30,039 nucleotides of DNA, taken from positions 1 through 30,039 of IMG/VR virus record IMGVR_UViG_3300047300_001113; one strand, 5' to 3'. Positions 1 through 30,039 of the stretch are shown in pieces. The notes under the pieces were generated by a model. The model was given only the letters and a program-made list of their open reading frames with translations, did not search any database and was not told where the DNA came from. This DNA comes from a virus. The position numbers and the translations under genes are program-made. Position 1 is the first letter of the stretch. Each line of letters begins with the position of its first letter.

Positions 1-46
1 CCCCCGATGATTACTGGGGATGGGTTTGGGTGTTTGTGTGTGTTGT
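1..46. other. Non-coding left edge of the window
   Basis: Short gap downstream of the first HNH gene. It begins with a C-run and a G-run flanking a 10-nt spacer (positions 1-19), followed by a T/G-rich stretch. If the sequence is circular, this gap joins 29955-30039 and lies between the HNH gene and terS, where cos sites sit in many HNH-terS phages. I see no terminal repeat shared with the right end. Confidence 0.4.
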
Positions 47-364
47 TTATTGTTCGATTGGTTTGTTTCCGCGTCTGCTGTTGCAGGTTCGATGGGCGGG
101 GGCTAGTGGGCTGGTTGGGTCACCTGCAAGGATGTGATCAGCAGTGATTTCGTTTCTGTTAGTGAAGGGCTGACCGCACAGGTGGCAGTGGGTGGCTGTG
201 TCTTTGATGTGTTGCCTAGCCCTACGGTATTCAGGTGATTTATAAAGGGTGCGCTGGTTCTTCCCCCAGTTTATTTTTCTGCGGCGTTCAGCTTCGTGCA
301 GGGGGCAATAAGCAACACCAGGTTCGCCAAGTTTGCCACAGGTCAGGCAGGGCTTACGAAACAT
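47..364 (-). CDS. HNH endonuclease (terminase-associated type)
   Basis: A 105-aa protein with two zinc-binding cysteine pairs (CLTCG near residue 6, CHLCG near 60) and a ββα-metal HNH core: ITADHI near residue 73, then H-RTCNSRRG near 91. HNH proteins nick or cleave DNA, and in cos phages such a gene beside terS supports terminase cleavage. Here it is the last gene of the early block. On a circular map it lies directly upstream of terS, which fits that role. Its ATG overlaps the 3' end of the nucleotidyltransferase gene by 11 nt. A free-standing homing HNH is the alternative. Confidence 0.88.
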   Translation of the reverse strand: MFRKPCLTCGKLGEPGVAYCPLHEAERRRKINWGKNQRTLYKSPEYRRARQHIKDTATHCHLCGQPFTNRNEITADHILAGDPTSPLAPAHRTCNSRRGNKPIEQ

Positions 365-776
365 TGGTTAGCCTTTGTTTGATGTCTGTGCTGCTGATGC
401 CTTTCGTGTAAGGCAAATACATTAGGCCAATACCCCATTCGTCTAACCAGTCTTGTGTGAATCCCATTTGTTTGTAGTAGTCGCGCCTAGCCCAATCGCT
501 ACCGATAACGATCAGGTCGCATTGGGATTCGATGATTGATGGTTTGGAATCTGCACCACCACTGTTAGGGATAACCCTTGAAACATACTTGCAAGCGCGC
601 AGGACTGCTTCGCGTTCCGCATAAGTCATAACAGGGGGTTTGCCTTTGTAAGCTTCAATGAACTCATCAGTGTTCAACGCAACAGTGACTGTGCCTAAGT
701 CGGCGCATCGTCTAAGAAAGTTTGCGTGGCCGCTGTGGAACAGGTCGAAAGTTCCGCCGGTGTAAATCAATCCCAT
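354..776 (-). CDS. Cytidylyltransferase-like nucleotidyltransferase
   Basis: A 140-aa protein of the TagD/glycerol-3-phosphate cytidylyltransferase superfamily. It has GGTFDLFHSGH at residues 7-17 with the nucleotide-binding HxGH signature (HSGH), a Rossmann-like α/β core, and the C-terminal ISSTDI motif near residue 128. The length is close to that of stand-alone cytidylyltransferases. The family activates small phosphorylated substrates as CDP or AMP derivatives; the substrate here is unknown. Its ATG overlaps the stop of the GT2 glycosyltransferase gene, so the two are probably co-translated and may act on the same glycan or wall-polymer pathway (inference). Confidence 0.85.
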   Translation of the reverse strand: MGLIYTGGTFDLFHSGHANFLRRCADLGTVTVALNTDEFIEAYKGKPPVMTYAEREAVLRACKYVSRVIPNSGGADSKPSIIESQCDLIVIGSDWARRDYYKQMGFTQDWLDEWGIGLMYLPYTKGISSTDIKQRLTNVS

Positions 777-1402
777 CTGTTATCCCTTCGGGTTTGTAAA
801 GTCCAAGTCCAACTGTTGTCGTTACTCGCAGACTTGGTTTGGTGTAGTTGGTTGTTGCGTTGGTAACTTATAGCGTTTCGTTCAGGATTGATGCTGGCAC
901 TGTTAGTGTGTGCAATCCCTGCATTGATGGTGTAGGTCAAAAGGTTTTTTTCTTTGATGCGGCGTTCATAATCGTTATCGTCAAAGTAAAGCGGATAGAA
1001 GCGTTCGTCATACAAACCTGCTTCTCGCACAATCCCTTCACCTAAAACAATTGCTGACCAAAGCGGTGCAACTCTGGGGTGACCTAACCCTTCAGGGTTT
1101 GCCTGATCAGCAATGGTTTGTAACGAACCAAGTTCAAACACGCAATCATCATTGACCAGCAACCAATAGGGGGCGTAGGGTGTTGTTTTCACTATTAGGT
1201 TCCACGCACCGACAAGGCCTAAACCGTAGGGAACTTCAATGTGCCAAAGGTTTTCAACCAACACAGGTTTGGTGGGTTGCCACTGTTTCGTTCCACTGTT
1301 GTTGATGATCACTAAATGTTCAACAGGGTAATCAATGCTGGCGAGTAGTTGGTCGGCTAAATCGTGCCGCGAATAAGTGGCAAACCCAAGAACAGGAATC
1401 AT
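767..1402 (-). CDS. GT2-like (GT-A fold) glycosyltransferase
   Basis: A 211-aa protein. The start is set at the ATG whose first bases overlap the TGA of the upstream FmdB-like gene (ATGA junction). A TTG 18 nt further upstream is less likely. It begins with a strand-loop typical of GT-A enzymes (GFATYSRHDL), then VIINNSG near residue 31, GLVGAWN at 62-68, and the metal-binding NDD at 84-86. A later YFDDNDYERRI segment matches the acidic acceptor region of GT2 enzymes. It would transfer a sugar from a nucleotide donor, to a virion protein or host surface glycan. The target cannot be read from sequence. Confidence 0.8.
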   Translation of the reverse strand: MIPVLGFATYSRHDLADQLLASIDYPVEHLVIINNSGTKQWQPTKPVLVENLWHIEVPYGLGLVGAWNLIVKTTPYAPYWLLVNDDCVFELGSLQTIADQANPEGLGHPRVAPLWSAIVLGEGIVREAGLYDERFYPLYFDDNDYERRIKEKNLLTYTINAGIAHTNSASINPERNAISYQRNNQLHQTKSASNDNSWTWTLQTRRDNRWD

Positions 1403-1575
1403 CGCGCCTGTTTTCCCCAACCATTACCTTTGAAGCTCACACCAACAACTTTGTAATCTCGAACCATTGCTTTACCGCAACCAACACAAATTGGTTTCTT
1501 TTCAGGATCAGTAATACTTCGAACAATAGTCACCGATTCTTTACAGGTGTCGCACTCATAAGCGTAGGTTGGCAT
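1399..1575 (-). CDS. FmdB-type zinc-ribbon protein
   Basis: A 58-aa ORF. It starts MPTYAYECDTC, has a second knuckle CVGCG near residue 30, and ends VSFKGNGWGKQAR. This is the pattern of the FmdB regulatory zinc-ribbon family (MPTYEYxCxxC, CPxCG, then FKGxG[FW]). An SD-like GAAAGGAAAAA lies directly before the ATG, and the stop overlaps the GT2 start (ATGA). The biochemical role of the family is poorly defined; zinc binding and a regulatory role are assumed. It fills what otherwise looks like a gap between the metallophosphoesterase and the glycosyltransferase. Confidence 0.82.
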   Translation of the reverse strand: MPTYAYECDTCKESVTIVRSITDPEKKPICVGCGKAMVRDYKVVGVSFKGNGWGKQAR

Positions 1576-1602
1576 TTTTTCCTTTCATCGGCAAATTTGA
1601 AA

Positions 1603-1650
1603 CTGGTGGGTGTCCGGTCAAACCAATAAGTAGTAGTTTGCACCCACCAG
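1603..1650 (-). terminator. Long hairpin between metallophosphoesterase and FmdB-like genes
   Basis: A perfect 10-bp inverted repeat (CTGGTGGGTG at 1603-1612, CACCCACCAG at 1641-1650) encloses a second 5-bp stem (CAAAC/GTTTG). On the minus strand it is followed by TTTCAAATTT rather than a clean U-tract. It could attenuate transcription between the two genes or act as an mRNA-processing or stability element. A terminator reading is tentative. Confidence 0.5.
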
Positions 1651-1655
1651 CACAT

Positions 1656-2798
1656 CTATTCAACAACAAGTTTCGAAACCGAACCTGTGAAAGCTTTACC
1701 CTGCTCAACAATGAAAGTAACCAAACCAGGTTGGCTATCTTCACCACTAGACCGCATATACCAACCCGAACCATTATCAAGCGTTGCGGCTTGCACCCAA
1801 AAGCGAGAACGCCCCTTCGAATCGCTACCCAATTCTTGAACACGCAAATGATGGAAATGACCGCTGACCAGAATTGTTGCACCACTCAAAGGCGAATTAC
1901 CAAACGAAGATTTGCGCCAAAAATCAGGCAACTGATCAGGTCGCGAAACCTGATGGCCGTGAATCAAACCGATACGGTGACCAAACACATCAAGGGTTAG
2001 TGATTCATCGTGTGTGGCTGGTTCAAAGAAACGCACCGGTAATTCTTTTTCAGCGGCAAGCCGCGCCAACTGCCTACCAATAAACACACCCCAATCATCC
2101 GTTGGTGTGCCAACAACCTGCTTCTGCACACGCCACTGGCAATGATTAGAACCCACCGATGCATAAACAACATCAGGAACAACAGCGCAAATGTCCTTCA
2201 ACAATTCCCAAAGAATCGTTGCCGCCAAATCCAACTGTTGCATAATCGAAAGGTCATTCGTGCGTAACTGTTGCAAATTAGCAGCGTTGCTAAAGTTCTC
2301 AACTAGGTCACCAACATCGAACACAACAACACGCGAAACCTTTTCACGCTTCACCTGCGCCAGCAACTGTGCCTTCACAGATTCAACGCGCGAAAGCAAA
2401 GCTTCAACACCGCCCCTGTGATCCACTTTCCCAATCTGCAAATCAGCCCAACAAACAACAAGGGCTTTCTCACCCACAACAGGTTTAGCAACCTTCACAG
2501 ACTTTTTCGCCGCAGCAAACAACGCTGGCAAATCCGCCACATCAGTTTTCAGGCGAAAGTTGAACCGGTAACTGGTCAGCCACTCGCCATCATATCGTTG
2601 CCAACGCGAAGTTCTAGGATTGCCAACCACTTCATACTTTTCAGGCGAATACCCTGCTTCTTCCAAAAAGTCGAGAAAATCAACACCATCAGCCAAACCA
2701 TTAGTGGTCGCTGTTCCTTCACTGCCATCGAACTCAACAGCGACAGGGCCTAAAGGTGTCGCATCAATTCTTGGGGCAGGTTTCAAATTTTCCAGCAC
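1656..2798 (-). CDS. Calcineurin-like metallophosphoesterase
   Basis: A 380-aa protein with the ordered two-metal phosphoesterase motifs: WADLQIGKVDH (119-126), DVGD (161-164), GSNHCQ (216-221), HGH (280-282) and GHFHH (313-317). The first ~110 residues are a separate N-terminal region without a recognised motif. GTG is the start, preceded by GAAAGGCTGTTC, and it overlaps the upstream gene by 16 nt. The fold hydrolyses phosphomono- or diesters, including DNA ends as in SbcD/Mre11 and cyclic nucleotides. No associated SbcC-like ATPase is present. A role in DNA processing or nucleotide-signal degradation is inference. Confidence 0.83.
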   Translation of the reverse strand: MLENLKPAPRIDATPLGPVAVEFDGSEGTATTNGLADGVDFLDFLEEAGYSPEKYEVVGNPRTSRWQRYDGEWLTSYRFNFRLKTDVADLPALFAAAKKSVKVAKPVVGEKALVVCWADLQIGKVDHRGGVEALLSRVESVKAQLLAQVKREKVSRVVVFDVGDLVENFSNAANLQQLRTNDLSIMQQLDLAATILWELLKDICAVVPDVVYASVGSNHCQWRVQKQVVGTPTDDWGVFIGRQLARLAAEKELPVRFFEPATHDESLTLDVFGHRIGLIHGHQVSRPDQLPDFWRKSSFGNSPLSGATILVSGHFHHLRVQELGSDSKGRSRFWVQAATLDNGSGWYMRSSGEDSQPGLVTFIVEQGKAFTGSVSKLVVE

Positions 2799-3013
2799 GA
2801 ACAGCCTTTCAATCGGTGTCGCTTAATTATCGCACCACCCAAATCAATACCGCGTAAAGCCAAAGCGGTTTCAAGTGCCTGATACTTCCATTCAGGGTTC
2901 ATTACAGCGGCAGACAAAATTTCGGCATCAGCTTTATCAAGTGTTGCCAGTGTGCTTCGAACTTTGCAAGGCCACACTTTCGCTGGTGGTTGCAGATCAG
3001 CCAACAAACTCAT
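2783..3013 (-). CDS. Small helical protein, putative HTH type
   Basis: A 76-aa protein beginning MSLLADLQPPAKVWPCKVRS and ending in a basic RHRLKGCSCWKI segment. The middle (residues 20-60) is predicted helical, with a winged-helix-like spacing (LDKADAEILSAAV then LETALALRGIDL). I recall similar small proteins beside phosphoesterases in actinobacteriophages, without a proven function. It is coupled upstream through an ATGA overlap and downstream overlaps the phosphoesterase start by 16 nt, so both are probably made from one mRNA. Confidence 0.7.
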   Translation of the reverse strand: MSLLADLQPPAKVWPCKVRSTLATLDKADAEILSAAVMNPEWKYQALETALALRGIDLGGAIIKRHRLKGCSCWKI

Positions 3014-3240
3014 TTTTTACCTTTCAAACGATTGATGAACAACTGCCAATTTGATGGTTGGGATGTGAAAATGATGGGTGGTCTGTTTGACCAATACCAA
3101 CCAGCGTAATAACCAGCACCATAAGTTTCATAAGAAGTCCATTCTTTGCCACACTCGCAACGCCAAATTGAACCAATACCCTGCGCGCTCGCATCAGGTC
3201 TGTGGCACTGATGAACGACCCTGATAAACTCGCCAGCCAT
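3010..3240 (-). CDS. Hypothetical small protein with CxC motif
   Basis: A 76-aa protein, unrecognised. It has WRCECGKEW near residue 27, one half of a possible zinc knuckle, with CHRP near residue 12 as a possible partner. A strongly aromatic centre (YGAGYYAGWYWSNRP) and a basic C-terminus follow. The start overlaps the upstream stop (TAATG) and the stop overlaps the downstream start (ATGA), which supports it as a real translated gene. Confidence 0.68.
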   Translation of the reverse strand: MAGEFIRVVHQCHRPDASAQGIGSIWRCECGKEWTSYETYGAGYYAGWYWSNRPPIIFTSQPSNWQLFINRLKGKK

Positions 3241-3560
3241 TACTCACCATCCAACTTGATTGAGTTAGCCCACACTTCACCAGCATCGCCACCCCAAGCA
3301 TCCCAAGCAACCCGACCAGGTGTAGGAAAACCCTTCTCGCCACGAACAAACCCTTCAGCCTTCTTGTCGTTCTGGTGTCGCGCAAAATAGGATCGCATCC
3401 GCTTAATCGTTTCGTCACTGACTTCTTCGCCACGCGCCAACTGACCAGCCCTAGCGCGACCAACAGCAGTGAAACCTTGACCGGCTTTACCATCAGCAAT
3501 CCAAACAAGTGCGCGTTGTGCCGCTTCTTGCACAGAAACAGGTGGTTTATAGGTTGCCAT
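3240..3560 (-). CDS. Conserved phage protein with RMRSYFARH...GRVAWDAWGG motif
   Basis: A 106-aa protein with the sequence RMRSYFARHQNDKKAEGF followed by GEKGFPTPGRVAWDAWGGDAG. I recognise this pattern from many phage and bacterial proteins, sometimes as a domain attached to larger virion or nuclease-like proteins. I cannot assign an activity. The N-terminus (VQEAAQRALVWIADGKAGQGFT) is helical. TAATG overlaps at both ends tie it to its neighbours. Confidence 0.75.
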   Translation of the reverse strand: MATYKPPVSVQEAAQRALVWIADGKAGQGFTAVGRARAGQLARGEEVSDETIKRMRSYFARHQNDKKAEGFVRGEKGFPTPGRVAWDAWGGDAGEVWANSIKLDGE

Positions 3561-3760
3561 TATTTTTCCTTTTCTAATCCAGGTAGGTAAATCACTTCGT
3601 CACCGCTGATGTTGAAAGCTACTAGGTCACCGAACGCATCGCGCCTGATTGCTTTCAAGTCAATCAGTAGATTGATAATTCTTTCGCGTTCAGTTTTTAC
3701 GCCGATGTTGTAAGAAACTTCTAGGCGTTGCATCACTACGGGGTCAAATTTAATGTCCAT
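3560..3760 (-). CDS. Small protein of the ERERI type
   Basis: A 66-aa protein. Start ATG at 3760 is chosen because GAAGGGAAACAG directly precedes it and the longer upstream frame has no phage-like features. It contains YNIGVKTERERIINLLIDL (residues ~18-36), a segment shared in outline with two nearby small proteins (3750-3947 and 4122-4310). Predicted helical, unknown function. Its stop overlaps the next start (3560). Confidence 0.68.
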   Translation of the reverse strand: MDIKFDPVVMQRLEVSYNIGVKTERERIINLLIDLKAIRRDAFGDLVAFNISGDEVIYLPGLEKEK

Positions 3761-3947
3761 TCTGTTTCCCTTCGACAAGTGCAATAACTTTGTATAAAGG
3801 CATCTCAATCCAGCAATAACATTCTTCGTGAGTTGGGTCATTTTCATCTGTTGAATAACAAACTGCTTCTGCCAATACTTTAATAATGCGTTCTTGCTCA
3901 TTGGCCTGACCAGCACGAAACCCCTGCGTATAAACAGTCTCAACCAT
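3750..3947 (-). CDS. Small cysteine-containing protein of the ERERI type
   Basis: A 65-aa protein (start MVETVYTQGFRAGQ). ATG 3947 overlaps the upstream stop by 8 nt; a longer frame starting at 3992 gives an unconvincing hydrophobic leader. It carries GFRAGQANEQERIIKVLAEA and then three cysteines (C..ECYCW near 40-50). Short phage proteins with a QG...G..DERERI helix are common but uncharacterised. I cannot assign a role. Confidence 0.62.
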   Translation of the reverse strand: MVETVYTQGFRAGQANEQERIIKVLAEAVCYSTDENDPTHEECYCWIEMPLYKVIALVEGKQNGH

Positions 3948-4122
3948 TAGGGAACTCACTACCCACAGCAGCAACAACATCACTCGCCGCATTCAAAGCC
4001 GAAGCCATCGAAACAATCAAATCCGCCAAAGGCAAACGAATCGCATCAAAATCCGCCGACCAAACCAGGTGATCATCACGCAAAATCTCAACAACAAAAT
4101 CAACATCAATAGGTTTCGACAT
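3940..4122 (-). CDS. Hypothetical small acidic protein
   Basis: A 60-aa protein, unrecognised, starting MSKPIDVDFVVEIL. The start ATG overlaps the upstream TGA (TGATG) and GAAAGGAATAGTTG serves as SD. The composition is hydrophobic and acidic, without a clear membrane segment. It lies in a run of seven tightly coupled short genes. Confidence 0.62.
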   Translation of the reverse strand: MSKPIDVDFVVEILRDDHLVWSADFDAIRLPLADLIVSMASALNAASDVVAAVGSEFPNG

Positions 4123-4310
4123 CAACTATTCCTTTCAACCATCTTCACAGCTTCAATAATCGCCTGTTGCTCACGCACCATCGAAGCCAACCCATACCCA
4201 CGCCCCAACGACTTTAGCAAACGAACAATTCTTTCCCTTTCAGCGGCTTCAAACTTTCCACGCTCACGCGCAATCGCTTCCACAATCAACTGACTTGAAG
4301 TTTTCTTCAT
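4122..4310 (-). CDS. Small helical protein of the ERERI type
   Basis: A 62-aa protein starting MKKTSSQLIVEAIARERGKF. ATG 4310 overlaps the upstream stop (TGATG), which decides the start over a frame beginning 12 nt earlier. The centre reads AAERERIVRLLKSLGRG, resembling segments in 3560-3760 and 3750-3947. It is predicted to be almost all helix; function unknown. Confidence 0.66.
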   Translation of the reverse strand: MKKTSSQLIVEAIARERGKFEAAERERIVRLLKSLGRGYGLASMVREQQAIIEAVKMVERNS

Positions 4311-4474
4311 CACACATCCCAACTAGAAACGCGACCAAAACGGTTCTCATAAGCTTTGTGATAACGCTTCTTTGCTTGTTCAGCTTTCAACTCTGCACGA
4401 ACCCACAACCAAGCAGTCACACGATACGCAAGCAACGAACGCAACGACCTTGAACCAATAGCGCGCTTACCCAT
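4310..4474 (-). CDS. Small basic protein
   Basis: A 54-aa reading frame, MGKRAIGSRSLRSLLAYRVT... to ...RFGRVSSWDV. It is strongly basic in the first half and carries an AEQAKKRYHKAYENRFGR helix. Both ends overlap neighbouring genes (start inside the last codons of the membrane gene, stop TGATG with the next start). Function unknown; a nucleic-acid or membrane-surface role would suit its charge, but that is a guess. Confidence 0.6.
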   Translation of the reverse strand: MGKRAIGSRSLRSLLAYRVTAWLWVRAELKAEQAKKRYHKAYENRFGRVSSWDV

Positions 4475-4616
4475 TAGCAACCTTCCAAAGTTTGATGAAC
4501 CCGAAAATGATGGCAGGGATCAGTAACGCACCGATGAAGTCAGCGGTGAGTTCGATAAGCCACATCAGCGCGGTGATGCTGGCGAACACGATAACGAACC
4601 AGACAAAGGCTTTCAT
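4467..4616 (-). CDS. Small membrane protein, two TM segments
   Basis: A 49-aa frame, MKAFVWFVIVFASITALMWL then IELTADFIGALLIPAIIFGF, ending in a basic KLWKVANG tail. The two hydrophobic stretches of about 20 residues are separated by a short acidic turn, consistent with a hairpin in the inner membrane. TAATG overlap with the preceding gene. Function unknown; it is outside the lysis cluster, so a holin role is less likely than host-membrane modulation. Confidence 0.62.
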   Translation of the reverse strand: MKAFVWFVIVFASITALMWLIELTADFIGALLIPAIIFGFIKLWKVANG

Positions 4617-4795
4617 TACGCACCAGCCTTTGCGGTGAAAAAGTTGGCAGCAACATCAAGATCATCAACATAATTTTTTTGCTTAGTTTGCGTGTTCAAC
4701 ACAACAATCTTTTTTGCGCTCATACGCCACACTTTGTAAATGCCAACACTAAGAATCGTGTCGAAGTCCAGTGTTTCTAAGTCTTGCTTAGTCAT
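4616..4795 (-). CDS. Small hypothetical protein, first gene behind an early-type leader
   Basis: A 59-aa protein (MTKQDLETLDFDTILSVGIY...). It reads like a small β-rich domain: GIYKVWRMSAKKIVVLNTQT then a helix. AGGGAAACAAAATG provides the SD. It is the promoter-proximal gene of the run of small genes that continues to 47, and its leader is nearly identical to that of the plus-strand gene at 13839. Function unknown. Confidence 0.66.
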   Translation of the reverse strand: MTKQDLETLDFDTILSVGIYKVWRMSAKKIVVLNTQTKQKNYVDDLDVAANFFTAKAGA

Positions 4796-4845
4796 TTTGT
4801 TTCCCTATCTTTCTTCGGGCTTTCCTTCCCGATAAGACAAATCTA
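4796..4845 (-). promoter_or_regulatory. Putative early promoter and 5' hairpin leader
   Basis: On the minus strand, a -10-like TAGATT (4840-4845) is followed after 8 nt by a CGGG/CCCG hairpin (4831-4828 with 4819-4816), then GAAGAAAGATAGGGAAA and the ATG. The same arrangement, at the same spacing, precedes the plus-strand gene at 13839. No good -35 is visible. The hairpin would lie at the transcript's 5' end and may stabilise the mRNA (inference). Confidence 0.55.
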
Positions 4846-4916
4846 CCCGAAACCAGGTCGCAAAGAAAGGATTTTCGCAAAAAAAGATTGGCGTGTTTGA
4901 TAACGATTAGATAACG

Positions 4917-5840
4917 CTAATCTTCAAAAGATTTCAATTTATCTTTTGAAATAAGTTCTATTTCAACAGAACAAAAAATTGCTGCCATTTCTTTGTTATC
5001 ACCAAGTTTGCGAATCATTGCCAATTGAATAAGGGCTTCCCAAACTTCCGGCGTGCCAGCGAAATTTCGGCCACCCAACAAAGTAACTAACTGGTGGCAT
5101 CCAGGACACAAAGCAATCAAATATTCATTGTCTGGGTCATTTTCTTTACCGATCATATGATGACTAGACAAACCCTTAACATTTTTTCTAGCGCATAACT
5201 GGCAAATTTTTTCAGCTAGACCAATAGTTTCTCTACGCCTACCACCGAAATAACCATTATCAGTGCGTGAATCATTAGCGCAACTGCGCGAACAATAAAT
5301 TTGCTTTTTCGATAGAGGCCAAAAATCTGTTTTGCAATAAGGACATTCAGTTTTAGGTTTGACCGCGTTTTTCTCGCAATAAGCAAGCCACCACAAAGGT
5401 TGATGATTTTGAATTGCACGAACTAACAATTCAATTGGCAAATTATTTTGCGTAGCGTATCGAGTAATTTTTATTTGTTGTTGATCAATATCTTCCACAT
5501 ATTTAGCAACACTCGCTTTAGACCACTTAGTTACTTTTGGTGGTTTTCGTCTTTGGCTATTTCCATAACGGTTAGACAATCCTAATCGGCTTATTTTTAT
5601 TGCAACACCGTTATAGGGCCTTCCAAGTTTTGAAGCAATTTGAGCAATTGTGAAATGACCGGCAAGTTCTTTTAATTCTTCAAGTTCTTCTTCAGTCCAT
5701 TGACCATTGGCAAATTTATACCCAATAGCAGAAAGTCTTGAATGAACATTTTGACCAGGTATTCCCAAAAGCTTTCCAGCTTTCCAGACTGATCCTGTTT
5801 CTCTATAAGCGGCAATAAGATCTTCGTTAGTAAAAGCCAT
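4917..5840 (-). CDS. HNH endonuclease with N-terminal HTH domains (homing type)
   Basis: A 307-aa protein. Residues 1-45 and 46-92 form two HTH-like units; the second reads QWTEEELEELKELAGHF then IAQIASKLGRPYNGVAIKIS, like the Myb/SANT-type HTH of homing nucleases. A zinc knuckle follows (CPYC, then CSRSC, ~167-187), then a C-terminal HNH core (CQLCARKNVKGLSSHHMIG, then LCPGCHQLV). The gene is clearly more A+T-rich than its surroundings (about 38% G+C at 5521-5580, against about 48% at 12541-12600). It also has no overlap with its neighbours, unlike almost every other gene here. That fits a recently acquired free-standing homing endonuclease. Confidence 0.85.
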   Translation of the reverse strand: MAFTNEDLIAAYRETGSVWKAGKLLGIPGQNVHSRLSAIGYKFANGQWTEEELEELKELAGHFTIAQIASKLGRPYNGVAIKISRLGLSNRYGNSQRRKPPKVTKWSKASVAKYVEDIDQQQIKITRYATQNNLPIELLVRAIQNHQPLWWLAYCEKNAVKPKTECPYCKTDFWPLSKKQIYCSRSCANDSRTDNGYFGGRRRETIGLAEKICQLCARKNVKGLSSHHMIGKENDPDNEYLIALCPGCHQLVTLLGGRNFAGTPEVWEALIQLAMIRKLGDNKEMAAIFCSVEIELISKDKLKSFED

Positions 5841-5846
5841 ACCTAA

Positions 5847-5852
5847 AGTTTA
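5847..5852 (-). promoter_or_regulatory. -10-like element giving a possible leaderless mRNA
   Basis: TAAACT on the minus strand ends 6 nt before the ATG of the HTH-HNH gene, with no usable SD between. This spacing puts the transcription start at or next to the A of ATG, as in leaderless transcripts, which are frequent in actinobacteria. The -35 is poor. Confidence 0.42.
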
Positions 5853-5880
5853 TCACTGTTTAGATACAGACAATCTTTCA

Positions 5881-6060
5881 CTAAAATTCGATATCATCCT
5901 GAAACTTTTTCTGCGCCCACCCATAACCAACAACCATCGCACTGATCACAAACAAGCAAGCCAAAACGATTCCCACAATAACCAACCAAAGACTTGTTGC
6001 TTCAGCGGCGAGCGCGAAAATGATAAACGCAACAGTCAAACCAATGGCGAACTGCAACAT
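5881..6060 (-). CDS. Small membrane protein, two TM segments
   Basis: A 59-aa frame: MLQFAIGLTVAFIIFALAAE, short turn, LWLVIVGIVLACLFVISAMV, then a polar tail (WAQKKFQDDIEF). There are two clear transmembrane helices. The start overlaps the stop of the SSB-like gene (TAATG). Unknown function; it is located in the replication region rather than with the lysin. Confidence 0.66.
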   Translation of the reverse strand: MLQFAIGLTVAFIIFALAAEATSLWLVIVGIVLACLFVISAMVVGYGWAQKKFQDDIEF

Positions 6061-6401
6061 TAGAAAGGCGCACCATACTTGCGTAGGTCATCTTCATCAA
6101 CAGGCTTACTGCTGGTGCGTGGCCCAAACGACTTCTCAACAATGATGGTTGAAGCTGAAATGTGCAAGTTGTAGCGTGTTTCGCCCTTGTATTCTTCAGC
6201 CACAGTTTTCTGTGTGCCAACAACAGTGATCAAATCACCTTCAGCCGGTAACACTTGGTCACCAACCCACACAGTGAAAAAAGTGCGACCAACAGTTTCC
6301 CACTCGCCAGCATCATTCTTCTTGCTGTGCTTCTCAACAACCTTCACACCCTTAGTGCCAAGAACGCGCTCAACAATTCCCTTGAACTTAACATCAGCCA
6401 T
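6060..6401 (-). CDS. Putative single-stranded DNA-binding protein (OB fold)
   Basis: A 113-aa protein, short for an SSB. Residues 1-90 alternate β-strands in an OB-like order (KFKGIVERVL, TFFTVWVGDQV, GDLITVVGTQ, RYNLHISASTI). The C-terminus is an acidic, proline-containing tail ending DEDDLRKYGAPF. That resembles the acidic Pro-Phe tip with which SSBs recruit replication partners. Its position beside helicase, initiator and recombination genes supports the call. A different small OB-fold protein cannot be excluded. The SD AGATAGGAAAAATAAA precedes ATG 6401. Confidence 0.6.
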   Translation of the reverse strand: MADVKFKGIVERVLGTKGVKVVEKHSKKNDAGEWETVGRTFFTVWVGDQVLPAEGDLITVVGTQKTVAEEYKGETRYNLHISASTIIVEKSFGPRTSSKPVDEDDLRKYGAPF

Positions 6402-6546
6402 TTTTATTTTTCCTATCTAGTCGGGTTTTCAGTTTATCCCACACCGCCGACAACTCGAACGATATGGTCAATACGAACACAATCGCGATGGCCGCACAAA
6501 CGGTAACCAGGAAGGTAAAGCTGATCATCCAGAACTGGGTGGTCAT
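6394..6546 (-). CDS. Possible overprinted single-TM protein
   Basis: A 50-aa frame (MTTQFWMISFTFLVTVCAAI..., basic tail KTRLDRKNKNG) lying in an alternative frame over the 3' half of the zinc-finger gene 6434-6706. It overlaps the SSB-like start by 8 nt, the usual junction style here. It has one convincing transmembrane helix with positive residues after it. Against it, the SD is weak and the zinc-finger frame has the more typical codon pattern. It may be a shadow. Confidence 0.35.
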   Translation of the reverse strand: MTTQFWMISFTFLVTVCAAIAIVFVLTISFELSAVWDKLKTRLDRKNKNG

Positions 6547-6706
6547 CTTTATCGAATTGACCACCCCACGCCAAACATTCTTCACTGCCATAAGTTATCC
6601 GTTCTTGCCTTGTTGCTTTGCAACTGTCGCACCTGATTTGTTTATTACGCTTGCCAGCGATTTCCTGACGGATACCGCATCTTGGACATTCAGCATAAAA
6701 GAACAC
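6434..6706 (-). CDS. Zinc-finger / HNH-like small protein
   Basis: A 90-aa protein from a GTG start. CPRC and CDSC (residues ~8-11, 26-29) form a zinc ribbon. The C-terminal half, FDKDDHPVLDD then GYRLCGHRDCVRIDHIV, resembles a compact ββα/HNH-type element (CxHxxCV...H). The same order of motifs occurs in the protein at 10443-10919, so the two are probably paralogues. DNA binding or nicking is likely; the specific role is unknown. It lies directly after the methyltransferase C-terminal gene. Confidence 0.66.
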   Translation of the reverse strand: MFFYAECPRCGIRQEIAGKRNKQIRCDSCKATRQERITYGSEECLAWGGQFDKDDHPVLDDQLYLPGYRLCGHRDCVRIDHIVRVVGGVG

Positions 6707-6715
6707 TCATTCAGG

Positions 6716-7939
6716 TTAGTTGGTATCTTCGACAGCGGCAACCATACGCACCGCTTGTGGCAAAGTCACACTATGCATTGAACCAGGTTTTTGTTGTGTG
6801 CTTGCCAAGTTATCGGTGTAGGTGTCGCTCACTGTTGGGGTTGGAAGATTCACTTGCCCCCCCCCTGCTGGTTCAAAAGGAATGTCTTGCAACAGAAAAC
6901 GCAAAGCCAATTCAGCTTGCTGTGGCACAACACCATTACCGCAAGCTTTCAATTCTTCATTCCTAGTCAAACCACAACCAGTAACCCAACCAGCAGGTAA
7001 CCCCATCATCCATTCAGTAAATTCACTGCTCAACCGGTGTGCGCCATCACGCCCATCAGGTTTCGTTGGTGCAGGTGCTGGTCGGCCTAAAACTTTTTCC
7101 CAGCGGCGAATAGCAGGTTCGAACTTACCCCAAGAAGTAAGTTTCACCTGATCTTCAATCCTGCCCTTTGGCGCACCCAACTCAACTTGAACAGCCGAAG
7201 AATCAGCAGCAGTCGCGCGTGGCGTTCCCAACAACACTTCACCGCTATTGAAAATTGCCCGAGCAACAGTATCAGTTTGCACAACACCATCGCGTTGATG
7301 TTCAGCCGATCCGTCTTTGTAATCGCGTGTTGTAGGTGTTGGCATCAAAGCTTCATCTTTCCAATCAATGCCTTCACTCGCCAACCGAACAGCAACACCA
7401 AGTGAAGCACCAGGCATACCCTTAGTTTTACCATCAGTGAAATCTTGTCTGCGTTGCAAATAATCTTCAACAGGTTCATCGTGATTGCGTAAATGCGCCA
7501 CCGCTGGTGTCGGCAACAACTCATTATCAACAACACGCGAAACCTTCAAACCCTGACCAGCAACCAAATCTAAAACCTGATCACGCACACCCACAGTATT
7601 GCCACGCTTCAAAGCTTCAGCTTCACCAAGCGCACCGCCCTGACCTTCACTCGCTTTGGGGGAACGCAACAATGAAGATTCGAAACCTGCTGTGTGGTGC
7701 GCCGGCATCGGCAGCGCGAACACCTGCCCATTTACAGTCATACCCGAGTTCGGCCAAACTTCCTGCCACAGCACCCAATGCCCGCAAAGAAGGTTCATTT
7801 GATCCGTCACCCAAACACCACTCGCACTGTTCCAAGTCGCTATGGGCTGCCGCTGAAAGGATGCCCCTAACATTTTCGATAACGACAAGTCTTGGTCGCT
7901 GTTCTTCAATAGCTCTTGCGAACTCTGTCCATAAACCAC
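6716..7939 (-). CDS. C5 cytosine methyltransferase, C-terminal part (TRD, motifs IX-X)
   Basis: A 407-aa frame from GTG. After residue ~90 it shows the LLxTP repeats typical of phage cytosine methylases (LLRSPKASEG, LLPTPAVAH, LMPTPTTRD, LLGTPRATA). It then has KFEPAIRRWEKVLGRPAPAP, FTEWMMGLPAGWVTG and LKACGNGVVPQQAELAL, equivalent to motifs IX and X. It lacks motifs I-VIII, which are in the overlapping frame 7647-8213 (+1 relation). The GTG has a strong SD (GAAGGAAGG, 8-nt spacing), so it could be a separate subunit as in split M.AquI. Otherwise a one-base indel in the G5 run at 7658-7662 broke one gene. Confidence 0.75.
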   Translation of the reverse strand: MVYGQSSQELLKNSDQDLSLSKMLGASFQRQPIATWNSASGVWVTDQMNLLCGHWVLWQEVWPNSGMTVNGQVFALPMPAHHTAGFESSLLRSPKASEGQGGALGEAEALKRGNTVGVRDQVLDLVAGQGLKVSRVVDNELLPTPAVAHLRNHDEPVEDYLQRRQDFTDGKTKGMPGASLGVAVRLASEGIDWKDEALMPTPTTRDYKDGSAEHQRDGVVQTDTVARAIFNSGEVLLGTPRATAADSSAVQVELGAPKGRIEDQVKLTSWGKFEPAIRRWEKVLGRPAPAPTKPDGRDGAHRLSSEFTEWMMGLPAGWVTGCGLTRNEELKACGNGVVPQQAELALRFLLQDIPFEPAGGGQVNLPTPTVSDTYTDNLASTQQKPGSMHSVTLPQAVRMVAAVEDTN

Positions 7940-8213
7940 TTCTAGTTCCTTCCTTCAAACCAGCCCTTTTGCCAGCAAGCGATAAATCTTGGCAGGGAAA
8001 CCCACCAGTCAAAACATCAACTTTTTCTATCTGTGTGAAATCTACCTTAGAAACATCCCGATAATTGGGAACATTAGGGAAATTCTTTTCCAAAATTTTT
8101 GATGGCGCATCATCCCACTCACAATGCCAAACAACTTCACCACCGGTAACAGCAGAAACAGCCAAATCCAAACCGCCATAACCGCTAAACAACGAACCAA
8201 TCTTGATCCCCAT
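7647..8213 (-). CDS. C5 cytosine methyltransferase, N-terminal catalytic part (motifs I-VIII)
   Basis: A 188-aa protein with SAM-binding motif I (SLFSGYGGLDLA, 7-18), catalytic motif IV (GGFPCQDLS, Cys74), motif VI ENV (113-115) and motif VIII (PHSRFRIFIVA, 173-183), then a stop. A complete enzyme needs the target-recognition domain and motifs IX-X, found in the overlapping frame 6716-7939. It would methylate cytosine at a DNA site, probably to evade host restriction; no partner endonuclease is visible. The start overlaps the helicase stop (TGATG) with SD GGATAGGAAACTG. Confidence 0.87.
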   Translation of the reverse strand: MGIKIGSLFSGYGGLDLAVSAVTGGEVVWHCEWDDAPSKILEKNFPNVPNYRDVSKVDFTQIEKVDVLTGGFPCQDLSLAGKRAGLKEGTRSGLWTEFARAIEEQRPRLVVIENVRGILSAAAHSDLEQCEWCLGDGSNEPSLRALGAVAGSLAELGYDCKWAGVRAADAGAPHSRFRIFIVAFPQSE

Positions 8214-9445
8214 CAGTTTCCTATCCTTGAGTAATGGCCTTCAAACTTGAACTGTAAAGTCGCTGTCTGTCCGTGCCTGTTCTTAGCAACATTCAACCAC
8301 ATCACACCAGGTTCTTCCTTCGACCTGTGCAACAAAATCACAACATCCGCATCCTGCTCAATCGAACCCGAATCACGCAAATCACTCATCTTCGGCATAG
8401 ATTCCTTCATTGCTTCAACATTTCGGTTCAACTGTGCCAAAGCAATCACAGGCACATCCAAATCCTTAGCCAAAGCTTTCAACGCACCCGAAACCATCGT
8501 CATTGCTTCGTAACGGTTGCGCCCCGACTGAACATCAGCAATCAAACCCAAATAGTCAATGACTATTGCTTTCAGCGGCACACCCTGCCTTTTGATTGAC
8601 CGCGCAAAGTTGCGGATACTCGCCAACGACTGGTTACCCCGATCATTGATAGTCAAAAGGTTATGCAATTCTGCACCGCGTTCATCAATGCGTTGCTTCT
8701 CAACCTTCCCCAACAAACCCCTGTCTAAAGAATCCATCGGGATAGACAATACTTGCGAAACCAACCGGTTCATCAACTCACGCTTCGACATTTCCAACGA
8801 ATAAAACGCCACAGCACCAGCAACTTCACCCGAAGGCAAAACATTAGCGTTACGCGCCAACCCAAAAGCAGCCTGTAACCCAATCACAGTCTTACCCACA
8901 CCAGGTCGCGCACCAATAATGTAAAGCCCACCCTTACGAAAACCGTTCAATAACTCATCAAGCTTTGTGATCCCCGAACTCGCATTCACAACCACTTCAT
9001 CAAGGCTGGCGCGGTAAGTTCTCAACACCGAAGGCAGATACTCAACTTCATCAGTGACCGTTGTTAGTTGCAACAAATCCAACTGACGATAAGCCGATTC
9101 TAAAACATCATCAGCCGACAAATCACTTGTCGCTTCTTCCAACAACATTGTTCCAGTCTGCGCCAACCTACGCTTCAACGCCGCTTCACGAACCTGCGAA
9201 GCATAATAACCAGCAGTAGCAGCAGTAGGACACTGATTCACACAGTTCGCCAAATAGTTTTGGTCAAACTTTGCAGACATAGAAGGGGAATCAATCGGTT
9301 CATTACCTGCGGCGCGTTTCGCAAACTCGGCCCAAATCTTTTCATTGATTGGTTCGAAAAAGTCTGCTGGTTGCAACTCAACTTCATCAAAGGTGCGAAC
9401 ACCACCCAAAAGAACTGCACCAATAAGGGCTTGCTCAATACTCAC
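8213..9445 (-). CDS. DnaB-like replicative helicase
   Basis: A 410-aa protein with the two-domain DnaB organisation. The N-terminal helical domain (SIEQALIGAVLLGG to about residue 95) includes the FFEPINEKIW segment. The RecA-like C-terminal domain has Walker A GARPGVGKT (178-186), FYSLEMSKRELMNRL, the Walker B region AIVIDYLGLI, and SDLRDSGSIEQDADVVILLHR. It unwinds DNA 5' to 3' as a hexamer at the fork. GTG 9445 is chosen because it overlaps the initiator stop as GTGA; a TTG further upstream lies inside that gene. The pairing with an initiator gene carrying iterons suggests self-directed replication start. Confidence 0.93.
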   Translation of the reverse strand: MSIEQALIGAVLLGGVRTFDEVELQPADFFEPINEKIWAEFAKRAAGNEPIDSPSMSAKFDQNYLANCVNQCPTAATAGYYASQVREAALKRRLAQTGTMLLEEATSDLSADDVLESAYRQLDLLQLTTVTDEVEYLPSVLRTYRASLDEVVVNASSGITKLDELLNGFRKGGLYIIGARPGVGKTVIGLQAAFGLARNANVLPSGEVAGAVAFYSLEMSKRELMNRLVSQVLSIPMDSLDRGLLGKVEKQRIDERGAELHNLLTINDRGNQSLASIRNFARSIKRQGVPLKAIVIDYLGLIADVQSGRNRYEAMTMVSGALKALAKDLDVPVIALAQLNRNVEAMKESMPKMSDLRDSGSIEQDADVVILLHRSKEEPGVMWLNVAKNRHGQTATLQFKFEGHYSRIGN

Positions 9446-10092
9446 TTCACACGATCTTCCGGTTTCACAAACCACTCATCAACAGTCTGCTTCGACAAAG
9501 CACCCTTCGCAAACTTATCAGCGTTACGCATCCAGTTACGAAACCGCGCAGACATATCCTTCACAGTTTTTTCTTTCCCTTCGGCAACCAGGTAATCAAT
9601 CATTGCCGAAACTTCACTTAGCAAATCAGCGTTTGGATACTGATCCCGAAGCTTCGCAAATTCTTCAACAGACGGTTTCCAATGAACATCAAAAACCTGT
9701 TTTTTGCTTAAAGGTTCTTTTGATGGTTCTTTAACGGTTAGTTGGTCAACAGTGTCCACCCTTAATGCCAAATCTGTCCACCCTTGATGTTCAAATTGTC
9801 CACCCTTACCCAAATTGTCCACCCTACCGACAAGCACCCAATAAAGGTTTGATTTGTAACGACCAGGCATAGGGGCAGCGTTTACTTCAACGCTCAATTC
9901 GCCCAACTCAACAAGTTCAGCAACCTTTCGGCGCACACTTCTTTCGCTCATACCGGTTACACGCGCCAGCGTTGCTTCGCTAGGCCACGCACCCCTTTCG
10001 CCCTGATGATCAGCAATAGCCAAAAGAACAAGTTTGGCGGCTGGTGAAGCTTTGCTGTGATTCCAAACAGCAGTCATAACTTCGATAGCCAT
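9442..10092 (-). CDS. Replication initiator-like protein with winged HTH
   Basis: A 216-aa protein. Residues 5-70 form a winged-helix domain of the HTH_36 / phage replication-initiator kind (VWNHSKASPAAKLVLLAIAD, WPSEATLARVTGMSERSVRRK, LVELGELSV). A variable linker holds the iterons (residues ~88-115). The C-terminal segment (HWKPSVEEFAKLRDQYPNAD, then DMSARFRNWMRNADKF) resembles helicase-loader or primosomal C-termini. It lies directly upstream of the DnaB-like gene and overlaps it (GTGA). Binding the internal repeats and loading the helicase, as lambda O/P do, is the inferred role. Confidence 0.78.
   Translation of the reverse strand: MAIEVMTAVWNHSKASPAAKLVLLAIADHQGERGAWPSEATLARVTGMSERSVRRKVAELVELGELSVEVNAAPMPGRYKSNLYWVLVGRVDNLGKGGQFEHQGWTDLALRVDTVDQLTVKEPSKEPLSKKQVFDVHWKPSVEEFAKLRDQYPNADLLSEVSAMIDYLVAEGKEKTVKDMSARFRNWMRNADKFAKGALSKQTVDEWFVKPEDRVK
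9753..9826. repeat. Four 11-bp iterons, candidate replication origin
   Basis: TGTCCACCCTT occurs at 9753, 9775 and 9797, with a one-mismatch copy at 9816; the start-to-start spacing is 22, 22 and 19 bp, about two helical turns. Copies two to four share an upstream AAATT or AAATC. The four copies are read in different codon phases, so the DNA rather than the peptide is conserved. A fifth near-copy (TGTCCACTCTT) lies at 10427. A T/A-rich stretch at 9685-9740 flanks the array. The arrangement matches iteron origins inside phage initiator genes such as lambda O. Confidence 0.72.
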
Positions 10093-10337
10093 TAGAACTG
10101 TCCAGGTTCAAGGTAGCCGAAACGCTCAAGTTGAATCAGTGCCGATTCAAGAACTTTTTGAGGATCGTTATAGCGAGTTTGGTTAGCCAAATAGAAGTCA
10201 GCAGATAAAGCTGAAACATTGTTGAAAATGGTGGCTTTTACTAGAATGCCCAATTCAAGGGCTGATAGGCGTTCATCCAAAATCCATTCGTGGGGGATTT
10301 CGCTAACACCAGATTTTTGGGGTTTTACTAACGACAA
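10092..10337 (-). CDS. Small wHTH-like protein, first gene of the replication operon
   Basis: An 81-aa protein from a TTG start, supported by SD AGAAAGG 6 nt upstream. The middle (IPHEWILDERLSALELGILVK..., then KVLESALIQLERFGYL) resembles a winged-helix replication or DnaD-type domain without its second half. The stop overlaps the ATG of the initiator gene (TAATG). It may be a partner of the initiator or an autoregulator. I cannot assign it further. Confidence 0.7.
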   Translation of the reverse strand: MSLVKPQKSGVSEIPHEWILDERLSALELGILVKATIFNNVSALSADFYLANQTRYNDPQKVLESALIQLERFGYLEPGQF

Positions 10338-10384
10338 TTTACTGCCTTTCTGTTTAGGGTAGGCAGTAAACTAGTTACTACCAA
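10338..10384 (-). promoter_or_regulatory. Replication-operon promoter with flanking inverted repeat
   Basis: On the minus strand TTGGTA (10384-10379), 17 nt, TACCCT (10361-10356) is a credible sigma70-type promoter. A perfect 10-bp inverted repeat, TTTACTGCCT / AGGCAGTAAA (10338-10347 and 10361-10370), brackets the -10 and reaches the SD. Because the transcript should start between the two arms, the repeat is better read as a repressor operator than as an mRNA hairpin. Confidence 0.58.
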
Positions 10385-10442
10385 CACCGCGATTGTTGGT
10401 TATGTGGGCAGGTCATTTCGGTGGCCTGTCCACTCTTTAATT
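10385..10442. other. Intergenic region with small inverted repeats and a stray iteron
   Basis: Contains CCAACA/TGTTGG arms (10381-10399), a GGGCAGG/CCTGTCC repeat (10406-10431) and one iteron-like TGTCCACTCTT at 10427. No gene is visible. The features may extend the origin or regulatory region. Confidence 0.4.
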
Positions 10443-10919
10443 TTACACCCTTTTGTTTCTTCGACTAATGTCTTGTGCTTCCGCCAGCATCATAATAACC
10501 GCGTAATCCCAAACCTGCTTGTCTTTCTTAGCGAAAGTCTTGATTTCTTTTACAACAAGTTTTGGTGGCCTTCCACGCTTCTTCGGGGCAGGTTTCACAA
10601 ACCCCTTCCTGCGCGGATGCTTCGGTTGCTTGTATTTCACCTGTGCAGGTGCGGCGTGATGTGTCGGCTTCACACAATCACTATGACCACAAGTGGCACG
10701 ATCAGCAAAAACACGCAAACCATCGTCATTCAAAGGCCAATCATCAGAATCAAAAAAACCCTGATGTGGCACACAATAATCATCATCGTATTGGATACGG
10801 TAAAGGGGTTTTTGTTGCTGGCAGTCGGCACACAAAGGTTCTTTGCCACGCTCAATCGCTTTCGAATAAGCGAACTCACTAAGGCAAGACAAACCGCAAC
10901 GGGTGCAATCGTATTTCAA
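10443..10919 (-). CDS. Zinc-finger protein with AT-hook tail
   Basis: A 158-aa protein. The TTG start at 10919 (MKYDCTRCG...) is chosen because AGGAAAAGC lies just before it. CTRC and CADC form a zinc ribbon. FDSDDWPLNDDGLRVF and CGHSDCVKPTHH repeat the HNH-like pattern of the protein at 6434-6706. A basic region then includes KKRGRPPKL, whose RGRP core matches an AT-hook that binds the DNA minor groove. The last ~35 residues are helical. A DNA-binding regulator or nicking protein is likely; activity is unproven. The stop lies next to the intergenic promoter region. Confidence 0.7.
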   Translation of the reverse strand: MKYDCTRCGLSCLSEFAYSKAIERGKEPLCADCQQQKPLYRIQYDDDYCVPHQGFFDSDDWPLNDDGLRVFADRATCGHSDCVKPTHHAAPAQVKYKQPKHPRRKGFVKPAPKKRGRPPKLVVKEIKTFAKKDKQVWDYAVIMMLAEAQDISRRNKRV

Positions 10920-10942
10920 AGCTTTTCCTATCAAAAAAAGTG

Positions 10943-11272
10943 TTACTTGGGGATTACTTTACGCCCCCAAGCATTATCAAGCAAATACCAGGTGTTGGTT
11001 GGTTGGTGGAACACCGGTGTTAGTTCTGGTGTGTTGCCCCTATCAACTTTCCACCCTGCCTGTCTTGCGCTTTCAGCGGCGCGACTGCTGGCTTCCATTT
11101 CAAAATTCACAAACCAGCAAAGCAGAATCAGGTTCGCAGGGTTGTCGCGTTTGTTCGACCCACCCATTCCCCGATTCACCCTGTGTTGAACTGTTAGGCG
11201 TTCAGTGGTTCCACAATGCCAGCACTGTTCCTGATCACGCTCAAACAGGTTCTTTCTGTCTCGCGCGTTCAA
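10943..11272 (-). CDS. HNH endonuclease
   Basis: A 109-aa protein with CWHCG near residue 17, TVQHRVNRGMGGSNKRDNPANL and LILLCWFVNFEMEASS. This is the compact HNH arrangement of actinobacteriophage replication regions. The usual second CxxC after LC is altered (LCWFVN), so zinc binding may be lost. The TTG start overlaps the upstream TGA. It sits between recombination and replication genes, so a role in DNA processing is more likely than homing (inference). Confidence 0.76.
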   Translation of the reverse strand: MNARDRKNLFERDQEQCWHCGTTERLTVQHRVNRGMGGSNKRDNPANLILLCWFVNFEMEASSRAAESARQAGWKVDRGNTPELTPVFHQPTNTWYLLDNAWGRKVIPK

Positions 11273-11619
11273 CGCCCAACCCCTGCTGTTTTGTAAGTCA
11301 ATTCAACCATTCGCGCCTGTGACTGAATGTTCGTTTGAACATCCTGCAAATGACGCAACTTGGCCTTCACACGATTCAACTTAGCCTTAGCCAAATCCAG
11401 TTCAAACTTTATTTCAGCAGCAGCCAAAGTAGCCAACGCTTGCCTATCCAAAGCAGTTCCAACCGAATCCAAAACCGCTTGCGCCTGTGCCTTCGAATAC
11501 TCAAAATCAAGGCGCGCAACTTCAGTTTCACACTCAAGCAAAGCATCAACACCTTTAGCGGCTTCAGCACGAACCGCAACCAACTCACTAATTATCGTGT
11601 CTGGTGTTTGAAATTCCAT
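11269..11619 (-). CDS. Coiled-coil hypothetical protein
   Basis: A 116-aa, nearly all-helical protein with heptad-like leucine and alanine spacing from about residue 10 to 100 (VAVRAEAAKGVDALLECETE..., AKAKLNRVKAKLRHLQDVQ). The tail is MVELTYKTAGVGR. Similar helical proteins occur beside recombination genes of actinobacteriophages, where their function is undefined. The stop overlaps the start of the HNH gene. Confidence 0.7.
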   Translation of the reverse strand: MEFQTPDTIISELVAVRAEAAKGVDALLECETEVARLDFEYSKAQAQAVLDSVGTALDRQALATLAAAEIKFELDLAKAKLNRVKAKLRHLQDVQTNIQSQARMVELTYKTAGVGR

Positions 11620-11761
11620 TCTTCAACCTATCCGCTAACCGCTGAAGCTCAAGTTCAGCGTTGCCAGCAATCACAACTTCACCAACCGACAACGCCAACT
11701 CGCGCAACTCATTTTGTTGCTTTATTGCCGCCCAAAGAATCGCCTGTGTTCTTAAATCCAT
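11588..11761 (-). CDS. Small helical protein bridging two genes
   Basis: A 57-aa frame (MDLRTQAILWAAIKQQNELR..., ending NGISNTRHDN) that fills the 89-nt space between the annealing-protein and coiled-coil genes. It overlaps both, by 53 and 32 nt. SD AAGGA lies about 8 nt before its ATG. The overlap is longer than usual here, so confidence is moderate. Unknown function. Confidence 0.5.
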   Translation of the reverse strand: MDLRTQAILWAAIKQQNELRELALSVGEVVIAGNAELELQRLADRLKNGISNTRHDN

Positions 11762-12248
11762 CAGCCCGTTCCTTGATCACTTGCAACACAGAATCATCCG
11801 CGCCGCCCTGTCTGGCATCCTGCCATAACAATCTAAGTGTATCCACATCGGTCAGTTGGGATGCTTCAGCAATCCAGTCACGCCCAACCAGGTTGCGCTG
11901 AACCTTTTGCATTTCTTCCCTGCTGGCGCGTTTGTTACCACTGAAAGTGAAGTTCGCCAAGCAACGACCAATGGAACTTGTTTCAGCGTTTTCCAAAGCT
12001 GAAGTTTTGTTCGCCCCACCAGTGCCATCAATCTCAAAAGCCCAACCGGTGCTTTTCGGGGTGTCGTTCAACTGATCATCAGCCGACAAGTAAAGGCGTG
12101 TTTCAATCACCCATTGACCGCGTTGCCTATCTTCTTCCGTTGTGTGGTTGATAGACACAATGCGTGCATCCGCACTAACAGGGTCGGCCCAAAAGCGGCG
12201 CAACCTTTCTTCAACTGTTTCGTAATCAGCCAAATTGAAACCAGCCAT
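11709..12248 (-). CDS. Putative single-strand annealing / ERF-like recombination protein
   Basis: A 179-aa protein. The core motif TSALENAETSSIGRCLANFTF (residues ~84-104) resembles the T-ENAxTSAIGRALAN signature of phage ssDNA-annealing (ERF-type) proteins. A β-rich N-terminal half reads VIETRLYLSADDQLND then GWAFEID. The C-terminal third is helical and polar. It overlaps the YqaJ exonuclease stop (TAATG), and exonuclease plus annealing protein is the standard phage recombination pair. Annealing activity is inferred from motif and context. Confidence 0.62.
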   Translation of the reverse strand: MAGFNLADYETVEERLRRFWADPVSADARIVSINHTTEEDRQRGQWVIETRLYLSADDQLNDTPKSTGWAFEIDGTGGANKTSALENAETSSIGRCLANFTFSGNKRASREEMQKVQRNLVGRDWIAEASQLTDVDTLRLLWQDARQGGADDSVLQVIKERADGFKNTGDSLGGNKATK

Positions 12249-13183
12249 TATTTCTTTCCCTTCTTAATGACCAGAAATGGGCTTGCCCCATTCCTACCTG
12301 CCTGACGAGTAACAATCACTTCACCATCAAGCAAACCTTTTTTAGCGTAACCCATCGCTTCCAAAACCTGCGACTTCCGCTGATTCAACACCCATTCACT
12401 TTCAGTGTGTTCAGCGAACGCATACAACAACTGGTGACCAATCTCACCCAACTCAACCGAATCATCATTGATTTCAGGGTGCAACAAACGCACAGTTTCA
12501 TAAGTCGAAGCCGACCCATCCCAATCCGGTTTCTTGTCTTGCTCAATGCACTCAAGGAAACGCAACACTTGGTCACGATCAACCTGCTGCTGGAACTCAT
12601 CAGCTTCAACCAAAAACTCGCGATACTTATTGCCACTGAACAAGGCGCAAACAATTGCTTCTTTGAAACCAAACACACGCAAATAATGTTGCACCTGTGT
12701 TAGGTAGTAGCGTGGCACACCACTAGCCGACCCCAAAACGCCCTGTGGGGGCAGTTGCCAATCATCAGGGTAACTAGCGGTTTTGATTTCAATAATCCCG
12801 TAGGAACCATCCTGTCGCTGATAAACCCCATCAGGGTTCGCGTGCGCCCAAGAATCAGTTTCGTGCCGCCAAGTTCCAGCATCACCCCACACATTCAAAT
12901 CAGGATGAAGCTCAACAAACTTATCCAGAATCACTTTCTCTAACCGGTTACCCCATTCCATCGGTTCGCTTTGCGAAATCTCGCCACTAATCTTCCCCGA
13001 CTTCTTAGCCCACAAAGTAAAAGCAGATTCCCACTTGTTCAGGCCACAAATCGTGCCAACTTCACTGCCACCAATACCCTGCGCGCGCACATCGTGCCAC
13101 TCAACCGATCCGTTACCAAACCGACCAATGAAATCCGCCGAACCAAGTTTGTTAGGCAACTCTATAATTGAAAAAGACATCAT
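12248..13183 (-). CDS. YqaJ-type (lambda-exonuclease fold) recombination exonuclease
   Basis: A 311-aa protein with the YqaJ/PD-(D/E)XK order: VEWHDVRAQGIGGSEVGTI near residue 28, EWGNRLE (76-82), NPDGVY (117-121), IEIKTA (131-136, the E-x-K of the active site) and LTQVQHYL (161-168). The enzyme degrades one strand from double-strand ends, handing ssDNA to the annealing protein encoded next. Two adjacent ATGs exist; the second (13180) has the better distance to AGGAAAG. It is the first gene of the large early block, behind a hairpin and palindrome. Confidence 0.9.
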   Translation of the reverse strand: MMSFSIIELPNKLGSADFIGRFGNGSVEWHDVRAQGIGGSEVGTICGLNKWESAFTLWAKKSGKISGEISQSEPMEWGNRLEKVILDKFVELHPDLNVWGDAGTWRHETDSWAHANPDGVYQRQDGSYGIIEIKTASYPDDWQLPPQGVLGSASGVPRYYLTQVQHYLRVFGFKEAIVCALFSGNKYREFLVEADEFQQQVDRDQVLRFLECIEQDKKPDWDGSASTYETVRLLHPEINDDSVELGEIGHQLLYAFAEHTESEWVLNQRKSQVLEAMGYAKKGLLDGEVIVTRQAGRNGASPFLVIKKGKK

Positions 13184-13200
13184 CTTTCCTATCTGGTGTC

Positions 13201-13238
13201 GGGAAACACCCTGTTGAGTTATCCAGGGTGTTTTTCCC
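13201..13238. promoter_or_regulatory. Strong hairpin in the YqaJ-WhiB intergenic region
   Basis: A perfect 10-bp inverted repeat AAACACCCTG / CAGGGTGTTT (13204-13213, 13224-13233), extended by GGG/CCC. On the plus strand it is followed by T5 like a terminator, but no plus-strand gene precedes it. If the minus-strand promoter lies in the adjacent palindrome, the hairpin would be in the 5' leader of the YqaJ operon, like the hairpins at 4816 and 13806. Confidence 0.5.
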
Positions 13239-13246
13239 TTTCTGTA

Positions 13247-13264
13247 TTAGTATTCGAATACTAA
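13247..13264. promoter_or_regulatory. 18-bp perfect palindrome, candidate operator
   Basis: TTAGTATTCGAATACTAA is fully self-complementary and lies midway between the divergent YqaJ (minus) and 13284 (plus) genes. It contains -10-like TACTAA/TAGTAT on both strands. A dimeric regulator bound here would control both directions. I saw no second perfect copy in the window. Confidence 0.55.
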
Positions 13265-13283
13265 CAACAACGAAGGACATTTT

Positions 13284-13475
13284 ATGGTTATTCAAAAACC
13301 AAACGGATCAATAGAAATTGTTTGCGACTGGTGCGCTGGCAAACTAAGCGACTACCTAACCAACTCAACCGATTTGCCAAAAGACTATTTGACCGCGTAT
13401 CGTGTTGCTGAATCGTTTGGCTTCCAAACCGCCAAAGGAAACGAAAGGTGTTCATACTGTGTCGAAACAAAATAA
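13284..13475 (+). CDS. Small protein with two CxxC motifs
   Basis: A 63-aa protein with CDWC near residue 14 and CSYC near residue 57, which could form a zinc or Fe-S site across a helical middle (DLPKDYLTAYRVAESFGFQT). SD GAAGGACATTTT precedes the ATG. Its 3' end overlaps the WhiB start by 17 nt, so both are co-expressed. It may be a regulatory partner of WhiB (inference from position). I do not recognise a family. Confidence 0.72.
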   Translation: MVIQKPNGSIEIVCDWCAGKLSDYLTNSTDLPKDYLTAYRVAESFGFQTAKGNERCSYCVETK

Positions 13476-13740
13476 GCTTTACCGCGAACTAATCAAAGCA
13501 ATCATTGATTTGGGTGACGAAACCCCCTGCCAGCAAAACCCTGATTATTGGGATGATGACCTACCAGGTTTGGATTGGGAAACACGCAAAACCCAAATCG
13601 CTGGTGCAAAGAAACTGTGTGATGAATGCCCTGTGAAGTTTTTGTGCCGCGAATACGCTGTGACCGCGCACGAACCAGCAGGGGTTTGGGGTGGCCTTTC
13701 CACTGCTGATCGTGAAAAGCTCGTTACCAAACCGTTATAG
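13459..13740 (+). CDS. whiB: WhiB-like Fe-S transcription factor
   Basis: A 93-aa protein from a GTG start, with GAAAGG upstream and overlap with the previous gene. The four cluster cysteines are C24 (CQQNP), C54 and C57 (CDEC) and C63, in the WhiB spacing C-x29-C-x2-C-x5-C. They are followed by the β-turn GVWGG (75-79) and a basic tail. WhiB proteins bind a [4Fe-4S] cluster and contact sigma-70 region 4. Phage WhiB proteins can redirect host transcription, as WhiBTM4 does by inhibiting host WhiB2. This gene strongly points to an actinobacterial host. Confidence 0.93.
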   Translation: MSKQNKLYRELIKAIIDLGDETPCQQNPDYWDDDLPGLDWETRKTQIAGAKKLCDECPVKFLCREYAVTAHEPAGVWGGLSTADREKLVTKPL

Positions 13741-13838
13741 AAAAACTTTGACGAATTTGCGTTTTTTGCCCACAGCAACCCAAAAATGTGGTTAAATAAA
13801 TACATCGGCAGAAAGCCGAAGAAAGATAGGGAAAACAA
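13741..13838 (+). promoter_or_regulatory. Promoter and 5' hairpin leader of the 13839 gene
   Basis: Includes -10-like TTAAAT (13792-13797), 8 nt, a CGGC/GCCG hairpin with AGAAA loop (13806-13818), and GAAGAAAGATAGGGAAA before the ATG. The hairpin distance and the purine-rich segment match the minus-strand leader at 4796-4845. A good -35 is not obvious (TTGCCC is 20 nt upstream). Confidence 0.56.
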
Positions 13839-14033
13839 ATGAACGCAACAACCGAACTAAAAAACTTCACCAGCACCATCAAGACATTCCACTTCACAAT
13901 CAAGAACCCAAACACTGGCAAACTAATCAACCAAATGATTCCTGCTGTAAGCCTTGAAATGGCACACAAGATTCTTGTTATGCGTAACGATGAGCGCGTT
14001 CTTGGACTGATCAAGGAAACCCGCGTTTCGTAA
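13839..14033 (+). CDS. Small unknown protein with its own promoter
   Basis: A 64-aa protein, unrecognised. It has a β-hairpin-like start (FTSTIKTFHFTIKNPNTGKL) and a basic helical end (LEMAHKILVMRNDERVLGLI). A strong SD (AGGGAAAAC), a dedicated leader and two hairpin terminators downstream make it a monocistronic unit. That is common for highly expressed early phage proteins that act on the host, but no function can be inferred from sequence. Confidence 0.72.
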   Translation: MNATTELKNFTSTIKTFHFTIKNPNTGKLINQMIPAVSLEMAHKILVMRNDERVLGLIKETRVS

Positions 14034-14035
14034 GA

Positions 14036-14068
14036 TTTCCCCACTAACCCCCCCTATCGGTGGGGAAA
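14036..14068 (+). terminator. Hairpin after the plus-strand block
   Basis: A 9-bp stem TTTCCCCAC / GTGGGGAAA begins just after the stop of the 13839 gene. The loop is 15 nt and C-rich. There is no U-tract, so it probably acts together with the next hairpin. Confidence 0.5.
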
Positions 14069-14073
14069 GACAG

Positions 14074-14101
14074 AACCCCCTGCAAATAATGGCAGGGGGT
14101 T
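14074..14101. terminator. Bidirectional rho-independent terminator
   Basis: A perfect 10-bp stem AACCCCCTGC / GCAGGGGGTT with an 8-nt loop lies between the convergent plus-strand block and the minus-strand lysis genes. On the plus strand it is followed by TTTCTG. It closes both transcription units. Confidence 0.78.
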
Positions 14102-14115
14102 TTCTGTTGCTTCTA

Positions 14116-14394
14116 TTACTTGTCTTGCTGTTCCTGCGCCTTCTGCACAGCATCCTTCACAGCATCTTCAACAGTCAAAGAATCAGCGCGACCAGTAGTA
14201 GCAATCGCATAACCAATCGCCCCAACCACACCAATCATCAAAGTTCCCCAAGCAATCACAACACCAGTAATCCAAGAACCCGAAACGACTGCACCAACAC
14301 CAGCCGACCCACCCAAAATAAACAGAAACAAACCAAAGCCACGCCAAGCCAACGAACCCAACACAGCCAACACATCAAAAAAACGCTCACGCAT
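14116..14394 (-). CDS. Putative holin (two TM segments)
   Basis: A 92-aa membrane protein with hydrophobic helices at about 18-38 (GFGLFLFILGGSAGVGAVVSG) and 43-65 (GVVIAWGTLMIGVVGAIGYAI), then a charged tail (DAVKDAVQKAQEQQDK). It is the last gene of the late operon, immediately after the M23 lysin, which fits a class II-like holin that permeabilises the membrane. The upstream coiled-coil TM protein is an alternative or partner holin. Confidence 0.68.
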   Translation of the reverse strand: MRERFFDVLAVLGSLAWRGFGLFLFILGGSAGVGAVVSGSWITGVVIAWGTLMIGVVGAIGYAIATTGRADSLTVEDAVKDAVQKAQEQQDK

Positions 14395-14970
14395 TTACTT
14401 CACCTTTTTCTTTACAGGCGCAGGATTTTTAGTTACCGGTTTCGCAACAGGTTCAGGGGTCGGGTGCGGTGCAGACTTCACAACCGCATCACGCGCCATC
14501 AAAGCTTTGATGAAAGCCATAGGATCAACAAACCCCGACCCATCAGCCGACCACGCATAATTTTTACCCTTACAAATCTCAAAGTGCAGGTGCTTACCAG
14601 TCACATCACCCGAAGCACCCATACGCCCAAGCACAGTGCCAGCAACAACCTTATCGCCCTTCTTCACCTTCAAAGTGCCTTCAACCATATGGGCATAAAC
14701 CGAAGTGTAAAGTTCCCCATCAATGTTGTGACGAATAATCACGTGGTGACCAAACCCACCAACCGAACCATCAGCTTTCACCTGCTTCGAAGGCCCTGCA
14801 AACAACACAACACCCTTAGCGAACGCTTCGTTATACACATTCGCAGAAGCCCAAATATCAACACCATTATGGTGCGACTTCTTACCACTGGTTGGGTGTG
14901 TGCGCCAACCAAAAGGGGAAGTTACTTTCCACGCCTTACCAGGTGCGCCATCAACCGGAAACTGAAACAT
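14395..14970 (-). CDS. M23 peptidase endolysin
   Basis: A 191-aa protein starting at ATG 14970, which overlaps the preceding TGA (TGATG). The LytM/M23 zinc site is complete: HHNGVD (~34-38), YAHM (~92-95) and HLHF (127-130), with PFGWR upstream. It cleaves peptide cross-bridges of peptidoglycan. The C-terminal 30 residues are rich in Pro and Lys (PHPTPEPVAKPV, then PVKKKVK) and may give electrostatic wall affinity. No separate wall-binding repeat and no signal peptide are visible, so release would depend on the neighbouring holins. Confidence 0.88.
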   Translation of the reverse strand: MFQFPVDGAPGKAWKVTSPFGWRTHPTSGKKSHHNGVDIWASANVYNEAFAKGVVLFAGPSKQVKADGSVGGFGHHVIIRHNIDGELYTSVYAHMVEGTLKVKKGDKVVAGTVLGRMGASGDVTGKHLHFEICKGKNYAWSADGSGFVDPMAFIKALMARDAVVKSAPHPTPEPVAKPVTKNPAPVKKKVK

Positions 14971-15185
14971 CAAACACCAAACACTTTCATCAAACCAGCA
15001 GCCAAACCGCCAGAAGCCAAACTAATACCAACCAAAACCCACTTGAACTGTTCCAACTGTCGAAGGCGGTTTTCGTGATCCTTCATATTGCGTTCAACCC
15101 ACTCAATGTGAGTTGGGATTTTCTCATTCAAACGCTCAACTTGTTTGATGAGTTCAATCGCCCAAGTAGGGATTTGCTCATCCAT
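14970..15185 (-). CDS. XhlA-like coiled-coil/TM lysis accessory protein
   Basis: A 71-aa protein with an N-terminal amphipathic coiled coil (residues 5-47, e.g. IKQVERLNEKIPTHIEWVER and RLRQLEQFKW) and one C-terminal TM helix (VLVGISLASGGLAAGLMKVF). The layout matches XhlA/hemolysin-type small lysis proteins. It directly precedes the M23 lysin and overlaps it (TGATG), so it is probably a second holin or a lysis regulator. Confidence 0.66.
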   Translation of the reverse strand: MDEQIPTWAIELIKQVERLNEKIPTHIEWVERNMKDHENRLRQLEQFKWVLVGISLASGGLAAGLMKVFGV

Positions 15186-15355
15186 TACGAAGCTGCCTTC
15201 GGTGGAATTTCGGCCTGAACCTTGTCGCTGATCTCAACACCACAACCGCCACAATAAATGTTCGGCATCGGGTTACCACAAGGGATAGGTTCTTCCGCCA
15301 TTGAACAACCTTCAGTGTGGCAAGTAGCCATAACTAAAACAACCAATTCTTCCAT
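15185..15355 (-). CDS. Small zinc-knuckle protein of the tail-lysis junction
   Basis: A 56-aa frame with CHTEGC near residue 12, CGNP near 26 and CGGCG near 35, which could coordinate one zinc. The stop overlaps the next ATG (TAATG), and the start follows the tail-protein stop by 3 nt. An internal ATG at 15331 (MATCHTEGC) is an equally good start. Similar small cysteine proteins lie between tail and lysis genes of actinobacteriophages; function unknown. Confidence 0.62.
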   Translation of the reverse strand: MEELVVLVMATCHTEGCSMAEEPIPCGNPMPNIYCGGCGVEISDKVQAEIPPKAAS

Positions 15356-15358
15356 CGT

Positions 15359-15913
15359 TTATGCACCCACATTCGAAGCACTAGCAGAAGTCATTTGCAC
15401 AGCAATAAAATTCACAGTAGCCGCAACAGTAGCCGCAGAAGCACCAGTCCAAACATAAGCAGTGATTGTGGTTAGCGGTGTAGCAGTTGCCGCATAAGTT
15501 ACCGAAGTTCGGTTCGTTGCGTTCGAAGCAATCGAAAGGGTAATCACAGGGGTTTGTGTGAAACGCCCTGTTCCACCAATCGTCACAGTTCCGTTACCGG
15601 TAATGCTTGCAGTTCCAGCGGAAATCGCGAAAGGTGTTGGTCGCGAGTAACCACCAGCAGTAACCACATTCTGGTTAGGGTAAGTGGAAGAATCGCCACC
15701 ACCAATAATTGTCCAACCCGAACCATCGTAAAGCTCAATTGTTTTAGTGCCTGTGATGAAAGTGAGCATTCCAGCCGAAGGCGCAGTGATCGCTGACGAA
15801 CGCGCCGAAGTAGTCGCAAACACCATAACGCTCTGTTGCATCAGGTAAGTATTTACTTCGGTAGCACCCAAAACAGCACCACCGACAAAAGATTTGTAAC
15901 CTGCACCAGCCAT
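15359..15913 (-). CDS. Minor tail / tail-tip protein
   Basis: A 184-aa protein. Its N-terminus (MAGAGYKSFVGGAVLGATEV, NTYLMQQSVMVF, ELYDGSGWTIIG) is a recurring head of actinobacteriophage tail-tip proteins. The C-terminal ~90 residues are a β-rich Ser/Thr/Ala domain (ASITGNGTVTIGGTGRF, TPVITLSIAS, VNFIAVQM) that loosely resembles an H-type lectin fold. It may bind host surface sugars. The SD GAGAAGGAAG lies before the ATG and a TARAATTG element lies upstream. Confidence 0.68.
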   Translation of the reverse strand: MAGAGYKSFVGGAVLGATEVNTYLMQQSVMVFATTSARSSAITAPSAGMLTFITGTKTIELYDGSGWTIIGGGDSSTYPNQNVVTAGGYSRPTPFAISAGTASITGNGTVTIGGTGRFTQTPVITLSIASNATNRTSVTYAATATPLTTITAYVWTGASAATVAATVNFIAVQMTSASASNVGA

Positions 15914-15934
15914 AAAAAACTTCCTTCTCTAATC

Positions 15935-15942
15935 CAATTTTA
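15935..15942 (-). promoter_or_regulatory. TARAATTG element, putative late promoter
   Basis: TAAAATTG on the minus strand, preceded by GG, lies in the 37-nt gap upstream of the 184-aa tail protein. It is one of four such elements in late-gene gaps. No conserved -35 is seen. Confidence 0.5.
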
Positions 15943-15950
15943 CCGCAGGG

Positions 15951-17717
15951 TTAGTAACCCAAAACATTGGTATCCAACACACCCAAAATGGTGCTGTCCA
16001 ACCTGAACTTGTTACCCCAAGTGCCAAGATTTAACTGCACAGAATGAGTAACAGGCGAAATCTGGTGACTAATACCAATAATCTTTTGGTTGTTTGTGAT
16101 CGCTGAACCCACCCCACCAGGTGTGAAAGTGACTTGTGCGCCACCCCACAAATCCTGATTCAAAACAAGTTCCTGCTGGTTGCCGTCAAGTGCGTGTAAG
16201 TCAATAGTCACCGAATCAACACGCAATTCTGGTTCGTCATAAGCACCCAAATAATAGTTCGCCAAAGCTTGAGCATCAGCATCACTACCAATCAGCGACT
16301 GATCATCACTGAACACCCTGATTCCATACGCTGTGCCATTAGCCAAATTCACTGCTGTTCCACCAGTCGAAGTAGCGGCGCGCAACACAATCGTTTTGTT
16401 GTAATTTAACTCACTGCCATACACAACCGAAATGTCTGTGTAAGGGATTGCTGTGCCACCTGCATCACTCAAAACAATCGCATCACTACTGTTCGGGGGG
16501 TAAGTGGTAACAATGGTCAAAGTGCTTGTTGAAATGTTTGTTGTGCCATCCCAAGTCTGGCTGTAATCAACAGTTGCAGTATCGGTTGGCCCATAAGTTC
16601 CGTCAAAGAAATCAAGCAACGCCGCTGTTTGCTCAATCAAAACTGCATCAACATAAATAGTGCCACCAGGTGCTTCAACGCTGAAGTTGATAGCCACACC
16701 ATTCACGCGAGTTGCAGTAACACTGATCCTTGTCCAAGTGTTCGCTGAAACAGCAGTTGTTGAAGAATAAACATCAACCGCCTGTGGCGAAGTAGTTTTC
16801 TTGAACCCACCAACAAGGGTGATGTTTTGGGCAACAGTCGAATACACATAAAGGCTGATCGTGTAAGGCACATTTGCAGTCCAAGTTTGTGCCGAATCTT
16901 CAAACTTCACACCATAAATGTTTTCAGGGGTAATAGGGCTAATTGAATACCAGTCCGTTGTGTTAGTTCCCTGCAACGACCAACTGCCCTTGTAAGCCAC
17001 AGTCGAGCTTCGGGTTCCAGTCCAACCAGTAATAGTTGCCGATTCAAAACCAGGTGCTTTGCACTTGTTGTAGCGGTTAGTTGTGCGAGTAGAAGGCGCA
17101 TCACTTGTTGCACCCGACTTGAAAACCAATTCACCAGCACCCGAAATGAACGCCGCCCCACCATCAGCTTTCGCAACATCCTGAATGTAATCCCAAGCAG
17201 AAACACCTGAATCAATTACATCAGTTCCCAACAAATACTGACCAACATCAAGAACAGTGCCACCAGTCCAAGAAACCGCTGTTGAAGAAGCCACCGAACC
17301 GATACGCGCACCAGCGTATTGTGCAGTTGGTGTTCCAGGTATCACCTGTGCGTTAGCAATCCTAGTCGTTCCATCCAATGCGCTGAAAGTTGCGGTCTGG
17401 TCACCAACAATCGAATAATCAAACGACCAAGAATCAATGTAACCAGTGAAAATAACAACACCACCAGCAGAGATACGAACAGCCGCCTGTGGTTTCACTT
17501 CCCCATAAAAAGGTGACGAAGTGTAGGCAGGGTCAAAAGCCCTGTCGCGGTTATCCAAAACAACACTGCAACTACCAGCAGCGAAAGTGTCCAAGTCGCG
17601 TTGCAAACCACGATTGATGCTAACCGAACGCACATAAGCAGTCACATCTTGGAAAACATAAACACCATAACTGCTTTGAGTAAAACCAAATTCAACTTTG
17701 CTAACCGGTGAAGTCAT
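15951..17717 (-). CDS. Minor tail protein with carbohydrate-binding-like domain
   Basis: A 588-aa protein. Residues 1-130 (VEFGFTQSSYGVYVF, DVTAYVRSVSINRGLQRDLD, CSVVLDNRDRAFDP, FTGYIDSWSFDY) are the conserved N-terminal part of actinobacteriophage minor tail proteins, which build the distal tail. Residues ~225-370 form a jelly-roll-like segment (VPYTISLYVYS, NTWTRISVTATR, GGTIYVDAVLIEQ) typical of carbohydrate-binding modules, then DFFDGTYGPTDT. It should sit at the tail tip and contribute to host recognition. It follows the tape measure by 3 nt. Confidence 0.85.
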   Translation of the reverse strand: MTSPVSKVEFGFTQSSYGVYVFQDVTAYVRSVSINRGLQRDLDTFAAGSCSVVLDNRDRAFDPAYTSSPFYGEVKPQAAVRISAGGVVIFTGYIDSWSFDYSIVGDQTATFSALDGTTRIANAQVIPGTPTAQYAGARIGSVASSTAVSWTGGTVLDVGQYLLGTDVIDSGVSAWDYIQDVAKADGGAAFISGAGELVFKSGATSDAPSTRTTNRYNKCKAPGFESATITGWTGTRSSTVAYKGSWSLQGTNTTDWYSISPITPENIYGVKFEDSAQTWTANVPYTISLYVYSTVAQNITLVGGFKKTTSPQAVDVYSSTTAVSANTWTRISVTATRVNGVAINFSVEAPGGTIYVDAVLIEQTAALLDFFDGTYGPTDTATVDYSQTWDGTTNISTSTLTIVTTYPPNSSDAIVLSDAGGTAIPYTDISVVYGSELNYNKTIVLRAATSTGGTAVNLANGTAYGIRVFSDDQSLIGSDADAQALANYYLGAYDEPELRVDSVTIDLHALDGNQQELVLNQDLWGGAQVTFTPGGVGSAITNNQKIIGISHQISPVTHSVQLNLGTWGNKFRLDSTILGVLDTNVLGY

Positions 17718-17720
17718 TTT

Positions 17721-19055
17721 TTACTTCTTCTTTTTGACGATGTTAGTTCCGTTGGCTGAATCGTATTGGCCCAACAGTTTCACCAAAGCGTTAGCGGTGC
17801 TTTGCGGATCAGTTCCAGGTGCAACATTTACAGTGATGTTTGTGTTGCCAGCAGGTCGAAGGAAAGCACCTGTGCCAGTCAGTGGGTTAGCTTTGAGTTG
17901 TTTGTTTCGTGCAACATCGGCGTTGTATTTAGCCAACTGTTCAGGGGTCATTTGCTGTGTGCTACCGCTGGTCATAAGCACCGAACCAACAGCCAAACCG
18001 ACAGGGTTCAAACCAAGTGGCGCACCAACAAGGTTACCCAAACCACCCTTACCTTTGGCTTTACCCTTACCAGGTGTCGCACCAGTAGCCACAACGCCAC
18101 CACCACCAACACCCGAACTGGTCAAAGCAGCAACCAAAGTAGAAAGCCCCTTACCAGCAGCAGCCAAAGCCATAATGCCCTTCAACGCAAGCAACGCTGG
18201 CAACGCCTTCAAAATAGAGTTCATCACATTGATAAGGCCTTCAATCGCGTTACCGTTCTCGCTGAACTGTGCAAAGAAATCACCAAAACCAGCAACAATG
18301 CCCTTGATGGTGGTTTGCAAATCAACCCACGCCTTACCAATCTCGGTCTTAGGGTTTTGAATCTCATCCAAAAACTTGCTCACTCGCGGTAAAACTTCTA
18401 CCTGTAAATAACCAACCAACTTGTTCATAATCGGCAACAACACCATTCCAAGTTTTTCCTTGATGGAATCAATGGTGACCGCGAACCTGTCGAACGGATC
18501 AGCACCGGCTTCAGCAGCACCCTTCACCGAAGCAGCAAAATCATCAATGTTGCCTTTAGTTTTTTTCAACTGTGGCGCGAGTTTGTAAAGCGCGGTTGTG
18601 TTTCCGTTGTTCGCACGAATCAAAGCAGCCATCACAGTTTCAACAGGCTTACCCGAAGCCGCCGCACCATCAAGGGCAATAGCCAAAAGTTTTTGACCCT
18701 TTTCCAACGACCCTGTGCCACGCACCGCGTTAGCCAAAGCAGGGCGCAAATTATCATCCATAATGCCCGAAGCCAAAGACAATTTGCCGATAAAATCTTC
18801 GGTCTGTGCAACCTGTTTAGCAGTCGCGTTAGTAGTGGTTTTCAACTGCAAAGCCAACAACTTTTGACTTTTCACATCAGCCGCCGCCGCCATAGTGGAT
18901 TCTTTCAAAGTCGAAACAATCGCACCCAAACCAACCGCGACACCAGCCGCACCAGCCAAAGTGCCAATAGACTTACCCAACCCACCAAAAGCGGATTGCG
19001 CCTTACGAATACCAACATCACTAAACTTCGTAACAATGGGCAGAATAACAGCCAT
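17721..19055 (-). CDS. Tape measure protein (short)
   Basis: A 444-aa protein. The N-terminal part (MAVILPIVTKFSDVGIRKAQ, FGGLGKSIGTLAGAAGVAVG) and the Ala/Lys-rich helical body (residues 30-270) are typical of siphovirus tape measures. A hydrophobic region (ILKALPALLALKGIMALAAA, ~285-310), a Gly-rich segment and NINITVNVAPGTDP-like tail follow. Tape measures set tail length at roughly 0.15 nm per residue, so a tail of about 65-70 nm is expected, short for a siphovirus. The start overlaps the upstream gene (TAATG). Confidence 0.87.
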   Translation of the reverse strand: MAVILPIVTKFSDVGIRKAQSAFGGLGKSIGTLAGAAGVAVGLGAIVSTLKESTMAAAADVKSQKLLALQLKTTTNATAKQVAQTEDFIGKLSLASGIMDDNLRPALANAVRGTGSLEKGQKLLAIALDGAAASGKPVETVMAALIRANNGNTTALYKLAPQLKKTKGNIDDFAASVKGAAEAGADPFDRFAVTIDSIKEKLGMVLLPIMNKLVGYLQVEVLPRVSKFLDEIQNPKTEIGKAWVDLQTTIKGIVAGFGDFFAQFSENGNAIEGLINVMNSILKALPALLALKGIMALAAAGKGLSTLVAALTSSGVGGGGVVATGATPGKGKAKGKGGLGNLVGAPLGLNPVGLAVGSVLMTSGSTQQMTPEQLAKYNADVARNKQLKANPLTGTGAFLRPAGNTNITVNVAPGTDPQSTANALVKLLGQYDSANGTNIVKKKK

Positions 19056-19714
19056 TAGCTCAACCTTCTATTTGCAACAATTGACCACTTTTTCACGATC
19101 TCGCGCACTTCTTGTTCCAAGTCATTTTTGCGGTCAATCAAAGATGGCCACGCATAACGCGAAGCCTGACCGCCAAGTTCTCGAATCATCGCTTCACCCT
19201 GACCATTTAGTTTGTGCCTTCTAATGTTCCCATAACGATCCCGATAAGGCTTTGAATAACCACTGTCTTCAAAACCCTTACCAACCTGATTCCCCGACCT
19301 ACCTGCAATGTCTGCGATTGCAGTCATTGGGGCAACAACACGAACCGAAACCAGGCTGGTTGTCTGCAAACCCATCTTTTTCGCATTCTTACCCTGCGAA
19401 GTTCTAAAATTTACAGCAACCTTTGTGGCAGCAACTCTGCCCTTTTTAGTCATTTGGTTATTCCAACCAAAACGACCATTCGTGTTCATACCAGACAAAG
19501 GCGCGGTTGGTGGCAACGCCGGTTTCACTAAACTAGCGGCTTTTTGCCCAACAGCTTTTGCTTCACGCATAAATTCTGTTCTAAGTGCAGGGTCAATTTC
19601 TTTCAAAGCTCTGTTGATAGCGCGGATGTCGCTTGCCAAAAAATCGCCTGAAGTAAGCCCGATAATTCCGCGATCATTACGAACACGCGGAACATACACT
19701 TCGAAATCGGCCAT
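19055..19714 (-). CDS. HK97 gp10-like minor tail/head-tail protein
   Basis: A 219-aa protein. Its helical start (LASDIRAINRALKEIDPALR, FMREAKAVGQKAASLVKPAL) and PLSGMNTNGRFGW segment resemble HK97-gp10-family and related tail-completion proteins. It is basic, with a C-terminal helical segment. It lies between the tail-chaperone terminator and the tape measure, so it may instead be a tail-tube initiator. TAGAATTG ends 4 nt before the ATG with no clear SD, suggesting a leaderless or near-leaderless mRNA. Confidence 0.7.
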   Translation of the reverse strand: MADFEVYVPRVRNDRGIIGLTSGDFLASDIRAINRALKEIDPALRTEFMREAKAVGQKAASLVKPALPPTAPLSGMNTNGRFGWNNQMTKKGRVAATKVAVNFRTSQGKNAKKMGLQTTSLVSVRVVAPMTAIADIAGRSGNQVGKGFEDSGYSKPYRDRYGNIRRHKLNGQGEAMIRELGGQASRYAWPSLIDRKNDLEQEVREIVKKWSIVANRRLS

Positions 19715-19718
19715 AAAA

Positions 19719-19726
19719 CAATTCTA
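19719..19726 (-). promoter_or_regulatory. TARAATTG element, putative late promoter (leaderless)
   Basis: TAGAATTG, preceded by AAGG, ends 4 nt before ATG 19714. The TAGAAT hexamer ends 6 nt from the ATG, the distance expected for leaderless initiation. It restarts late transcription behind the terminator at 20308. Confidence 0.52.
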
Positions 19727-19755
19727 CCTTGACCAAAAAAGTTGCCCGAAAATGC

Positions 19756-19784
19756 TTCACAACCAGGTTCAAACCCCCTAAACT
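19756..19784 (+). promoter_or_regulatory. Plus-strand promoter of the moron
   Basis: TTCACA (19756-19761), 17 nt, TAAACT (19779-19784): a good sigma70-type promoter with a 5-of-6 -35 match. It is followed after 28 nt by the ATG at 19813 with SD GAAAGGAAAGACA. It points against the surrounding late operon. Confidence 0.62.
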
Positions 19785-19812
19785 GTAACCAAGCCAATTG
19801 AAAGGAAAGACA

Positions 19813-20292
19813 ATGGCAAACCTGAAAGAACTACTAAACGAATACCGCGAACTGGTCAAAATCAACGAGTTCGGCAACCGCACCACAGAAACAGTCAAAG
19901 CTTACGAACAATGGAAAGAACAAAACCTTTCCGCATTCGAAGAACTAGGCTTTCACCCTGCCGACCTATTCGACCAAATCTATGAAGAACTAGAACACCT
20001 GTTCTACCCAACACCCGACCAAAGCGAACTGGTCGAAAAGTGGCATCGTGAAAACAGTTACGAACTGATGAAGCGTGGCGTGTTGAGTTACGAACAAGTT
20101 TTCTACGCCAGCGATGAACTAACCGAAGCCTACAAAACAGGCGATTCACAAAGCCTTCAAAAGTCGCTAACCAAACTCGCCACAATCCCACTAATGACCA
20201 CCGAAGTTTTGCAAGAAATCATCTACAACGCTTGCCGATCATTACCAGCAAACAACATTGTGGGTTTAGATAAAGTCACAATCCCTGCGTAA
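19813..20292 (+). CDS. Unknown acidic protein, plus-strand moron
   Basis: A 159-aa protein starting MANLKELLNEYRELVKINEF. It is mostly helical and acidic (EELGFHPADLFDQIYEELEH, then ENSYELMKRGVLSYEQVFYA). No catalytic motif, TM or signal peptide is visible and I do not recognise a family. It stands alone on the plus strand inside the minus-strand tail cluster, between tail chaperone and gp10-like genes. It has its own promoter (19756) and terminator (20308). That is the classic layout of a moron, a cargo gene expressed independently of lytic genes; superinfection exclusion or anti-defence are typical roles but unproven here. Confidence 0.72.
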   Translation: MANLKELLNEYRELVKINEFGNRTTETVKAYEQWKEQNLSAFEELGFHPADLFDQIYEELEHLFYPTPDQSELVEKWHRENSYELMKRGVLSYEQVFYASDELTEAYKTGDSQSLQKSLTKLATIPLMTTEVLQEIIYNACRSLPANNIVGLDKVTIPA

Positions 20293-20307
20293 CCAGGTCA
20301 AAAGAAA

Positions 20308-20333
20308 AACCCCCATCAACACTGGTGGGGGTT
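20308..20333. terminator. Bidirectional terminator between moron and tail chaperone
   Basis: A 10-bp stem (AACCCCCATC / GGTGGGGGTT, one G-T pair) with a 6-nt loop. On the minus strand it is followed by TTTTTCTTTT, on the plus strand by ATCTTTTT. It ends the moron transcript and the capsid-to-chaperone late transcript. Confidence 0.8.
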
Positions 20334-20339
20334 ATCTTT

Positions 20340-20725
20340 TTACTGGTTATTTTGTGACCGCAAAACCATTGCCATCGTGTAAAGCATTCGGTCACTTTCC
20401 TGCAACAAAACACTCGGCGCGATACCTGTCGCAACCGACAAGTTCGCTATAAACCAGTGTTCGCTTTGATCGCCTAAAGCTACGAAACTTTTGGGGAATC
20501 AACATCCGTCACAGAATCAACCGACTGCACCCACTCATCAAAAGTGACCGCAGACTTTGTGGCGCGAGTTTCAGCCTTCCAAGCCAACCAACACATATGT
20601 TTGAAGGTTTCAATCTTGCTGGCAGAAACTTCGTGTTCCTGTTCGAAAGCGATAAGGTCAGCCGCAATAATGCGAACATCCCTAGTCGAATCATCAACAT
20701 CAACAATGCGTAGAAAAGTTGCCAT
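20340..20725 (-). CDS. Tail assembly chaperone, -1 frameshift product (gpG-T type)
   Basis: A 128-aa fusion made by a -1 slip. Near the end of the 81-aa frame the heptamer C CCA AAA (CCCAAAA, 20495-20489) sits in the right phase. After slipping, the -1 frame stays open for 49 codons (SFVALGDQSEHWFIANLSVA ... MLYTMAMVLRSQNNQ) to a TAA just before the terminator. Frameshifted chaperones downstream of the major tail protein and upstream of the tape measure are near-universal in siphoviruses, and the ratio of products controls tail assembly. Position, slippery site and open frame all fit. Confidence 0.8.
20480..20725 (-). CDS. Tail assembly chaperone, unshifted product (gpG type)
   Basis: An 81-aa acidic helical protein (TFLRIVDVDDSTRDVRIIAA, HMCWLAWKAETRATKSAVTF, FDEWVQSVDSV) translated without frameshift and stopping at TAG 20480. 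It directly follows the major tail protein gene. The sequence pattern (WLAW..R, then FDEWV) is typical of actinobacteriophage tail chaperones. It would coat the tape measure during tail-tube polymerisation. Confidence 0.8.
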   Translation of the reverse strand: MATFLRIVDVDDSTRDVRIIAADLIAFEQEHEVSASKIETFKHMCWLAWKAETRATKSAVTFDEWVQSVDSVTDVDSPKVS

Positions 20726-20727
20726 AG

Positions 20728-21135
20728 TTACGCGGTAGCCCTAGTCACAGTGCCAGCCACAGGCCAAGTCACACTGAAGGTAGCCAGGTCACCAACAGAA
20801 CCCGAAATTGGGGTGTAAGAAGTAACCAAAGCATTGAAAGTGTAAGAAGGGTTAGTTGCCGAAACAGCGGTGCTGGTCGGCTTAATCACAACAGTTGCCT
20901 GTGTGCCAAGCAGTGGAAACAAAACCGAATCAATACCCGAAGCAGCAAAGTCTTGGTTGAACTGCAAGTTCAAAGAACCCTGCTTCAAACCACCAATGCG
21001 GTTACGGTAAGTCGAACCAAAAGCGGTAACTTCGACATCATCAGCTTCAAGCGAAAGCTCTGCTTGCGTTAGGTTGGCTGAATAGTCAGTGCCATTGATT
21101 TTAATGTTGTAGTCAGTTGCAACAAATACAGCCAC
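20728..21135 (-). CDS. Major tail (tube) protein
   Basis: A 135-aa β-rich protein. It begins with DYNIKINGTDYSANLTQAEL and has EVTAFGSTYRNRIGGLKQGS, then FNALVTSYTPISGSVGDLA and TFSVTWPVAG, the pattern of small siphovirus tail-tube subunits. It lies between the tail terminator and the chaperone, as expected. Length is in the usual range for compact phages. It polymerises into the tail tube. Confidence 0.88.
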   Translation of the reverse strand: MAVFVATDYNIKINGTDYSANLTQAELSLEADDVEVTAFGSTYRNRIGGLKQGSLNLQFNQDFAASGIDSVLFPLLGTQATVVIKPTSTAVSATNPSYTFNALVTSYTPISGSVGDLATFSVTWPVAGTVTRATA

Positions 21136-21149
21136 AATTGAACCTTTCG

Positions 21150-21557
21150 TTAGGAAGCGTAAGCGACAATTTCAAACTCGCCACTTATATAGTTTATCTC
21201 ACCAATTGTGGTCACCCCATAAGAAGTAACCTGCGGAACAACGCAATCATACGCCGCCCCACCAAGTGTGCGATCACTCTCAACCGCCAACTTGATTGAA
21301 TTAGAACCAGTAGATTGAACATAAGTGTCCAACTTAGCCTGACCGGTTCTTTCACTTTGTCTTGCAACAATCACAGTCAAAGTAAAAGTGTATTGGGTCA
21401 AACCCTTATGCATAGCCTTATCAAAGCTCACACCAGACAGCGACAAAATCGCCTGTGGTGGGTTTATTTGGTCAGGGATGGTGTCGGTTACACGCAACCC
21501 CGAAATGGTGCTTAGATTGGTTGCAATCCCCGAACGCAAGGCAGCAATGTTAGCCAT
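21150..21557 (-). CDS. Tail terminator / minor tail completion protein
   Basis: A 135-aa protein with ALRSGIATNLSTISGLRVTD, FDKAMHKGLTQYTFTLTVIV, and TGSNSIKLAVESDRTLGGAA. I recognise this as a common actinobacteriophage protein between connector and major tail protein, equivalent to tail terminators that cap the tail tube and join it to the head. The start overlaps the connector stop (TAATG). Confidence 0.74.
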   Translation of the reverse strand: MANIAALRSGIATNLSTISGLRVTDTIPDQINPPQAILSLSGVSFDKAMHKGLTQYTFTLTVIVARQSERTGQAKLDTYVQSTGSNSIKLAVESDRTLGGAAYDCVVPQVTSYGVTTIGEINYISGEFEIVAYAS

Positions 21558-22156
21558 TAGCCTATGTTTCTTATTCGGCGCAACGGTTCAACCAACTGTG
21601 CAACATCAGGATCAAGACGCATACCGACACGCATCGCACCCAACTCACCAAAAGTGATTCCAAGTGGCGAATCTAAACGCTTGAAGATACGCAACGATTG
21701 AATCACAGTGGCCTGTTTGACCTGAATCGGCACAGCCGACCAGCCAGCAACACCGGTAACCTGCACAGTGGCGCGGTCACCCAAAGTAACAAACAAATAA
21801 TCACCAACAGCGCGAACGCGGTCAATGGGGAAACGCACACCATCAATAACCCCATTCAAAGGTTCAGTTTGGTAATCGTCAGCGTTCCAGGTCAAATCAA
21901 AGTTGCCATCGGCAAGGGTGGAACTTTTCAGCGAACTAATCGAAATGAAATCATCAAGATCAGTAACAAAATCATCGCTAGGGGTATAAACGCGAGTAAC
22001 AGTGCCAGCGTTGTAGAACTCGCGCCCACAATAACCATCAACAAGGCGTGAAGCTGATTCAACAGCCATTTCAAGCAAAGAATCGTCAAGGCTGTCTGTT
22101 ACGCGCAACGCCGCCTTCACTTCAGCAAGCGTTGCATAACCATTCGTGATCGCCAT
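21557..22156 (-). CDS. Head-tail connector (gp6-like adaptor)
   Basis: A 199-aa protein. ATG 22156 is chosen for SD GGAAGG. Helical N-terminus YATLAEVKAALRVTDSLDDS, LLEMAVESASRLVDGYCGRE and the YTPSDDFVTDLDDF region are typical of the HK97 gp6-like adaptor that docks on the portal. The β-rich middle is extended, and the C-terminus (VIQSLRIFKRLDSPLGITFG) is helical. It lies downstream of the glycosyltransferase and behind a TAGAATTG element. Confidence 0.82.
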   Translation of the reverse strand: MAITNGYATLAEVKAALRVTDSLDDSLLEMAVESASRLVDGYCGREFYNAGTVTRVYTPSDDFVTDLDDFISISSLKSSTLADGNFDLTWNADDYQTEPLNGVIDGVRFPIDRVRAVGDYLFVTLGDRATVQVTGVAGWSAVPIQVKQATVIQSLRIFKRLDSPLGITFGELGAMRVGMRLDPDVAQLVEPLRRIRNIG

Positions 22157-22178
22157 CAAAAACCTTCCAAATCTAGTT

Positions 22179-22186
22179 CAATTCTA
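22179..22186 (-). promoter_or_regulatory. TARAATTG element, putative late promoter
   Basis: TAGAATTG on the minus strand lies in the 36-nt gap after the glycosyltransferase stop, and is preceded by TGG, giving an extended -10 (TGGTAGAAT). The connector SD follows 13 nt downstream. Confidence 0.54.
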
Positions 22187-22192
22187 CCAGCC

Positions 22193-23401
22193 CTAATTGG
22201 GGAACTCTTTTTTGAGAAACGGAACCCAATGCTTTTGATACACAGTTTCAGCATCGAACTGTTTAGCGAACTCAACAGTTTTAGGGAACTCGCCACGCCC
22301 ACGCTGATACGCCTGTTCCAAAGCTTCCACAATGTTATGAACAAACGGAAGGTGGAACCAGGAACGCTGTGCGTAATCCCAAAAAGGTTGCCCATCAACA
22401 ACAAACGAATCAGGCCCTGCGAGTTCAGGGGATGCACAAGAATTGCTGGTGATAATCGGTGTGCCACACGCTTGCGCTTCAACCTGCGGAACACCAAACC
22501 CTTCACCATAATTAGCAGACAACAACACATCCATACCTGAATAAAGCCCTGCCAACTTTTCCGCCGAAATACCTTTTCGATACTCAACAGGATCAACAAA
22601 CACCAACTTATCCGCAGGGATGCCACACGCTTGCGCCAAATCATTCAACGACCAACCACCAAACGCACCCAACAAGTCGCTATGCACATACAGCAAAACA
22701 TCATCTTTGCCACGCGCAAAATGAGCAAACGCCAAAAAGTTTTCGGCATAAGCTTTGCGGTGAATACCACCACCAGCCTTGTTCGCCGCATTCATACCCA
22801 CAACAAACTTTTCACCCCAACCGGTGTATTCACGAACAGGCACACCATCAATAGTCGCGGTGGGTTTGAACACCTTTTCAACAGCGTGCGGAATGTAAGT
22901 GGATTCAATCCCATAAGCAGCCAAAGCCCTTTGACCGAACTCGCTCATCGCAATCGGGCGCACATTCTGCCTAGCCGCCCAATCCAAAACCTTCGGCGGA
23001 ACAGGGTTGTGGTCAATAGGAATCCAACTCGCAATTCGCATTGTGTCGAACGAAGCCGCCTGTAAAACCCACACATCGTAAAGGGTGAAAAACAAATCAA
23101 CCTTGTTAGGGTTTTCAGCAACCCAACCCCTGTGATGGATACCAGCAACATCATTTGAATACGCATCAGCACCGCGCGGTTGAACAGGGATCAGGCCAAA
23201 ACCAGAATCCCAAGTTGTTGGCAAACCTTCCACACCATAATTCGACAAACACTGAACCGCTAATCCGTCACGCTTCATCCTTGAAACGACTTGTGCGGTT
23301 TGTGTGCCATAACCTGTCGGCATACCAGGTGAGTTTGAATACCAAGAAACAACCCCATCGAACTTGTTTGAGTTGATTGCAGGGTTACCAGACTTGCCCA
23401 T
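22193..23401 (-). CDS. GT-B glycosyltransferase (GT4-like) in the head cluster
   Basis: A 402-aa protein with the two-Rossmann GT-B layout. The N-terminal domain carries SNSPGMPTGYGTQTAQVVSR. The C-terminal domain carries ANYGEGFGVPQVEAQACGTP, matching the E-x7-E motif of retaining GT4 enzymes, then ITSNSCASPELAG. It lies between the major capsid and connector genes. Actinobacteriophages with a glycosyltransferase at this place have been shown to glycosylate capsid or tail proteins, so virion modification is the best guess. It is isolated from the capsid gene by a terminator and has its own leader (GATAGGAAAC SD). Confidence 0.87.
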   Translation of the reverse strand: MGKSGNPAINSNKFDGVVSWYSNSPGMPTGYGTQTAQVVSRMKRDGLAVQCLSNYGVEGLPTTWDSGFGLIPVQPRGADAYSNDVAGIHHRGWVAENPNKVDLFFTLYDVWVLQAASFDTMRIASWIPIDHNPVPPKVLDWAARQNVRPIAMSEFGQRALAAYGIESTYIPHAVEKVFKPTATIDGVPVREYTGWGEKFVVGMNAANKAGGGIHRKAYAENFLAFAHFARGKDDVLLYVHSDLLGAFGGWSLNDLAQACGIPADKLVFVDPVEYRKGISAEKLAGLYSGMDVLLSANYGEGFGVPQVEAQACGTPIITSNSCASPELAGPDSFVVDGQPFWDYAQRSWFHLPFVHNIVEALEQAYQRGRGEFPKTVEFAKQFDAETVYQKHWVPFLKKEFPN

Positions 23402-23428
23402 TTAGTTTCCTATCTTTCGGCTAAGTAA

Positions 23429-23437
23429 AGTGTAGCA
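23429..23437 (-). promoter_or_regulatory. Extended -10 upstream of the glycosyltransferase
   Basis: TGCTACACT on the minus strand matches TGnTAnnnT. It is followed by GCCGAAAGATAGGAAACTAA before the ATG, so this leader shares the AAAGATAGG segment with the early leaders, but without a hairpin. Confidence 0.42.
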
Positions 23438-23455
23438 AAAACAGGCAAAAGGAAA

Positions 23456-23480
23456 CCCCCCTGCCTACGCAACAGGGGGG
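23456..23480 (-). terminator. Terminator after the major capsid gene
   Basis: A perfect 8-bp stem CCCCCCTG / CAGGGGGG with a 9-nt loop, followed on the minus strand by TTTCCTTTT. It lies 18 nt after the capsid stop and should limit read-through, so capsid protein is made in excess over downstream products. Confidence 0.8.
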
Positions 23481-23497
23481 CTTCCAGCCTAGAAAGG

Positions 23498-24634
23498 TTA
23501 GGCTTGCTTGATGTATTTAACCGAAGTGTCTAGTGCAAGCTTCGAGTCAAAACGACCAGTGACCTTGAAGTAACGAAGGTCATTAGCAAAGCCATAGTCA
23601 TCGCTGACTTCAACCTTGATTCCGCCAGCCTGACGAATAACAAAGTCATTCATACGACCAGCGATGATCGACTTGTTACCCGAAGTGTGGGCTGGCATCG
23701 AAACATTCTCAACCACATTGTAGCCAAGAACCTGCGACTGACCGTTGGCAACCGACCAGATGTAGTTTCCAGCGGTGTCCTTGAGCTTACGGATAGCAGC
23801 AAGTGCGGTAGGCGATGCCATAAACGCAAACGATGCATCCTGACGAACCTCTGGGTCTAGCGAGTAAAGCAGGGTGATCAGGTCATCAGCCGAAAGGCCA
23901 GCAGTTCCCGAAGTAACAGCCGAACCAGCACCAGTGACGATACCAAATGGCTGAGTCGTTCCGGTTCCAGTGGTGAAGTGACCGCCAGCAGCGTAACCAA
24001 GTGCCTTACCTGCTTCGCGTGCAACCAGGCTGTTGATGTCAATCATCGAATCAGCAACAAGTTCCTGCGAAACAGGAACAAGAACACCATACTTGAAAGC
24101 ACCAAGTGTGATGTTGGTAATGGTTGGGTCGCTGCTGTTAACTGCTGAACCCTGTGCCGAAATAGCAGCAGTGCTTAGAGCAGAAAGAACAGGAACCTGA
24201 AGGTTGTCGCCACCAGTGGTGTTGATAACACGCGCAAACTGAAGAAGCGGTGCAACCGACTGTGCAACCTCAATAACTTGGTTGTAGAACGAAGTTCCAA
24301 CAACACCGGTTCCCGAAGTAGCGGTCAGGGTGCGGAACTCGTGGCTGTCACCATTGGCAAGGTCACGAAGCTCAACATCGCCAGCCGAACGAATCTCAAC
24401 GCTTGGAACCTCAAACGAAGCCATTGCTTCGGTTGCAGTCGCGGCGCGCTCTTCCATACGCTTAGCAGTTGCAATAGCGGCATCGCGGGCTTCAATGTCG
24501 GCTTCAATGCGTGCAATCTTCTCGTTGTCGGCAGCGGTAAGGCCACCACGAACTTCTGCATCCTCAAGAACCGAACGAACCTGCTCAACCAGGTTGGCAA
24601 CAGTTTCAGTCTGTGCCTTAATAAAATCGCTCAT
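23498..24634 (-). CDS. Major capsid protein (HK97 fold)
   Basis: A 378-aa protein. Residues 1-~85 are a coiled-coil delta-type scaffold (ETVANLVEQVRSVLEDAEVR, EKIARIEADIEARDAAIATA). The HK97-fold body follows (RTLTATSGTGVVGTSFYNQV, FKYGVLVPVSQELVADSMID, FAFMASPTALAAIRKLKDTA, YFKVTGRFDSKLALDTS). The protease encoded upstream would remove the delta domain. SD AAGGAAATCC precedes the ATG. It is flanked by a promoter region with 13-bp repeats upstream and a terminator downstream. Confidence 0.94.
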   Translation of the reverse strand: MSDFIKAQTETVANLVEQVRSVLEDAEVRGGLTAADNEKIARIEADIEARDAAIATAKRMEERAATATEAMASFEVPSVEIRSAGDVELRDLANGDSHEFRTLTATSGTGVVGTSFYNQVIEVAQSVAPLLQFARVINTTGGDNLQVPVLSALSTAAISAQGSAVNSSDPTITNITLGAFKYGVLVPVSQELVADSMIDINSLVAREAGKALGYAAGGHFTTGTGTTQPFGIVTGAGSAVTSGTAGLSADDLITLLYSLDPEVRQDASFAFMASPTALAAIRKLKDTAGNYIWSVANGQSQVLGYNVVENVSMPAHTSGNKSIIAGRMNDFVIRQAGGIKVEVSDDYGFANDLRYFKVTGRFDSKLALDTSVKYIKQA

Positions 24635-24670
24635 TGGATTTCCTTAAATAAATTGATAGGGGGGATTTGT

Positions 24671-24707
24671 CGCGCCAACGCAAACAAGACGAACCGCGCC
24701 AACGCAA
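24671..24707. repeat. Two 13-bp direct repeats upstream of the capsid gene
   Basis: CGCGCCAACGCAA occurs at 24671-24683 and 24695-24707, 24 bp apart, in the non-coding leader region between the TARAATTG element and the capsid ATG. They could be regulator sites or act at RNA level. They are G+C-rich against the local A/T-rich background. Confidence 0.6.
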
Positions 24708-24717
24708 GTCCTACCTA

Positions 24718-24725
24718 CAATTTTA
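24718..24725 (-). promoter_or_regulatory. TARAATTG element, putative capsid promoter
   Basis: TAAAATTG on the minus strand, preceded by CTG and by a T6 run. It lies 12 nt downstream of the stop of the small 52-aa gene. Its transcript would carry an ~85-nt leader containing the two 13-bp repeats. Confidence 0.54.
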
Positions 24726-24730
24726 CAGGC

Positions 24731-24753
24731 AAAAAATCACCTTTTTTCAGGTG
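24731..24753 (-). terminator. Weak terminator before the capsid leader
   Basis: CACCT / AGGTG (5-bp stem, 6-nt loop) followed on the minus strand by A and T6. It overlaps the end of the 52-aa gene. The stem is short, so termination is likely partial. Confidence 0.45.
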
Positions 24754-24895
24754 CTTCAATCACACGCTTTTCAACAGGGTTATCCAACGCAACAATCGCA
24801 TCAGCGAAAGCCGGTGCAAGGTCAGCGATCACACCAGAAGCAGGGTTACCAGCAACAGCAAGAATAGCCTTGATGATTTCTTCACGATTAGCCAA
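24737..24895 (-). CDS. Small protein between protease and capsid genes
   Basis: A 52-aa frame from TTG (MANREEIIKAILAVAGNPAS..., ending VEKRVIEAPEKR). SD AAGGA lies 8 nt upstream and the start overlaps the protease stop by 8 nt. I recognise similar small proteins (AGNPxSGVIAxxAPxxADAI) at this position in other actinobacteriophages; function unknown, perhaps a head-assembly factor. Confidence 0.72.
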   Translation of the reverse strand: MANREEIIKAILAVAGNPASGVIADLAPAFADAIVALDNPVEKRVIEAPEKR

Positions 24896-26249
24896 GATTG
24901 AGTTCCTTCAGCAACAGTTCGAACTGTTTGCGTTTGATGGCAAGCAAATCAGCAGAAGGTGTTTCTTCAGCGGAAGGCGCGGTGAGCTTTTCCAAAACCA
25001 ACTGAATAGCGTTCGCCTTTTCAGCGGTCAGTTCGTTACCCTGCTCAAAATCATTCATCGCTTCAGCCAAAACATCAACATCCACAGAAGCCTTATCAGC
25101 GGTGGCAACATAGTTACGAACCGACACAGTGCCAGCAGTAGCGGCATACGCTTCACTGGTCACCAACGAAACTTCAAACAAAGCAACATCTTCAAGGGTG
25201 CGCTGATCGCCACGCACATTCCAAGAATCCTTTTTGACCTGAAAACCGAAACTCATTGAATCGGTCAAACCTGAACGAACCTGTGCGGCAATGTCGCGCC
25301 CAAGTGTGGTGTCTGGCAAGGTCGCTTCAACAAACAAACCCTTCTCATCTTCACGCAAAGTCAAAGAACCATTACGGGTCGAAGCCAAAGGTGCAGAAGT
25401 ATCGTGATTCCACAGCAACATAATCTTGTTCCTGCTGGCAAGGCTACGAGCAAACGCACCAGGTTTGATGAACTCAACAAAACCACCCAAATCACGCGAA
25501 GCAGAATTGAACACCGCCGCATAACCACTAAACCGCATACCGGTTTCATCAACCGCACGCAATTCAAGATCAGCATCCTGTGTGCGAATCTCGCGTTCCT
25601 TACCGCGAACTTCACCCCACAGTTTCTGCACCAAAGCCGAAGCAATCACATCAAACCTGTTAGCCATCTCAACAGGGGCATCTTCTTCAACAGGTGCTTG
25701 CTCAATGTCGGCAGGGTCAATCGTTTTGATACCCAAAGACTTGTAAGCTTCACGCGCATCCGCGTTGTTCTCAATCGCCAAAACAATGTTGAAAGTTTCC
25801 AAAAGTTTTTCAGCAGCAGACTTCTTGAACTCTGTCGAATCCGCTGTTGAACCATCGTTCATAACCAACGCATCGTAATCAATGTCCAAACGCTCAAGTT
25901 CAGCAACAGTTTCTTCACGCTGACTTTCAGGCCGACCAGTAACCAAATACAGTTCGCCATCCAACTCATCAACAAACGACCAGACACGCTCAACACGCTC
26001 ACCACCAGAAATCAGGGTGTCGTCAATGTCGCAAATGTTAATCACTGCACCATCAAGGTTGCGTTTTCCATACTCGCCCATAAATAAACTCTCGTCACCT
26101 TCACTCAACGAAATCGCCACCGCTTGCGCAATAGCATCTTGTTTCAACTGGTGGCATCCAATAACTTCCAAGTCACCAGCAACTTCTTTCACAGTAGCCC
26201 AACCAGCACAATCAGCGGTTTGACCAGGTGCAGTAATCCAATAAGGCAT
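24888..26249 (-). CDS. HAD phosphatase-prohead protease fusion
   Basis: A 453-aa protein; ATG 26249 overlaps the upstream stop (TAATG). Residues 1-60 are a small head domain (PYWITAPGQ, then CAGWATVKE and LKQDAIAQAVAISLSEGD). Residues ~70-180 are a HAD-superfamily unit: DIDDTL (74-79), VTGR (103-106), FKKS (141-144) and AIENNADAREAY (159-170). Residues ~220-385 match the S78/HK97 prohead protease: FSGYAAVF, LLWNHD (His282), GLTDSMSFGF (Ser331/333) and DVALFEVSLVT. The C-terminus is helical. The protease matures the capsid; the role of a fused HAD phosphatase is unknown. Confidence 0.86.
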   Translation of the reverse strand: MPYWITAPGQTADCAGWATVKEVAGDLEVIGCHQLKQDAIAQAVAISLSEGDESLFMGEYGKRNLDGAVINICDIDDTLISGGERVERVWSFVDELDGELYLVTGRPESQREETVAELERLDIDYDALVMNDGSTADSTEFKKSAAEKLLETFNIVLAIENNADAREAYKSLGIKTIDPADIEQAPVEEDAPVEMANRFDVIASALVQKLWGEVRGKEREIRTQDADLELRAVDETGMRFSGYAAVFNSASRDLGGFVEFIKPGAFARSLASRNKIMLLWNHDTSAPLASTRNGSLTLREDEKGLFVEATLPDTTLGRDIAAQVRSGLTDSMSFGFQVKKDSWNVRGDQRTLEDVALFEVSLVTSEAYAATAGTVSVRNYVATADKASVDVDVLAEAMNDFEQGNELTAEKANAIQLVLEKLTAPSAEETPSADLLAIKRKQFELLLKELNLG

Positions 26250-26512
26250 TAGACATCCATCCTTAACCAAGAAATTGTGTGATCGCCCTGCTCACTCACA
26301 ACAAACAACTGTTCGTTCGGGGAAACAATCATCTCGAAATGGTCGTTACCCATCAACTTCAAACCTGTTGTTGATGAAACAGTCGCGTTGCCAATGAAAA
26401 GGTTTTTGGTGTTATCGCCATTGTGCAAGTGCAACCGGTAAGGGTTAGTTGAAACCCCATCAATACCAATTGGGGTCAAACCAACCACTGTCTGCCCTGA
26501 ACTAACAGCCAT
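26249..26512 (-). CDS. Small β-rich head protein
   Basis: An 87-aa protein starting MAVSSGQTVVGLTPIGIDGV. ATG 26512 overlaps the portal stop (TGATG). The alternating hydrophobic pattern (YRLHLHNGDNTKNLFIGNAT, FEMIVSPNEQLFVVSE, HTISWLRMDV) suggests a small β-barrel or jelly roll. I have seen similar small proteins between portal and protease in actinobacteriophages. It may be a virion decoration protein (inference). Confidence 0.68.
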   Translation of the reverse strand: MAVSSGQTVVGLTPIGIDGVSTNPYRLHLHNGDNTKNLFIGNATVSSTTGLKLMGNDHFEMIVSPNEQLFVVSEQGDHTISWLRMDV

Positions 26513-27849
26513 CACGCACCATAAACCGATTCAGGTGCTTCAGGGTCAATCTGTGCCACACCCTGCAACTGCACCGAAGGAACGCCACTATGCGTAATCG
26601 TTGGAAGTTCCAAAGCTTCCAAAACACTCGCAGGGTCAAAACCAACCTGAATAAGTTTCTGCGCCATCGCAACCTTCTTATCAGTTTCAGTCAAATCAGC
26701 AGCAGCCAAACCAACATTCGCAAGTGGAACCCGATACACATCGCCACCTTCAGCAGGGCGCATATCTTCCAAAGAACGAACATCATTGATGCTCATCCAA
26801 CCGGCTTGCAACGCCGAAGCGTAACCCTGAACGCGAGTAGCGTAATCGGCGCGAAGCAACGAATCAACATTGAACTTGATGAAAGCGCGTTCAGCAACAA
26901 TCAAATTCGAATACGCTTCTTCAAGTTTTTGAATAATCGGCATCAAACAGAAACGAACAAGGTTCAACGAAGCCTGTTCAACGCTGGCATAACTCATCGC
27001 ACCAGGTGTGGTCATACCGATCATCGAAGGGGAAACACCGAACGCTTGACAAATAGTTTCAACAGTTAGTCGGCGCGCTTCAATCATTTGAGCTTCATCA
27101 GGTGCGGCACTAATGCGTTTCACTGTTGCGCCACCAGACAAAACCATTGTGCGGTTCGACTTGCGGTAACCACTGTGTCGGTTGTTAGCCGAATCAGCCA
27201 AGTTCTTAGCCTGTTCAGGGGTCAAGTTACCAGGTGTTTCAATGGCCAACTGTGCAGTTGCGCCCTGCCCGAAGAAGCGTGAAGCAAACGAACGCAAAGC
27301 CGAAGCCAAACCAAGTTCTTCCTTCAGTTCTTCGATACGAGAAACGCCACGCAAAGCACCAGGTCGAACAAGATCGCGAATGTGCAAAATGTCTTGCTGT
27401 TTGATTTCCTGCTCATTGAAAAAATACTTCAACCGACCCAAAGCCTGTCGCTCAACACGAACCTTAGTCGGGTCAAGAACAACCAAAGAAACAATCTGCC
27501 CATTCTTACGGAACACGCGCACAAAAGCGTTACCATCCAAAAGCAACGAAACAACAACCTGCTGAAAATGGTCAATGCGACTAATCTCAATGTCTGGCTG
27601 TTGCACCCATTCAGGGCGTGGTCTTAGCGGAAGTCTATTACCGTCAATGCGAATGTAAGCATCAACAGGCAAAGTGGCAATGCTAGAACTGATCAGGTTG
27701 ATACACGCATACACAGTTGAAATGGTTAGCGAAGAATCCTGTGTGATGTAAGCACCAGCTTCAGTGCCACTCATCGGGAAATCGTTAGAAGCCCACAAAG
27801 ACTGAAAAGGAACACCGCGCTGTTCCCCATCGAAAAGATTATTAAGCAC
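26512..27849 (-). CDS. Portal protein
   Basis: A 445-aa HK97-family portal from GTG 27849 (SD GAGAGAAG; overlaps the stop of the small membrane gene). Signature segments: STVYACINLISSSIATLPVD, QQVVVSLLLDGNAFVRVFRK, DPTKVRVERQ, LRGVSRIEELKEELGLASAL, and MIGMTTPGAMSYASVEQASL. The dodecameric portal forms the DNA entry channel and anchors terminase and connector. Length is typical. Confidence 0.92.
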   Translation of the reverse strand: MLNNLFDGEQRGVPFQSLWASNDFPMSGTEAGAYITQDSSLTISTVYACINLISSSIATLPVDAYIRIDGNRLPLRPRPEWVQQPDIEISRIDHFQQVVVSLLLDGNAFVRVFRKNGQIVSLVVLDPTKVRVERQALGRLKYFFNEQEIKQQDILHIRDLVRPGALRGVSRIEELKEELGLASALRSFASRFFGQGATAQLAIETPGNLTPEQAKNLADSANNRHSGYRKSNRTMVLSGGATVKRISAAPDEAQMIEARRLTVETICQAFGVSPSMIGMTTPGAMSYASVEQASLNLVRFCLMPIIQKLEEAYSNLIVAERAFIKFNVDSLLRADYATRVQGYASALQAGWMSINDVRSLEDMRPAEGGDVYRVPLANVGLAAADLTETDKKVAMAQKLIQVGFDPASVLEALELPTITHSGVPSVQLQGVAQIDPEAPESVYGA

Positions 27850-27985
27850 GCTGACTTCTCTCAATCGCTATACCAAACAGGGTCAAACCGACACCCAAAA
27901 CACCAAAACCAAGCGCAGTATTAACAAGGAAACCAGCCACCACCAGCGATGCCACACCGGTTGCTTGCAAAATTAGTGCAATCAA
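27842..27985 (-). CDS. Small membrane protein between terL and portal
   Basis: A 47-aa frame from TTG with SD AGGAAG. It is almost entirely hydrophobic (ILQATGVASLVVAGFLVNTA, LGFGVLGVGLTLFGIAIE) with a short basic tail (RSQRA). A small TM protein at this place is common in actinobacteriophages. Its stop overlaps the portal GTG. Function unknown. Confidence 0.66.
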   Translation of the reverse strand: MIALILQATGVASLVVAGFLVNTALGFGVLGVGLTLFGIAIERSQRA

Positions 27986-27993
27986 AAGACTTC

Positions 27994-29520
27994 CTAAAAT
28001 TCGTAAAATGCTGGCACAACTTCTTCTTCAATGTTACCAGCCCTTGTTGCGCGGTCAAACGCAATCACAAACGCAATCGCCGCGTCAATTTTGCGTTTTG
28101 AATACGCCGATTCTTTCGTTACTCGCGGGCCTTTAGCATCCACCTTCAAAACACAGTTAGACAAGTGGCGTGAAAGGGTTGGGTTGCCATCGTGCATCAG
28201 TTTCTTTTCAACCACCGCATCAAACACTTTCGCAGTGGCAGGGATCATATATTTCAAATACCCTGTGTTGTATTCGACAATTGGTAACCCTGATTCCATC
28301 AAAGCTTGCATTGTGCGTTGCCAACGGAAAGGGTCACAGGCGATTTCTCTAACCATCGGGTATTGCTGGCAAAAGTTGAGAATCGTTTGCTCAACATCCG
28401 CAATATCTACACGCCACGAATCGTCATCAACATCGAAGTTCTTTTCCCAAACCTTAACCAATTTTATTTTTGGCAACTCATCATCTTTAGGGATGGTGCA
28501 AGCAACAATTGCGGTGCTGTCGTTACTGAACGAACCATCAAACCCCAAAACATACTCATCGTTTTCAGGCCACTCAAAGTCTGCACTCAAAGCATCCCAT
28601 TCACCAGCAGGAAGCCAAGCCTGTTGTGAAGAAACCCACTGGTTCAAACGCTTAGTGCGAAACTCTGCTTCAGGTGTGCGCCTAACCGCCGAAGCAAAAT
28701 CTTCCGCCGAAACCAAATCATCAAAACCAGGATTTGCTTCCGCCCAAGTCGCAGGGTCTTTGTAATCAGCATCAGGGTTAGCTTCCCACCAAGCCATAAA
28801 GAACGAAGGATCAACAACTTCACCCTTAGCAATCTTCTGCCCATACTGATACAAAGTGTAAGCAATCGAATCCTGACCGGTGCTATCGCTTTTCACACCA
28901 GCGGTAGTGATCGCCACCAGTTGCCCAATCTTTCCCCTGTTACCCATAGCCAAAGAAAACACATCAAACAAATCTCGTGTTTTGTGTGCGTGCAACTCAT
29001 CCAGAATCACGCGGTGTGGGTTGTAACCTTCCTTCGAATACGCTTCAGCAGACACAACCTTCAAAACTGAATTAGTCGCTGGCACATAAATGCTGTCCTT
29101 ATATACCTGAACCAAGTCGGCAAGTTCGCTATTCTCAACCATTCGTTTAGCTTCACCAAACACCAACCGCGCCTGTTCCTTTTCAGCGGCGGCAACAATC
29201 ACTTCACCACCATCAACACCTTCAGCGATCAGCGAATAAAGCGCAATAGCCGCACTAGACAAAGCAGACTTACCATTCTTGCGTGGCATCCCAATCAAAG
29301 CAGTTTGAGCAACCAACCCACCACTAGCATCTCGCGCATAAAGGTGGCGCAACAATTCCTTCTGCCAATCACGCAACACCAAAGGCGAACCGGCTTTGCC
29401 AGCAATACCATCCTTACCAATCGAACCAAAAGCTTCCGCGAACTCAATAGCAAACTCACCATCACCCTGACCAATAGCCTTAGCCGAAACAGGGGTTAGC
29501 AGTCGCGGTGGCCAACTCAC
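27994..29520 (-). CDS. terL: Terminase large subunit
   Basis: A 508-aa protein. The ATPase domain carries Walker A GMPRKNGKS (77-85) and Walker B RVILDELH (170-177). The RNase H-like nuclease domain carries FDGSFSND (327-334), ACDPFRW (394-400) and a late Asp in AIAFVIAFDRA. It packages DNA into the prohead and cuts it to unit length. The GTG start overlaps the terS stop (GTGA). The small-terminase/HNH context suggests cohesive-end packaging. Confidence 0.95.
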   Translation of the reverse strand: MSWPPRLLTPVSAKAIGQGDGEFAIEFAEAFGSIGKDGIAGKAGSPLVLRDWQKELLRHLYARDASGGLVAQTALIGMPRKNGKSALSSAAIALYSLIAEGVDGGEVIVAAAEKEQARLVFGEAKRMVENSELADLVQVYKDSIYVPATNSVLKVVSAEAYSKEGYNPHRVILDELHAHKTRDLFDVFSLAMGNRGKIGQLVAITTAGVKSDSTGQDSIAYTLYQYGQKIAKGEVVDPSFFMAWWEANPDADYKDPATWAEANPGFDDLVSAEDFASAVRRTPEAEFRTKRLNQWVSSQQAWLPAGEWDALSADFEWPENDEYVLGFDGSFSNDSTAIVACTIPKDDELPKIKLVKVWEKNFDVDDDSWRVDIADVEQTILNFCQQYPMVREIACDPFRWQRTMQALMESGLPIVEYNTGYLKYMIPATAKVFDAVVEKKLMHDGNPTLSRHLSNCVLKVDAKGPRVTKESAYSKRKIDAAIAFVIAFDRATRAGNIEEEVVPAFYEF

Positions 29521-29954
29521 TTAGCAGCCTTACGCGCCAACAAATCTTCAAGCTTAGATTTTGTCTTAGCGGAAACCAAACCAAGTCGGGTTCGGTCAGC
29601 AGGGGTGAAACCAAGCAACGACAAGTTCGACTGAATCAAGCGTTCAAGATCATTGAGTTGCTTGAACATATGCCATTCGTCAGGATGCTCAACAATGTAA
29701 CTTTCAATTCGAACCTTGCGGTCAAGTTGCTCACAGACTAACTGGACTAACTGAATGTCTGTCCGGTTCGACACCCACAACTCGCCAGCCTTGAACACAG
29801 AATCCCACAACTGCTGACCAGCCCAATCCAAAGGGCGCAACGGTTCAACCCAACCATAAGGAACAGGCGCAACATCAGCCGAAACCTTGATTTTGTGCTG
29901 ACCAGGATTGCCCTGTAAAACCTTCAATTCGGCAGGTTTGGGTGGGTTAGCCAT
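29517..29954 (-). CDS. terS: Terminase small subunit (P27 family)
   Basis: A 145-aa protein. AELKVLQGNPGQHKIKVSAD at the N-terminus and the helical core (RTDIQLVQLVCEQLDRKVRI, MFKQLNDLERLIQSNLSLLG, FTPADRTRLGLV) are the P27-type small terminase pattern. It binds DNA at the packaging start and recruits TerL. SD GATAGG precedes ATG 29954. It is the first gene of the late block. Confidence 0.9.
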   Translation of the reverse strand: MANPPKPAELKVLQGNPGQHKIKVSADVAPVPYGWVEPLRPLDWAGQQLWDSVFKAGELWVSNRTDIQLVQLVCEQLDRKVRIESYIVEHPDEWHMFKQLNDLERLIQSNLSLLGFTPADRTRLGLVSAKTKSKLEDLLARKAAK

Positions 29955-30039
29955 CGCGTATCAACCTATCTCTAAAAACGCCCCACAGCGCATCCTGTGG
30001 CGTTTCAAGCCTATACCAGAAAACTTACAACTTCCGTTG
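29955..30039. other. Non-coding right edge upstream of terS
   Basis: 85 nt without a gene. It holds the terminator-like hairpin at 29974 and, on the minus strand, an extended -10-like TGGTATAGG near 30010. With positions 1-46 it forms the HNH-terS gap on a circular map, the usual place of cos. Confidence 0.45.
29974..30005 (-). terminator. Terminator-like hairpin upstream of terS
   Basis: On the minus strand, AAACGCC-ACAG pairs with CTGTGGGGCGTTT (6 bp, a 2-nt bulge, then 5 bp) and is followed by a T-tract and AGAG. It would stop early-block transcripts arriving through the HNH gene on a circular template, just before terS. Confidence 0.62.

Follow-up and report, generated by a model that had tools for sequence, protein, structure and literature searches.

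Gene organization of the locus

The window, that is, the whole stretch of DNA that was analysed (30,039 bp), corresponds to an entire virus record. On its minus strand, a putative replication initiator gene is directly followed by the gene of a DnaB-like replicative helicase.

9442..10092, minus strand: replication initiator gene, 216 aa (HTH_36, PHROGs, AlphaFold2 model)
8213..9475, minus strand: DnaB-like replicative helicase gene, directly downstream (DnaB_C, E=5.1e-68; DnaB N-terminal domain, E=8.2e-11; phrog_19)

Residues 16-64 of the initiator match HTH_36 (PF13730) with E=1.3e-12 and 47.7 bits, above the Pfam gathering cut-off of 25, and 50 of the 51 members of alignment A5 also match this family at E<=0.01. 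Among the PHROGs, the protein matches phrog_1032 ("replication initiation protein", E=2.3e-22) and phrog_8540 ("O-like", E=1.9e-19). No match to Phage_rep_O, the lambda O family, was found in Pfam up to E=1, and a RepA_N domain was likewise absent from the Pfam search. Because there is no Phage_rep_O match, the window initiator is described here, on sequence grounds, as a protein that appears to work like lambda O and not as a member of the lambda O family. Bacterial genomes searched with the initiator protein yielded no close relative and one weak relative, the PDB sequence search gave no useful match, and the PDB fold search returned only generic winged helices, none of them below E=0.001. 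The neighbouring DnaB is presumably the partner of the initiator.

Directly upstream, an 81-aa protein is encoded at 10092-10337 (minus strand), and its gene overlaps the initiator start codon. This stand-alone winged-helix-like protein is related to the DNA-binding domains of the type C/D initiators described below (hhalign probability of 94.6%), is conserved in nine aligned copies of the clade regardless of the winged-helix type of the next gene, and may be a regulator or co-initiator. A C-5 cytosine methyltransferase is seemingly split into overlapping frames at 7647-8213 and 6716-7939 (minus strand); in the first of them, the Pfam match is limited to the initial half of the model. Since the same split layout is found in the relative L025 (2255-2830 and 2523-3422), the split may reflect a genuine two-part or frameshifted enzyme and not an error of sequencing. 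The initiator and helicase genes are adjacent in the window, whereas an apparent inserted DNA methyltransferase gene lies between them in L019 (3922-5013); another gene occupies this place in L023 (4372-5004).

The AlphaFold2 model of the initiator was built with 51 sequences and had an overall pTM of 0.42, so only its domain borders were used. The model consists of a winged helix (residues 1-90), a disordered linker (residues 91-130) and a helical C-terminal domain (residues 142-194). The pLDDT is 79-93 in most 10-residue blocks of the winged helix and 54 in one block, and falls to around 30, below 50, in the linker between the two folded domains. The recognition helix of the window initiator is SERSVRRKV. 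The C-terminal helical domain probably recruits the helicase.

9823..10092, minus strand: winged-helix coding part, residues 1-90 (AlphaFold2, HTH_36, alignments A1 and A4)
9511..9669, minus strand: C-terminal helical domain coding part, residues 142-194 (pLDDT 83-91; alignment columns that stay invariant among relatives whose winged helices are unlike)

Iteron array and A/T-rich tract within the initiator gene

An initial annotation, made from the letters of the DNA alone, had noticed four copies of an 11-mer, one of them mismatched, at spacings of 22, 22 and 19 bp inside the initiator gene and upstream of the DnaB gene, and our scan confirmed this array. The 11-mer TGTCCACCCTT is exact at 9753, 9775 and 9797 and has one mismatch (TGTCCACCCTA) at 9816. 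On the gene strand, which reads ...VGRVDNLGKGGQFEHQGWTDLALRVDTVD... across the array, the 10-bp core AGGGTGGACA is exact in all four copies, at 9816, 9797, 9775 and 9753. The outer base of the 11-mer varies in relatives, being C, G, T or A, and the mismatch at 9816 arises because this base lies outside the conserved core. The core begins at gene positions 267, 286, 308 and 330 (0-based), i.e., in codon phases 0, 1, 2 and 0, and the different phases and peptides reported for the copies (RVD, GGQ, WTD and RVD) were thus verified on the gene strand.

9816..9826, minus strand: iteron 1, TAGGGTGGACA, encodes RVD, core phase 0
9797..9807, minus strand: iteron 2, AAGGGTGGACA, encodes GGQ, phase 1
9775..9785, minus strand: iteron 3, AAGGGTGGACA, encodes WTD, phase 2
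9753..9763, minus strand: iteron 4, AAGGGTGGACA, encodes RVD, phase 0
9685..9740, minus strand: A/T-rich tract, candidate unwinding element, immediately past the 3' end of the array in gene-strand orientation (composition)

In all 30,039 bp, it is only in the array that any 10-mer recurs at least three times without mismatch in a span of 110 nt, and the scan of the whole window for equally good matches scattered elsewhere found none. When the codons of the initiator gene were permuted among synonymous positions, four copies were reached in 0 of 1000 shuffles. Outside the array, the window contains six single-mismatch copies of the 9-mer GGGTGGACA, approximately the number expected by chance from its length. 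One of them is the site at 10427 (AAGAGTGGACA), which had been put forward as a fifth copy in the promoter region of the operon. The one-mismatch site does exist, but its role as an operator of the operon was rejected, as it is at chance level in the window and unconserved in the upstream DNA of relatives. For 48 relatives, 600 bp of the DNA preceding the gene were scanned; these 28.8 kb contain 3 single-mismatch matches versus approximately 6 expected by chance, a figure calculated from the motif length.

The A/T-rich stretch previously noted at 9685-9740 was borne out by composition, the best A/T-rich 50-mer near the array being 9685-9734 with 72% A+T (rank 122 of 29,989 in the window). In the window, with the last iteron as reference, the A+T fraction at +20 to +80 is 0.68-0.70. 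Over 73 related genes, the mean A+T fraction is 0.43-0.47 in the array, 0.68 at +20 to +60 and approximately 0.50 thereafter; a tract of this kind following the array is characteristic of the family. The GC skew declines across the window with no turn at the array, and it is uninformative on the origin because nearly all genes sit on one strand.

The iteron array encodes residues 90-113, the first of which only touches the edge of the winged helix while the rest lie in the linker, and the A/T-rich tract encodes about residues 114-133. According to the model, nearly all of the presumed origin DNA therefore codes for a linker predicted to be disordered. Since the iterons and the A/T-rich tract encode this floppy linker, the DNA could be constrained as a binding site without harm to the protein.

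Iterons in related phages

The initiator and the helicase of the window were used as queries against viral contigs. Relatives of the helicase are preceded by initiators that have a common C-terminal domain (e.g., ...RFRTWMRNADKF...DEWFVKPED...) but unlike winged helices, which were divided into types A (window-like), B (with a SERSV[KQ]RDI helix), and C and D (only distantly similar). The linker-coding DNA of types A and B contains clear repeats of its own, that of type C contains short palindromic repeats, and that of type D contains nothing clear. Conversely, type A/B winged helices and their iterons are accompanied by several unlike C-terminal regions, and a DnaB gene may or may not lie directly downstream.

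A search with the winged-helix alignment gave 225 relatives, the best 80 of which were analysed together with the window (81 genes); some of these 80 loci are contigs already met in the initiator and helicase searches. Among these 81 genes (best 80 of 225 relatives plus the window), at least three iterons lie between gene positions 225 and 430 in 80, all copies are identical over 9 bases in 72, 224 of the 236 gaps between iterons are 21-23 bp, and no iteron matches occur elsewhere in the genes. The synonymous shuffles and this presence in relatives refute chance or codon bias as the source of the array; this reading, with which the chance-level frequency of single-mismatch copies elsewhere (10427 included) would agree, has a practically negligible probability.

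The class of iteron tracks the class of winged helix, as the RRK helix occurs with GGGTGGACA and the [KQ]RD helix mostly with GGGGTGACA; this class-level association may rest on few evolutionary events. A one-residue code, in which residue 54 (R, K or Q) would specify iteron position 6 (G, T or A), fitted 8 sequences and was rejected because the 39 genes with Q54 mostly have T. A pair of the 11-mer TGTCCACCCTT was also discarded as a diagnostic, since among viral contigs it gave one true relative and six contigs with no related initiator there. In L048, L049, L051 and L052 (type A; locus 3258-3332), one or two of the four iterons read GGGTGGCCA or GGGCGGACA, and these variants are possibly weakened or tuned sites. 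Furthermore, AAGGGTGGACA and closely similar sequences recur in both orientations in L009 (13977-14232) and L012 (2424-2681) behind an apparent VapE/D5-like helicase gene, which was called by eye and is unrelated to the window initiator; these repeats are perhaps an origin that a different type of replicon uses and that contains a site resembling the iteron.

Cultured phages and a few further contigs were also compared. The Arthrobacter phages Galaxy and Abidatro have TGGGGTGAA iterons in three phases, with gaps of 30, 22, 22 and 22, at the same place in the gene, and their array was matched by 0 of 200 synonymous shuffles. The distant contig L026 carries CGGAAATCC repeats in three phases beyond all 200 synonymous shuffles, and the linker repeat of the Curtobacterium phage Root is also significant against such shuffles. 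In Cupello and PhluffyCoco, the top-scoring array consists of GAACCGTCC at 11-13-bp spacing further 3', and a 22-bp-spaced ACGGGGTG repeat is visible too. No linker repeat beyond the shuffle control was found in L034, L025, Kels, Swenson and Decurro, so in these few relatives the sites differ in form or the origin lies elsewhere.

Selection on DNA and concerted change

Codon alignments of three groups were used to compare the third positions of conserved degenerate codons inside and outside the iterons. Invariant third positions were found in 14 of 15 iteron codons versus 18 of 96 others in the K-type (21 sequences, P=3e-8), in 8 of 9 versus 17 of 102 in the A-type (6 sequences, P=2e-5) and in 6 of 12 versus 2 of 63 in the Q-type (31 sequences, P=1e-4), where the P-values are descriptive and ignore the relatedness of the sequences. 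The iteron columns are defined by pattern, but every sequence that has the conserved residue enters into the fractions, which limits circularity. An arginine-codon count inside iterons defined by a regular expression was circular and is superseded by this alignment-based test. In addition, the iterons change in concert. All four copies in L022 read GGGGAGACA, the result of a T-to-A change that replaces V with E three times and leaves the encoded RGD of the remaining copy unaltered; the L022 copies thus read AGGGGAGACA where its relatives read AGGGGTGACA. Concerted changes are also present in L057 (CGATGTGACA in four copies) and L121 (TGAGGTGACA in five).

The repeats could alternatively be a feature of the peptide, namely, a repetitive linker whose codons repeat by happenstance. 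The copies of Q-type relatives, which are 21 bp apart and mostly encode GVT in one phase, would fit this explanation. However, more than one codon phase is used in 46 of the 81 genes (the window and 45 others; best 80 of 225 relatives plus the window), the copies encode unlike peptides (RVD, GGQ and WTD; GVT and RGD), the synonymous sites within the iterons are frozen, L022 alters the same DNA base in every copy regardless of the effect on the amino acid, and the linker is predicted to be disordered. The phase and synonymous-site tests refute a peptide repeat for the window, and in general it is a highly improbable explanation. The iterons are under purifying selection as DNA, not as peptide. 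The frozen synonymous sites, the concerted change and the three codon phases thus sustain the original proposal that selection acts on DNA, and across relatives the DNA repeat is retained while the peptide changes, not the reverse.

Exchange of the winged helix together with its repeats

The relatives L022 (type B) and L023 (type C) were compared along the gene. Ahead of the start codon, blocks of 50 nt are 92-100% identical, and identity is 92-98% in the C-terminal part, but it is 28-48% over approximately the first 440 nt of the gene, a part covering the winged helix and the iterons. Overall, this amounts to about 95% in the two flanks and about 40% between them. The winged helix, the repeats and the A/T-rich tract were swapped together between the two lineages; the DNA-binding domain and the repeats, its presumed target, would thus make up a single exchangeable cassette. 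The repeats of type C are short palindromes, CGGAAAAACCG-like in L023 and TGGAAAATCCA-like in L021, and the case for an origin is weaker for type C because all of its repeats share one phase.

The sharp breakpoints, one coinciding with the start codon and the other following the linker, mark the gene as a hot spot of module exchange and would be compatible with an array that is a recombination, packaging or partition site merely hosted by the initiator gene. In contrast to this explanation, the breakpoints are found at the cassette borders and not inside the repeats. Within each gene, the class of the repeats is also associated with that of the winged helix, and reading of the array by some other protein would not account for this association. 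A hosted site of this kind is accordingly considered very unlikely.

Proposed mechanism of replication initiation

Based on the sequence comparisons and the analogies described below, the segment is very probably a phage replication origin within its initiator gene, the iterons of which are bound by that initiator. The interpretation given in the initial annotation was supported, except for the fifth copy at 10427. The winged helix of the initiator may bind the four 10-bp iterons (AGGGTGGACA), which are spaced approximately two helical turns apart. The adjoining A/T-rich tract could then melt, and the C-terminal domain may bring in the DnaB helicase, the product of the adjacent phage gene, at the melted DNA. 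By analogy, binding by the phage's own initiator, strand opening, helicase loading and the start of replication at the array are the most likely course of events.

Alternatively, the initiator may bind the iterons for autoregulation or as an intragenic transcriptional roadblock and not for replication initiation, as the sites sit within the protein's own gene and the nearest PDB folds of the winged-helix initiator are mostly transcription regulators. However, the sites are located 270-340 nt into the gene and not at the promoter, no conserved upstream copy occurs in relatives, the conserved A/T-rich tract lies on one side of the array only, at least four regularly spaced sites are typical of origins, and the DnaB gene follows in the clade of the window. 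A regulatory role in place of initiation is therefore unlikely.

Comparison with known systems

The kind of system proposed here has been known since lambda. The ori of lambda, made up of four O-binding iterons and an AT-rich tract, is situated midway through gene O (PMC7466680), so the precedent of lambda O invoked in the initial annotation was apt. When in-frame deletions remove DNA from the AT-rich portion of ori, the resulting lambda O alleles are still functional in trans, and the part of lambda O encoded by this DNA is thus dispensable (PMC6022878). Lambda O/ori (and its Stx phage relatives) and the window have in common the number of iterons (four), the adjoining A/T-rich tract and the helicase-related gene that comes after the initiator gene. 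On the other hand, the iteron sequence of lambda differs from the 10-bp core of the window, the window protein has no Pfam match to the lambda O family, and the next gene in lambda encodes the loader P, whereas that in the window encodes the DnaB helicase itself.

The domain plan of the window initiator, with a winged helix, an origin-encoded linker and a C-terminal domain, matches that of the RepA_N initiator of pSK41, one of the staphylococcal plasmids. In pSK41 RepA, the N-terminal winged helix recognises four Rep boxes in the central part of rep, the linker specified by this origin DNA (residues 121-199) is not needed by the protein, and the C-terminal domain contacts the replication machinery and binds the primase DnaG (PMC5703833). 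In contrast to this plasmid-encoded RepA_N protein, the window initiator is an HTH_36 protein of a phage, and the putative partner of its C-terminal domain is the DnaB helicase.

A direct precedent for the exchange between L022 and L023 is the pPR9/pUSA03 hybrid, in which a pfam13730 N-terminal domain and its origin are found in a pSK41-like rep gene; approximately 500 bp comprising the N-terminal domain and the origin were exchanged, and the C-terminal domain stayed (PMC5703833). The N-terminal domain belongs to the same Pfam family as that of the window (PF13730, HTH_36), and the exchange is of the same kind. However, pPR9 is a staphylococcal plasmid, whereas the exchange described here occurred between phage lineages and is accompanied by concerted change of the iterons.

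Significance for the phage family

To our knowledge, the replication origins of most environmental phages are unknown. No description of actinophage iterons of this family was found in the open-access literature, and the family of these origin-in-initiator phages is apparently undescribed. What is added here is a large phage family that displays selection at the DNA level, concerted change and cassette exchange together. In 80 of 81 genes (best 80 of 225 relatives plus the window), the initiator sequence itself reveals a candidate origin, and the variants that change all iterons at once make the specificity between initiator and origin directly testable. Galaxy, Abidatro and other cultured relatives are open to laboratory tests.

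As proposed for pPR9, a swap of the roughly 440-bp cassette would change the protein and its target together (PMC5703833), which suggests a route by which phages may leave origin-based interference or incompatibility. It seems somewhat more probable than the contrary that, throughout this large phage family, whose cultured members are mostly on Arthrobacter, the winged helix and its own origin constitute a swappable cassette, the specificity of which evolves in concert across the iterons while the disordered linker tolerates the residue changes. If this is true, the origin and its incompatibility class would be readable from the initiator gene in many uncultured phages.
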